50,624 bases of DNA. Source: an uncultured Lachnospiraceae bacterium. GTDB lineage: Bacteria > Bacillota > Clostridia > Lachnospirales > Lachnospiraceae. Shown piece by piece: positions 1-50,624 of this stretch (its first letter is position 1; every line of letters begins with the position of its first letter). The stretch lies in NCBI GenBank assembly GCA_948470755.1, contig CAOKPU010000015.1:1-50624 (forward strand), written 5' to 3'. Position numbers and translations under genes: made by a program. The notes under the pieces are model-generated. The model ran no database searches, was not told the DNA's origin, and saw nothing but the letters and a program-made list of their open reading frames with translations.

Positions 1-152
1 AGGTGACTCTAAATTCGTGGACGCCTCTGCTGAACCCGTTTTTTGCTTTCCGTGGCTCATCGGATTGGCCCGTGCAACTGAGTGCGCACAAATTTATCGT
101 GCCATCTGCCAGGCGGGGCCGCCGGATGAGCCTTTTGACGCCCGAATCCTAC
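1..152. repeat. Dispersed intergenic repeat, copy A (cut by window start)
   Basis: This stretch matches the right two thirds of the full copy at 15736-15965. Shared blocks include GCCTCTGCTGAAC, a GCTTTCCG-GGCTCATCGGA block, GAGTGCGCACAAAT, GTGCCATCTGCCAG and the end block CTTTTGACGCCCGAATC. It lies just beyond the terminator of the neighbouring chemoreceptor gene. No gene is supported here; the short open frames run through repeat DNA. The function of the family is unknown. Confidence 0.75.
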
Positions 153-155
153 AAT

Positions 156-185
156 CTAAAAAACAGGCAGCGGAACCCCGCTGCC
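156..185 (-). terminator. Rho-independent terminator after the CZB chemoreceptor
   Basis: The minus strand reads a perfect 8-bp stem (GGCAGCGG / CCGCTGCC) with a 4-nt loop, followed by TG and a run of T. It begins 15 bases after the chemoreceptor stop codon, as expected for the end of that transcript. Confidence 0.8.
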
Positions 186-199
186 CGTCAATCTTTTCT

Positions 200-1564
200 T
201 TATGCCCTGGAAAGCTGTATCATTGACTCTATATCCGATATCAGTTCCTTTGAAAAACTTTCCGCATCCTGATAAATATGCTCCGCTTTCATATAATCCT
301 CGTTCTGTAAAGCCTGGATCACCGCTGCGCCAAACTGATGGAATTTCTGATGCTTCGCTCCCAAACCATTCCAAACGTTCTCTATCCCCGGTATATTCGG
401 CGACATGGCATAATAAAAATGTCCGAACCCGCACTTGGAGGAATCTAACTGCAGCGGGATAATCTCCCTTCCGTCAACCATCTTCTTTAAATTGCTAAGC
501 CATACCCGGTGCGCGTTGATTGCATTGGACAGATACTGGGCGAACTCACGGCGTTCCAAATGGAAGAAAGCATCCTCCGTCATGCCGCCCATCTGCCTTA
601 CTGCGCTGTCCAGGGTCTTTTCTATCTCCGCTACCGGCTCTACCGCCTTTTGCAGCTTCTCGCTCACATCCCGCATCACAATCGTATTGTTTTTAATCTG
701 GTTCTCCATCTCCGCCATGGAACTGCTGATTTCCTCGCTGACCGCCGCAAGGGAACTGATGGAATCATCCACCTTGGATACGTGCTGCTGGTTTTCACTG
801 TTGATTTCCCACACATGGCCGATCCTGCCCGTCATTGTATCCAAAGCTTCTATCGTACTCGTAGCACTCTTCGTACTTTTCTGGGAAGCCGTCTTAATGC
901 CTTCCACAAAATTTCCCATATCGCCCGTTAATTTCTGAGTCTGCTCCGCCAGCCCCCGGATTTCATCCGCAACAATGGCAAAGCCTCTGCCGGCTTCCCC
1001 GGCCCTGGCCGCCTCTATAGATGCATTCAACGCAAGCAGGTTCGTCTGCATCGATATAGCGTCAATCCCTGCAATCACTTCATTCATCTGATTGATCACC
1101 TCAAACAGCTCGTTCATATCCTTCTGCATCTCGCGGGATATTTCAATCGTCTGGCTGGACAGCTCTTTGATGGATGTCAGCTCTTCCTGACCTACTTCTA
1201 TTTTTTTATAGACCTCATTCATCTCTTCGGAAACGTGGATGATCGTGTTCGTCAGCTCTTCCTGGCTATTTGTCCTGCCGTTGGAAACCGCCGGGTTTTC
1301 TATTGCCCCAAACATAGCCTCCGTAGCCGCCGCCACGCTGTCAGCAATCTCTATGATCCGTTCCGTGTGATGCTGCATCGTCAGATCAAGGGAGCTGATC
1401 TGCATAACCGCTTTAATGTTCTTATCCAGCACCTCCGCAAACTGTTCTCTTCCGCTCGACAGCCTTCTGTATATACTTTCCAGCTCCGGCATCTTAGAAT
1501 AATCTGTTTCTTTCAACTCTGAAACCGCTTTCATAAGTACTGCTTTTTTCTTTCCCACAGCCAT
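200..1564 (-). CDS. Soluble methyl-accepting chemotaxis protein with C-terminal CZB zinc-binding domain
   Basis: A 454-residue chemoreceptor with no membrane segment or signal peptide, so it should be cytoplasmic. Residues about 60-330 form the long coiled coil of the signalling domain; the conserved hairpin tip is visible ([20 protein letters not shown]), which is where CheA/CheW bind in this family. Residues about 340-450 match the CZB domain: an H in NAHRVWL, C in KCGFGHFYY and two H in [10 protein letters not shown] make up the 3His/1Cys zinc set known for the family. CZB receptors are known to answer to zinc or to oxidants acting on the zinc-cysteine site; the signal here is not known. 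The start follows GAGG at a good distance. It is monocistronic with its own terminator. No flagellar or che genes occur in the window. Confidence 0.9.
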
Positions 1565-1702
1565 ATACTTAACCTCGTCTTCTTATATTGACAAATTAAT
1601 TTTGCCTATAATTTTTCTATTTATAGTTTTCATCAAATTTTACAAGATGTCAATACTTTTTCTATTTTTCCTTACATAATTTTTTCAAATTTCTTCTTTA
1701 TC

Positions 1703-1808
1703 CTACTTCTTTTGAGGCGTACAGACTGTATTCCGATATTCATTGGCAGATACTCCCATCTGCTTTTTAAAAACACGGGAAAAATGCGCCATATCCAAAA
1801 AAAACTAC
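1703..1808 (-). pseudogene. Remnant of an AraC-family regulator (C-terminal helix-turn-helix end only)
   Basis: The minus strand translates to MAHFSRVFKKQMGVSANEYR followed by about a dozen residues and a stop. This is the second helix-turn-helix of AraC/XylS proteins, whose usual form is SxFSRxFKKxxGxSPxEYR. Only the last ~33 residues remain. In front of them a run of eight T breaks the frame, and no upstream part of the gene is present. The phosphohexomutase gene ends 15 bases away. It is best read as the scar of a deleted regulator, perhaps of the neighbouring sugar genes (inference). Confidence 0.75.
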
Positions 1809-1822
1809 CGTTTCATGACTCC

Positions 1823-3253
1823 CTAAGCATATTTTCCCAGTCCTAAAAATTCTTCATATATATCACAGACCCGTTTCGCCATCCCGATATCCGGCATTTC
1901 ACAGAAAATACGGATCAACGGTTCCGTTCCCGAGAACCTTCCGATTACCCATCCCCCGTTTTTAAAGTATACCTTACTGCCGTCCAGATAAGAGACTTTT
2001 TCTATTTCAAAAGGAAGCTCCGGGATCTTCTTTTCTTCCATCAGGGTCTTATGCATCTTATCCTTCTTTTCCTGATTGAATTTATAATCCCTTTCCTCCA
2101 TAAAGATGGATCCGCATTCTTCTTCGATTTCTTTATAAATTTCGGAAAGTTTTTTCCCGGTTACCGCAATCATTTCCACCAGAAGCGCGGCGGCATAAAT
2201 GCCGTCTTTACCGTTAATATGACCGCGTACGGTAAGCCCGCCGGAAGATTCCCCGCCGATGACCGCCCCTACCGCATTCATTTTAGCGGAGATATGTTTG
2301 AAACCTACCGGGACCTCATAACATTTCTGCCCGAACTTGTCCGCCACTTTATCCAGCATATGAGTGGTAGCGATATTACGCACGACAGGCCCTTCCCACC
2401 CTTTATACTTCACCAGATAATAATAAAGCAGCACAAGGATGTCGTTAGGATGCAGGAAGCGCCCCGTATCATCAATAACCCCAATCCTATCCGCATCGCC
2501 ATCGGTAGCAATGCCGATATCCCCCTTATAGTCGATCACCGCATTCTGCAGCGGCCGCAGCGTCACCGCATTCGGCGCAGGCAGTTTACCCCCGAACAAT
2601 GTATCGTGCCTGTCATGGATCACTGTCAATTCGCATCGCGCCGTATGTAAAATGGTTGCCAGGGAAGTCTCGCTCACACCGTATAAAGGATCCAGCACTA
2701 CCCTAAGCCCTTTTGCCCTGATTGCATCCATATTTACTGCGGATATGATATTGTCAAGATATTCGTTCAATGGATAGATTTCCTGGATCAACCCAAGAGA
2801 CAACGCCATTTCATACTCCATCCCCTTCACGTCCGCCTCATCCGTATTCCTGATAAATTCTTCGATATCCTTTGTCTGGGTTTCATCCGCATCCCTGCCC
2901 CCGGCGGTAAATACCTTGATGCCGTTATAGATAGCCGGATTATGGCTGGCCGTCACCATCATCCCATAAGGGAAGCCATGTTTCATTACATAAAACATGA
3001 TCAAAGGCGTAGGCGAAGACTTATTGATCAGATAAGCCCTAACCCCTTCTTCCGCAAAGACTTCCCCGGCCCACTGCATTGCTTCTTTTGCCAAAAACCT
3101 CCTGTCATAGCCGATCACAATCCCTTTATCCGCATTTCCTTCCGTTTTCATTTTGCTGCAAAGAGCTTTCGCCAGCAATTGTATATTTGCCTTGGTAAAA
3201 TCGTCCCCAATAATCGCTCTCCAGCCTCCTGTGCCAAATTTAATCATCTGCAT
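1823..3253 (-). CDS. Phosphoglucomutase/phosphomannomutase family protein (alpha-D-phosphohexomutase)
   Basis: A 476-residue cytosolic enzyme of the four-domain phosphohexomutase family, which moves phosphate between C1 and C6 of hexose or acetylhexosamine phosphates. All signature loops are present: active serine S103 in TASHNP, the metal loop DGDADRIG, the sugar loop GGESSGG, and the phosphate-binding loop RFSGTEPLIRI near the C terminus. The start has an AAGGAAGG ribosome site and overlaps the last codons of the GH94 pseudogene by 14 bases, so the two were co-transcribed. GH94 enzymes release a sugar-1-phosphate and a mutase then makes the 6-phosphate, which explains the pairing. Exact sugar specificity cannot be read from the sequence. 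Confidence 0.9.
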   Translation of the reverse strand: MQMIKFGTGGWRAIIGDDFTKANIQLLAKALCSKMKTEGNADKGIVIGYDRRFLAKEAMQWAGEVFAEEGVRAYLINKSSPTPLIMFYVMKHGFPYGMMVTASHNPAIYNGIKVFTAGGRDADETQTKDIEEFIRNTDEADVKGMEYEMALSLGLIQEIYPLNEYLDNIISAVNMDAIRAKGLRVVLDPLYGVSETSLATILHTARCELTVIHDRHDTLFGGKLPAPNAVTLRPLQNAVIDYKGDIGIATDGDADRIGVIDDTGRFLHPNDILVLLYYYLVKYKGWEGPVVRNIATTHMLDKVADKFGQKCYEVPVGFKHISAKMNAVGAVIGGESSGGLTVRGHINGKDGIYAAALLVEMIAVTGKKLSEIYKEIEEECGSIFMEERDYKFNQEKKDKMHKTLMEEKKIPELPFEIEKVSYLDGSKVYFKNGGWVIGRFSGTEPLIRIFCEMPDIGMAKRVCDIYEEFLGLGKYA

Positions 3254-4597
3254 TTCCTTCCTTTCCCATCACTGCTTTTACATGATATACCGTTCCTTTT
3301 TCCGCCACAGGAATGCATTCTACTTTCTCCCCGTCCAGATACAGCTCTTTTATGCCTTTCATCACCCCATCCAGATTAGTCACTTCGATCTCATAGACAG
3401 CTCCCCGCCGCTGCCGGTCATAAAAGGATGCCTTGCCCTGCCGTGGGCCGAATGATCTTTTCCCATTATAAACTGGCAATAAGAATAAGGTTCCGCCTCC
3501 CTTATTTCTATTTTATCATTCTGCCAGTAAGGACACAAGGCATTATAATATTTCATTGCCTTATCCCCCCTTCCCAGCCTGCATTCCGCCGCCCATGCCC
3601 ATGGGTCAGGCTCAAACCATTCCGGCTGAAATAGGTGAAGCCCGTACCCATCGGAAACAAGTCCCCGCAGTAGTCCTATGATCCGCTGCCTGCATTTGCC
3701 CGGGTTGGAATGAGGAACCGTCATCGCATCCTGCACCGTATCCCGGTATCCTAACCCGACCCGTCCGCCCAGCTCTATAAACGATGCAAACCGGGAAAAC
3801 ATTACATTGATCTCGGACTGGTAAAGCGTCCAAATATTAATCAGGGTACTCATGCCTTCATTGGGCGTCCGGATCTGCAGTTTCCCCAGCTTCGCATCCC
3901 AAAACCTTCTCAAATCCTCGTATACCTTATCCACCTTATCCCAATCACCATATTTTTCCCTCGCCTTCCTGCCTGCTTCCCCGTCCCCTTCTCCCAATAG
4001 AAAAAGGATCCTTGCTTCCTCGCCGGGCATCAGCCGGATATTTCTCTGCAGGGAACCGCAACGGTTATTCCCCAGTTCATGGGAGGCGCTGCACCGCCCC
4101 AGTTCCACCGCCTCCGGCTTATCTTCCGTCCGATAACTGCCGATAAATCTATCCCTTAAACAGTCGAACCCGTCCGGCATCACATTCGATGTAAAATATT
4201 GATACCCGCATTCCTCATAAAACAAATCATATGCAATGATTTCGTCTTCATAAGACGAACCGGAGCAATACAAGCTCATCTGAAAATTCTGGTTGTCAAT
4301 ATTAATATGATGGAAAGAAAACTCACAATAAGAAAATAAACTCAAGTCCCTTGGTTTCGTATCCTCGTTATCCCTTATATACACGTAATGGCCCGGCCGG
4401 TCCATCGGCACGCTGTTTCCCCTAAAACGGGTAATCCTGTGATATTCCGGCGTTTTATAAAACAGATAACCCCCTGCCGTATGATTTACTACCGCGCACA
4501 GATCCTCCACCCCCAGATAATTCGTCCACGATACGGGAACATCCACCCTGTCTATCACATATTCACGTTTCCCATTGTCAAAATAACCATATTTCAT
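3240..4597 (-). pseudogene. Decayed GH94 disaccharide phosphorylase (cellobiose/chitobiose phosphorylase type)
   Basis: GH94 enzymes split a disaccharide with phosphate into a sugar-1-phosphate and a free sugar. The N terminus (MKYGYFDNGKREYVIDRVDV, with a GGAGG site) is typical, but the reading frame is about 405 residues against roughly 800 for the family. Two internal segments are missing without loss of frame: one after YVYIRDNED (near 4335) and a much larger one after LFQPEWFEPD (near 3605), which jumps to PWAWAAECRLGRGDKAMKYY and removes most of the catalytic (alpha/alpha)6 barrel. A third break near 3400 shifts the frame: GSGGELSMRSK ends at a stop while the true C terminus (RRGAVYEIEVTNLDGVMKG...) continues in another frame to 3240. 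It cannot make an active enzyme. Substrate is undetermined. Confidence 0.85.
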
Positions 4598-4844
4598 CCC
4601 AATCCTCCGTCCCTTCGCCGCCTGCCCGCACATATACGCCACCGATATCCGCAGTACTGTCTATATATCGCTCCCGGGCGGCTTCCGCCTATTTCCTGCC
4701 GTTATGCCTATTCTATCTTTTTAAACCCGGATAACGGTATAGATAAGTATGCGAATATTTGTCTTATCTTGGGATTTGGATGGCAAAAGCCCTTCTATAG
4801 ATTACAGAGGCCGCATCGGTGCAACCGGGCTATGATATGTTTAT

Positions 4845-5846
4845 CTACAGCAGTTCTTTATAAAAGCGGAGTACATTCTTAAAAAATATTTTTTCCACTT
4901 CCCCCTCTTTCAGCCCGCTTTTTCGCAAAGCGTCACACAGTCTGGGCATAAAAGAAAAATCCGGCAATTCCCCATGCCCTCCGATTCCGTCAAAATCGCT
5001 TCCCAAACCAATACACTCCACTCCCCCCACATGGATTATATGCTTTACATGCCTTACGATTGCGGCAATGCTTCCGGGATTCTGTTCCCCAGGAACCGCT
5101 TCCTCTAAAAAATCAGGACAGAAATTCAGCCCCATGACCCCTCCTCTGTCCGCCAGCTTTTTTATCATATCGTCCGTCAGGTTCCTTACCCAGGGGCATA
5201 TGGCCCTTGCATTGGAATGGCTCGCGGCAAAGGGCTTCTTTGTCAACTGCAAAACGTCGTAAAACCCCCCGTCCGACAAATGGGAAACGTCAATCACCAT
5301 CCCCATCCGTTCCATCTCCACGACAAATTCCCTCCCTTTTTCCGTCAGCCCATGTTCCCTGTCCGCCCTTTTATAAAAAAAAGCATCTCCCTTCCATCCG
5401 GCCCGCGCATTGATTGCCGGATGCCCTATCTCATTAGGATAATTCCAGGTAAGCGTCATCATTCTTACCCCCCGGGAATATAAACGCTGCAGACGGGCAA
5501 GATCCCCTCTGCAGACCCCTCCTTCTTCTACAGTCAGCAACGCGGACATCTTCCCTTCCCCGCTGTTTTTCCCTATATCCCCATAAGAATAAACCGGCGC
5601 GATCCTTTCCTTATTGTCTTCCAGCTCCTTATCATACAAATCCGCCATCCCCATCACATCTTCCCATGGGTCATCCGTTTTCCCCAAATCCACAAACAAT
5701 GCAAAATTCTGCAGCAAAGAATCCCCCTCTTTGAGCTTACGCAGATCCACATGCCCGCCATTCTCCGCCAGCCCTTCCCGGCTCCCCTTCTTTCTCTTCT
5801 TATACAGTTCCGAAACCGTATCGCAATGCATATCCACCGTCTTCAT
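4845..5846 (-). CDS. Membrane dipeptidase-type hydrolase (peptidase family M19)
   Basis: About 333 residues of the renal/membrane dipeptidase family, zinc enzymes that hydrolyse dipeptides, often with D-residues. Visible hallmarks are the N-terminal metal motif MHCDT, GVRMMTLTWNYPNEIGHP, VIDVSHLSDGGFYDV, ASHSNARAICPWVRNL and GLGSDFDGI, in the order expected for the TIM barrel. No signal peptide is seen, so it should be cytosolic. The ATG that begins MKTVDMHCDT is chosen because AGGAGG lies six bases before it; upstream codons in frame run through repeat-like DNA. It is alone on its transcript as far as can be seen. Substrate is not known. Confidence 0.9.
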   Translation of the reverse strand: MKTVDMHCDTVSELYKKRKKGSREGLAENGGHVDLRKLKEGDSLLQNFALFVDLGKTDDPWEDVMGMADLYDKELEDNKERIAPVYSYGDIGKNSGEGKMSALLTVEEGGVCRGDLARLQRLYSRGVRMMTLTWNYPNEIGHPAINARAGWKGDAFFYKRADREHGLTEKGREFVVEMERMGMVIDVSHLSDGGFYDVLQLTKKPFAASHSNARAICPWVRNLTDDMIKKLADRGGVMGLNFCPDFLEEAVPGEQNPGSIAAIVRHVKHIIHVGGVECIGLGSDFDGIGGHGELPDFSFMPRLCDALRKSGLKEGEVEKIFFKNVLRFYKELL

Positions 5847-5878
5847 ATCCATCCTCCTTTTATAAACGGCCAATCCTA

Positions 5879-5972
5879 CCGGAGCGCGGCTGCGACGGCA
5901 TTCACTTGCCTCGTTGCTCGCGGTAAAAAAACGCTTTCGACACTTCATCAATTGATGTCCGTCTGATGACGG
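5879..5972. repeat. Second intergenic repeat type, copy 1
   Basis: Two blocks here recur between the uracil permease and the PfkB gene: CCGGAGCGCGGCTGCGAC (5879-5896, again at 7686-7703) and a 25-base block around ATGTCCGTCTGATGACGG (5948-5972, again at 7616-7640 with a few changes). The second block can form the hairpin GTCCGTC-TGAT-GACGGAC. Block order is swapped between the copies. Function unknown. Confidence 0.6.
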
Positions 5973-5977
5973 ACTTT

Positions 5978-6041
5978 CCTATAAGGATTCGGGTGTCAAA
6001 AGGCCGCCGGATGGGCCTTTTGACACCCGAATCCTTATAGG
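5978..6041. repeat. Dispersed repeat, copy B: perfect 27-bp palindrome
   Basis: Arms at 5978-6004 and 6015-6041 are exact reverse complements (27 bp) around a 10-base loop CGCCGGATGG. The arm contains GGATTCGGGTGTCAAAAGGC, the same terminal block as the other dispersed copies, so this looks like a collapsed copy made of the two ends only. It lies between the dipeptidase gene and the uracil permease terminator. It may also act as a bidirectional transcription stop, although no T-run follows. Confidence 0.85.
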
Positions 6042-6045
6042 AGAT

Positions 6046-6081
6046 AAAAGGCCCCCGGCTATATAATATATGCCGGAAGCC
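6046..6081 (-). terminator. Probable terminator of the uracil permease gene
   Basis: Minus strand: GGCTTCCGGC and GCCGGGGGCC pair as a 10-bp stem with two G-T pairs and a 12-base AT loop, followed by TTTTATC. It begins about 28 bases after the permease stop codon. Confidence 0.65.
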
Positions 6082-6109
6082 TCATCATACGCCACTTAAC
6101 GGAACAAGA

Positions 6110-7480
6110 TCACCGCTTCGTCGTCTTCCTCGTCCCGCTCATATCCACGCAAGTATCCGAGGGCGCATCCTCGTCAAAAATATAATCTTTCCCCGGAAGG
6201 ACAGCGTTCAGCAAGATCCCCGTAAGCGCCCCTACCGCAAGCCCCGACAGACGAATCGCCACGCTCCCTAACTGGAACACTACCGCTGCATTGTTGCTGA
6301 AATTAATCCCTATCGAAAGGACAAGTATCAATGCCGCGATAATCACATTCCTGCTCTTTGCAAAATCCACTTGGTTTTCCACCACATTACGCACTCCAAC
6401 TGCGGAGATCATGCCATAAAGCACAAGGGAAACGCCTCCTAACGTTGCGGTAGGCATAGCGGAAATAACTGCCGCTATCTTGGGGGAAAATGAAAACAGC
6501 ACAGCAAATCCCGCCGCGATGCGGATAACCCTTGGGTCATATACCTTCGTCAGCGATAAAACCCCTGTATTTTCCCCATACGTAGTGTTGGCCGGCGCGC
6601 CGAACAAAGACGCGATCATCGTTGCCAGCCCATCCCCGCAAAGCGTCCTGTGCAACCCCGGGTCTTTGATGTAATTCCTTCCTACCGTGGAAGAGATAGC
6701 AGACATATCGCCGATATGCTCCACCATCGTTGCAAGGGCGATCGGCATAATCGTAATCACGGAAGTAACGAGCAAAGAAACATCCGGCTCCTGAAAGATT
6801 GCAAATACCGTCCGGTCAAAAGAAACCGGAAAGCCGATCCAAGCCGCTTCTTTCACCGGTGTAAAGTCCACATTGCCGGTTATTGCCGCCGCCAGATAGG
6901 AACCCACCACTCCAAGAATGATCGGCACAATCTTTATCATACCTTTTCCCCAGATATTGCATATTACCACGATCGCGATAGCCACCAACGCAATCCACCA
7001 GTCCGCCTCGCAGTTGTTAATGGCCGACTGGGAAAGATTCAATCCGATCGCTATAATAATCGGCCCTGTGACAATAGGCGGGAAATACTTCATCACCCTT
7101 CCTGTTCCAAAAGCTTTGATAAACGCCGCCAAAATCAAATATAATATGCCGGAACAGGCCACGCCAAAACAGGCATATGGAAGCAGCCCGGCTTCCCCAT
7201 TCGGCGCAATCGCCCAATATCCCGCCAGAAATGCAAAAGACGAGCCTAAAAATGCAGGAACCCTTCCTTTTGCAAGAAAATGGAACAAAAACGTTCCAAG
7301 GCCTGCAAACAACAGCGTTGTGGATACGCTTAACCCGGTCAGCGCCGGGACAAGCACCGTAGCCCCGAACATTGCAAACATATGCTGTATCCCCAGAACC
7401 AGCATTTTAGGCGTCCCTAACTGTCTGGCGTCAAAAATGCCTTCCTCGCCGATTACAGCCTTTTGATTTTTACTACCCAT
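6110..7480 (-). CDS. uraA: Uracil/xanthine-type permease (NCS2 family)
   Basis: A 456-residue integral membrane nucleobase:cation symporter of the NCS2 (UraA/PbuX) family with about 14 hydrophobic segments. N-terminal GIQHMFAMFGATVLVP and the later PANTTYGENTGVLSLTKVYDPRVIR segment are family hallmarks; the E in GENTG corresponds to the substrate-binding glutamate of uracil permeases. The start is placed at MGSKNQKAVIG because GGAGG precedes it; an upstream in-frame ATG lacks a ribosome site. Uracil is the most likely cargo, but xanthine cannot be excluded. No pyrimidine genes lie next to it, and no PyrR-type attenuator was recognised upstream. Confidence 0.85.
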   Translation of the reverse strand: MGSKNQKAVIGEEGIFDARQLGTPKMLVLGIQHMFAMFGATVLVPALTGLSVSTTLLFAGLGTFLFHFLAKGRVPAFLGSSFAFLAGYWAIAPNGEAGLLPYACFGVACSGILYLILAAFIKAFGTGRVMKYFPPIVTGPIIIAIGLNLSQSAINNCEADWWIALVAIAIVVICNIWGKGMIKIVPIILGVVGSYLAAAITGNVDFTPVKEAAWIGFPVSFDRTVFAIFQEPDVSLLVTSVITIMPIALATMVEHIGDMSAISSTVGRNYIKDPGLHRTLCGDGLATMIASLFGAPANTTYGENTGVLSLTKVYDPRVIRIAAGFAVLFSFSPKIAAVISAMPTATLGGVSLVLYGMISAVGVRNVVENQVDFAKSRNVIIAALILVLSIGINFSNNAAVVFQLGSVAIRLSGLAVGALTGILLNAVLPGKDYIFDEDAPSDTCVDMSGTRKTTKR

Positions 7481-7615
7481 TCTTATATCCTCCGTATCGT
7501 TTATATTCAGAAAATCAAAACCAATGCCTGTATAGAACATCAATCCGATATCCCTACCGTATTATTAGAACAAAATGCCTTCGGCATTGTGTTCAGAAGA
7601 ACCTCTGGTCCTTCG

Positions 7616-7703
7616 TCAATTTATGTCCGTCTGACGACGGGATTTCCTATAGGATAAAAAGTGTGCGTCCTGACGCACACTCGCGCCGGAGCGCGGCTGC
7701 GAC
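7616..7703. repeat. Second intergenic repeat type, copy 2
   Basis: It carries the same two blocks as 5879-5972 in the opposite order: the 25-base GTCCGTCTGACGACGG-type block at 7616-7640 and CCGGAGCGCGGCTGCGAC at 7686-7703. A terminator hairpin sits between them. Just upstream (about 7570-7590) a small hairpin AATGCCTTCGGCATT is also seen. Confidence 0.55.
7656..7680 (-). terminator. Rho-independent terminator after the PfkB-like gene
   Basis: Minus strand: a perfect 9-bp stem (GTGTGCGTC / GACGCACAC) with a 2-base centre, followed directly by TTTTT. It lies about 65 bases after the PfkB-like stop codon on the same strand. Confidence 0.75.
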
Positions 7704-7746
7704 AGCGGCCATATTTCCCTCTTGCGCGCAATACGCATTCCCGGCC

Positions 7747-8664
7747 CTATCTGCCATCCCGCCAGATCAGGTTCCGCCATAAGGAAATCTCCTCTTCGGT
7801 CATAAACCCGCTGGAGGTTCCCATAAACCCTATCTTATAAGACGCAAACAGCATCGCATTCTTCACCGCAAACACCGAATCCCCGGTTTTATTGTAGAAA
7901 TGGAGGAAACAGGAAAACAAAGCGTTCCCGGCCCCCACCGTATTGACCGTTTTGTGAGTCTTTACGGTATTATAATGGGCAATAATGTTCTTATTTTTAT
8001 CATATAAAATCAGCCCCAAAGCCCCTTGCCCAAGGATAATGATCCGTGGCCGGTACTTTGCCGCCAAAGATTTTACAAAATCATACGGATCTTCCCTCAG
8101 CCAGTCGTCGCTGATGTAAAGTATATCCGCCCCTCTTAAAAAATCTTCATTGTAACATAATTTTTCTTCCGTATATTCCCTGATATTCACAGCAACCGGC
8201 TTGCGAAGATCCTTGCCTATCCCCATTAAGGGCCTGCAGAAATTAGCGTTGGACACCACTAACATCTCCGCCCGCCCGGCGCGTTCCCGGAACAGATCCG
8301 CGTCATAAGAAGCATCCCTAAGATCCTTAATATCCTCAAAGATCTGCTGCTTCCTGTTCTCATCATAAAATACTACCGCCGCCGGCGTCCCTGCCAGCTT
8401 TGGAAGTACATAATCCGTCACCAGGTTTACTTCGCATCCCGGTGGATTGATCAATCCCATACTCTCCCCACGTCCCACCATGGACATGAAATCCACCGAA
8501 TTCCCAAGCCATTGCAATGCCAACGACTCATTGTAGGCATCCCCGCCCGTACTCATAAAAATAGTATCCGGCCGCCCTGTAATGCCTGCATATTCCACCG
8601 GGATTTTGTCCACTTTGACAATCGTCTCCCGCTGCACCACGCCGGCCACTAAAAACTTTCCCAT
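7747..8664 (-). CDS. PfkB-family sugar-kinase-like protein with altered catalytic motif
   Basis: A 305-residue protein of the ribokinase/PfkB fold. The N-terminal glycine motif (MSTGGDAYNESLALQWLG), which binds the sugar, is present. The C-terminal signature reads NTVGAGNALFSCF, where active family members have DTxGAGDxF: both the leading Asp and the catalytic base Asp are Asn (N241 and N247). In known PfkB kinases loss of the base Asp abolishes or strongly lowers phosphoryl transfer, so this may be a sugar or nucleoside sensor or a kinase with unusual chemistry (inference). The frame is intact and full length, with a good GAGG site, which argues against simple decay. It ends at its own terminator. 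Substrate unknown. Confidence 0.8.
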   Translation of the reverse strand: MGKFLVAGVVQRETIVKVDKIPVEYAGITGRPDTIFMSTGGDAYNESLALQWLGNSVDFMSMVGRGESMGLINPPGCEVNLVTDYVLPKLAGTPAAVVFYDENRKQQIFEDIKDLRDASYDADLFRERAGRAEMLVVSNANFCRPLMGIGKDLRKPVAVNIREYTEEKLCYNEDFLRGADILYISDDWLREDPYDFVKSLAAKYRPRIIILGQGALGLILYDKNKNIIAHYNTVKTHKTVNTVGAGNALFSCFLHFYNKTGDSVFAVKNAMLFASYKIGFMGTSSGFMTEEEISLWRNLIWRDGR

Positions 8665-8707
8665 ACAATATTCCTCTTTTTCCTATCCCGGCCTTCGTTG
8701 TCCCGGT

Positions 8708-9148
8708 TTATTCTTCCACCGGGACTACCGCCGCCGAAAAATCCCCTTTTTGCGCCTGCCCGATCGCGGCGTCAATAAGCTTAGCAAAATTGCCCCCGGA
8801 ATTGGTGGCCCCGGAAAGCGTATCCACTTCCGTATCCTTCTGCCCGTCGATTAACTGCTGTACATAGCCCCTGGTATACTTATTTGGATAATTGCCCGTC
8901 ACCGCCTGCATATTGTGCATATATTCATTATCCCAGGCCTTTATAAAACCGCTGGGATCTTTTGCATTGAATTCTGCGGAAACAATCTTATCATTTTTTA
9001 CATAAATGCATACATACTCTTTCCACCCATGGGAAAAATCCGCCATTTCCGCCGTATAATACCCATTTTCCATCTTCCCTTCCGATCCGCAGCCTGCCAA
9101 CGCTGCCAACAAACATAACACGGACAACACTACTGCTGTTTTTCTCAT
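8708..9148 (-). CDS. FMN-binding domain lipoprotein
   Basis: A 146-residue lipoprotein. Residues 1-20 are a signal peptide with a lipobox (LAALAGC), so the mature protein is anchored by Cys20 to the outer face of the membrane. Residues about 28-130 resemble the FMN_bind domain, with the flavin-linking type motif DTLSGATNSGGNF; in RnfG/NqrC and ApbE-modified proteins the Thr of SGAT carries covalent FMN. AGGAGG precedes the start. A role in extracellular electron transfer is plausible from the family but no partner genes are adjacent: the PfkB gene lies 43 bases downstream and a chemoreceptor upstream. Confidence 0.75.
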   Translation of the reverse strand: MRKTAVVLSVLCLLAALAGCGSEGKMENGYYTAEMADFSHGWKEYVCIYVKNDKIVSAEFNAKDPSGFIKAWDNEYMHNMQAVTGNYPNKYTRGYVQQLIDGQKDTEVDTLSGATNSGGNFAKLIDAAIGQAQKGDFSAAVVPVEE

Positions 9149-9227
9149 TGTATGACCCTCCTATTTCCTTCTTCTGCAAAATTTCCATCCTTCTATTCTT
9201 TATCTCGCTGCCGCCTGCTGTTCCCTA

Positions 9228-11189
9228 TCAACCGACGCGAAGCTTTACGGCTTCTACCAGTTCTTCCAGTTCCCCCGCTTCTTTTAACGACTTAGCCGCC
9301 GTTTCCTCCGTCATCCTGGACAGCTCCTGATTCGCACTCGCCACTTCCTGCACCCTTTCGATTTCCTCAGACACTTGGGCCACTGCTTCCTGCTGTTCTT
9401 TTACGATCTTTCCGATTCCTCTGGAAATATCCGTGAATTCCTTTGTCACTTCGTGAATCTCCATAAAGGAACCGGCAGTCGTTTCCGCCGCCTTCATCCC
9501 TTTATTGATGGAAAGGCTGGTCTGGCCGATAATCTCCACCGTCCGCTGTAGCGCGGACGCCGTCTGTTCCGCCAAAACCCCTATCTGCTGGGCAACAATG
9601 CCGAACCCTCTTCCGGCGTCCCCCGCCCTTGCCGCCTCAATGGACGCGTTCAATGACAGCAGGCCCGTCTGGTCGGAAATCTCTTCGATCATATGGCTGA
9701 TATTGATAATCTCCTGCATATCAGCATAGATATCGTTCATCGCATCCAACATCGTATCCATCTGCTTTTTCCCTACATCAGCCTTTTCTTCCGCCCCTGC
9801 CGCAAACTGCTTTACTCTGGATGCGCTCTCATCAATCCGCCCTATTCCGTCCGTTATCAGCCGGATGCTGCCATCCAGCCGCTCCAATGCTTTCTCCTGA
9901 TCTGCCGCCCCGCCATAAAGACGCTCCGCATAATCCGACACCTCGGACGAATTTCTGCTCACCGCTTTTGATGAAGCATGGATCCGACGCATCGTTTCAT
10001 TCAAAGAATCCGTAATGCCGCAAAGCGCCTCACGGATTGCCTGGAAATCCCCCCTGAACCCATCCGGTACTTCTTTGGAATAATCCCCTTCCGACAGGCT
10101 GCCTAACGAACGCCCCAAATCTTCTATATATGCATCCACATTATCTATCGTCTTCGCCAATGCCTCGGTCAGAATCTGGGCTTCGTCCCCCGTACGCGCA
10201 ATCGCCACCTCATCCTTTAAGTTCCCCTCAGCCAAAGAGGCCAGGCGGTCCGTCGCCAAAGAAAGGGAATCCGATATCCGGCTGCTTACCCTGCCGCTAT
10301 ATACTACAGCTCCCATTATCAATATGATTCCGAGAACCAGGCTCACAATACCGGTAAACAGCACCGTCCCCATAAAATCACTGTTAGGCGCATCCACGAT
10401 CAATGTCCAGTTCGTCCCCGCCACCGGTGAATAAGCCGCATAATGATAAATCCCATGCATACGCATCCCGGCAGCTCCCGTCTGGAAATCTGTCATCGCA
10501 TCCAATAACTGATTATTTTTCTTAGATCCATAGAGATCATAGATATTATTCCGTTCGGACATATTTTCCCCATCCCTGTCCGCAATAATATCCCCTTCTG
10601 CATTAATGATATATGCCTCCCCATTGGCTCCTATATTAATATTGCCAAGGACATCGCCAAGCAAATCATATTTATAACTGCCAATCAAATACGCATAATT
10701 CTCTTCGCCCTTTTTCATAGCCGCCGCTACGGCAATCTGCCAGATACCGTCCTCGTAAACAGGCTCCCCTATGACAATATTGTTCGTTGACGCGATCTTG
10801 GCGTAATATTCCCTCCCTTTAATGGAAGCGGGAGCCTCTTCATCTCCGTAAAGCTTCTGTCCTTCCATGTCGTAAGCCGCCAGCCAGACAAATTCTATCC
10901 GGCTTTCCCGCTCATCCAAAACCTCCTGCTTGCCCGATTCATCCACAGTATCGTCTGTCAAGACCTCTTCCAGCATCAGGTTCGCCATCCTGTCTGTCAA
11001 AAGATGCAGATTGGAACTGATATTCTGGGATGACACCTTAGCCAGCATCTGCATATTGTCCAGTAAAAGCGTCCTTGTCGTCAACAAATTGCTGATTATC
11101 ATTGCCGCCGTCAGCAACACGCCAAGCAGCAGCGACACCGACATTACGCAAAAAATAATTTGCTGTTTGATCGTTCTCTTTTTTTCCAT
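9228..11189 (-). CDS. Transmembrane methyl-accepting chemotaxis protein (Cache-type sensor)
   Basis: A 653-residue chemoreceptor. Order of parts: membrane helix about residues 10-35, extracellular Cache-like sensing region about 40-270 (typical segments REYYAKIASTNNIVIGEPVY and YHYAAYSPVAGTNWTLIVD), second membrane helix about 275-300, HAMP about 300-350, and the coiled-coil signalling domain about 390-650. The signalling tip reads [20 protein letters not shown]. The ligand is unknown; Cache domains often bind small acids or amino acids. The ribosome site is modest (AAGGAAA, 8-9 bases from the ATG). On the minus strand upstream there is a TGTGCA-17-TATAAT promoter candidate and a small GC hairpin (GCCCTTTCCGAAGGGC, near 11228-11243). 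Confidence 0.92.
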   Translation of the reverse strand: MEKKRTIKQQIIFCVMSVSLLLGVLLTAAMIISNLLTTRTLLLDNMQMLAKVSSQNISSNLHLLTDRMANLMLEEVLTDDTVDESGKQEVLDERESRIEFVWLAAYDMEGQKLYGDEEAPASIKGREYYAKIASTNNIVIGEPVYEDGIWQIAVAAAMKKGEENYAYLIGSYKYDLLGDVLGNINIGANGEAYIINAEGDIIADRDGENMSERNNIYDLYGSKKNNQLLDAMTDFQTGAAGMRMHGIYHYAAYSPVAGTNWTLIVDAPNSDFMGTVLFTGIVSLVLGIILIMGAVVYSGRVSSRISDSLSLATDRLASLAEGNLKDEVAIARTGDEAQILTEALAKTIDNVDAYIEDLGRSLGSLSEGDYSKEVPDGFRGDFQAIREALCGITDSLNETMRRIHASSKAVSRNSSEVSDYAERLYGGAADQEKALERLDGSIRLITDGIGRIDESASRVKQFAAGAEEKADVGKKQMDTMLDAMNDIYADMQEIINISHMIEEISDQTGLLSLNASIEAARAGDAGRGFGIVAQQIGVLAEQTASALQRTVEIIGQTSLSINKGMKAAETTAGSFMEIHEVTKEFTDISRGIGKIVKEQQEAVAQVSEEIERVQEVASANQELSRMTEETAAKSLKEAGELEELVEAVKLRVG

Positions 11190-11346
11190 CTTGTATCCAT
11201 TTCCTTCTTAAACATATAATCCACGGCCCTTCGGAAAGGGCTGAACATAATTCTTTTTATTATATAATAAAATATAAAATCTGCACAGGGGGTAAAGTTA
11301 ATTTTTTAAAGGCATAGTATCTTTTTACCTCAAACTGTATATTCCA

Positions 11347-11376
11347 TTACCTTTTCCTTTTTCAATCGTGTATAAT
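11347..11376 (+). promoter_or_regulatory. Promoter of the DUF6062 gene
   Basis: TTACCT, 18 bases, then a perfect TATAAT at 11371-11376; the gene starts 27 bases later after TTGGAGG. The -35 box is weak, so strength is uncertain. This AT-rich gap between divergent genes (11190-11402) holds the promoters of both. Confidence 0.6.
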
Positions 11377-11402
11377 AGAAAAAAAACATTGGAGGCCTTC
11401 CT

Positions 11403-12161
11403 ATGAAAGAACAATTATATACGATCCCTTTAAATGATGCCATAAATGCCGATGATGAATGCCCATTTTGCTTTATTGAAAGAAACGTGGAACAGGACTT
11501 GCTGGATTTCGTGTTAGGGTCCGGCTCCTCTTATATGGAAAGCGATGTGCGCGAAGCTACTGACCAGGCCGGGTTCTGCCGGAACCATTTCAAAAAAATG
11601 TTTGACTACGGCAACACTTTGGGGAACGGCTGGATTTTAAAAACCCATTTTATCCATATCAATCAGGAAATGAAAGCACGGTTCCAGTCCTTTACCCCGC
11701 AAAAAACCCCTCTGATGGGGAAATTGAAAAAAAACGCCGGATCAGGGAACCCTATCGGCGTCTGGGTGGACGAGCAGGAAAAATCCTGCTATATATGCAA
11801 ACGTTTTGCGGACACTTATGACCGTTATCTGGACACATTCTTTGTAATGTATAAAAAGGACGGGGAATTCCGCAGCCGCATACAATCCGGAAAAGGGTTC
11901 TGCCTTCCTCATTTTGGGGATTTATGCACGGCGGCGGAAACAAAACTGAACGATAAAGAGAAATCCGAATTCTATCCTACGATTTTTTCGCTGATGGAAA
12001 AAAATATGCAGCGGCTTTCCGACGACGTAGCATGGCTGGTAGAAAAATTCGATTACCGCAACCATGCCGCGGATTGGAAAAACTCCAAAGACGCAGTGCA
12101 AAGAGGAATGCAGAAATTAGCCGGAGGCTACCCTGCCGACGACCCCTATAAAATGAAATAA
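11403..12161 (+). CDS. DUF6062 family protein, putative cysteine/histidine metal-binding protein
   Basis: A 252-residue cytosolic protein that I recognise as the Clostridia family DUF6062; no function is established. The sequence shows two similar cysteine/histidine modules: CPFC (residues 21-24) followed by GFCRNHF, and later SCYICKRF followed by GFCLPHFGDL. The CxxC...CxxH pattern, present twice, suggests two zinc sites (inference). The rest is mostly helical and charged. It has its own promoter and a GGAGG site and stands alone, on the opposite strand to most neighbours. The repeat copy C begins 20 bases after the stop. Confidence 0.75.
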   Translation: MKEQLYTIPLNDAINADDECPFCFIERNVEQDLLDFVLGSGSSYMESDVREATDQAGFCRNHFKKMFDYGNTLGNGWILKTHFIHINQEMKARFQSFTPQKTPLMGKLKKNAGSGNPIGVWVDEQEKSCYICKRFADTYDRYLDTFFVMYKKDGEFRSRIQSGKGFCLPHFGDLCTAAETKLNDKEKSEFYPTIFSLMEKNMQRLSDDVAWLVEKFDYRNHAADWKNSKDAVQRGMQKLAGGYPADDPYKMK

Positions 12162-12180
12162 TGAAGGAATCTTTTCATAC

Positions 12181-12292
12181 AATCCGGGCGTCAAAAAGGC
12201 TCATCGGAATGTCCCGTGCAATAGAGTGCGTACAAACCTAGTGCGCCATCTGCCAGGCGGGGCCGCCGGATGGGCCTTTTGACGCCCCAATC
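12181..12292. repeat. Dispersed repeat, copy C
   Basis: It begins with ATCCGGGCGTCAAAAAGGC and ends with GCCTTTTGACGCCCCAAT, the inverted terminal blocks of the family, and holds the GGCTCATCGGAATGTCCCGTG and GTGCCATCTGCCAGGCGGGG-type blocks between them. It fills the whole space between two convergent genes; its right end abuts the MATE gene stop codon exactly. It could serve as their shared transcription stop. Confidence 0.8.
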
Positions 12293-13627
12293 TTAATACT
12301 GATATTTTTTTTGTTTGATCTTAAGAAAAAGCGCCGCAACGGTCACCGCCATTATTTCTGCCGCCACAATGGAAACCCAGATCCCGTCCACTTTCCAGAA
12401 TATGGGAAAAATCAAAACGGCCAATATCTGGAATACCAAAGTCCTCATAAAAGAAATTGCGGCGGAAACCAGCCCGTCATTTAAAGCCGTAAAAAAGGAC
12501 GAACCCAAAATCGCAAACCCTGCAAAAAGGAATGAAAAAGAGAAAATCCCAAAAGCCCGGACGGTCAGGCCAAACAACCCTTCATCATAGCCTACAAATA
12601 TCCGGGCGAGAGGCTCCGTCAACAAATAGGCCGCCGCAAACATGACTGCCGCAAATACTCCCATCAGCATAAGGCTCCTTTTTAAAAGGCCTTTTAGTTC
12701 GTTGCTGTCCCCCGCACCGTAATGATAACTGATCACCGGGGCCGTTCCCACCGAATAACCGATGAAAACCGCCTGGAATACCAGGCTGACATACATCAGG
12801 ACTCCATAAGCCGCTATGCCGTCTTCCCCGGCATATTTCAACAATTGCACATTGTAAAGCATACTGACTACGGACATGGAGATATTGCTCATCAGTTCCG
12901 ATGAGCCATTTATGCAGGCCTTTGCAAGGATTTGCCCGTTAAACTCCGCTTTTCCAAGCCTTAAAAGGCTGCTGTTAGGCCCAAGGAAATAGAGGACAGG
13001 AATGACCCCTCCTACAAACTGGCTGATCGCCGTCGCTGCGGCCGCACCTTCCAGGCCCCATCCAAATACCGCCACAAATAAAGCGTCCAATACCATATTC
13101 GTTACTCCCGCCGCAATCGTTACGGCAAGGCCAAGGCCCGGTTTTCCCGCCGTGGAAAACAGGCATTGGAATTCATATTGAAGAATATAGGCGGGAATCG
13201 CTATAAGGATAATGCGTCCATAAATGATGCTGTCTTCCAGAAGCTGCCCTCCCGCGCCAAGCAAAACGGCTAACGGCCTGATAAACAAGATACCTGCAGC
13301 CGCAAGCCCCATCCCACAGGCGGCGGATGTATAGACAATAAGGGAAAACTGGCTGTTTGCTTTTTCCGTTTTCCCCTCCCCCATCGTCTTCGCAATGAGG
13401 GCTCCGCCTCCTGTCCCGAACATGAAGCCGGCGGAACCTAATATCATCAAAAACGGCATAATAAAATTGACCGCAGTAAACGAGGTCTTGCCAACAAAGT
13501 TCGATACAAAAAAGCCATCGACCACTCCATAAACGGAAGTAAACACCAACATAATCACAGACGGCCAAGTAAACCGCAGCAGTTTTTTATAATTAAAATG
13601 ATCTGACAATTGAATCTTCTTTTTCAT
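12293..13627 (-). CDS. MATE family efflux transporter
   Basis: A 444-residue membrane protein with 12 predicted helices in two similar halves, as in NorM/DinF-type exporters that expel cationic drugs or toxins with Na+ or H+. Typical segments are WPSVIMLVFTSVYGVVDGFFVSNFVG at the first helix and PVISYHYGAGDSNELKGLLKRS at the start of the second half. Its ATG overlaps the MarR stop codon (ATGA), so the two genes are translationally coupled and probably co-regulated by the MarR protein. Drug specificity cannot be read. Confidence 0.9.
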   Translation of the reverse strand: MKKKIQLSDHFNYKKLLRFTWPSVIMLVFTSVYGVVDGFFVSNFVGKTSFTAVNFIMPFLMILGSAGFMFGTGGGALIAKTMGEGKTEKANSQFSLIVYTSAACGMGLAAAGILFIRPLAVLLGAGGQLLEDSIIYGRIILIAIPAYILQYEFQCLFSTAGKPGLGLAVTIAAGVTNMVLDALFVAVFGWGLEGAAAATAISQFVGGVIPVLYFLGPNSSLLRLGKAEFNGQILAKACINGSSELMSNISMSVVSMLYNVQLLKYAGEDGIAAYGVLMYVSLVFQAVFIGYSVGTAPVISYHYGAGDSNELKGLLKRSLMLMGVFAAVMFAAAYLLTEPLARIFVGYDEGLFGLTVRAFGIFSFSFLFAGFAILGSSFFTALNDGLVSAAISFMRTLVFQILAVLIFPIFWKVDGIWVSIVAAEIMAVTVAALFLKIKQKKYQY

Positions 13628-14061
13628 AACTCCTCCGCCTTTTTCTTTAAATCCATTAAAAATTGCTCCGTGAACCTAAGATAAGCTTTCATATCCTCTT
13701 CCGTCCAGGATTCAAAAATATCGTTCTCCATTTCTATAATACGTAATACTGTTTTTCTCGCTAAATCTTTCCCCGCATCCGTCAGGCAGACATTCTTCGC
13801 TTTTGCCCCGGCGCTTTCCAGATACAATACGCCTTCCTTCTCCAACTTCCTGACTGCCGAGTTCACAGTCTGCTTACTCAAGCCGGAATAACGGCAGATT
13901 TCCTGCAGCAGGCGGCTGTCCCCCCGGTCGCAGACAGCGTAAAGGACCCTCATTGCGCTGTCCGAAAGCCCCATCTTTAAGGAAATCTCATGATAAACCG
14001 CTTCCGTTTCCCCAAACAGATAATTATACCTTTTTAATTTTTTGAAATCGCTCCTGCTCAT
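13624..14061 (-). CDS. MarR family transcriptional regulator of the MATE operon
   Basis: A 145-residue winged-helix regulator. The core spans residues about 30-115, with the recognition region RLLQEICRYSGLSKQTVNSAVRKLEKEGVLYLE and the wing following. MarR proteins act as dimers and are released by small phenolic or drug-like ligands. The start is set at MSRSDFKKLKRY, 6-7 bases after AAAGGAGG; longer in-frame versions would run through the operators. Two copies of a GTACGA-type palindrome lie directly upstream, and the MATE exporter gene overlaps its end, the usual layout for an autoregulated efflux operon. Confidence 0.9.
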   Translation of the reverse strand: MSRSDFKKLKRYNYLFGETEAVYHEISLKMGLSDSAMRVLYAVCDRGDSRLLQEICRYSGLSKQTVNSAVRKLEKEGVLYLESAGAKAKNVCLTDAGKDLARKTVLRIIEMENDIFESWTEEDMKAYLRFTEQFLMDLKKKAEEL

Positions 14062-14077
14062 GACATTGCCTCCTTTA

Positions 14078-14118
14078 GTACGAAATCGTACAGATGCCAT
14101 TGTAGTACGAAATCATAC
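14078..14118. promoter_or_regulatory. Two MarR-type operator palindromes
   Basis: GTACGAAATCGTAC (14078-14091) is a 6+6 palindrome with 2-base centre. GTACGAAATCATAC (14105-14118) is a second copy with one change. Centre-to-centre distance is 27 bases, between two and three helix turns. Both lie 17-57 bases before the MarR start codon, where they would cover the promoter. Binding by the MarR protein is inferred from position and symmetry. Confidence 0.7.
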
Positions 14119-14351
14119 TTATGTCAAGCACAGAATTATGCTTATCTGCATTCGCACATAAATCCTATCGCAAAATATCATTTTTTAACAGTATCATGTG
14201 GATATTAAAAACGCCGATAGGCTCAGAATCCGTAAAAGGACATAGAACATGATAAGCACGGGCATGGCAGCTTCCAAATCAAAGACCCTTCTGCAAGCAA
14301 CGGGGTATCAGGATTGCAGCGCCGCCAAACAGCGGGGTATTTGGCCCTCGC

Positions 14352-14954
14352 TTAACGATACGTCAGTTTTTTCAGCATGTCAAGATATGCCTTTATTTCC
14401 TCATTCATCATATCCGGATGAAAGGAATTCTCTAAAAAACGGTCTTCCATCAGCCCCCTCAACGTATATTGGATCATGGCATTCAGCCTTCGCACATCCA
14501 CCCCGGGCTTAAACCGCGCCATGTCCGCCCGTTTCATAAAAGCCGCCTCCGCTTCCGGAAGAGCATTCCTCTTTTCTTCCGTAGCATATAACGCTTCTTT
14601 TACATCCTCATAGCGGATGCTGTCTAAAAACAACTGCATATAAGGATAGTTTTTTAACACCTGCATCTTGGCGTTTTCACGCTTCCTGACCAACTCAAAA
14701 AAATCATCTTCCCCCCCGCCCATACAGCCGGACAGCTCCAGCAGCATAAAACGCACACTGTAATCATATAAAAACGTATACAGCCCTAATTTATTCACAA
14801 AATAATGGAACAGGAGCCCTTTGCTGATCCCTGCCTCGGCCACAATATCATCCGTGCTCGCATGACGGTAGCCGTTCAATGCAAATACTTTTAAGGACGC
14901 ATTGATCATCCTGTCCTGTTTTTCTTTTTTTAAGTCAAAAAATTTTTCATTCAT
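14352..14954 (-). CDS. TetR family transcriptional regulator
   Basis: A 200-residue regulator with the N-terminal TetR helix-turn-helix (about residues 10-55: RMINASLKVFALNGYRHASTDDIVAEAGISKGLLFHYFVNKLGLYTFLY). The C-terminal ligand domain is not conserved enough to name a ligand. A GAGG site precedes the ATG. It is separated by 230 bases from the acidic protein gene transcribed the other way. A short palindrome in that gap (TGACT-TTATG-AGTCA, 15027-15041) may be its operator. Confidence 0.88.
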   Translation of the reverse strand: MNEKFFDLKKEKQDRMINASLKVFALNGYRHASTDDIVAEAGISKGLLFHYFVNKLGLYTFLYDYSVRFMLLELSGCMGGGEDDFFELVRKRENAKMQVLKNYPYMQLFLDSIRYEDVKEALYATEEKRNALPEAEAAFMKRADMARFKPGVDVRRLNAMIQYTLRGLMEDRFLENSFHPDMMNEEIKAYLDMLKKLTYR

Positions 14955-15025
14955 ATGTTTTCCTCAAAACATTTTATCTTTCAATCTATTTGTATTTATA
15001 GTTTCCTTCTTTGGAAATCCAGATA

Positions 15026-15055
15026 TTGACTTTATGAGTCAGACTTTAATATAAC
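15026..15055 (+). promoter_or_regulatory. Promoter with embedded palindrome between tetR-type gene and acidic protein gene
   Basis: TTGACT (15026-15031), 18 bases, TATAAC (15050-15055) fits a sigma-A promoter pointing to the acidic protein gene. The spacer contains TGACT-TTATG-AGTCA, a symmetric element placed where a repressor would block the promoter. Assignment to the adjacent TetR protein is inference. Confidence 0.4.
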
Positions 15056-15183
15056 ATATTTGACACATGCGTACAAGAAAGAATTCCAAAAATAAATAGA
15101 TATTTTTATACATAATCTCTTTTCAATTTGAGAAAATAGTATTAATATATTCCTATAACTGTGAAATTGAAAGGAGTACATGT

Positions 15184-15612
15184 ATGGCTAAAAAGTTCGG
15201 TAAATTTTTATTGTTTACTGCATTCGCCGGGGCAGCCGCAGCAGGCGCTTATTATTATTTGCAGAATAAGAATTCTTCTTATCCGGAAGATTTGGATGAC
15301 GATGATGATTATGACAGCTTCAGCAGCGATTTGGATGATGACGCGGAGGACGATGACAGCTCCCGCAATTATGTAGCCCTTGATCTGGAAAAAGCTGAAA
15401 ACGCAGTTTCCAATGCGGCAGGCACAGCAGAAGACGCTGCAAAAACAGCGGCGGAAACTCTAAAAGATACCGCAAAGACAACTGCGGAAGCTATAAAAGA
15501 CGCCGCAAAGACGGCAAAGGAAGCTGCAAAGGATGTTGCCGAAACGACAGAAGCAAAAGTAGAAGAGTTTTTCGACGACGATGACGATGACAATTCCGCC
15601 AATTCTATCTAA
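15184..15612 (+). CDS. Acidic, alanine-rich LEA-like/YtxH-like protein
   Basis: A 142-residue protein in three parts: a hydrophobic N terminus (residues 6-28, FGKFLLFTAFAGAAAAGAYYYL) that could anchor it; a very acidic linker (about 37-60) rich in Asp and Ser; and a helical segment (about 68-125) of imperfect 11-residue repeats of the type AAKTAAETLKD / TAKTTAEAIKD / AAKTAKEAAKD, followed by an acidic tail EEFFDDDDDDN. The 11-mer pattern is that of group-3 LEA and some stress proteins (YtxH-like), thought to protect membranes or proteins; function here is not shown. A strong GAAAGGAG site precedes the ATG. It is monocistronic. Confidence 0.75.
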   Translation: MAKKFGKFLLFTAFAGAAAAGAYYYLQNKNSSYPEDLDDDDDYDSFSSDLDDDAEDDDSSRNYVALDLEKAENAVSNAAGTAEDAAKTAAETLKDTAKTTAEAIKDAAKTAKEAAKDVAETTEAKVEEFFDDDDDDNSANSI

Positions 15613-15648
15613 CCCCAATGCCGCTGCTTGCCGCGGGGTATTTGTTTC
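15612..15648 (+). terminator. Possible terminator of the acidic protein gene
   Basis: ACCCC (15612-15616) and GGGGT (15635-15639) enclose a GC-rich inner segment and are followed by ATTTGTTT. The stem is imperfect, so the assignment is tentative. Confidence 0.4.
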
Positions 15649-15735
15649 CCGCAGGCAGCAAGGAAAACGTCTGTGTTTAAGGGTTGCATGGGACATTCTC
15701 GTTCCCTATGCAGCTCTTATTTTTTATTTCATAGT

Positions 15736-15965
15736 ATTCGGGTGTCAAAAGCCCATCCGGCGGCCCCGTCTGGCAGATGGCACACTAGATTTGTGCAAAC
15801 GGCTTTTGCACGATGGAGAGGAGACTCTAAAATCGTGGAAGCCTCTGCTGAACACGATTTTTGCTTTCCGAGGCTCATCGGAATGTCCCGTGCAACAGAG
15901 TGCGCACAAATCTTTTGTGCCATCTGCCAGACGGGGCTGCCGGATGGGCTTTTTGACGCCCGAAT
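15736..15965. repeat. Dispersed repeat, copy D: fullest copy with ~50-bp terminal inverted repeats
   Basis: The left arm (15736-15784, beginning ATTCGGGTGTCAAAAGCC) and right arm (15916-15965, ending TTTTTGACGCCCGAAT) are reverse complements with few differences over about 50 bases. The ~130 bases between them carry further small inverted pieces (GTGCAAACGGCTTTTGCAC; AAATCGTGG / CACGATTTT). No coding frame is convincing. The structure resembles a MITE-like or large-hairpin element. Copies or parts of it occur at 1-152, 5978-6041, 12181-12292, 20292-20340, 23088-23120, 27436-27545 and 29432-29500. Confidence 0.85.
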
Positions 15966-15990
15966 CTTCATAGGAAAGGCCTTAAAATGT

Positions 15991-17409
15991 TCATCCGGCT
16001 CCCCAGACATCGCGCAGCCGCCTAAGCCCTTCTGCAATCTGCTCTTTTTCAAGAGACGCATAACCCATTATCACGGTATCCGCCTTCCACTGAGGGGCGA
16101 TCTCCCCCACGCAGAATTCAGAAAGCCCGTACACCCTTACCCCTGCGTCTGCCGCCGCCTTTGTCAGCTCCCATTCCTTCCTGCCTGACCGATCCTGTAA
16201 AAGGATATGAAGCCCCGCATCAGCGCCGGAAATCACAAAGTTTTTTTCCATGCCTTTCAGCCCGTTTAACAACAAATCGTGTTTTTCCCTGTAAATCTTC
16301 CGCATCCTGTTAAGATGCCGTTCAAAATGCCCCTTCCCTATAAACTCATTCAAAATCCTTTGGTCTATCCGGGAAACCGTATTGGAGTAAAAGGAACACC
16401 TTTCTTCATGAATCTGCAGCAAAGGCAATGGAAGGACCATATAGCCGATGCGGATAGCCGGCGCAATCGATTTGGAAAAAGTCCCGATGTAAATTACCTT
16501 CCCCGCCCTGTCGGAAGCCTGCAGGGATGGCACCGGTTTCCCTTTAAACCTGAATTCGCTGTCATAATCATCCTCTATCAGATAACGGCCTTCCCCTTCC
16601 CCCGCCCACTTTAACAGTTCCATCCTGCGTCCTATCGGCATGACAATCCCCGTCGGATATTGATGGGAAGGCATCACGTAAGCCACATCCGCCCCGCTCT
16701 CATAAAGCCCCCTGGCGCTCATTCCGCTATCGTCCATAGCAATGGAACAGATCCGGTATGCAAATGAATCAAAAATCCGGTATGCCCTTCGGTAAGTGGG
16801 ATTTTCCATAGCAATTTTTACATGCCTGCCCAGGATTTTTTCCAACAGCATAAGAAGATAATCGTTCCCCGCCCCTACGATGATCTGTTCCGGCAGGCAA
16901 TTCACCCCTCTGGAATTATGAAGATAATGGGCAATCGTTTCCCTAAGGGCATAATCCCCTTTTGGGGAGCCGGAAATGAAAATATCGCTGTTGGCATCCA
17001 CCAGGATATTTTTAGTAATTTTTTTCCAGGTCGCATAAGGGAAAGCCGACATATCGATCGTATTGGGGGAAAAATCATAGACAATCCCTCTTTTTTCCTT
17101 TTTTTCCGTCTCCCTCCATATCTCCCGGACATCCTTCTCTTCGCCCAGATTAAAAAGCCCTTCCGCCTGGCAGACAAAATGCCCCCTGTATGGCCTTGCC
17201 TCAATATATCCTTCGGATAAAAGCTGTCCATAAGCAAGTTCCACGGTACTCCTCGACACCTGAAGAAACTCTGCCAGAGAACGGACAGAGGGAAGCCTCT
17301 CCCCCTGAAGAAACTTCCCTTCCCTTATTTCTTGTTTAATATGCAAATAAATTTGTTCATATAAATGTTTCCCGGCGTCATGGCGCAGGGCAATTGTCAA
17401 ATCATTCAT
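15991..17409 (-). CDS. MocR/PdxR-type regulator (GntR helix-turn-helix fused to aminotransferase domain)
   Basis: A 472-residue fusion. Residues about 10-75 are a GntR winged helix (LYEQIYLHIKQEIREGKFLQ, then RLPSVRSLAEFLQVSRSTVELAYGQL); residues about 115-465 have the fold type I aminotransferase domain, with the PLP lysine at K313 in GTFSKSIAPAIRIGY. MocR proteins use PLP or an amino-compound adduct to control vitamin B6, GABA, D-Ala or taurine genes; which one applies here is unknown because no such genes are adjacent. Its ATG overlaps the stop of the DUF2225 gene (ATGA), so it is the second gene of that operon and is translationally coupled, an odd pairing. Confidence 0.9.
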   Translation of the reverse strand: MNDLTIALRHDAGKHLYEQIYLHIKQEIREGKFLQGERLPSVRSLAEFLQVSRSTVELAYGQLLSEGYIEARPYRGHFVCQAEGLFNLGEEKDVREIWRETEKKEKRGIVYDFSPNTIDMSAFPYATWKKITKNILVDANSDIFISGSPKGDYALRETIAHYLHNSRGVNCLPEQIIVGAGNDYLLMLLEKILGRHVKIAMENPTYRRAYRIFDSFAYRICSIAMDDSGMSARGLYESGADVAYVMPSHQYPTGIVMPIGRRMELLKWAGEGEGRYLIEDDYDSEFRFKGKPVPSLQASDRAGKVIYIGTFSKSIAPAIRIGYMVLPLPLLQIHEERCSFYSNTVSRIDQRILNEFIGKGHFERHLNRMRKIYREKHDLLLNGLKGMEKNFVISGADAGLHILLQDRSGRKEWELTKAAADAGVRVYGLSEFCVGEIAPQWKADTVIMGYASLEKEQIAEGLRRLRDVWGAG

Positions 17410-18287
17410 CCCTGTCCACCGCTTCCGGCCGCATTCTTCATCTTAATCTGCTTCATAATCTGATCCCGTAGCGCACGGGCCCTATCCTTCATCCTGGCGT
17501 TGGCGTTAGGCGACGTGATGACGCCGCCGATTAACTTGGCAGCCACATCGAACTGTTCAAACTTCATTGCCGTAACGGCGATCACATAGTCGACCGTAGA
17601 CTCATCCATGCCGCACATCGGAAAACTTTCCGACTGTCTCGCCGTAAGGAAACCGTCCAACGCGCTTTTTAGGAATTCCTTTTCTTCTTCGTCTATCTTC
17701 TTTTTCTTATCCGCATATCCCTCTTCCGATTTATCTAGGTGTTCGCCTTTCCCTCTCAAAAGCCATGCCGTCTTTAAACAGATGTATGCTTTCTCGCTCG
17801 GCTTTGCCAACTTTACTATCGCGTTGGCCAAAGCCAGTTTATACCGCTCCAGCGCCTCGTCATACGTATACGTTTCCCTTTTATCCTCATCCCTTGGACG
17901 GAAATTAGCCGAAATCTTTTCTTTAATAAACTTCGCCTGCGGCAACGTCAAAAACTTGAAATAACGGCTTAATGCAGCATAGCCGCAGCGCGGGCATAAG
18001 ATCACATCATATTTCAGCGTATCCATATGCTCATACTTCGGACGCAGATCCATATCGCTGCCAATCAGCCTTACCCGCCCTACTTTTACTGTTTTTACCT
18101 TAAACTCTTTATCGCAGATAGGACATGTATGCGACTTATTAAATAAAAAATCCTGCTCATGAAACGTAGGAAGCGCCGCCTTTGCATCCGCTTCCTTTTT
18201 ATCATCCGCCTTGGGCTTCTCATATAAATCCATATTTTCCAAGGCTCCCAGCCCAAACCGGCTCAATCCAGATAACAATCCTGCCAT
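17406..18287 (-). CDS. DUF2225 family protein
   Basis: A 293-residue cytosolic protein of family DUF2225; no biochemical role is established that I know of. Two CxxC pairs, CPICDKEFKVKTVKVGRVR (about residue 56) and ILCPRCGYAALSRYF (about residue 97), form a likely zinc site. The C-terminal half is helical with TPR-like pairs, including EALERYKLALANAIVKLAKP. GGAGG precedes the ATG at a good distance. The MocR-type regulator gene overlaps its stop codon. Upstream, 18288-18414, no signal was seen. Confidence 0.8.
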   Translation of the reverse strand: MAGLLSGLSRFGLGALENMDLYEKPKADDKKEADAKAALPTFHEQDFLFNKSHTCPICDKEFKVKTVKVGRVRLIGSDMDLRPKYEHMDTLKYDVILCPRCGYAALSRYFKFLTLPQAKFIKEKISANFRPRDEDKRETYTYDEALERYKLALANAIVKLAKPSEKAYICLKTAWLLRGKGEHLDKSEEGYADKKKKIDEEEKEFLKSALDGFLTARQSESFPMCGMDESTVDYVIAVTAMKFEQFDVAAKLIGGVITSPNANARMKDRARALRDQIMKQIKMKNAAGSGGQG

Positions 18288-18414
18288 ATTTTAAACCTCC
18301 AAAACCGCATTCTTTCCTTCCGTTCCTTCTTCCGCATACGATGGCCCAGGCCATGCCCGGCCCTGACGGCTGCCGCATAGGGCCAATGCCCCTCCTCCTG
18401 CTGCAGGTAAACTG

Positions 18415-20121
18415 TTATTTAGGCAATACATAAGAACTTTTCAATGATACAATCCTGTTAAAGACAAGTGCACCCTCTTTGGAGTCCTTACAATCCACGC
18501 AGAAATACCCCTGGCGGACAAATTGGAAGCTGTCGTATTCTTTTGCATCTGCAAGCCCCGGCTCAAGATAGCAGTCCTTTAATACTGTCAGGGAGTTGGG
18601 GTTCAGATTTAATGAACCGTCCTCATTATATACCCCCTTCTCTTCATCAATAATATTCTCATACAGTCTGACTTCCGCCTTCACTGCCTGCAAAGCAGGC
18701 ACCCAATGTATCGTGCCTTTTACCTTCCTCCCCGTAAACCCGGTCCCGCATTTTGTTTCCGGGTCATACGTACAGTGGACCTCAATCACTTTCCCGTCCT
18801 CATCCTTTATACATCCTGTACATTTTACAAAATAGGCGTTCATCAGCCTTACTTCATTGCCCGGATACAACCGGAAATATTTTTTAGGAGGTTCTTCCAT
18901 AAAGTCTTCCCTGTCGATATATAATTCCCTTCCAAACGGTACTTCCCGGGTACCCATGGAATCGTTCTCCATATTATTGGCTACCGTCAGCATCTCCGTC
19001 TGCCCTTCCGGGTAATTATCAATAATCAGTTTTACCGGGTCAAGAACCGCCATCATCCTGGGCCTTTTCAACTTCAAATCTTCCCGGATACAATATTCCA
19101 GCATGGCATAGTCTACGGAGGAATTGCTTTTGGATACACCGCATAAGTCAACAAACATTTTAATTGATTCCGGCGTAAACCCCCTTCTCCTCAATGCGGC
19201 TATCGATACAAGCCTGGGATCATCCCAGCCATCCACAATGCCGTCTTCCACCAGCTTTTTAATATATCTTTTCCCTGTCACCACATTTGTCAGATACAGT
19301 TTTGCAAATTCAATCTGCCTGGGCGGGTTAGGATATTCCAGTTCCCTTACAACCCATTCATAGAGCGGCCTATGGTCTTCAAACTCCAACGTACAAATAG
19401 AATGGGTAATCCCTTCAATAGCGTCTTCAATCGGATGGGCAAAATCATACATGGGATAAATGCACCACCTTTCCCCTGTATTATGGTGCGCCATGTGTGC
19501 CACCCGGTATAGGATCGGGTCACGCATATTGATATTCGGCGACTTCATATCAATCTTCGCACGGAGTACTTTTTCCCCATCCTGATAAACGCCGTTTTTC
19601 ATCTCTTCAAACAGTTTCAGGTTTTCTTCTATGCTTCTGCCCCGGTTCGGATCATCCCTTCCCGGCTCCGTCAACGTCCCCCTGTATTCCTTCATCTGCT
19701 CCGCCGTCAGATCCGATACATACGCTTTCCCTTTCCTGATCAGTTTCACGGCCCCTTCATACATCTGTTCAAAATAATCGGAAGCAAAAAACAGCCGGTC
19801 TTCCCAGTCGGCCCCCAACCATTCGATATCCTCTTTTATTGATTCTACAAACTCCGTCTTTTCTTTCGTCGGGTTCGTATCGTCAAAACGCATATTAAAC
19901 TGCCCGTTATACTGCTTTGCTAATCCGTAATTGAGCAAAATGCTCTTCGCATGGCCGATATGCAGATATCCGTTAGGTTCCGGCGGAAACCTGGTGTGTA
20001 CCCTGTCATAGATGCCTTCCGCGAGATCCTTGTCGATCATCTGCTCTATAAAATTTCTGGAAACCGTCTCTTTTTCCCCTTCTTGAAGCTGTCCGTTTTC
20101 TGTATTTACCATCTCACTCAT
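18415..20121 (-). CDS. glnS: Glutaminyl-tRNA synthetase
   Basis: Class I aminoacyl-tRNA synthetase that charges tRNA-Gln directly. From the ATG at 20121 it is 568 residues. HIGH motif: [16 protein letters not shown]. The second signature region reads [12 protein letters not shown] then [22 protein letters not shown], matching the VMSKRK...WDDPRM region of GlnRS but with a degenerate KMSKS loop. The C-terminal two beta-barrels that read the anticodon are present; there is no YqeY fusion. The chosen ATG has no ribosome site of its own: it overlaps the stop codon of an 8-codon frame that has a strong GGAGG, so translation probably reaches glnS by coupling. No T-box leader was recognised. Confidence 0.93.
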
Positions 20122-20144
20122 AAAATATGCCCGTTGTGATTCAT
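20118..20144 (-). CDS. Possible 8-residue leader peptide (MNHNGHIL) overlapping glnS start
   Basis: ACGGAGGC directly precedes an ATG that opens the frame M-N-H-N-G-H-I-L-stop; its TGA overlaps the glnS ATG as ATGA. The strong ribosome site and the overlap suggest translational coupling. The alternative is that glnS starts at a non-ATG codon further upstream in its own frame, which stays open up to 20205. No expression evidence is available. Confidence 0.45.
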
Positions 20145-20291
20145 GCCTCCGTTTATACGGGACTACCTCCTCAAATCTATTAATCTGACAATCAATACTA
20201 ATCAATTAATAATTATACTATCATAAAAAATATAAATAATAAAGATTAATTTTTTCATCGGCAAAACTTCGACGCTTTACGAAGGACCTTC

Positions 20292-20340
20292 TTCGGGCGT
20301 CAAAAGGCCCATCCGGCGGCCCCGTCTGGCAGATGGCACA
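20292..20340. repeat. Dispersed repeat, copy E (one arm only)
   Basis: CTTCGGGCGTCAAAAGGCCC through CTGGCAGATGGCACA matches the left arm of copy D over its whole ~49 bases; the middle and the other arm are absent. It abuts the terminator of the XRE gene. Confidence 0.75.
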
Positions 20341-20376
20341 AAAATAGCCATCAGGCTTCCCACCCAATGGCTATTA
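20340..20376 (-). terminator. Terminator of the XRE regulator gene
   Basis: Minus strand: AATAGCCAT and ATGGCTATT pair as a 9-bp stem around a 15-base loop, followed by TTTTTG. The stem starts at the stop codon of the gene itself. Confidence 0.75.
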
Positions 20377-20736
20377 CACATCATCTTGTTGTATGGACTT
20401 TTCCAACAGTTTGCTGAAATGCCGGTAGCTTCGCAAGAACTCGGGCAAAGCCCTCATTTCAGCATCCGAAAAAGATTCCATCAATCCTGCAACTTCATTT
20501 ATATAAATCACTTTGGCTTTTACGACACTGTCGCAAAGCAGCTCATCTACCGAACAACCAAGAATATTCGCTATATCTACAATTTTTTCCAAACTCACCT
20601 TTGTCTTTGCATTTTCAATATTGCTAATATGCTGAGTTGATAAATCCGCCGCCGATGCCAACTCTGCCTGCGACATTCTCGCTTTATCCCTCCGCGCCTT
20701 TACCCTTGCCCCCAATTTCACGTAATCAACCGGCAT
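20374..20736 (-). CDS. XRE family helix-turn-helix regulator
   Basis: About 120 residues. A Cro/C1-type helix-turn-helix fills residues about 8-65 (LGARVKARRDKARMSQAELASAADLSTQHISNIENAKTKVS); the C-terminal ~50 residues (YINEVAGLMESFSDAEMRAL...) are of unknown role and may mediate dimerisation. The start is uncertain between ATG codons at 20736 and 20751; AAGGAT fits the 20736 start loosely. It is monocistronic with its own terminator. Targets are not known. The ~150 bases between it and guaB (20800-20951) show nothing I can name. Confidence 0.8.
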   Translation of the reverse strand: MPVDYVKLGARVKARRDKARMSQAELASAADLSTQHISNIENAKTKVSLEKIVDIANILGCSVDELLCDSVVKAKVIYINEVAGLMESFSDAEMRALPEFLRSYRHFSKLLEKSIQQDDV

Positions 20737-20951
20737 TCTTATCACCATTATCCTTTGTACCGCAAATCCTAAAATTACCAATATTTGTAAATATTGCATT
20801 AATTGTATAAAATTTGATACAAAAATGGAATCAACTAAGCAAATAGTCTATTCCCCTGGTTTATCTTGCCGTTTTCTTCTGTCAGGAACTTTTCCCTATA
20901 TCATGTAAAGCCGCATCATGAACGCATCGTAAAATCAAGCCTGGAGCTTCC

Positions 20952-22418
<1,467 letters not shown>

Positions 22419-22494
22419 CTATTGTGTCCTATATGCCGCCCCTTCCGGAAAATGGCAGCATTTTCTATGTTTCAGCCGTCCAATTTATAAATGA

Positions 22495-22539
22495 ATAGTG
22501 ATGTAAGTTTGAAAAAGTTTATCAAACTTACATCACTAT
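22495..22539. other. 18-bp perfect hairpin between DUF6106 gene and guaB
   Basis: ATAGTGATGTAAGTTTGA (22495-22512) and its exact reverse complement (22522-22539) flank a 9-base loop. It begins two bases after the DUF6106 stop codon and ends about 90 bases before guaB. There is no T-run after it, so it is not a textbook terminator; it may stabilise or end the upstream transcript or serve as a binding site. It is unrelated to the dispersed repeat family. Confidence 0.65.
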
Positions 22540-22540
22540 G

Positions 22541-23041
22541 TCAATCCGTAAATACCTTTCTCGGCGCAATATTTTTCATTGCCTTTACCATATCCATGCT
22601 GGGTTCCAAAATGACCTTGATCCCGCCGTCATAATACATGGCATACCTTTTATCCGGCTGGCCTTCCACCCCGGAACTATAATCTAACGTTTTCACCGTC
22701 CTGTTCTTATATTCATCCAAATGCCACGATTTGATGGGTGCAAGGATTTCCATGCTGTCTATCTCATATTTCGTCACGTTTTTCCTCTTCGTCTTAGCCA
22801 TCACCTTATCAATCGTAATCTCCTTATCCAGATAAAGATATTCATACTCCAGATCGGAATTCATATAAACAAAATAAGCCGCTACGGCCATTCCTAAGCC
22901 GATCAGCATTGCCGGCCAGATAAAAAGGCAGAAACCTACAAACAAAAAGACTACTGCCATCGCTATCGTCAACATTCTAAGAAACAGCATCCCCGTGCTT
23001 GTCTTTTTCTTTACAAGGCATTCCACGTATGTTTCGCTCAT
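22541..23041 (-). CDS. DUF6106-type membrane protein
   Basis: About 166 residues from the ATG that begins MSETYVECLVKKK. Two adjacent hydrophobic segments (about residues 20-58: LFLRMLTIAMAVVFLFVGFCLF, then PAMLIGLGMAVAAYFVY) form a membrane hairpin; the C-terminal ~105 residues are a beta-rich cytosolic domain resembling a PH-like fold (YEYLYLDKEITIDKVMAKTKRK...). I recognise it as a Clostridia family (DUF6106) without known function. AAGGTGG precedes the start. It lies upstream of guaB on the same strand, separated by the 18-bp hairpin. Confidence 0.65.
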   Translation of the reverse strand: MSETYVECLVKKKTSTGMLFLRMLTIAMAVVFLFVGFCLFIWPAMLIGLGMAVAAYFVYMNSDLEYEYLYLDKEITIDKVMAKTKRKNVTKYEIDSMEILAPIKSWHLDEYKNRTVKTLDYSSGVEGQPDKRYAMYYDGGIKVILEPSMDMVKAMKNIAPRKVFTD

Positions 23042-23087
23042 CATATTCTTTACCACCTTATCCCTGATTATGTGATTTCATTCATGT

Positions 23088-23120
23088 CCGCCGGATAAAC
23101 CTTTTGACGCCTGAATCCTA
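23088..23120. repeat. Dispersed repeat, copy F (short end fragment)
   Basis: CCGCCGGATAAACCTTTTGACGCCTGAATCC matches the right end of copy D with a few changes. It lies in the divergent gap between the DUF6106 gene and the promoter at 23273. Only the end is retained. Confidence 0.6.
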
Positions 23121-23272
23121 TTAAAATAAAAAAGCGCGTCCCTTTGGAAGACTTTTGTATAATAGGATTATCATATTATAAATCGCACAAACTTTCAAGG
23201 GGCAATTGGCTAAAAACGGCAGCCGTTTTGATTCCTTTTATTCTTTTTTTACAATATTTCTTTCCCTGTTCA

Positions 23273-23301
23273 TTGACACTTAATTTTTTTACGGCTATGA
23301 T
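23273..23301 (+). promoter_or_regulatory. Strong sigma-A type promoter for the leader at 23308
   Basis: A perfect TTGACA (23273-23278), a 17-base spacer and TATGAT (23296-23301). Transcription should begin near 23308, about 168 bases before the next start codon. This is among the best promoter matches in the window. Confidence 0.75.
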
Positions 23302-23307
23302 GGACTA

Positions 23308-23476
23308 TAATGATCGGGGGCAAATCCCCGCTTGAAAATATCGCCTGACAGGACTGCCGTCTATCGGCGGGTCCTTACACAGGATACGGAGCGCATTGTA
23401 CTAAGTGAACTTATTCTCTTACCATGCATTATGCTAATGCCCGGATTCGCGGGTTGAGCAGGAATGGAGGATTACT
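23308..23476 (+). ncRNA. Candidate structured 5' leader or small RNA, family not recognised
   Basis: Between the strong promoter and the ATG at 23477 there are about 168 untranslated bases with four hairpins in a row: CGGGG-GCAAAT-CCCCG (23315-23330); GGACTGCCG paired with CGGCGGGTCC, with one bulge (23351-23374); GCATTA-TGC-TAATGC (23426-23440); and CCCG-GATTCG-CGGG (23440-23453). The last two share a base and may be alternatives. It does not match any riboswitch consensus I can recall (purine, TPP, SAM, lysine, glycine, c-di-GMP, ZTP, T-box). It may be a regulatory leader or a small RNA gene. The structure is drawn by eye. Confidence 0.4.
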
Positions 23477-24244
23477 ATGGCCATGAGGGACGAAGTAAAA
23501 GAACAGCAGCAAAAATTAAAAGGAAAGACTTTCCGTGAAAAACTAGGATATTTCTGGGATTATTATAAAATACATACCATAGTTGGCCTGTTTGTCATTT
23601 TTACGGCAGGGATTTTCATTAAGGATATGATAAGCAGTAAAGATACGGCTTTTTCCGCCGTTATCTTAAATTCCTACGGTTTTGAAACACAGGAAAGTTT
23701 TCAGGAAGATTTTGCGGCCTATGCCGGCATCGATACGGACGATTACCACTGCATGATCGATACATCTTCCACATTTTCCCTTACTTCCATGACCCAGCTT
23801 GACTTTGCCTTCTCCCAGCGCATCGCCGCTCAGGTGCAGACAAACGCCTTGGACGCTTTCGTCAGCGATCCCTCGGTTTTCCAGCATTATGCGGAAGCAA
23901 TGATGTTCCTGAACCTGCGGGAAGTCCTTTCCGAACAAGAATATAAAAAGTACGAGCCTTATTTTTACTATATCGACGCCGCCGTTATAGAAGAAAAAAA
24001 TACAATGGATGAAAACGTCCCCTTAGAAGGGCAGGCAAAATCCCCCTCCGGCCCGGAAGATCCCGCAGGCCCCGCTGCCATGGAAGAGCCGGTGCCAGTG
24101 GGCGTCTATCTGAAGGATTCCGCAAAGCTTGCCGAATGGAAATGCTATGCCGGCATAGACGCAACTCCCATCTTCGGCTTCGTAAACACTTCAAACCGTG
24201 CGGATCTTAGCCGCCTTTTCCTTCAATACCTGACCGCGAACTAA
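23477..24244 (+). CDS. Membrane-anchored protein of unknown function
   Basis: A 255-residue protein I cannot assign to a named family. Residues 1-30 are charged and cytoplasmic (KEQQQKLKGKTFREKLGYFWDYY); one membrane helix follows (about 33-52, IHTIVGLFVIFTAGIFI); the rest should lie outside the cell. The outer part has a fold-like region (about 58-165) reminiscent of extracellular solute-binding domains (LDAFVSDPSVFQHYAEAMMFLNLREVL), then a low-complexity linker rich in Pro/Glu/Gly (about 178-205), then a short domain (PVGVYLKDSAKLAEWKCYAG). GGAGG precedes the ATG. It lies behind the structured leader at 23308-23476, which may control it. Confidence 0.65.
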   Translation: MAMRDEVKEQQQKLKGKTFREKLGYFWDYYKIHTIVGLFVIFTAGIFIKDMISSKDTAFSAVILNSYGFETQESFQEDFAAYAGIDTDDYHCMIDTSSTFSLTSMTQLDFAFSQRIAAQVQTNALDAFVSDPSVFQHYAEAMMFLNLREVLSEQEYKKYEPYFYYIDAAVIEEKNTMDENVPLEGQAKSPSGPEDPAGPAAMEEPVPVGVYLKDSAKLAEWKCYAGIDATPIFGFVNTSNRADLSRLFLQYLTAN

Positions 24245-24295
24245 TTTGGGCAAGCGACCTTCGGCTTCAGGATCTTTATGAGGGCTTTTGAATGT

Positions 24296-24517
24296 TCAAT
24301 AAATTTCGATACTGCCAAACCGAATATCCGGCCGCGTTTCCATGCCAACCGTTTCTAAGAAAAGCCCAAACACTGCAGCCGGCAGCGCTTTACCCAGATA
24401 CCGTATGTATTGGGGAGTAGGTTTCCCGGCAGGAAAAATAAGGAATGGCAGAAAACGTGTCCGCATTGTCCCCAGAATCACCATAACAACTACAATAATC
24501 TGCTCTGCCAGGCTCAT
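24296..24517 (-). pseudogene. azlD: AzlD remnant (branched-chain amino acid export subunit)
   Basis: The minus strand begins [20 protein letters not shown] then [32 protein letters not shown], typical of AzlD, the small partner of the AzlC exporter. After AAVFGL the frame changes to [22 protein letters not shown]-stop, where the family has about 50 more membrane residues. The frame is therefore broken or truncated near 24360. The ATG overlaps the AzlC remnant stop (ATGA), the normal arrangement of the pair. Confidence 0.75.
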
Positions 24518-24640
24518 TCCGGACCGCCCTCCATCGGTTTTCTTAAAACAGTCAGCGCTGCAAGGATTGCGGCCATTGCCGGGATAATAAAATGATCCTC
24601 CCCAAAAACATTTCTAATATTGTCTTATGGATGCCGCCCT
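24514..24640 (-). pseudogene. azlC: AzlC remnant (C-terminal end only)
   Basis: The minus strand gives [20 protein letters not shown] followed by RKPMEGGPE and a stop overlapping the azlD start. This matches the last membrane helix and tail of AzlC permeases. The preceding ~200 residues are missing: the aspartokinase gene ends only 15 bases beyond. The pair is the scar of a deletion that removed most of an azlCD operon. Confidence 0.6.
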
Positions 24641-24654
24641 TTAGCAAACATTTC

Positions 24655-25974
24655 TTACAACTGCAGCTCTACAAATATCTTGTAGATCGCCCGGATCGCA
24701 TTTTCAAAATCATCATCAGAAACACCGATAATAATATTCAGTTCGCTGGAACCCTGGTCGATCATCCTTACATTAACGTTCGCATGAGCCAATGCGGAGA
24801 ATATCCTTCCCGCAGTCCCTCTCGTGGACTTCATCCCCCGCCCCACTACAGCGATCAGGGCCAGATCCGATTCAATATCAATGGTATCCGGATCCGCCAG
24901 TCTATGAATTGCGGAAACCACCTTCTGTTCTTTATCCATAAACTCATCCTGATGGACGAAAACCGTCATTGTATCGATGCCGGACGGCACATGTTCAAAA
25001 GAAATCCCATAATCCTCAAAAGCCTGGAGGACTTTTCTTCCAAACCCAATCTCTGCGTTCATCATATCCTTCTCAATATTGACCGAACAAAATCCTTTTT
25101 TCCCGGCAATACCCGTAATCACATACTTGGATTTCTGGCAGGTGCTTTCCACAATCCATGTGCCTCTTGCCTCAGGACAATTAGTGTTACGGATATTGAT
25201 CGGGATCCCTTCCCTCCTGACCGGGAAAATCGCATCCTCATGCAGGACAGTAGCCCCCATATAAGAAAGCTCCCGCAATTCCCGGTACGTAATATTTTCG
25301 ATTCCCGGAGGATTATCTATGATCCTGGGATCCGCCAGCAGGAAACCGGATACATCCGTCCAATTCTCATATACATCCGCCTTGACCGCTCTCGATACGA
25401 TAGATCCTGTAATATCGGAACCGCCTCTGGAAAAAGTCTTCACCCTTCCATCTTCATAAGCCCCGTAAAACCCAGGCACAACCGCCCGTTCCGTCCGGCT
25501 TAAACGCTCCGCCAGGACTTTGTTTGTTTTTTCCGATTCAAATTCCCCCTGTTCATCGAAGAAAATCACCGTTGCCGCATCAATAAATTCATATCCCAAA
25601 TAAGCCGCCATTATAATGCCGTTCAGATATTCCCCCCGGGACGCCGCATAATCCGCCCCTTCTTTTTTCCGGAAGTTTTTCTCTATCGTTTTGAATTCAT
25701 CCTCCAAAGACAGCTCCAGCTTCAAGCCGCCTATAATCTCCTCATAGCGTTCCTTTATGCTTTTTAAATCCTCTTTAAATTCTTCCCCTGCTTCCGCCTT
25801 TGCATAGCAGCTATAAAGCATATCCGTAACTTTTGTGTCCTTATCGTAACGCTTTCCCGGCGCCGAAGGGACCACATATCTTCTTTCCGCATCGCTGCGG
25901 ATAATGTCTCCTGCTTTCCTGAACTGTTCTGCGCTGGCCAAGGAACTGCCGCCGAACTTTACTACTTTTTTCAT
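24655..25974 (-). CDS. lysC: Aspartate kinase
   Basis: A 439-residue monofunctional aspartokinase, the first step from aspartate toward lysine, threonine and methionine. The N-terminal kinase motif MKKVVKFGGSSLASAEQFRK and the later GRGGSDITGSIVSRAV-type segment (TFSRGGSDITGSIVSRAV) mark the ATP and aspartate sites. C-terminal residues about 300-439 hold two ACT domains (ALIAVVGRGMKSTRGTAGRI; VNVRMIDQGSSELNIIIGV) for feedback control by lysine and/or threonine. It is the last gene of the threonine cluster (ACT regulator, hom, apgM-type gene, this gene), with a 121-base gap before it that holds no riboswitch I recognise. Which amino acid inhibits it is not readable; the cluster favours threonine. 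Confidence 0.92.
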   Translation of the reverse strand: MKKVVKFGGSSLASAEQFRKAGDIIRSDAERRYVVPSAPGKRYDKDTKVTDMLYSCYAKAEAGEEFKEDLKSIKERYEEIIGGLKLELSLEDEFKTIEKNFRKKEGADYAASRGEYLNGIIMAAYLGYEFIDAATVIFFDEQGEFESEKTNKVLAERLSRTERAVVPGFYGAYEDGRVKTFSRGGSDITGSIVSRAVKADVYENWTDVSGFLLADPRIIDNPPGIENITYRELRELSYMGATVLHEDAIFPVRREGIPINIRNTNCPEARGTWIVESTCQKSKYVITGIAGKKGFCSVNIEKDMMNAEIGFGRKVLQAFEDYGISFEHVPSGIDTMTVFVHQDEFMDKEQKVVSAIHRLADPDTIDIESDLALIAVVGRGMKSTRGTAGRIFSALAHANVNVRMIDQGSSELNIIIGVSDDDFENAIRAIYKIFVELQL

Positions 25975-26095
25975 AATATTTTCTCCGTTCTGTTTTCTAC
26001 TCTTATACTTAAACTATGATTGCCGCCCACTCCTTGACAGACAAAACCCCGTCCGGAAATATTATTTACAGACCGCACAAAAAAGTCTGGGCAAA

Positions 26096-27310
26096 TCACT
26101 TTTGACGTCCGGTGGTAAAAAAATGTTCCATCAATTGATAGCCCTGATCCACATAATTCCCGCTGTCCTTTCCCGACTTTTCATTATAATCCCGGTTTCC
26201 GGCCAAAGGCGCCGTACTGTCATATAACATATAGGGAACGCTGTCCGCAGTATGCGTCCGTACCCTTATGGGGGTTGGATGATCCGGCAATACTAACAGC
26301 CGGTAATCCACCCCTTCCTTATCCAAACGCTCCGTCAAAAGCTTCAACACCCTGCGATCCAAATACTCAATGGCCCGCACTTTTTTTTCCACGCTTCCCT
26401 GATGCCCCATCTCATCGGGGGCTTCCACATGGACATAGGCAAAGTCATACCCATCTTCCAAAAGGGCCTTCAAAGCCGCCTGCGCTTTACCTTCATAATT
26501 TGTATCCAGGCCGCCGTTAGCTCCTTCCACCTGACAGACGCCCATCCCCGCTCCGGCCGCGATCCCTTTTAACAAATCCACCGCCGAGATCATCATTCCA
26601 CGTTTTCCTGTTTTTTCCTCAAAGGAATCCAATTTGGGCTTCGTCCCTGCCCCCCAGAACCAGCAGCAGTTAGCGGGATTGAGTCCAAGTTTTTTCCTCT
26701 CTTGGTTAAGCGGGTGGTTTACCAGAATATCATAACTTTTTTTCATCATTTCTTTTAAAACCGTATCTACAGGAAGATATGGGCCTATTACCTGACCTAA
26801 CACATCATGGGGAGGCGTCAGATCCACCGCTTCCCCGTTTTCCCAAATCAGGCAGTGACGATAGCTTGTTCCCGTATAAAAATGATACCCCTCTGTTTCT
26901 AATTCCTTCTTAACCGCCTCCAACAAGACTGCGCAGTCCTCCGTACTGATTTCGCCGGAGCTATGATCGAGAATCCTTTTCTCCTCAAACAACGGTTCCT
27001 CTTCCGAAATGGTAACAATATTACAACGCAAAGCAACATCCGTCTCCTTCATCGGCGCTCCTATGCTAAGCGCTTCCAGCGGCGAACGTCCGGAATAATA
27101 AATTTTCGGATCATAACCAAGCACTGCCAGATTCGCCGTATCCGATCCCGGTTTCATCCCGTCCGGTATGGTATGCACCATCCCAATCTCCGCCATCTTA
27201 CTCAGCCTATCCATCTCCGGCGTGGACGCGTATGCCAAAGGCGTCCGGTTTCCCAACGCCTCTATCTCCTCATCCGCCATTCCATCGCCCAACACAACAA
27301 TATATTTCAT
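26096..27310 (-). CDS. ApgM-type phosphoglycerate mutase family protein, probable homoserine kinase
   Basis: About 404 residues of the archaeal-type cofactor-independent phosphoglycerate mutase family (alkaline-phosphatase superfamily). N-terminal metal motif GDGMADE; the phospho-acceptor Ser and neighbours in DGMKPGSDTANLAVLGYDP; later metal ligands in YVHVEAPDEMGHQG and LVLPDHPTPIRVRTHT. The start is set at MKYIVVLGDGM, with GGAG upstream. It sits between homoserine dehydrogenase and aspartokinase with no thrB in sight; comparative genomics has assigned such clustered ApgM-like genes as functional analogues of homoserine kinase. I infer that role here. Glycolytic mutase activity remains possible. 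Confidence 0.8.
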   Translation of the reverse strand: MKYIVVLGDGMADEEIEALGNRTPLAYASTPEMDRLSKMAEIGMVHTIPDGMKPGSDTANLAVLGYDPKIYYSGRSPLEALSIGAPMKETDVALRCNIVTISEEEPLFEEKRILDHSSGEISTEDCAVLLEAVKKELETEGYHFYTGTSYRHCLIWENGEAVDLTPPHDVLGQVIGPYLPVDTVLKEMMKKSYDILVNHPLNQERKKLGLNPANCCWFWGAGTKPKLDSFEEKTGKRGMMISAVDLLKGIAAGAGMGVCQVEGANGGLDTNYEGKAQAALKALLEDGYDFAYVHVEAPDEMGHQGSVEKKVRAIEYLDRRVLKLLTERLDKEGVDYRLLVLPDHPTPIRVRTHTADSVPYMLYDSTAPLAGNRDYNEKSGKDSGNYVDQGYQLMEHFFTTGRQK

Positions 27311-27435
27311 CTCAATCTCCATTCCGGAGCGTTTATGCGACGAAACTGCTCAGGGCTATTTGTGACGCTCCGGCACAAATCCTGATGAAGAATGCCGTTT
27401 TTTAGGTATTCTTCGGTGTAAAAAACGTCTTTTTC

Positions 27436-27545
27436 ACGATTTTTGCTTTCCGAGGCTCATCGGAATGTTCCGTGCAACAGAGTGCGCACAAATTTTTTGT
27501 GCCATCTGCCAGGCGGGGCCGCACGGAGGGTTTTATTTCATAGGA
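27436..27545. repeat. Dispersed repeat, copy G
   Basis: CACGATTTTTGCTTTCCGAG, GGCTCATCGGAATG and CAGAGTGCGCACAAAT then GTGCCATCTGCCAGGCGGGG match the middle and right part of copy D almost base for base; the right terminal block is degenerate (GCACGGAGGGTTTTATTT). It fills the gap between hom and the apgM-type gene inside the threonine cluster, so it is probably transcribed with them. A separate inverted pair CCGGAGCGT / ACGCTCCGG lies at 27326-27372. Confidence 0.8.
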
Positions 27546-27558
27546 AAGCATTTTCCTT

Positions 27559-28767
27559 CTAACTTTCCAGCCGTATCCTGTTGATCACGCATCCCAGCTT
27601 CTGTGCTTTTTCTTTAAACTCCCTCTCGCTCATTTCTTCCGTAATAAACGCATATTCATCTTTCACATCGGCCACTACTACCCGGATCAGGCCAAAGATA
27701 TCCACCGCTTCTTTTTCAAGCGCCGCCTTCGTCCTTACAAAAAACCGGTGTTTGATATGCTCTACGTTCGCCTGTTTTACATCTTCGTCGTCCCAGAAAC
27801 ACATAATTGTTTTTCCGATGTGCCTTGCACAGTCCACCACATCCGAAACCACTGCGCTTGCCGTAGGCAGCTTGCCGGCCCCCCTTCCGTAATACATCGA
27901 ATCCCCCAGCATATTGCCATGGACAAATACCGCATTAAACACTCCGCTTACGCTATAAAGCGGATGGCTTACCGGGATCATAAACGGCGCCACCATTGCA
28001 TAAAAACTGCCGTCCTCACACTCCCTGCTCATAGCTAACAACTTAATGGAACGTTCCAGCGCCCGCGCATAAACAAAATCGGCTGCGGTAATCTTAGTAA
28101 TCCCTTCCGTGTATATATCCTCATACTTTACGTTTTTCCCTGTCATCAAAGAAGAAAGGATCGCTATCTTACGGCAAGCATCATGCCCTTCCACATCCGC
28201 TTCCGGGTTGCGCTCCGCATATCCCTTCTCCTGCGCTTCCTTCAGCACTTCCTCAAACCCGGCGCCTTCCGCCGCCATCTTAGATAAAATATAGTTTGTG
28301 GTTCCATTCAATATGCCTGTAATCCCGTCAATCTTTTCCGCAGTCAACGAGTAATTAATCGGCCGGATGATCGGGATCCCTCCTCCCACGCTGGCTTCAA
28401 ACAGATAATTGCATTTATGCTCTTTCGCCAGACGGATCAATTCCGGGCCATGGTTTGCCACCAGTTCCTTGTTGGAAGTACAAACGCTCTTCCCCATCAG
28501 CAAGGCTCTTTTTGAGAATTCATAGGCCGGATGGATGCCTCCCATCGTCTCACAGATTACCTGGACCTCCGGGTCATTCATAATGATTTCCACATCATGC
28601 ACTACTTTATTTTCATAAGGATCCCCGGGGAAATCCCGCAAATCAAGAATATACTTGATATTCAGCTTTTCCCCCGACTTTTTGTTAATTTCCTCCTTGT
28701 TCTTTTCAATAACCTCCACAACGCCGCTTCCCACTGTTCCATATCCCAGCACTGCCACATTTATCAT
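27559..28767 (-). CDS. hom: Homoserine dehydrogenase
   Basis: About 402 residues; it reduces aspartate semialdehyde to homoserine. The N-terminal NAD(P) loop reads VAVLGYGTVGSGVVEVI; the catalytic region has GGGIPIIRPINYSLTAEKIDGITGILNGTTNYIL and the following YAERNPEADVEGHDACRKIAIL. The usual C-terminal ACT domain is only weakly indicated: the last ~50 residues (HRFFVRTKAALEKEAVDIFG...) are short. The ATG of MINVAVLGYG is preceded by TAGGAGG at nine bases. It is second in the threonine cluster, just after the ACT regulator gene. Confidence 0.94.
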   Translation of the reverse strand: MINVAVLGYGTVGSGVVEVIEKNKEEINKKSGEKLNIKYILDLRDFPGDPYENKVVHDVEIIMNDPEVQVICETMGGIHPAYEFSKRALLMGKSVCTSNKELVANHGPELIRLAKEHKCNYLFEASVGGGIPIIRPINYSLTAEKIDGITGILNGTTNYILSKMAAEGAGFEEVLKEAQEKGYAERNPEADVEGHDACRKIAILSSLMTGKNVKYEDIYTEGITKITAADFVYARALERSIKLLAMSRECEDGSFYAMVAPFMIPVSHPLYSVSGVFNAVFVHGNMLGDSMYYGRGAGKLPTASAVVSDVVDCARHIGKTIMCFWDDEDVKQANVEHIKHRFFVRTKAALEKEAVDIFGLIRVVVADVKDEYAFITEEMSEREFKEKAQKLGCVINRIRLES

Positions 28768-28874
28768 TTTATGCATCCTCCTATCCATGCCGCCCTGCGG
28801 CCTATTTTCTATTTCTTTCACTGCGTCTTTCCCGGACAGGCGCCATCTTTTTCCCATCCGGCTTTGCAGCCCAT

Positions 28875-29318
28875 TTACTCCTTTGCCAGTACCTTCACAT
28901 AATGCACGCCCGTTTGCTGCTCCAAAAGCTCCAGCATCCGCGACATATCCCCCGTTGCCGGCAATACCTGCACACTGAGGCTAAGCGATGCGATCCCGTT
29001 GATCGGGATGCTCTGATGAATCGTCAATATATTCGCCTTATAATCCGCAATCACCTTCAGCACATCCGACAAAAGCCCCGGTTCGTCATTCATCTGAAGC
29101 GTAAAGGTAATCGTCGTTCCCTGGGAATTGTCATGAAATGGGAAAATATCGTCCTTATATTTATAAAAGGAACTCCGGCTCATGCCCAGCTTTTCTGCCG
29201 CCTCATGAACGCTCGCCGCCTTACCGGTCTCCAAAAGGCGCTTGGCCTCCACGACTTTCAGCAACACTTCAGGCACCGCTTTCTTCCTTACAACAAAATA
29301 ATTGCCCGTTGAATCCAT
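28875..29318 (-). CDS. ACT-domain regulator-like protein (UPF0735/ThrR-PheB type)
   Basis: About 147 residues. Residues about 10-55 form a helix-turn-helix-like part (LLETGKAASVHEAAEKLGMSRSSFYKYKDDIFPF) and residues about 68-145 an ACT domain (FTLQMNDEPGLLSDVLKVIADYKANILTIHQSIPINGIASLSLSV). Family members stand beside hom or phe genes and are thought to sense the end-product amino acid. It is the first gene of the threonine cluster behind the promoter at 29387-29415 and so could autoregulate the operon (inference). The ATG before DSTGNYF is chosen; a GTG three codons earlier is possible. Confidence 0.85.
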   Translation of the reverse strand: MDSTGNYFVVRKKAVPEVLLKVVEAKRLLETGKAASVHEAAEKLGMSRSSFYKYKDDIFPFHDNSQGTTITFTLQMNDEPGLLSDVLKVIADYKANILTIHQSIPINGIASLSLSVQVLPATGDMSRMLELLEQQTGVHYVKVLAKE

Positions 29319-29386
29319 GCAAAACACCTACAATTCTTTCCTTTCCTTGTTTCCCTGATGCGTACATCTGTATGCCACCGATGGAT

Positions 29387-29415
29387 ATTGTAGCACAACA
29401 CAAGATACATGGCAA
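29387..29415 (-). promoter_or_regulatory. Promoter of the threonine cluster
   Basis: Minus strand: TTGCCA, exactly 17 bases, TACAAT. The transcript would start near 29380 and reach the ACT-domain gene after about 60 bases. All four genes of the cluster follow on the same strand with no clear terminator between them. Confidence 0.7.
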
Positions 29416-29431
29416 CAAAAAAATAAAAATA

Positions 29432-29500
29432 AGATAGGCCTTTCGACATCCGGATCCTATGATATAAAAAAATACCTTCTGACACCTGAATCTTATCAAA
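29432..29500. repeat. Dispersed repeat, copy H (two end fragments)
   Basis: GGCCTTTCGACATCCGGATCCTATGAT and, 30 bases on, CCTTCTGACACCTGAATCTTATC are two diverged versions of the family end block (CTTTTGACACCCGAATCCTTAT). They lie in the divergent gap upstream of the hybrid kinase gene. Confidence 0.55.
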
Positions 29501-29634
29501 ACAAATGTTGGGCAATAGAAAGAATTTATGGTAAGATGAAAGCAGAAGTTTTAGGGCTTTCATTTGGCTCAGCCAAGCAATGATCAAAACAGATCTCCTT
29601 ATTTTTAAGAAATGAAAAAACGGACGGGAAAGAT

Positions 29635-32600
29635 ATGAAAAGTTTACGGAAGTTAGCAGGGATTGCCATTCTTTTAATACTCATTTTTATGGTTATCGCA
29701 TTATTCCAATATCAGGCGGAAGAGGAATCAATCCTGCTGCCTGGCCAGTTTGAATACTATTTCAACATAGACTGGAAAATAGCAAAGCTAAACGGCACGG
29801 CGGATATAAACGACGGCGACAAACTGCAGGAACTGGTAAAGGACACCCTGTCCGGAAACCAATATCAGGAGATAACCCTGCCCTATGCCGGTAAAAGCGA
29901 AACGCTTGACACGATCGTTTTTATCAACACACTGCCCAAAGAATACGCGGGGCTGACGCTGAACTTCCTTTCCACAGACTCCAACGCATTGGTCATACTG
30001 GATGGCGAAATCATTTACCAGCACAAATTAAAGGACAGCGATATACCTGGAGATTACGAGAATTTTGTAAATATCCCCAACACATTCCAGGAAGGGGAAC
30101 TCTGGATCGTATTGACCTCCCCTTATCCCAATGCAGCGGCTGCCCTTGGGAATATGAAGATCGAAACCAGGGATATCGCATTCATCGGGCTGATGGGAGC
30201 CAATATCGCCGATATCGGCTGCTGCCTTCTGATTGTCATGATGGCCATTATTATGTTTGTCCTTGCCATGATACGGCACTATACCAGCCAGCCGGGCAGA
30301 GGGGAAACATTCCTGGGGCTGGCGGGGCTGGCCGCCGGGATTTACTGCTTTATCGGAACCGACACGCTGAGCATTTTTTATGATGTACAGGAAGCCTATG
30401 AAATGCAGGAATACTTAGTGCTGTTGATCCCGTTGTTTTTAGCCCTTTACTTTGAGCGGAACTTACATACCCAATACCCCCGCCGCTTTTCCATATTGTT
30501 ATGCTTTGTCATAATCCATGCCGCCGTACAGATCGTTTTGCAGATATCAGGCATACAAGACCTAAAAAATATGATTAATATATCTGCGGCCGTCATCGGG
30601 GCCGTCTGCCTGACCGCCATTATCAGCCTGGTGCAGCTCGACTACAGGAATAAACGCTATCAGACGTTATTGTCCGTTCTTTCCATGCTGGTACTGCTGT
30701 CAGGAGGGATCACGAATGTAATCATGAATACCGTGTTCCGGGATCCCTACGGCAATATAGCAGGCCAATACAGCATGACCATATTCAGCATTATGATGGC
30801 CGTGATGCATGTCTTACAGCTTTCCAAAGAATACCGGGCCAATGCGGAAAGAAAAATCAAGGAAACACAGCAGCAGAACCTTCTGCTCACCCAGGCAAAA
30901 CACGATGCGGACGCTGCAAGACAGGAAGCCTTGGCAGCCAATGAGGCAAAGGGGAAATTTCTGGCGCGCATGTCCCATGAAATCCGCACTCCCATCAACG
31001 CGGTGCTTGGCATGGTAGAAATGATCCTTCGTGAATCAAAAGAAAAACATATAAAAGAATACGCCATGGATATCTATACGGCAGGGCAGACACTGCTCGC
31101 GCTCATCAATGATATCCTGGACTTTTCCAAGATCGACTCCGGCAAAATGGAAATCGTACCGGTGGAATATGATATCAGCAGCCTGATCCATGACCTGTCC
31201 ACTATGGCTTCACAGCGGGCGGCAGAAAAGCAGATCCGCCTGGAATTGGAAGTCGATCACAATATCCCTTCCCGGCTGTACGGCGATGATGTACGCATCC
31301 GCCAGGTATTGACAAACATACTCACCAATGCGGTCAAATACACCCACGAAGGCGCCGTCCGGCTGCGCATCCACAGCCGCCGGACATTAAAAACGGCCAT
31401 CCTTACATTTGAAGTCGAAGATACCGGCATAGGAATCAAAGAAGAAGATCTACCCAAACTTTCTGCAGAATTTGAACGTATTGAGGAGGACAGGAACCGC
31501 AATATCGAAGGCAGCGGCCTGGGCATAAATATTACCATCCAGCTCCTCTCCCTGATGGGCAGCAGGCTGCAAGTGGAAAGCGCCTATGGAAAAGGCTCGA
31601 AATTTTATTTTGAATTGGAACAGGAAATCATCGACGATACGCCAATCGGGGACTTTGAATCCCGGGTACATCAAATTACGGAAGATTACTGCTACAGCAC
31701 GCAGCTTTATGCGCCGGACGCAAAGATATTAGTTACGGATGACAACGCAGTAAACCGGAAAGTATTTAAGAACCTTCTGAAGGAAACCAATATACAAATA
31801 ACGGAGGCGGAAGGAGGCATGGAATGCCTGCAGCTAATACAGGAAGATCACTATGACCTGATTTTTCTCGATCACATGATGCCGGGCATGGATGGGATAG
31901 AAACCCTCCGCCATATAAAGGGACTTTCCTGCTTTCCATGTCAAGATACTCCCATCATTGTCCTGACGGCCAATGCGGTGGCCGGGGCGAAAGAAAAATA
32001 TTTATCGGAAGGATTCGATAATTTCCTTTCCAAGCCTATCGTTCCGGAAAAACTTGAAAATATGATAAGGCAGATGCTGCCGGAGGAATTACAACAGCAA
32101 ACGCATCCTGCATCTGCCGCCAACGATCCTAAAACGCCTTCCGTCCGGCAAGCCGATGCGGGTCAGGCAGAATATCCCCCGGACGATCTCCCCCAGATAG
32201 ACGGTCTGGACTGGCAATACGCCTGGCTGCATCTGCCCGATATGGAACTTCTGAAATATACGATAAAGGAATTTTACGCGCAGATCGATCCCGCCGCGGA
32301 TCGCCTCAGGCTGGCGTACGGGCAGATTGGACAGCCGGAATATCTTGAACAGTACCGGATCCAGGTACACGCTATGAAAAGCCTGGCAGCAACGGTTGGC
32401 GTCATGCCTTTATCCGGGCTTGCAAAAATATTGGAATATGCAGCAAAAGATGGTAAAATAGAATTGATCCTATCCCTAACGCCGCCGTTCTTAGAAGAAT
32501 GGTGCAGTTACCGACAGAAATTACAAGGCGTTTTTGACATAGGGACTGCGTCAAAACAGGAAGCGGCTGATTATTCTATGATAAAGGCTCTCGCGGAGAT

Positions 32601-32814
32601 GATACGGATTAGTATGCAGGAAATGGATATCGATCAAGCCGACCAACTAATAACACAATTACAGTCTTATTCCTATCCGGAAGATATAGGACAAAATATT
32701 AGGGAACTGGCAGATGCAGTCACCAATCTGGATCCCGAAGAGGCAGACCGTCTTGCCGGCCTGTTGATTACAGCCGGAAACAGACATCCGCAGGAAGAGA
32801 AAGGAACATGGTAA
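29635..32814 (+). CDS. Hybrid sensor histidine kinase with 7TM sensor, receiver and Hpt domains
   Basis: A 1059-residue membrane kinase. Helix 1 at about residues 7-25, an outside domain about 30-178 with a jelly-roll look (NFLSTDSNALVILDGEIIYQH), then seven membrane helices about 180-400, as in 7TMR-DISM sensors; a coiled linker; HisKA with H448 in FLARMSHEIRTPINAVLG; HATPase with N and G boxes (LTNILTNAVKYTHEG, DTGIGI, GSGLGINI); a receiver with phospho-acceptor D746 (LIFLDHMMPGMDG); and an Hpt-type domain with H912 (HAMKSLAATVG). The parts of a His-Asp-His relay are present; the final Asp may be the response regulator encoded next, whose start overlaps this stop. The signal is unknown. A possible promoter TTGGGC-18-TAAGAT lies near 29509-29538. 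Confidence 0.92.
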   Translation: MKSLRKLAGIAILLILIFMVIALFQYQAEEESILLPGQFEYYFNIDWKIAKLNGTADINDGDKLQELVKDTLSGNQYQEITLPYAGKSETLDTIVFINTLPKEYAGLTLNFLSTDSNALVILDGEIIYQHKLKDSDIPGDYENFVNIPNTFQEGELWIVLTSPYPNAAAALGNMKIETRDIAFIGLMGANIADIGCCLLIVMMAIIMFVLAMIRHYTSQPGRGETFLGLAGLAAGIYCFIGTDTLSIFYDVQEAYEMQEYLVLLIPLFLALYFERNLHTQYPRRFSILLCFVIIHAAVQIVLQISGIQDLKNMINISAAVIGAVCLTAIISLVQLDYRNKRYQTLLSVLSMLVLLSGGITNVIMNTVFRDPYGNIAGQYSMTIFSIMMAVMHVLQLSKEYRANAERKIKETQQQNLLLTQAKHDADAARQEALAANEAKGKFLARMSHEIRTPINAVLGMVEMILRESKEKHIKEYAMDIYTAGQTLLALINDILDFSKIDSGKMEIVPVEYDISSLIHDLSTMASQRAAEKQIRLELEVDHNIPSRLYGDDVRIRQVLTNILTNAVKYTHEGAVRLRIHSRRTLKTAILTFEVEDTGIGIKEEDLPKLSAEFERIEEDRNRNIEGSGLGINITIQLLSLMGSRLQVESAYGKGSKFYFELEQEIIDDTPIGDFESRVHQITEDYCYSTQLYAPDAKILVTDDNAVNRKVFKNLLKETNIQITEAEGGMECLQLIQEDHYDLIFLDHMMPGMDGIETLRHIKGLSCFPCQDTPIIVLTANAVAGAKEKYLSEGFDNFLSKPIVPEKLENMIRQMLPEELQQQTHPASAANDPKTPSVRQADAGQAEYPPDDLPQIDGLDWQYAWLHLPDMELLKYTIKEFYAQIDPAADRLRLAYGQIGQPEYLEQYRIQVHAMKSLAATVGVMPLSGLAKILEYAAKDGKIELILSLTPPFLEEWCSYRQKLQGVFDIGTASKQEAADYSMIKALAEMIRISMQEMDIDQADQLITQLQSYSYPEDIGQNIRELADAVTNLDPEEADRLAGLLITAGNRHPQEEKGTW

Positions 32815-33611
32815 TAAAAATGAAAAAGATTTTATTAATCGGAAAACTGAACAACATCGTGAAGGAAACCAGTAAATTTTTATCCCGTTTTTTTCATGTG
32901 CAACTTTGTTCGGAGAATGCCGGAGTCTTGGAAGGAATGATGAAAATAGTAGACCCCGACCTGGTTTTGATCAGTCTGGTGGGCGCCTATGATATCGACA
33001 CTTCCATATTCTTTATGTTAAGCGACCAATATGCGCAGATTCCCGTCTTAACCATCGGCACAAAGGAAGAAACCAGCTCCTTTTTCAAATATTATGAAAA
33101 CGGCCAATTTGAAAACCTGATCCGCCCGGTAGAAAATACTTTAATAAAAAAAGCCATATGCAGAAGGCTTAACCTAAGCGAACAGGAAATAGACAAAAAT
33201 AATACGCAGGAAATCCAGGAATCGCAAAAGAAAAAACGGATCTTAGTGGTTGACGATAACGGCACGGCGCTTCGGACGATGAAAGCCATTCTGGAAGAAT
33301 ATTACGAAGTCGCCATAGCCATTTCCGGCGCCCAGGCCATGACATCCATCGGCAAAAAAAGGCCTGATCTGATTTTGCTGGACTATGAAATGCCCGTCTG
33401 CGATGGAAAAATGACACTGGAAATGATACGTGCGGACGAAGATATGAAGGATATCCCCGTTGTCTTTTTAACCGCCATCAATGACCGCAGCAATATCGAA
33501 GCGGTATTGAAGCTGAAACCTGCCGGATATTTCTTAAAACCTCCGGTCAAAGACCGGCTGTTAGCCGAAATCGATAAAATATTAAACGCTTCTTCCGATA
33601 CCGCCCGATAA
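32808..33611 (+). CDS. Response regulator with a degenerate first and an intact second receiver domain
   Basis: A 267-residue protein with no DNA-binding domain. Residues about 5-120 are receiver-like (KKILLIGKLNNIVKETSKFL, DPDLVLISLVGAYD), but the place of the phospho-acceptor Asp is Ser, so this is a pseudo-receiver. Residues about 142-260 are a normal receiver with RILVVDDNG, D192 in LILLDYEMPVCDG, FLTA and the Lys in FLKPP. Its start overlaps the hybrid kinase stop, so both are made together and this is the likely phosphorelay output. With no effector domain it probably acts by protein contacts. An internal ATG at 32820 is an alternative start. Confidence 0.88.
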   Translation: MVIKMKKILLIGKLNNIVKETSKFLSRFFHVQLCSENAGVLEGMMKIVDPDLVLISLVGAYDIDTSIFFMLSDQYAQIPVLTIGTKEETSSFFKYYENGQFENLIRPVENTLIKKAICRRLNLSEQEIDKNNTQEIQESQKKKRILVVDDNGTALRTMKAILEEYYEVAIAISGAQAMTSIGKKRPDLILLDYEMPVCDGKMTLEMIRADEDMKDIPVVFLTAINDRSNIEAVLKLKPAGYFLKPPVKDRLLAEIDKILNASSDTAR

Positions 33612-33620
33612 ACGGTAAAA

Positions 33621-33655
33621 GCGCAGCTTCGGCATATATAAAGCTGCGCTTCCTT
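33621..33655. terminator. Bidirectional terminator between convergent genes
   Basis: GCGCAGCTT (33621-33629) and AAGCTGCGC (33641-33649) form a 9-bp stem. It is followed by TTCCTTC on the plus strand and TTTTACC on the minus strand, and lies between the response regulator and the converging gamma-glutamylcyclotransferase gene. Confidence 0.7.
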
Positions 33656-33670
33656 CACCTTGAAGGGTTC

Positions 33671-34093
33671 TTAAAGCATTCCTCCTCTTTGTCCCATGTA
33701 TTTTACATAATCATTACATTCAATGGAATCTCCTAAGAGTCCGTCGTTCGCCGGATTCCCTGTATTATAAAAATAAACGGGGAGATGGCCGATCTCTTTG
33801 CCCTCGTCATCATAAATGACGCTGACCACTTTGTCGTATTCATTCCCCGGATCCCCTTCTCCAAAAAAACCTTCCATCCAGTCCACCTTATCCTGCACCT
33901 CGTCCGGCACTTCATGGATTTCTCCTAAAACCATACCATTTCCCGTTATCAAGGCCGGATAATCCTTCCCTTTTATGGTATATAACGCTCCCTTTACATA
34001 ACCGTATCCCAGAAAGCAATCACAGCCTTTATAATATTTTTCATAGTTGTACATCCCTATGCGCAAAGTCCCATAAACAAACATCTTTTTCAT
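33671..34093 (-). CDS. Gamma-glutamylcyclotransferase family protein (AIG2/GGCT-like)
   Basis: A 140-residue protein of the GGCT fold. N-terminal YGTLRIG is the family substrate loop, and an acidic residue in VDWMEGFFGEGDPGNEYDK is in the place of the catalytic Glu. Family enzymes release 5-oxoproline from gamma-glutamyl amines or amino acids. The gene start overlaps the pyroglutamyl-peptidase stop by one base (TGATGA), and both are enzymes of 5-oxoproline chemistry, which strengthens the call. It is last of a four-gene operon ending at the bidirectional terminator. Confidence 0.85.
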   Translation of the reverse strand: MKKMFVYGTLRIGMYNYEKYYKGCDCFLGYGYVKGALYTIKGKDYPALITGNGMVLGEIHEVPDEVQDKVDWMEGFFGEGDPGNEYDKVVSVIYDDEGKEIGHLPVYFYNTGNPANDGLLGDSIECNDYVKYMGQRGGML

Positions 34094-34734
34094 CAGTGTG
34101 TCGCACCGCCCGTTACCTTGATATCTTCCACCGTCTCTACAATCGCCTCAACCGCGGCTTCAATCGCTTCCACCATCATCTCCTGCGACATCGAAGGCAT
34201 ATTTTTTTTATCTATGACCTGCTGCGGCAAAAACGGTATATGGATAAATCCGCTCCGTTTCCCAGGATATTTCGTGGCAATCAAATGACAGACTCCATAC
34301 ATCACATGATTGCATACAAAAGTTCCCGCCGTATTGGAAACGGATGCCGGGATATTCCTTCCCTGTATCTTCTGCACCATCGCCTTGATCGGTACTGTTG
34401 CAAAATATGCATCCGGCCCATCCGGATAAACCGGTTCATCGATAATCTGGTTCCCCTCATTATCCGGTATCCTGCAGTCGTCCACATTAATGCCTACGCG
34501 TTCTACGGTAATATCCGGCCTGCCCCCTGCCTGTCCGATGGACAGCACGGCATCCGGGCCGTATTTTGCAATCGCTTCGTCAATAACGCGAAGGGATTTA
34601 TGGCAGACTGTAGGTATCTCTAATTTTATGATTTCCGCCCCGGCAATCGCATCCGGCAGCCTTTTTACTGTTTCAATTGCAGGGTTTACCGGCTCACCCC
34701 CAAATGGATCAAATCCAGTCACTAATATTTTCAT
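34093..34734 (-). CDS. pcp: Pyroglutamyl-peptidase I
   Basis: About 213 residues, family C15 cysteine peptidase that removes N-terminal pyroglutamate from peptides in the cytosol. N-terminal [21 protein letters not shown] is diagnostic. The catalytic Cys is C141 in [15 protein letters not shown], and the His lies in [15 protein letters not shown]; the catalytic Glu is within the [14 protein letters not shown] region. The start is set at MKILVTG. It lies 41 bases after DUF979 and overlaps the GGCT gene by one base. Confidence 0.95.
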
Positions 34735-34775
34735 TTTAACCTCCATTCCCGTTTTCCATGCATCCCCTGGCCTTG

Positions 34776-35735
34776 TCAGAATCCTAATACCAACATCAAA
34801 ATGACATGAATGACGATCATGATCAACGCCATCGGAAGCTGCGCCTTAATCACAGACCACTTCGGGTCTTTTGTCTCCAATACCGCGCAAGGCACGATAT
34901 TAAAATTCGCAGCCATAGGAGTCATCAACGTTCCGCAATATCCCGCCGTCATACCAAGCGCGCCGATCACTGCCGGATTCCCGCCTTGGGAAATAACAAA
35001 CGGGACCCCTATTCCCGCTGTGATCACCGTAAACGCGGCAAACGCATTCCCCATGATCATCGTAAACACTACCATACCCAATACATAAATAATTATGCCC
35101 ACCGTAATGTTCCCCTGCGGCACTACGGAGGATATCATGCCTGAAATCACTTCCCCTACGCCGGCTTCGGAGAATACGCTCCCCAACGCCCCTAAAAGCT
35201 GCGGCAGCAGACAGGCGGCCCCCACCTGCATCAGCAGACGGGAAGTGTCCTCCCTCGTTTCCGAGATTTTCGGTTTGCAGATTATAAATGCTAAAACCAA
35301 CGCAATCAAACATGCCACCCCTGTCATAATAGCGCCGTTTAACGCAGTCGGCGTTACCGTCCCGTCTTTCACAACATTATATTTCACGAAAGACAATACT
35401 AACGCAATCACCCCTATGGAAACAGCAGGCAGAAAGATCTTTGTGCCGATTTTCTCGCTGGCCGCCTTCCTTGCCTCCTGCGTAGACTCTGTAAACCTGC
35501 CGATCCTTACCTGTTTCGTCACCGTCAAACAGCCCATCACAACAAGCATGCCTCCTACTACGGCAGACGGCAACGCTTTACCCAGCATAAAAATAAGGCC
35601 TGTCAACGTCCAAAAAAGCATCGTCCCTGCTTTTGCCTCCTCGTTTTTCCTTGCACGGATTGCCGTATCAAAGCAAACCAGGCCGCAAAGCACGTAAAAG
35701 AATTCCGGAAAATAAACCCCTAAAAAATCAGTCAT
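34776..35735 (-). CDS. DUF979 family membrane protein (putative transporter half)
   Basis: A 319-residue integral membrane protein with about nine helices ([46 protein letters not shown]...). The DUF979 family is almost always encoded with DUF969 and frequently beside pcp; together they resemble the two halves of a large secondary transporter. Its ATG overlaps the DUF969 stop codon (ATGA). Given the neighbours, uptake of 5-oxoproline or pyroglutamyl peptides is my inference; no substrate is established to my knowledge. Confidence 0.85.
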
Positions 35736-36406
35736 GATTTCTTTCCCCCTTTCACTTTCCTGTCAAACAGCATGACCTGCACTACCGTAAGCGCAATCGA
35801 AATAATCATCACATAAATTGCGGAAGACGCAATATCCGACAAAGATACATCATATCCCGCGAGTGCTAAGCCGGACTGGATCAATACCACGCTGGCTGAG
35901 GCCGGAAAACAGTTCTGAGCAAAAAAGTTCCCAAAGTTTTCTGTTGCCGCAGACAGCCCTTTTACCTTTTCTTCTTCCTCTTCCGTCAGCCTGCCGCCTT
36001 TTGAAGCTTCCGCCGCCGCCGATGTCATCGGAAGGATCAGAGGGCGGATAAACTGCACATGGCCTCCGATACGGATATTCAGCGCGGACGCCACCGAACG
36101 TATCACCATCCATATCGACAATACTTTGCCGGCGGAAGCATTTTTAATCTTCCCGATCAGATAGGCCGCCCTCTCTTTCATCCCGTACCTTTCGATGATC
36201 GCAATGACAGGGAAAATAATCAGGAAAATAGACATCAGCCTGTTATTGACAAAAGACTGCCCGATGATCTCCAGGATATGCACAAAATCCAGGCCGGAAA
36301 CCAGACCCGTCACAATCCCCGCCACCAGGACAACAGCCAGCACATCCAGCTTAAACGCAAATCCCAGCACAATAATTAAAATACCAATTAATTTTACATA
36401 TTCCAT
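35732..36406 (-). CDS. DUF969 family membrane protein (putative transporter half)
   Basis: About 224 residues with six or so membrane helices (MEYVKLIGILIIVLGFAFKL, then DVLAVVLVAGIVTGLVSGLDFVHILEIIG). A cytosolic loop GLSAATENFGNFFAQNCFPASASVVLIQSGL is characteristic of the family. First gene of the operon DUF969-DUF979-pcp-GGCT. The ATG before EYVKL is chosen over one six codons upstream for its position relative to the AGG upstream; this is uncertain. Confidence 0.85.
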   Translation of the reverse strand: MEYVKLIGILIIVLGFAFKLDVLAVVLVAGIVTGLVSGLDFVHILEIIGQSFVNNRLMSIFLIIFPVIAIIERYGMKERAAYLIGKIKNASAGKVLSIWMVIRSVASALNIRIGGHVQFIRPLILPMTSAAAEASKGGRLTEEEEEKVKGLSAATENFGNFFAQNCFPASASVVLIQSGLALAGYDVSLSDIASSAIYVMIISIALTVVQVMLFDRKVKGGKKS

Positions 36407-36547
36407 CCCAACACACCTTTCCATATTTTTTCATAATTATACATTATTTTTTTATATCATGCAATTATTTTACCGGAAGGCATTTCCGGCAATTTTTCCA
36501 ACGCAATGCCTCTGTCGTTTAATACCGATTTTTAAAGCTCCTATGCC

Positions 36548-36617
36548 AAAACAAGCATATCCTGCAGGACTCCTTGCTTTTCAGCCAAGGATATTCCGGC
36601 AGATATGCTTGTTTTTT
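36548..36617. terminator. Long hairpin with T-run between HAD gene and DUF969 operon
   Basis: AAAACAAGCATAT (36548-36560) pairs with ATATGCTTGTTTT (36603-36615); the inside can fold further (CCTTG...CAAGG, 36572-36590). On the minus strand the second arm runs into TTTTGG, so it can end the PTS/HAD transcript before the DUF969 promoter. The rest of 36425-36660 shows nothing I can name. Confidence 0.6.
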
Positions 36618-36672
36618 CTTTTGAAGCTATCTATTTCCCGACAGCCCCGTCCTTACAACTATTTTTATATGC

Positions 36673-37551
36673 TTATCCTATCCGTCCCAAGATCCGGCAA
36701 ACCGCCTCTGCCACGCCATCTTCCCTGCTTATCTTCGTAACTATATCAGCCGCCTTTTTTACCTCTTCCCTTGCATTGCCCATAGCAAAACTTAAACCCG
36801 CTTTTTCCAGCATGTCCAAATCATTCAGGCTGTCGCCGGCTGCCGAAGTCTGTTCCAGGGAGATTCCAAGATGTCCGCACAAGAACTCCAAAGATTGCCC
36901 TTTTGTACAGTCCTGATACATAATCTCCGCATTATGGGTCCCCGATATACAAACTGCAGGCCCCCCGTAGCGGGACACCCACCCGCCTGCTTTCTTAAGC
37001 ACATTTTCATCATATGTAATCAGGGAAATACTGTACACCGCTTCCCCCCGTTTCAGATATTCTTCCATATTATCCACAATACGGATCCCATTCTGCCCCT
37101 GCGTCTCTTGTTTGGCAAACAATACCTTCTCTTCCGGAATCGCCATCCCCTTATTCCTCAACCTGGCAATTTCCTCATCAAAGACTTCCATCCAGTCTTT
37201 CGGAGCGATATATCCCCCGCTTTCTTCCAAGCCATAGCACACCTTCTCTTGTTCCAGATAACTTACGATTGCGGATACAAATTCTTTTTCCAGCTCCTTG
37301 CCGAAAAGCAATGTCCCATCCGGACCAAATACGCAGGCCCCATTATTGGAAATAATATAAGGATTTAAAAAATGCTTTCTGCATATTGTTTCCGCATCAT
37401 AATAAGTCCGTCCCGTCGCAATGGCAAACCGGACCCCCGCTTCCTCCAGCCGCCTTATTGCGGCCAGATTCCCGGGGCTTATGGTAAAGTCCTCCTGAAG
37501 CAGCGTTCCATCCATATCGCTGACAAACAATACAATTTTATTATCCCGCAT
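36673..37551 (-). CDS. Cof-type HAD-superfamily phosphatase
   Basis: About 292 residues, a cytosolic sugar-phosphate phosphatase type. Motif 1 VSDMDGTLL (nucleophile Asp and acid Asp), motif 2 IATGRTYYD, and motif 4 AAGDSLNDLDMLEKAGLSFAMGNA are all present, with the type IIB cap between. Its ATG follows the PTS IID stop codon directly (TAAAATG) with no separate ribosome site, so it is the last gene of the PTS operon and probably acts on the imported sugar phosphate or on a side product (inference). Confidence 0.9.
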   Translation of the reverse strand: MRDNKIVLFVSDMDGTLLQEDFTISPGNLAAIRRLEEAGVRFAIATGRTYYDAETICRKHFLNPYIISNNGACVFGPDGTLLFGKELEKEFVSAIVSYLEQEKVCYGLEESGGYIAPKDWMEVFDEEIARLRNKGMAIPEEKVLFAKQETQGQNGIRIVDNMEEYLKRGEAVYSISLITYDENVLKKAGGWVSRYGGPAVCISGTHNAEIMYQDCTKGQSLEFLCGHLGISLEQTSAAGDSLNDLDMLEKAGLSFAMGNAREEVKKAADIVTKISREDGVAEAVCRILGRIG

Positions 37552-37552
37552 T

Positions 37553-38356
37553 TTATAAAATACCAAAGAAGGAAAGAACGATCGACAGCACGAAAGTAAC
37601 AACGATCAGCACTACCGGGCTCACCTTTTTCTTCTTAAGGAAATAATACATCAAAAACACATATCCAATAGACAAAATGTTCGGGAATATCTTATCAAAG
37701 AAATCCGCCTGCAACGCAACCGTTTTCGCCTCATTAACAACAATCTGCGTCTGTACGTTAATGCTTACATATGAAGCGATCAGCCCGCCGATAACCGTAC
37801 ACCCTAATACCGTGGCCGCCTTTGACAGCACCTCGGAGATATCCGTAATCTGCGCTACCGCCTTTACTCCCAGATTGTAACCCAGATGCGTCCAAAACCA
37901 CCTCATCGCAAATATCGCCAAATAAACTAAGAAGAAAATAATCGGCCCAAGAACGCTTCCTTCCATTGCCATCGAGGAACAAATGCCCGCCACGATAGGA
38001 AGCAGGGTAAACCAGAAGATAGCATCGCCGATACCAGCCAACGGCGCAAACAGCGCTACCTTCAACCCTTTGATGATCCCCCTGTCCGCATGGGATTCTT
38101 CCATGGAAATCAACAACCCCATCAGGAAACCTACCAGGTTGGGATGTGTATTAATAAATTCCAGATTATCCGTCATAGCCGCGGACAACCCTTCCTTATC
38201 ATCTTTATAAATCTTTTTTAATGCCGGAAGCTGAGCCATTAAAAACCCGCAGGACTGCATCCTCTCATAGTTAAAACCAGCCTGAAGGAACATGGAATCA
38301 AATGCTAACCGGTTAATATCCTTTTTATCCAAAACTTTATTTCTATCAGATGCCAT
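37553..38356 (-). CDS. PTS system mannose-family subunit IID
   Basis: About 267 residues. It begins DKKDINRLAFDSMFLQAGFNYERMQSCGF, typical of IID, with EESHADRGIIKGLKVALFAPLAGIGDAIFW in the core and C-terminal membrane helices. It works with IIC to move sugar across the membrane. The start has GAGGAGG and overlaps the IIC gene end by 11 bases. Sugar specificity is not readable. Confidence 0.93.
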   Translation of the reverse strand: MASDRNKVLDKKDINRLAFDSMFLQAGFNYERMQSCGFLMAQLPALKKIYKDDKEGLSAAMTDNLEFINTHPNLVGFLMGLLISMEESHADRGIIKGLKVALFAPLAGIGDAIFWFTLLPIVAGICSSMAMEGSVLGPIIFFLVYLAIFAMRWFWTHLGYNLGVKAVAQITDISEVLSKAATVLGCTVIGGLIASYVSINVQTQIVVNEAKTVALQADFFDKIFPNILSIGYVFLMYYFLKKKKVSPVVLIVVTFVLSIVLSFFGIL

Positions 38357-39137
38357 CTTCTTCTTCCTCCTCTGCCACATTCTGAACTGCCCTACCCGTC
38401 TTTATGCTCTTTTCCATATTATATACAAACAGCGCCATTGCCACGCCGACTACCGCGATCGGCAGAAGGTTCGAGAAATCCAGGAAGCAGGCAATTACAA
38501 ATCCAATCAACAGGTACGGAATAAACTCTGCCTTCAACATAACTTTTAACAGCATCGCAAAACCGACTGCCGGAAGGATCCCGCCGGCTACTTCAAAACC
38601 ATGGGTCAGCCATGCAGGCAGCACTTCCACAAAGGCTTTCATGGCATCCTGCGCCACAAATGTACAAAGGAAGACAACAAGCCCATACAGCAATGCAATA
38701 ATTGCAGTACAAATCATATTTATCTTTACAATCCTCGCCGTATCAGCTTCTTCCGCCGCCTGATCCGCCCCTTTCATAAAGAAGGAGAATGTTGAATAGC
38801 AGAACAGGATAATATACTGCATCAGGAAGCTGAACGGAAGCGCCAGCGCCATAGCGGCGGTCGCCTCCGTCATCGTCGTATACGCAATGACCGTAGACAT
38901 TACCCCCGCAAGGACCGGGTTCGGCGGCTGCGTCCCGCCGGCAGGGGTCAACCCTGCAAACGCCAGTTCCGTAATGCCCCCGGTAATCAGCCCAAGCTGG
39001 ATATCCCCCAAAATAAGGCCGGTCAACGTACTTACAATAATCGGGCGGAAAATGAAGAATCCCTCCAGCCAAAAGTCAACACCTACAATAATCGCCATAA
39101 TCGCCAGGCCTATGCCTTGCATCAATGTAATCTCCAT
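38346..39137 (-). CDS. PTS system mannose/sorbose/N-acetylgalactosamine-type subunit IIC
   Basis: A 263-residue channel subunit with about seven membrane helices. The diagnostic loop ITELAFAGLTPAGGTQPPNP is present; that loop is of the form found in AgaC/AgaW-like and mannose-family IIC proteins. It lies in the order IIB-IIC-IID, 26 bases after IIB. An acidic C-terminal tail (EEEEEDGI) overlaps the IID start. Confidence 0.92.
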   Translation of the reverse strand: MEITLMQGIGLAIMAIIVGVDFWLEGFFIFRPIIVSTLTGLILGDIQLGLITGGITELAFAGLTPAGGTQPPNPVLAGVMSTVIAYTTMTEATAAMALALPFSFLMQYIILFCYSTFSFFMKGADQAAEEADTARIVKINMICTAIIALLYGLVVFLCTFVAQDAMKAFVEVLPAWLTHGFEVAGGILPAVGFAMLLKVMLKAEFIPYLLIGFVIACFLDFSNLLPIAVVGVAMALFVYNMEKSIKTGRAVQNVAEEEEEDGI

Positions 39138-39163
39138 AAAAAAGTCCCTTTCTCTTATCTCGT

Positions 39164-39637
39164 TTAGATTTCCTTGATACGTTCTTTTGCATCTCCGGGA
39201 ACATCTTGAATATAAAGTTCAACCCCTGCATCCCGGATAGCCTTCAAATCCCCCATGTCCGCGTCGTCTACATACACCTTTTTGCTAATCTGGCGTTTTC
39301 CCTGGGAAAAATGCATATTCCCTACATTCACCTCTTTAATCGGCACTCCGCCCTCGATCAGCTTGCGGACATCCGCCGGCGTCTTGCAGACAATAAAAAT
39401 CTTTTGACGGTCTGCCGCTTTATGAATCACATCGATTGTTTTCTGAATTGTGAAAAATCTCACGCTTGCCCCTGATGATTTGGCAGTTGCCGCCATAAGC
39501 TGCTGCATCAGCTCATTTCCGGCTGCCTCGTCATCCGCCACAAGAATCAGATTCGCGCCTAACGTCATAGTCCATGTTACCCCTACCTGTCCATGGATCA
39601 GCCGGTTGTCAATCCTTGTTAATAAAATATTGGGCAT
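39164..39637 (-). CDS. PTS system mannose-family subunit IIB
   Basis: About 157 residues, cytosolic. The phosphorylation His lies in the N-terminal TRIDNRLIHGQVGVTW. It carries phosphate from IIA to the incoming sugar. The ATG before PNILLTR is preceded by AAAGGAGGG. First gene of IIB-IIC-IID-HAD; no IIA gene is present in the window, so a IIA from elsewhere must serve. The upstream 39680-39840 is very AT-rich and likely holds the promoter, though no clear boxes stand out. Confidence 0.92.
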   Translation of the reverse strand: MPNILLTRIDNRLIHGQVGVTWTMTLGANLILVADDEAAGNELMQQLMAATAKSSGASVRFFTIQKTIDVIHKAADRQKIFIVCKTPADVRKLIEGGVPIKEVNVGNMHFSQGKRQISKKVYVDDADMGDLKAIRDAGVELYIQDVPGDAKERIKEI

Positions 39638-39840
39638 AACCATCCCTCCTTTCTCAAATATGCCATCCAAATCATAAGCCATATTTATTATATCCCTTTT
39701 ACACCCGGCCCGTCTTTGTAAATTTTAACAATTTGTTTGTTCTATTTATATTTTTTTTATTATTTTTTTATACTTTATATGTTTACATTGATTATTTATG
39801 GATATAATGTTATATAATCGAAAACAATAAATATTTTATT

Positions 39841-40136
39841 TTATGCAAATTGTATAAATAATTTACATATCGGCATATGATAAATCCCGGTAATTCCATC
39901 CAGGAAGCCTTTCTTTAATTCCTTAAACAAAAAGTGAGCGCGCCGACATCCAAAGCCATTGCCTTTTCCATAGAATACTACAAAAGAATCTTTCCACAGC
40001 CCTGCCTTTTGTTTTCCGGCGCGATACTAATTGGTTCAAAAGTCATAATAGGAATATGCCTGCCATCATCCGCCTGGATTTCCGCCCGAACATACATAAT
40101 GCGGCCAATTATTTCACTGATACCGAACACAAGTTG
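39841..40136 (-). pseudogene. GNAT acetyltransferase remnant
   Basis: Minus-strand translation gives IMTFEPISIAPENKRQGCGK-ILL, then an in-frame TAG, then YSMEKAMALDVGALTF, then after a frame change LFKELKKGFLDGITGIY and a stop at 39841. The first part is the acetyl-CoA loop of GNAT proteins, and KELKxGFLDGITGxY is the C-terminal end of one bacterial GNAT subgroup. The N-terminal part is absent. It is therefore a dead fragment with a stop and a frameshift. Confidence 0.7.
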
Positions 40137-40469
40137 TTATTCCTTTATGAAATGGCTGTCTGTTTCCGGTATTTCCCCCTCGTCAGATACATATCTCTCC
40201 ACTTTCATATGAAGGTCATACTTTATCCGAAGTTCCGCAATCTTCTCCATCATCGGGGACTCATGATGCTGATCAAGAGCCTGCTGGTCTTTCCAGCAGT
40301 CAATCAACAATACCGTTTCCGGATCTGTCATTGGGAAAAAATAGTCATACCGAAGATTACCCACTTCTTTGCGGATTGCCGTAGCGGTTCCACTGTTTTC
40401 CATCTCTTCCGCAAATTTTCTTGCATTACCGTTTGTACTGGTATAATAGATATTCACGACTATGCTCAT
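40137..40469 (-). CDS. ABM-domain (antibiotic biosynthesis monooxygenase-like) protein, putative quinol monooxygenase
   Basis: About 110 residues of the dimeric alpha-beta barrel fold (MSIVVNIYYTSTNGNARKFAEEM; the LIDCWKDQQALDQHHES segment with its W and paired H is typical of ABM proteins such as YgiN). Family members oxidise quinols or aromatic substrates without cofactors; the substrate here is unknown. GGAGG precedes the ATG. It is the last clearly chromosomal gene before the mobile block. Confidence 0.85.
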   Translation of the reverse strand: MSIVVNIYYTSTNGNARKFAEEMENSGTATAIRKEVGNLRYDYFFPMTDPETVLLIDCWKDQQALDQHHESPMMEKIAELRIKYDLHMKVERYVSDEGEIPETDSHFIKE

Positions 40470-40865
40470 TTCCGTTTCCTCCACTCTAAACTCCCTTTTT
40501 AATCACATCATAATAATACGACTATAAACAGGACTATACACCGTCTTTATCGTTGTTTTCTCTTGTCTGAAAAGGATTTCCTACCTTCCATACAATCTCT
40601 TCCCGAAGTTTTTATCAGCAACTCTCAAATGCTGATATTTCCTACATTTCGGGTACGTGTAGTTCGTAAAATATTGCTCTTTTCACACCGTTTTCAAAAT
40701 TTTTAGCAGCAAATTAGTAGCAGTACTTAGTACTTACTACCTACTATATCATCCATCGGCATGATATAATCTACTTTTTACATTACTCAAAACAAATAAT
40801 TTCCTATGGCTATCAGGCTATCCCATAACGCCTGCCGCCACAATCAAACCGGAAGGAGCATTACC
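40470..40865. other. Gene-free stretch at the chromosome/mobile-element edge
   Basis: No gene of more than a few codons is supported. It holds a small inverted pair (TCAGCA...TGCTGA near 40614-40634), a run of related short repeats (TAGCAGCAAATTAGTAGCAG at 40701-40720; AGTACTTAGTACTTACTACC after it), and AT-rich DNA leading to the MobC-like gene. An attachment site may lie here but no duplicated core could be identified because the other end of the element is outside the window. Confidence 0.5.
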
Positions 40866-41111
40866 ATGAGCAACAAACATAAAAATCCAACCATCAGCTT
40901 CAGAATTACTGACGCTGAGCGCAAACAAATTGAGGCACGCATTCTTGCCAGCGGAATGATGAAGAAAGATTACTTCGTGCGTTCCTGCATCTATAATCAT
41001 ATCTGCGTTGTCGGCAAAAAGGAAACTATATACCCTTTGGCACAAACCGTAAACGCATTGCAGGCAAACGGCTTGCAGGATTACGTGAATGCTATGAACA
41101 GATTTAACTAA
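40866..41111 (+). CDS. MobC-like relaxosome accessory protein
   Basis: An 81-residue protein: NPTISFRITDAERKQIEARI followed by LASGMMKKDYFVRSCIYNHICVVGKKETIYPL. This is the ribbon-helix-helix DNA-binding start of MobC/relaxosome proteins, which help the relaxase at the transfer origin. The ATG at 40866 has GGAAGGAG upstream; in-frame codons before it are not used. The usual C-terminal helical half is short (about 30 residues), so it could be truncated. No relaxase gene is next to it, which suggests a rearranged element. Confidence 0.7.
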   Translation: MSNKHKNPTISFRITDAERKQIEARILASGMMKKDYFVRSCIYNHICVVGKKETIYPLAQTVNALQANGLQDYVNAMNRFN

Positions 41112-41192
41112 CATATTACTTCCTATTTCCATCATTTGACTGCCATATCTACATGATGCTAGCATCATGTAATATTGCATTAACAAGAAAAA

Positions 41193-41563
41193 TTATTTTC
41201 TCTGTTGCAATTTTTCCAGTATAGCCATAACATCCGGCTGTGTTGGTGTAAACTTCACGCCACGTTTCAGCATACCTATAACTTTCTTTGCCTTCTGCTC
41301 AATCTCCTTAGCCGTATGCTCACTTGTCAGTATCAGATGATTTCCGGCTATGGTATACTCTCGTTCTATATATTCCTCGGTTATTGGAAACATATCCTGT
41401 ATCAAAAATGCGCTTTTCCGGTCATCATCCAGTATATGCCTATGCTTGTATCTTCAACGCAATAATAATGCGGTCTATTCCCTGCCTTATTTCCTTTGAG
41501 GTACGGATCAGACATATCCTCAAAAAATTTGTCCTTGATAATATAAAATCCTGTTTTCTTCAT
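41193..41563 (-). pseudogene. cptN: Type III toxin CptN/ToxN-like gene broken by an internal deletion
   Basis: The minus-strand ATG at 41563 (GGAG upstream) opens MKKTGFYIIKDKFFEDMSDP followed by YLKGNKAGNRPHYYCVEDTSIGIYWM, the N-terminal part of CptN-type endoRNase toxins. After YWM the frame leads to a stop at 41402. In the next frame, DDDRKSAFLIQDMFPITEEY continues through YIEREYTIAGNHLILTSEHTAKEI to a stop at 41193 and matches the C-terminal part of the same family. The ~40 residues that should join the two are missing. The deletion is out of frame, so no full toxin can be made. The terminator and the 45-nt repeat array directly upstream are the expected antitoxin half. Confidence 0.8.
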
Positions 41564-41583
41564 TCGCTCCGCCCTCACTATGT

Positions 41584-41613
41584 AAAAAGTCCCCCACCTT
41601 ACGGCGAAGGACT
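41584..41613 (-). terminator. Terminator between antitoxin RNA repeats and toxin gene
   Basis: Minus strand: AGTCCTTCGCC, loop GTAA, GGTGGGGGACT (11 pairs including three G-T), then TTTTT. It lies between the RNA repeats and the toxin ATG. This is the standard type III toxin-antitoxin layout, in which partial read-through sets the ratio of RNA antitoxin to toxin. Confidence 0.85.
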
Positions 41614-41711
41614 ATACTTTCGACCCAACCACTTATATACCGCATATTGGTCAGCGGTAAACTTTCAACCCGACCATTTATATACCACATATCGGTCAGT
41701 GGTAAACTTTC
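41609..41711 (-). ncRNA. cptI: CptI-like RNA antitoxin: 2.3 tandem 45-nt repeats
   Basis: On the minus strand two units of exactly 45 nt (41711-41667 and 41666-41622) start GAAAGTTTACC and differ at only a few places, several of them paired changes (CCACTGACCGATATGTGG versus CCGCTGACCAATATGCGG) that keep the inner stem. A third partial unit (GAAAGTATAGTCC) runs into the terminator. Unit length, number and position before a CptN-like gene match the CptIN class of type III systems, in which each unit is cut out and folds as a pseudoknot that binds the toxin. The IS element starts about 30 bases upstream, so its promoter may have been changed. Confidence 0.8.
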
Positions 41712-41851
41712 TTTGCACCTACATTTTAGTAAGCACAAAAAGGGGCTGTTGCAAAAGTAGATAAATAATCTACTGGAGCAGCAGCTCCACTTTTATGCTT
41801 AAAAATAGAAAACGGACTCCGAAGAGTCCGCCATCCATGGTATAATTAGAT

Positions 41852-43297
41852 ATGCCTAATAACCAAAAATACCATAAAAATTATACCGAATTCGGCGAGC
41901 CTTATCAACTGGTTTTGCCATTAAATTTAGAAGGTTTGGTTCCTGATGATGACTCTGTCCGACTGCTGAGCCATGAATTGGAGGAATTAGATTACAGCTT
42001 GCTGTATCAGGCTTACTCTGCCAAAGGCAGAAATCCGGCAGTGGACCCAAAGACCATGTTCAAGCTCCTGACCTATGCGTATTCCCAGAACATTTATTCA
42101 TCCAGAAAGATTGAAACGGCATGCAGACGAGATATCAACTTTATGTGGCTGCTTGCCGGTCAAAAAGCACCAGACCACAGCACCATTGCCCGTTTCCGTA
42201 CCGGATTTCTAGCAGATGCCTGTGAAAATCTGTTTTATCAGATGGTAAAACGGCTGGCAGAAGCCGGCGGATTGTCAAAAGAGACTGTTTTTATCGATGG
42301 AACAAAACTGGAAGCATGCGCCAACAAATATACGTTTGTCTGGAAAAAATCCGTAGGGAAATGGGAGGCAAAAATGTTTCTGGAAATCCAGAAAGCAGTG
42401 GCTTTGTTAAATCAGGAATACCTGGAGCTATTCCGGCGCTTTTTGGAACGGCAGGCAGTCTATGACTGGCATACAGCCAGCTTTCAGGGCAGGAATAATT
42501 ATTGCAAGACAGATCCGGATGCCACTTTTATGCACATGAAGGATGACCATATGCGCAATGCCCGGCTCAAACCGGGATATAATGTCCAGACTGCAGTAGA
42601 CAGCGAATATATCGTGGCGGCTGATGTTTTCCAGGACCGGAATGATGTGTGGACACTGGTCCCGTTTCTGAAGCGGATGGAGGAAAAGCTGGGATTCCGC
42701 TATCCGAGCGTGACTGCGGATTCCGGATATGAAAGCGAGGAAGCGTATACTTATCTGAGAGAGCAGAAACAAACGCCTTATATCAAGCCCCAGAGTTATG
42801 AAAAATGGAAAAAGCGGAGTTTCAAAAAGGATATCAGCAAACGGGAGAACATGGGATATGATGCAGCGGCAGATATCTACACCTGTCATGCAGGGAAAGA
42901 ACTGAAACCTCTTTTCATAAAGAAACAGAAAAGCAAAAGCGGCTATGAATGCGAAGACTGCACCGGCTGTCCTTATAAAGAAAAATGTACGAAAGCAAGG
43001 GGAAATAAACGACTGTATATTTCCAAAAGTTTTTTAGAAAAACGTCAGGAATCCTATGAAAACATCTTAAGCGAAAAAGGGATTTTATACCGGATGAACC
43101 GTTCCATCCAGGCGGAAGGGGCATTTGGAGTTCTGAAAAATGATTATGAATTCCAGCGTTTTCTGCTCCGCGGGAAAACCAAAGTGAAACTGGAGCTTCT
43201 TCTGCTGTGCATGGGCTATAATCTCAATAAACTTCACTCAAAAATACAGAAAGAACGGATAGGAGCTCATCTGTTCCAGATAAAAGAAACCGCATAA
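41852..43297 (+). CDS. IS1182-family DDE transposase
   Basis: A 481-residue transposase. N-terminal DUF772-type region (PYQLVLPLNLEGLVPDDDSV...RNPAVDPKTMFKLLTYAYSQ), then the DDE core: D in ETVFIDGTKLEA, D in VTADSGYESEEA and E in RSIQAEGAFGVLKNDYEF, in order and spacing expected for the family. A four-cysteine stretch (YECEDCTGCPYKEKCTKA) lies before the last catalytic residue. The frame is intact, so it may be active. The ATG is preceded by TATAAT at about 12 bases and no good ribosome site, as is common for IS elements. Confidence 0.93.
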   Translation: MPNNQKYHKNYTEFGEPYQLVLPLNLEGLVPDDDSVRLLSHELEELDYSLLYQAYSAKGRNPAVDPKTMFKLLTYAYSQNIYSSRKIETACRRDINFMWLLAGQKAPDHSTIARFRTGFLADACENLFYQMVKRLAEAGGLSKETVFIDGTKLEACANKYTFVWKKSVGKWEAKMFLEIQKAVALLNQEYLELFRRFLERQAVYDWHTASFQGRNNYCKTDPDATFMHMKDDHMRNARLKPGYNVQTAVDSEYIVAADVFQDRNDVWTLVPFLKRMEEKLGFRYPSVTADSGYESEEAYTYLREQKQTPYIKPQSYEKWKKRSFKKDISKRENMGYDAAADIYTCHAGKELKPLFIKKQKSKSGYECEDCTGCPYKEKCTKARGNKRLYISKSFLEKRQESYENILSEKGILYRMNRSIQAEGAFGVLKNDYEFQRFLLRGKTKVKLELLLLCMGYNLNKLHSKIQKERIGAHLFQIKETA

Positions 43298-43336
43298 AGC
43301 AAAGAAAAAGCAAGGGCTTTATTAAAGTACGTTAAA

Positions 43337-43382
43337 AATCCGGGCAGAATCCTCAAATCGGAAGATTCTGTCTGGATTTTTT
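43337..43382 (+). terminator. Terminator of the transposase gene
   Basis: AATCCGGGCAGAATC and GATTCTGTCTGGATT form a long stem with an 11-12-base loop followed by TTTTT, 40 bases after the transposase stop, inside the IS right end. Confidence 0.8.
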
Positions 43383-43441
43383 CACAACATGGAGCGAGGG
43401 CATCGCTCCACCATCTAATCAAATGATTTTGCGACACCCTC

Positions 43442-43702
43442 GCTGGGGGTAACAGTATGAGCCGACTGGAAACGACTATTTTCGCAAGTACGGGTAGTAT
43501 GCGCCGCTACGGGGGACAGGCTTTTTTTGATAAGTGCCTATCTGTATGTAATCGCATGGCGGCATCCTCCTATGTGCCGCCTTTTAATGCAAACAACGGC
43601 GGCTTTGAAAGTCAAAACCGCCGCTGAGAATATTAAGGCATGGGAAATAGACCTGCCCAGCAACGGTTTTTTTCTTTTCCGCCGCTGGGCAGACCGTTTT
43701 TC
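43442..43702. other. Hairpin-rich gap between IS1182 element and ABC operon
   Basis: No supported gene; a short open frame (MSRLETTIFASTGSMRRYGG..., from 43457) lacks a clear ribosome site and crosses the hairpins. Three inverted pairs lie in a row: GGCGGCA/TGCCGCC (43558-43581), GGCGGCTTTGA/TCAAAACCGCC (43598-43622) and CTGCCCAGC/GCTGGGCAG (43653-43692). The last begins 11 bases after the ABC permease stop and probably helps end that transcript. Confidence 0.5.
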
Positions 43703-46198
43703 TTATTCAATCGCTTCGATAGAATCCACAATACTCATTCCGCTGATTCGCTTTAATGGGATGCACGTTGCCAATAAGCAGGCTCCAATCGAGAGAACTG
43801 TTGCCTGCGCGATAGGGATAATGGGAATAGCGACTAACTGAATAGTATCTGTCGTTGCAGCATCTACAAAAATCGTACAAATATATCCTGCCATACTTCC
43901 AATTACCGCAGCAAACAAGCCATAATAAGCGCCCTCCCACAAGAACACTTTGAACAAACTCCTTGCACTCATACCAATAGCTCGCTGCATACCAATTTCC
44001 GCAACGCGAGTATGGATATTGGTATAGACCGTGTTGATGATATTCAACAGACCAATCAGCGCAACAAATAGAATTAGCCCCCACGCCAATAGGCGCACCT
44101 GCTCAAAGCTCTCTGCAAGCTGTCGGTCTGTTTCCTCGTAGGAAAGATATGTTGTACCGGGAATATCCTGGCAAAGCTGCTCGATTACAGCGTCAAACGA
44201 TTCTCGGTTTGCGCTGTTCGCAAGTGTGGGCAACAGTTCATTGTATGCAGATGTTCCCGTCAGTTCAGGATATAGCTGGTCAGAAACAATTACTTGAACG
44301 CCATTTGTAAACCCGCTGTTACTGATTCCAATGTATCTGGTATAGCCGTTCAAAGTAGCAATGATTGGGATTGTCTTTCCTGCAATCGTGATAGTGTCCC
44401 CAGTTTCAAAATTAGAATGTGCCATTTCTTCATCACCGTAATTTATAGCAATCGGATTACGGACGATACAGGCTTCTCCTGCCTTGACACGCTCAATTTC
44501 TTCTGCGGAAAGCCAGTCGTTTGCAAAGCGGGTCAAATAAGAGAAATTCAAACCGGCAATTTGAAAAGTTTCTCCAGGTTGCAGTTGAAATCCAATGTCG
44601 ATTTCAGAAATCTGATTATCTGCATCCGGCAAATACATAGAAAACTGAATCGTCGCGACAGACTGCACCATTTCATTTTGCTCCATAGTGTCTAATATGT
44701 CCGTGGAAAATCCCTCTGTTTCATTAGCGATGGCATAATCGCCAAAATGGTTGTTCTCCATACCGCTGGCCGCATTGAGCATATTGGTGAATCCCTGCAA
44801 AGTAATAAAAACTGTAATGCTCATAACCAGAGACAGAATTGTAACTGCTGTACGCCCACGGTTGCGTTTTAGATTAAGCCTCGCATAGAACGCCTCAAAA
44901 TTGCGAATCTTCTTCGTTTTCCGCTTTCTCCGTTTGACCGTAATATTTCGCCCGGCCATAGCTACGGTGGGAGATACTTTCGCCGCGTATCGGGCGGCAG
45001 GGATAGCCGCTATAAACGCAAAAATCAATGTAATGAGTATGCTTGCAAACAAGAAAAGGCCATTATCAGAACGGTTTTCTGCAATCAGGCGGTTTAGTTC
45101 CTCCCTGCTCTGCACTAAGAAAATGTTCGGAGACAACAGGCTGGTTGCAGCAGTCAAGATGCCTTTTGCAGAGAAAGCTCCCAGCAGCAGCCCGACAGGG
45201 ATACCAATGGCACAGAGTAGAAGCACCTGCGCGGTCACAATAAAATAAAGATGCCCTTTCTCCCCACCGATAGCCCGTAGAGTACCATAATGCTTGATTC
45301 GTTCAGATACTGCAATTTTCAAAATATTATAGATTACCAATCCCGCTGCCAGCAACAGTAGCAGCCCTACCATAATTCCTGCCGTCAACATGAGTGAAAA
45401 CCCTTGACTGGGCGTGTTAGCCCCACCAGCATCATATTGGATACCCAGAGCATCCAAATAGGGCGTGTTATATAACGTATCCAATTCATGGATAGACAGC
45501 GTGGAAACTAAATCGTTCACAGTCCCTTGAAATGTGTTTTTATCTGCTGTCCGAAAATCTACATTGTAGTAAAAATAGTTATCTGGCAATAGGGATGCTG
45601 CCGTCCCTGGCCCGACAATGCCGGTCACTCCGCCGCTGGTGTAATTCAGATAGTTGCTTCCGGTAATTCCTACCAGCATAAAATCCGCAGTAAAGTCATA
45701 AGAGGAAAGTTCAACTCCATGTCGCAGGGCTTTTGAGAGCGAGAGCGGAATCGTATCTCCCAAATTCCCCGTAAATCCGAGATAGTGCAGCACATCTTCT
45801 GGTAGGGCAATTTCCATCGGGGCCTCCGGCAAACGACCCTCTTTTAGCTGGGAGATAGTCGGATATACCGCAGTAACATCATACTGATATTCATTCAGTC
45901 CCAGTGACAGGAATGAATTAAGTTCTGATGTTCCTAAAGTGACATATCCTCCAACAAAGGACAGGCGGGAATCATTTTGCAGAGCTTTAACCTGCTCCTG
46001 ATTTACCTGAACGAATGTGGCATAGCGGTCGCCGCCCAAGGTGATGGCCTGTTGCTGCCGCATAGCGGACAACACTCCGGCAGACTGACCAATAACAGTT
46101 GTCATCATCGTTGAAAGGATAATGGCAATCAAAATCAGGATAAAGGTAACTTTTTGCGCCTTAATTTCTTTCAGTGCCAGCGCATGGTAGGATTTCAT
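43703..46198 (-). CDS. ABC transporter permease with two FtsX-type domains
   Basis: An 831-residue membrane protein. Helix 1 at about residues 17-38; a large outside domain; three helices around 265-400 (first FtsX domain); a second linker helix near 450 (AVTILSLVMSITVFITLQGF); a second outside domain; and three C-terminal helices about 700-815 (second FtsX domain, with VYTNIHTRVAEIGMQRAIGMS). This is the layout of MacB/LolE-like exporters used for antimicrobial peptide resistance or lipoprotein and peptide export. Its ATG overlaps the ATPase stop (ATGA). With the two-component pair next to it, defence against a peptide antibiotic is the likely role (inference). Confidence 0.9.
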   Translation of the reverse strand: MKSYHALALKEIKAQKVTFILILIAIILSTMMTTVIGQSAGVLSAMRQQQAITLGGDRYATFVQVNQEQVKALQNDSRLSFVGGYVTLGTSELNSFLSLGLNEYQYDVTAVYPTISQLKEGRLPEAPMEIALPEDVLHYLGFTGNLGDTIPLSLSKALRHGVELSSYDFTADFMLVGITGSNYLNYTSGGVTGIVGPGTAASLLPDNYFYYNVDFRTADKNTFQGTVNDLVSTLSIHELDTLYNTPYLDALGIQYDAGGANTPSQGFSLMLTAGIMVGLLLLLAAGLVIYNILKIAVSERIKHYGTLRAIGGEKGHLYFIVTAQVLLLCAIGIPVGLLLGAFSAKGILTAATSLLSPNIFLVQSREELNRLIAENRSDNGLFLFASILITLIFAFIAAIPAARYAAKVSPTVAMAGRNITVKRRKRKTKKIRNFEAFYARLNLKRNRGRTAVTILSLVMSITVFITLQGFTNMLNAASGMENNHFGDYAIANETEGFSTDILDTMEQNEMVQSVATIQFSMYLPDADNQISEIDIGFQLQPGETFQIAGLNFSYLTRFANDWLSAEEIERVKAGEACIVRNPIAINYGDEEMAHSNFETGDTITIAGKTIPIIATLNGYTRYIGISNSGFTNGVQVIVSDQLYPELTGTSAYNELLPTLANSANRESFDAVIEQLCQDIPGTTYLSYEETDRQLAESFEQVRLLAWGLILFVALIGLLNIINTVYTNIHTRVAEIGMQRAIGMSARSLFKVFLWEGAYYGLFAAVIGSMAGYICTIFVDAATTDTIQLVAIPIIPIAQATVLSIGACLLATCIPLKRISGMSIVDSIEAIE

Positions 46199-46869
46199 TT
46201 CGCTGTCACCTCCGAAAGAACGCCGTCCACGATCACAAACTGTCGGTCAGCCATCTGCGCCACCCGGCTGTCATGGGTAATGACAACCAGCTTTGTGCCG
46301 GTCTTTTTCCAAACATCCCGCAACATTTCCATAACCTCGCCGCCGCTTTTGCTGTCCAGATTTCCAGTCGGTTCATCGGCAAAGATAATGTCGGGCCTTG
46401 CAATCAGCGCACGCGCGATTGCGACACGCTGCTGCTGTCCGCCGGAAAGCTCATGGGGCAGATGTGTCAGACGGTCATGGATACCAAGCATCTGCGAAAG
46501 CTGATCCAGATACGCTTCGTCCGGCTGCTTTTTATCCAAAAGTACCGGCATGATGATATTTTCCTTTGCCGTCAAAACAGGAAGAAGATTGAACTGTTGG
46601 AAAATAAAGCCGATACGCTGGCGGCGAAAGGCAGACAGTTCTTTGTCGCTAAAACTGTAAATGTCCTTGCCGTCATAAATCAGGTTGCCGGAGGTCGGCC
46701 TGTCTAACCCGGACAAGAGGTGGAGCAGGGTACTTTTGCCGCTGCCCGACGGCCCCATGATGGAAATAAAATCATTTGCGTCAATTTCCAGATTGGCCTT
46801 ATCTAAAGCAACGACACGGTTCTCGCCGCTGCCATAAATTTTAGACAAATCCTTGGCTTCAATTCTCAT
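46195..46869 (-). CDS. ABC transporter ATP-binding protein (MacB/LolD type)
   Basis: A 224-residue ATPase. Walker A GPSGSGKST, Q-loop IFQQFNLLP, signature LSGGQQQRVAIARAL, Walker B IIFADEPTGNLD and switch His THDSR are all intact. It powers the two-FtsX-domain permease encoded downstream with a 4-base overlap. Its ribosome site AAGGAGG lies in one arm of an 8-bp hairpin (46879-46899), and a copy of the direct-repeat operator lies just upstream (46911-46933). Confidence 0.94.
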   Translation of the reverse strand: MRIEAKDLSKIYGSGENRVVALDKANLEIDANDFISIMGPSGSGKSTLLHLLSGLDRPTSGNLIYDGKDIYSFSDKELSAFRRQRIGFIFQQFNLLPVLTAKENIIMPVLLDKKQPDEAYLDQLSQMLGIHDRLTHLPHELSGGQQQRVAIARALIARPDIIFADEPTGNLDSKSGGEVMEMLRDVWKKTGTKLVVITHDSRVAQMADRQFVIVDGVLSEVTAK

Positions 46870-46878
46870 AAAAAAGCC

Positions 46879-46899
46879 CTCCTTATTGTTGATAAGGAG
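46879..46899 (-). promoter_or_regulatory. Hairpin that covers the ribosome site of the ABC ATPase gene
   Basis: CTCCTTAT (46879-46886) and ATAAGGAG (46892-46899) are exact complements around a 5-base loop. In the transcript the SD sequence AAGGAGG lies in the 3' arm, ten bases before the ATG, so folding would hide it. It could limit ATPase translation from the two-component read-through transcript. Confidence 0.5.
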
Positions 46900-46910
46900 A
46901 GCTTACATTC

Positions 46911-46933
46911 CAAATCTCAAGAAACGCTCAAGG
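46911..46933 (-). promoter_or_regulatory. Direct-repeat operator upstream of the ABC genes
   Basis: Minus strand: CTTGAG, 5 bases, CTTGAG followed by ATTTG. The same 23-base block, with one change, lies upstream of the response regulator gene (48739-48761). Half-sites 11 bases apart in direct order suit an OmpR-type regulator dimer. The first half-site overlaps the stop codon of the sensor kinase gene, so the ABC genes have their own regulated promoter within the operon. Confidence 0.65.
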
Positions 46934-48037
46934 TTTAGAATTTATTTGAATGGATGCCGTAGCAATCGCGCCTCCCGCTGGGCTGTTTTCCAGTCGGAGG
47001 TTTCCACCGTGTTTTAGGCAAAGAAGATTGCTGTTATACAACCCCATGCCGAAATGTCCGGCGCTTTCTTCCAACTTCCCAAAAGGTTTTGGCCCGCTTT
47101 TGAGCAGTTCGGCAGGAAATCCGGGGCCATCATCTATAACTGAAAGGGATAGGACGTTTCCTTTCAGGGTGAGGATAAGTTCTAATTTCGTTTGAGCAAA
47201 ACGCACCGCGTTTCCAATCAAGTTTTCCGCCACCGTCAGGAATATTCCGTGGTCAATTCGGATTGTACCCATATCCGGCGTAAAAAGTGTCATATCCAAA
47301 TTCGGTGCGAGTAATCTGGATGTTTCCTCTAACTCTGTCCGCAAAGTAGAGATTGTCACTTCGCTGCTCTGCACCGGCATCTGTTCCATACGCTGAATAC
47401 TGCTCATGGCCTCTATATACTGTTCTATTCTCAAAGTGTAGTTTTCCATCCGATCAAGGACCTGTGTATCGGCTGTATCTTGCCGCAATAATTTGATGCT
47501 GCCCTTTAAGACGGTAATGGGATTCCGCAAATCGTGAGCAAACGCGGCGTTGAGTCGTTTGCGTTCCTCGGCCTGCCGCCATAGCTCTTGGTTTGTTTTC
47601 AAAAGCTCAAGCCGCATGGTTTCAAAGGCCGCACATATTTGTCCAAGTTCATCTGGTGATACGGTGGGAACAGAAAAGTTAAGGTCGTGCGCCAGGATAT
47701 GCGCTGTGCCATCCCGCAGCAAATCAATCGGCTTTTTCAACTTGATACGGTAGAATAGGGCGGCAGCGATCCCCAAACCGCTGACAGGGAGTATAATGCA
47801 GGATAGCCATTGAAAATAAGTCAGCAGAGTTATCACCCGCTGTTGGGCCGCTGTCGGCTGTTCCAGAAGTATTGCAACACCGTCTGGTCTTATTTCCATA
47901 CCGCCGGATGGATAGCTGCTTTTTATGGTGTTACACACGAGGAACACCAGTAAAACCAGCAGCAAGGAAATCAGGATGCACCATACAGACAGAAAGAAAA
48001 AGGACTTCTTCAGACCCATATTTTTTAAGCGTTCCAT
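46928..48037 (-). CDS. Two-component sensor histidine kinase
   Basis: About 369 residues. Two membrane helices (about 12-37 and 76-100 after the start) enclose a short outside segment of ~40 residues; HAMP-like linker about 105-155; HisKA with the phospho-His in AAFAHDLRNPITVLKGSI; HATPase with N box (TVAENLIGNAVRF), G1 (VIDDGPGFP) and G2 (GHFGMGLYNSN). A short sensor loop is typical of kinases that watch the membrane or their own transporter. The start ATG (MERLKNMGLKK) overlaps the regulator gene end by 13 bases. Confidence 0.9.
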   Translation of the reverse strand: MERLKNMGLKKSFFFLSVWCILISLLLVLLVFLVCNTIKSSYPSGGMEIRPDGVAILLEQPTAAQQRVITLLTYFQWLSCIILPVSGLGIAAALFYRIKLKKPIDLLRDGTAHILAHDLNFSVPTVSPDELGQICAAFETMRLELLKTNQELWRQAEERKRLNAAFAHDLRNPITVLKGSIKLLRQDTADTQVLDRMENYTLRIEQYIEAMSSIQRMEQMPVQSSEVTISTLRTELEETSRLLAPNLDMTLFTPDMGTIRIDHGIFLTVAENLIGNAVRFAQTKLELILTLKGNVLSLSVIDDGPGFPAELLKSGPKPFGKLEESAGHFGMGLYNSNLLCLKHGGNLRLENSPAGGAIATASIQINSKP

Positions 48038-48705
48038 TTGTAGCCGCACCCCCAAACTGTTTCGATATAGCTGTGGAGCGTATGCGTTGACAGCTTTGCC
48101 CGGATTTTTCGGATATGTTCCATGACGGTATCGCTGTTTCCATCCCCGTCAATTCCCCATACAGCTTCATAGATTCTCTCCCGATCAAACACCTGCCCTG
48201 CGTTCAAGGAGAGTAATTCCAGTATGTCAAATTCCCGCTTAGAGAGTACGACTGATTCACCATGAATGGTCACAGTCCGGGCAGAGTAGTCAATCGCAAG
48301 TTCTCCAAAAAAGCGCACAATAGACTGGCTGTGCCTCCGCTGTTCCCGGCGCAGATGGGCGACAATCCTCGCCGCCAACTCGTCCAGGTCAAAAGGCTTT
48401 ACGATATAGTCATCGGCCCCGGCTTGAAAGCCGTTAATTTTGTCAACCGATTCAATACGGGCCGTCAGGAACAGGATTGGGCAGGTGATATGCTCTCGTA
48501 TGGTCTGGCAGACGGTCAGCCCATCTATTCCTGGCATATTGATGTCCAGCAAAATCAAATCCGGCTGCTTTTCGGCTTTTCTGATTGCTTCTTCTCCGCT
48601 GTACGCTGTCAAAACCTCATACCGTGGGGAAAAATAGGCTTTCATCATATCAACGATGCCCCGTTCATCGTCTACAATCAATATGGTTTCTTTCAGTTCA
48701 GACAC
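48025..48705 (-). CDS. Two-component response regulator, OmpR/PhoB family
   Basis: A 226-residue regulator. Receiver with the acidic pair in ILIVDDERG, phospho-acceptor Asp in LILLDINMPGIDGL, FLTAR and the Lys in IVKPFDLDEL; C-terminal winged helix (VVLSKREFDILELLSLNAGQVFDRERIYEAVWG...HIRKIRAKL). It should bind the CTTGAG direct repeats at 48739-48761 and 46911-46933. The GTG start is close to its AGGGGG site, so initiation a few codons later is possible. First gene of the cargo operon. Confidence 0.92.
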   Translation of the reverse strand: MSELKETILIVDDERGIVDMMKAYFSPRYEVLTAYSGEEAIRKAEKQPDLILLDINMPGIDGLTVCQTIREHITCPILFLTARIESVDKINGFQAGADDYIVKPFDLDELAARIVAHLRREQRRHSQSIVRFFGELAIDYSARTVTIHGESVVLSKREFDILELLSLNAGQVFDRERIYEAVWGIDGDGNSDTVMEHIRKIRAKLSTHTLHSYIETVWGCGYKWNA

Positions 48706-48738
48706 CCCCTATGGGAATATTACTGCTATTTTGCCGTA

Positions 48739-48761
48739 CAAATCTCAAGAAATGCTCAAGG
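48739..48761 (-). promoter_or_regulatory. Direct-repeat operator upstream of the response regulator gene
   Basis: Minus strand: CTTGAG-N5-CTTGAG-ATTTG, one base different from the block at 46911-46933. A TTGAGA-20-TAATAT arrangement follows, weak as a sigma-A promoter without an activator. The position suggests positive autoregulation. The rest of the gap up to 48945 holds an imperfect hairpin (GAGCTGTG...CCACAGC, near 48800-48830) and no gene. Confidence 0.65.
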
Positions 48762-48945
48762 ACAGTATAATTGCTTTGTTTTGGAATAGCAAGTTAATTA
48801 GTAGAGCTGTGAAGATTGTACTCCACAGCCCTCAAATTACACAAAGACGTTTTTTGTCAAAGTTACTTCTCTTATCCAAAACTCGTGTGTGTTGGAGAGG
48901 CTTGGAATAGCGGGGCTGGCCGTCCTATGGTGTTAGATTGCTACT

Positions 48946-49086
48946 CTACGACACACAAGCATTCGCGCCGGGGTTGTCGTTGCCGTAGCCCTCCATGAGA
49001 TTGATCACGCCCCAAATGCCAAGCCCTGCTCCAAGAGCAATCACAAGTGTCTGCAAAACGCCTACTGCTGAATTAAAAAATGCCAT
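48946..49086 (-). pseudogene. Maff2 family mobile-element protein, truncated
   Basis: Minus strand: AGAAAGGAT ribosome site, then MAFFNSAVGVLQTLVIALGA, GLGIWGVINLMEGYGNDNPGA, then NACVS and a stop (46 residues). The first 41 residues match Maff2 proteins of Tn1549-like elements, small membrane proteins encoded after the VirD4 gene; the second half (KSQGMKQLMAGGG... and a second helix in the family) is replaced. The break lies near 48962, where the cargo operon DNA begins. The shortened product is probably not functional. Confidence 0.8.
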
Positions 49087-49139
49087 GTAAAATCCTTTCT
49101 GCCGCGTCTGCGGCTGTCCGGCAAGCGGACAAAAGGCGG

Positions 49140-49307
49140 TCAGCGTATGGTCGCCGCCGCATAAAAAAACCGCCCTGTATAAAAGGCGGTGTCCCCACGC
49201 CGCGTAAGTCCTGCGGCGCGGCGGTATTCAGTTGTAAGGTTTGGGCGGTACGTCCCCCGGTAGGGGCGCGTATCAGATAGCCCGTGTTTACGTTCTTGAT
49301 GTTTCAT
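49140..49307 (-). CDS. Possible 55-residue protein upstream of maff2, uncertain
   Basis: A frame starting MKHQERKHGLSDTRPYRGTY has a good AAAGGAG site placed right after the preceding gene stop. However, it runs through two GC hairpins and a terminator (49162-49223), and its composition is basic and odd (RRAAGLTRRGDT). It could be a leader peptide whose translation controls the hairpins, or not a gene at all. Confidence 0.35.
   Translation of the reverse strand: MKHQERKHGLSDTRPYRGTYRPNLTTEYRRAAGLTRRGDTAFYTGRFFYAAATIR
49162..49223 (-). terminator. Hairpin plus terminator upstream of maff2 (possible attenuator)
   Basis: Minus strand in order: CGCCGCG/CGCGGCG hairpin (49223-49198), then ACCGCC-9-10 bases-GGCGGT followed by TTTTTTT (49190-49163). 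The second is a good Rho-independent terminator lying inside the transfer operon between the small genes and maff2, suggesting that expression of downstream transfer genes was controlled by read-through. Confidence 0.65.
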
Positions 49308-49315
49308 CAGCTCCT

Positions 49316-49522
49316 TTATTCTTTTTTGCTTTTATGAATGACAGATAGGAAAGGGTCTTTTTCCGTCTTAGTCGGCGGTGTGGGAATGTGGGTAACTGGC
49401 TGCTTTTTTGGGGGCTGTGGGAAACGCTGTTTGCAGGACGTGGGAAAGCTGCATTTTAGCTTTTCCATGTGCTGTGAATGGTGTTTTCCATAGCCCCCAT
49501 AGCCTGTTATCCACATTTCCAT
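49316..49522 (-). CDS. Small conjugative-element protein of unknown function
   Basis: 68 residues from the ATG with AAAGGAT upstream: MEMWITGYGGYGKHHSQHME then KLKCSFPTSCKQRFPQPPKKQ and a Pro/Thr/Lys-rich tail ending KSKKE. No known domain. It sits among the tiny genes between virD4 and maff2, 22 bases after the preceding gene. Reality is supported by the ribosome site and close packing; function unknown. Confidence 0.5.
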   Translation of the reverse strand: MEMWITGYGGYGKHHSQHMEKLKCSFPTSCKQRFPQPPKKQPVTHIPTPPTKTEKDPFLSVIHKSKKE

Positions 49523-49544
49523 GCCGCAAATCCTTTCAGCCCTG

Positions 49545-49727
49545 TCACTGTTTCGGGGTAAGCCCCATGCGGCGGGCAAATTCCTCTGCGTAAAGCTGTG
49601 CATAGTGCCGCTGCATGGTTTCCCGCCACCGCCAATACTCCTGTATTCCCGCGTCAATAGCGGTCGCCAAATCCAGCAGACATTTTTCAAGCTGCTTTTG
49701 TTTTTTCTTTCTGATCCGCTTATTCAT
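49545..49727 (-). CDS. Small basic protein, NKRIRKK paralogue 2
   Basis: 60 residues: MNKRIRKKKQKQLEKCLLDL, then ATAIDAGIQEYWRWRETMQR and HYAQLYAEEFARRMGLTPKQ. ACAGGAGG lies 7 bases before the ATG, and the start overlaps the previous gene stop by 8 bases. The N terminus is nearly the same as that of the gene at 49887-50096, so the two are paralogues. Basic N terminus plus helical tail; function unknown. Confidence 0.65.
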   Translation of the reverse strand: MNKRIRKKKQKQLEKCLLDLATAIDAGIQEYWRWRETMQRHYAQLYAEEFARRMGLTPKQ

Positions 49728-49887
49728 TGCCTGTGTCCTCCTGTCTGTGCGCCCGGTTTTTCTCGTAAAGCCGTTCACAATCTTTGATAAATTTCCGTAA
49801 GGCAGCCTGCCGCTGCTGTTCCTCCCGGATTTTCGGGTTGACAAGCACCGTAAACCGCCGTTTCTCTGTGCTGGGGTGTCTGCTCAT
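49720..49887 (-). CDS. Small basic protein of the conjugative element
   Basis: 55 residues: MSRHPSTEKRRFTVLVNPKI, then REEQQRQAALRKFIKDCERL and YEKNRAHRQEDTGNE. The ATG overlaps the preceding stop codon (TAATG), and its own stop overlaps the next start by 8 bases, so it is part of a chain of translationally coupled tiny genes. RRFTVLVNPKIREEQ resembles ribbon-helix-helix-like starts of DNA-binding mobilisation proteins, but this is only a hint. Confidence 0.6.
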   Translation of the reverse strand: MSRHPSTEKRRFTVLVNPKIREEQQRQAALRKFIKDCERLYEKNRAHRQEDTGNE

Positions 49888-50096
49888 TAAGCTGTTACCT
49901 CCCCGGTGGGGAAGCGGACAAGCGGAAGCCCAAAGGGGTGTTGCGGGTCTGTTTCAAGGGCAATCCCGTATTTTGCTTCAAGCCGCCTGTATTTTTCTTC
50001 GCGTTCCTGTTCCCACTGGCGGTAACAGGCGGTAAGCTGCCGGACTGCCTGTGCTGTCTGCCGTTGTTCCCGTTTCTTTCTGATACGCTTATTCAC
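49887..50096 (-). CDS. Small basic protein, NKRIRKK paralogue 1
   Basis: 69 residues from a GTG: (V)NKRIRKKREQRQTAQAVRQ, a helical middle (LTACYRQWEQEREEKYRRLE) and a tail AKYGIALETDPQHPFGLPL. GCAGGAGG lies upstream inside the virD4 end, and the GTG overlaps the virD4 stop by 8 bases. It shares its N terminus with the gene at 49545-49727. Function unknown. Confidence 0.6.
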   Translation of the reverse strand: MNKRIRKKREQRQTAQAVRQLTACYRQWEQEREEKYRRLEAKYGIALETDPQHPFGLPLVRFPTGEVTA

Positions 50097-50624
50097 TGTC
50101 TGCGTCCTCCTGTAAATCTGCCCCGTCGATTTCGTAAACATCAAATTCCTCGTCCGGCTTCACGATAGCGGGGCGGCGTTTGATGTATTTTTCCATGTCA
50201 AAGGCGTTTTTCTTGTCATAGTCAGAGAGGTACTTGTATTTCGGGTGCTTCGTTATATCGAATTTATCACTGAAAAAGGGGCGTACCCCGCGTACCTGTA
50301 AGATACATTTCCCTCCGTCCATGACCGCGATTTCGTCCTGCGTCATAAGCTCCTTTCCCAATTTCTGATAATTCAGCCCGTGGGAAAGCTCCCGTCCCCT
50401 CGTTTCGGACGTGTTGAAGCTGTCTATGGTTTCTTTCCCCAAAAGCTCCGACATTTCCTTTAGCGTGGATTTCTCCTTGCCGCCAAGAAAAAGGGTGGTG
50501 TCGCAATTCCCTATGATCGTGTCCGCGTTATCTTTGTAAATGGCTTTTAGCTGGCTCTGTGATTGCAGAATGATTGACGCGGATATTTCCCGGCTCCTTA
50601 TGGTGGCAATGAGCTTTTCAAACT
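50089..50624 (-). CDS. VirD4/TraG-like coupling protein, CD1115 family (C-terminal part, runs off the window)
   Basis: The visible 177 residues begin inside the protein: FEKLIATIRSREISASIILQ, SQSQLKAIYKDNADTIIGNC, DTTLFLGGKEKSTLKEMSEL and on to ADLQEDADSE-stop. The SQSQLKAIY and GNCDTTLFLGG stretches are the C-terminal ATPase region of the VirD4-like family of Tn1549-type elements, the membrane ATPase that hands the relaxase-DNA complex to the mating channel. The Walker motifs lie outside the window. The frame is open to the last base. Confidence 0.9.
   Translation of the reverse strand, partial: FEKLIATIRSREISASIILQSQSQLKAIYKDNADTIIGNCDTTLFLGGKEKSTLKEMSELLGKETIDSFNTSETRGRELSHGLNYQKLGKELMTQDEIAVMDGGKCILQVRGVRPFFSDKFDITKHPKYKYLSDYDKKNAFDMEKYIKRRPAIVKPDEEFDVYEIDGADLQEDADSE

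What the first reader, a model, noticed from the sequence alone, without database searches (positions are those of the whole stretch)
41193..41740. Decayed CptIN-type (type III) toxin-antitoxin locus hidden next to an IS element
Seen: two exact-length 45-nt repeats plus a partial one with paired base changes, then an 11-bp terminator stem with T-run, then an ATG frame whose two halves match a CptN-like toxin but are joined by an out-of-frame ~40-residue deletion. Known: type III systems have exactly this order, and CptIN loci have ~45-nt units in low copy. Inference: the RNA antitoxin outlived its toxin, or the toxin was silenced by deletion. The leftover RNA might act as an anti-toxin decoy against related systems on incoming elements.
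Basis: partly seen in the sequence, partly recalled or inferred. Interest (0 to 1): 0.85.

Follow-up and report, generated by a model that had tools for sequence, protein, structure and literature searches.

The report
Dead type III toxin-antitoxin relic
This is the wreck of a known kind of bacterial toxin-antitoxin pair: the toxin gene lost 100 bases at a spot where other species have lost the same piece independently, and its RNA antidote is still perfect but cut off from its own promoter by a jumping gene.

Summary
On the minus strand (41740 to 41193) lie two 45-nt CptI antitoxin units, a terminator and a CptN toxin gene broken by an out-of-frame deletion. Both toxin halves hit the CptIN profile and the solved CptN chain. 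The units show pseudoknot covariation and equal those of the nearest intact locus. The deletion is 100 nt, not ~40 residues, at a short word that 33 of 60 intact genes carry twice, 100 nt apart. Two other species have the same deletion and a tree rejects a single origin; a fourth copy was seen. Codon usage explains the repeats, so no selected switch is needed. The decoy idea is not supported: the promoter is cut, the host's intact CptIN is distant, and in toxin-less loci 7 of 15 units keep all pairs against 105 of 106 beside intact toxins. Some intact relatives lie beside genes of integrative mobilizable elements. Verdict: a decayed member of a known family.

The parts
41723..41728 (-). -10 box (TAAAAT) left over from the cptIN promoter; the -35 that relatives have is replaced by the IS end (about 41740)
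   Evidence: alignment to relatives; 51 of 52 intact loci away from contig edges match the full promoter pattern
41665..41709 (-). CptI antitoxin unit 1 (45 nt)
   Evidence: identical to unit 1 of L021
41620..41664 (-). CptI antitoxin unit 2 (45 nt)
   Evidence: identical to unit 2 of L021
41588..41613 (-). Terminator between antitoxin and toxin, 11-pair stem
41402..41563 (-). cptN N-terminal fragment (53 codons and stop, the last few out of the toxin's frame)
   Evidence: NF047359 profile 2-47; 4rmo residues 3-48
41424..41432 (-). Deletion junction: the single remaining copy of the direct-repeat word
41193..41432 (-). cptN C-terminal fragment, other frame
   Evidence: NF047359 profile 86-150; 4rmo residues 78-155
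41147..41170 (-). Palindrome kept downstream of many cptN genes; recombination-site-like (inferred)
40866..41111 (+). NikA-like mobilization gene, possible remnant of a mobile element
   Evidence: PF21983 E=1.4e-8
41852..43297 (+). IS1182-family transposase; the element's left end, at about 41740, lies in the cptIN promoter
   Evidence: NF033551 371 bits against a cut-off of 270; end compared with another copy
41811..41832 (-). Terminator-like hairpin in the IS that reads toward cptI
41880..41908 (-). Outward promoter-like site in the IS (11 of 12 matches), upstream of that hairpin; 1 site found where shuffles give 2.8

Best explanation
A CptIN (type III) toxin-antitoxin module, probably once the stabilising cargo of an integrative mobilizable element, has died here. 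A 100-nt deletion between two short direct repeats in cptN shifts the frame and removes residues of about 49-79, among them three residues (Ile60, Ile73, Ile74) that the structure paper places in pockets for antitoxin bases. An IS1182-family element has parted the shared promoter's -10 from its -35. The two antitoxin units are unchanged, which fits a recent death, but are probably little transcribed. Shown from sequence: the family, the deletion, its recurrence, the promoter cut. Inferred: slippage as the mechanism, that the toxin died before the antitoxin was disconnected, lack of transcription, arrival on a mobile element.
For: Family. Pseudoknot: 96.6% of cells paired, 20 cells changed on both sides against 4.9 in shuffles. 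Deletion: the relatives align in two pieces around the same 100 nt; a repeat of 7-11 nt at spacing 100 in 33 of 60 distinct intact genes. Recurrence: gapless alignment through the junction in L027 and L066, one clade rejected, p-AU 0.0007. Promoter: with 51 of 52. No unit-less locus among 52 intact ones away from contig edges, and unit-less ones among the broken (L027, L042), fit toxin death first. Mobile element.
Against: 27 of 60 intact genes lack a repeat of 7 nt or more at this spacing, and the nearest intact locus, L021, has one of only 8 nt, with a longer repeat elsewhere. An outward promoter-like site in the IS could give weak read-through. The flank beyond the IS does not show the missing promoter half, so a simple insertion is not shown. 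The window lacks an integrase or relaxase of the kind tested. Assembly error at the junction was not tested with reads.
Confidence: 0.9

Rival explanations
1. The leftover antitoxin is a kept, working solitary RNA that neutralises CptN toxins of incoming elements (anti-addiction, the first reader's decoy).
For: Both units are perfect. Relatives of the same clade with nearly the same units and intact toxins are common. 13 of 19 named loci with a broken toxin keep promoter and at least one unit. Weak IS read-through is possible.
Against: The promoter is cut. In toxin-less loci 7 of 15 units keep all ten pairs against 105 of 106 beside intact toxins. Identity to L021's units is also expected if the deletion is young.
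Confidence: 0.06
2. The deletion arose once and spread by transfer, so the window, L027 and L066 hold copies of one dead allele.
For: The deletion has the same length and place in all four copies seen.
Against: Each of the three is closer to intact loci than to the other two; one clade is rejected; the junctions lie in different sequence backgrounds. For the fourth copy, L185, ancestry is unresolved.
Confidence: 0.04
3. The short repeats are kept by selection as a fuse that lets cells disarm the toxin.
For: The same frame-breaking deletion recurs, and the word pair is the longest or a tied longest exact repeat in 17 of 60 intact genes.
Against: 29 of 57 scorable genes have TGGATGA at both places and 26.5 are expected from codon usage (not corrected for relatedness).
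Confidence: 0.03

Closest known systems
CptIN of Eubacterium rectale (PDB 4RMO, PMC4627078), type III toxin-antitoxin
   Same: Order of antitoxin repeats, terminator and toxin; two 45-nt units; pseudoknot nucleotides G13, A29, U30, G44 and A45; toxin halves matched at residues 3-48 and 78-155
   Different: Toxin broken by a 100-nt deletion; promoter cut by an IS; C6 of the published RNA is U here
Pseudo-ToxI of phage PhiTE (PMC3475682, passages seen)
   Same: Type III antitoxin-like repeats without a toxin of their own, as in the solitary CptI loci L124, L136 and L138
   Different: PhiTE expresses it during infection and it was shown to suppress ToxN; here there is no evidence of expression, and the family is CptIN
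Chromosomal anti-addiction modules (as named in PMC12548467, passages seen)
   Same: A chromosomal antitoxin that might neutralise a toxin of a mobile element
   Different: No evidence of expression or of upkeep in this window

Membership tests
CptIN type III toxin-antitoxin | Toxin sequence of the CptN family | tested here: met
   both fragments match NF047359 and 4rmo, each below the whole-protein cut-off because it is a fragment
CptIN type III toxin-antitoxin | Tandem 45-nt antitoxin repeats upstream of the toxin | tested here: met
   85 of 99 loci (some seen twice) have two units 45 nt apart
CptIN type III toxin-antitoxin | Antitoxin folds as an H-type pseudoknot with a one-base L1 and a long L2 | tested here: met
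   pairs 7-11/22-26 and 15-19/36-40 with covariation; by sequence only, no structure solved
CptIN type III toxin-antitoxin | Terminator between antitoxin and toxin | tested here: met
   41613-41588
CptIN type III toxin-antitoxin | One promoter for both parts | tested here: not met
   the -35 has been replaced by the IS end
CptIN type III toxin-antitoxin | Complete toxin gene | tested here: not met
   100-nt out-of-frame deletion; so it is filed as a decayed remnant, not as a working member
CptIN type III toxin-antitoxin | RNA processing by the toxin and neutralisation by direct binding | not testable with these tools
   needs RNA and growth assays

The most novel reading that the evidence does not exclude
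CptN genes of this clade carry a built-in weak spot: two conserved protein motifs (W-M-I and L-D-D) happen to be encoded by near-identical words 100 nt apart, so a single slippage always disarms the toxin and leaves a perfect antitoxin. Lineages that pass through that state (such as L066, with promoter and both units intact and the toxin dead) would for a while be immune to addiction by CptIN-bearing mobile elements of the same clade.
Probability: 0.15. Interest if true: 0.6.

Novelty: new member of a known kind. Interest (0 to 1): 0.38.

Why it matters
The window itself is an ordinary wreck. The comparison is more useful: it gives a decay series for a type III system (L021 intact; L066 with a dead toxin but promoter and antitoxin kept; the window with the antitoxin disconnected; L027 with the antitoxin lost), the same deletion arisen at least three times, and natural solitary CptI loci with a promoter in which anti-addiction by an RNA antitoxin can be tested directly.

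Tried and rejected
Rfam: two matches below gathering in the window; in L021 and L003 none fits CptI, one being a yjdF-type riboswitch above gathering in L021 and one below it in L003. Pfam and PADLOC gave nothing for the toxin halves. With the C half as query, the plasmid and phage collections gave no match and the viral contigs one, at 59%.

A selected fuse was considered and dropped (3 of 60 genes could not be scored). Relaxed constraint after the deletion could not be shown: few substitutions on the branches (synonymous to other: window 3 and 3, L066 5 and 4, L027 9 and 0).

Weak points of the counts. under-counted units in broken loci; one search recounts all 19: 15 keep a unit, 13 of them with a promoter; of the 4 without units two (L029, L085) are near contig edges. 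The toxin-less class (12 loci, 15 units) holds two contig-edge loci (L139, L188) and one weak match (L189). Absence of a toxin was tested by tblastn for 8 of the 12 and for the other 4 by the family search (for L194). Units were found by similarity, so decayed ones are under-counted. In the intact class 96 of 106 units keep all five key nucleotides, in the broken 24 of 24, in the toxin-less 7 of 15. Many loci are metagenome assemblies, so some 'broken' genes may be sequencing errors. The tree left out three rows under 74% identity (L119, L122, L130), short rows and duplicates; 87 of 107 remained. The alignment holds 25 of the 44 distinct units and 7 units.

Literature: searches were seen as listings with the starts of abstracts; one search was too wide to use ('toxIN' matches 'toxin'). 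No listed title or abstract start named solitary chromosomal type III antitoxins or this deletion; full texts were not read for that, and the founding classification paper is not held, so absence from print is not claimed. One paper reports the reverse, orphan type III toxin homologues in P. aeruginosa (PMC9424990, passage). Structure prediction was not run.

Full report
Observation. On the minus strand of 41193-41740 lie two 45-nt repeats, a terminator and a broken toxin gene. In the register of the solved CptI RNA the units are 41709-41665 and 41664-41620. They differ at six positions, four of which form two compensatory pairs. The N fragment (41563-41402) hits NCBIfam NF047359 (CptIN toxin) over profile 2-47, E=5.3e-15, and the C fragment over 86-150, E=4.1e-16. 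The solved E. rectale CptN (4rmo) is matched at residues 3-48 and 78-155. Pfam and PADLOC have nothing for either half.

The deletion. Most of those examined align to the window in two pieces with 100 extra nt between them. The short word at the window junction stands twice in many intact genes: an exact repeat of 7-11 nt at spacing 100 in 33 of 60 distinct genes, the longest or tied longest repeat of the gene in 17 of 60. The nearest intact locus, L021, has one of 8 nt. Loss of one copy with the stretch between removes 33 codons and one base and so breaks the frame. By 4rmo numbering residues of about 49-79 are lost. The structure paper (PMC4627078; abstract and RESULTS read) places Ile60, Ile73 and Ile74 in pockets for bases U4 and C6 and names a Ser-Ser/Thr-Arg triad; the lost piece holds those isoleucines and a Pro-Leu-Ser-Ser-Arg stretch. 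That this stretch is the triad is my inference.

Recurrence. L027 (uncultured Eubacterium sp.) and L066 (a Lachnospiraceae assembly) align through the junction without a gap, 82.6% over 386 nt and 87.1% over 536 nt. Each of the three is closer to intact loci than to the other two. In a tree of 87 C-half sequences the window pairs with intact L021 (99/85), and a clade of the three is rejected (p-AU 0.0007). A fourth copy, L185 (G203:C23), has the same junction in a small fragment (85.8% over 190 nt); its ancestry is unresolved. Slippage between the repeats is the likely mechanism (inference). Codon usage predicts 26.5 of 57 genes with TGGATGA at both places and 29 have it, so the weak spot looks like a by-product of the conserved motifs W-M-I and L-D-D.

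The antitoxin. Thirty-two distinct units support the CptI pseudoknot: 96.6% of cells paired, 20 cells changed on both sides against 4.9 in shuffles and 0-3 with slid partners; the measure 'further pair types' does not exceed shuffles, 10 against 10.2. The window units equal those of L021 and keep G13, A29, U30, G44 and A45.

The promoter. Relatives share TTGACT, a spacer of about 17 nt and a TAGAAT-like -10, mostly with TG before it; 51 of 52 intact loci away from contig edges fit the pattern. In the window homology stops short of the -35, where the end of an IS1182-family element begins (about 41740). The -10 remains at 41728-41723; the -35 and the TG are gone. The IS has one outward promoter-like site followed by a terminator-like hairpin before cptI, so weak read-through cannot be excluded. 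The flank beyond the IS does not show the missing promoter half, so a simple insertion is not shown.

Is the orphan antitoxin kept for a purpose? Of the 80 named loci 61 have an intact toxin frame and 19 a broken one. All 52 intact loci away from contig edges have two units. Of the 19 broken ones 15 keep a unit and 13 of these a promoter. That order needs no selection if losing the antitoxin first is lethal. What happens later is the better test: units with all ten pairs are 105 of 106 beside intact toxins (53 loci), 23 of 24 beside broken ones (13 loci) and 7 of 15 in 12 loci without a recognisable toxin (caveats in Tried and rejected). This speaks against general upkeep of solitary CptI. The window's genome also has an intact CptIN on contig C37 (189.8 bits), but its toxin is 33-35% identical to this clade and its repeat has a 48-nt period; published CptI RNAs did not cross-neutralise at 35-44% toxin identity (PMC4627078). 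So the decoy idea is not supported for the window. L066, L124 and L136, with promoter and units but no working toxin, are better places to test it.

Context. 18 of 80 named flanks hold kin (tblastn E<=1e-10) of the relaxase, integrase, NikA-like protein or repressor of a mobilizable element in L216. A palindrome follows many cptN genes (81 downstream stretches printed), stands at both sides of the L216 element and at two or more places in 10 of 80 named loci. The window keeps one at 41147-41170 and a NikA-like gene beside it, weakly like that of L216 (26%) and 98% and 95% identical over 65 residues to genes in L086 and L073. I infer the relic of such an element's cargo; no integrase or relaxase of this kind was found in the window.

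Survey. A covariance model of the unit matched 34 of 397 genomes of the family at E<=1e-4; 66 of the same 397 had a CptIN toxin match, 56 over the cut-off. In the genus it was 9 of 16, 6 over the cut-off.

Verdict. A real, correctly recognised but decayed CptIN locus. The deletion is one of at least three independent losses at the same place. The decoy function is unlikely here. CptIN is known; the decay series and the recurrent deletion are modest additions.

Noticed in passing
window 41147-41170; L021 2503 and 4265; L216 8091 and 14187: A palindrome (ATGGTGCTAGCACCAT core, with compensatory changes among loci) follows many cptN genes and stands at both sides of a relaxase-integrase element in L216: a likely attachment site or element end.
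   Followed up: partly
L124, L136, L138, L140 (units at 1533, 1505, 1505, 1057): Solitary CptI loci: promoter-like sequence, one or two units and a terminator, but no recognisable cptN.
   Followed up: partly
L027 about 3840-3900: Promoter -35 kept, both antitoxin units gone, toxin with the same 100-nt deletion: the late stage of decay.
   Followed up: partly
L021 2622-3439: A yjdF-type (azaaromatic) riboswitch, a DUF2992 gene and a DmpI-like tautomerase lie between the palindrome and CptIN; the DUF2992 protein also stands beside other CptIN loci such as L048, L061 and L088.
   Followed up: no
L133 2469-2912: A CptIN locus (toxin about 59% identical) with two units on a 4.7-kb contig of the viral collection.
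   Followed up: no
G000 contig C37 29189-29629 (L003): A second, intact CptIN of another subclade in the same genome, with 48-nt-period repeats; 86% identical to one in genus mate G005.
   Followed up: partly
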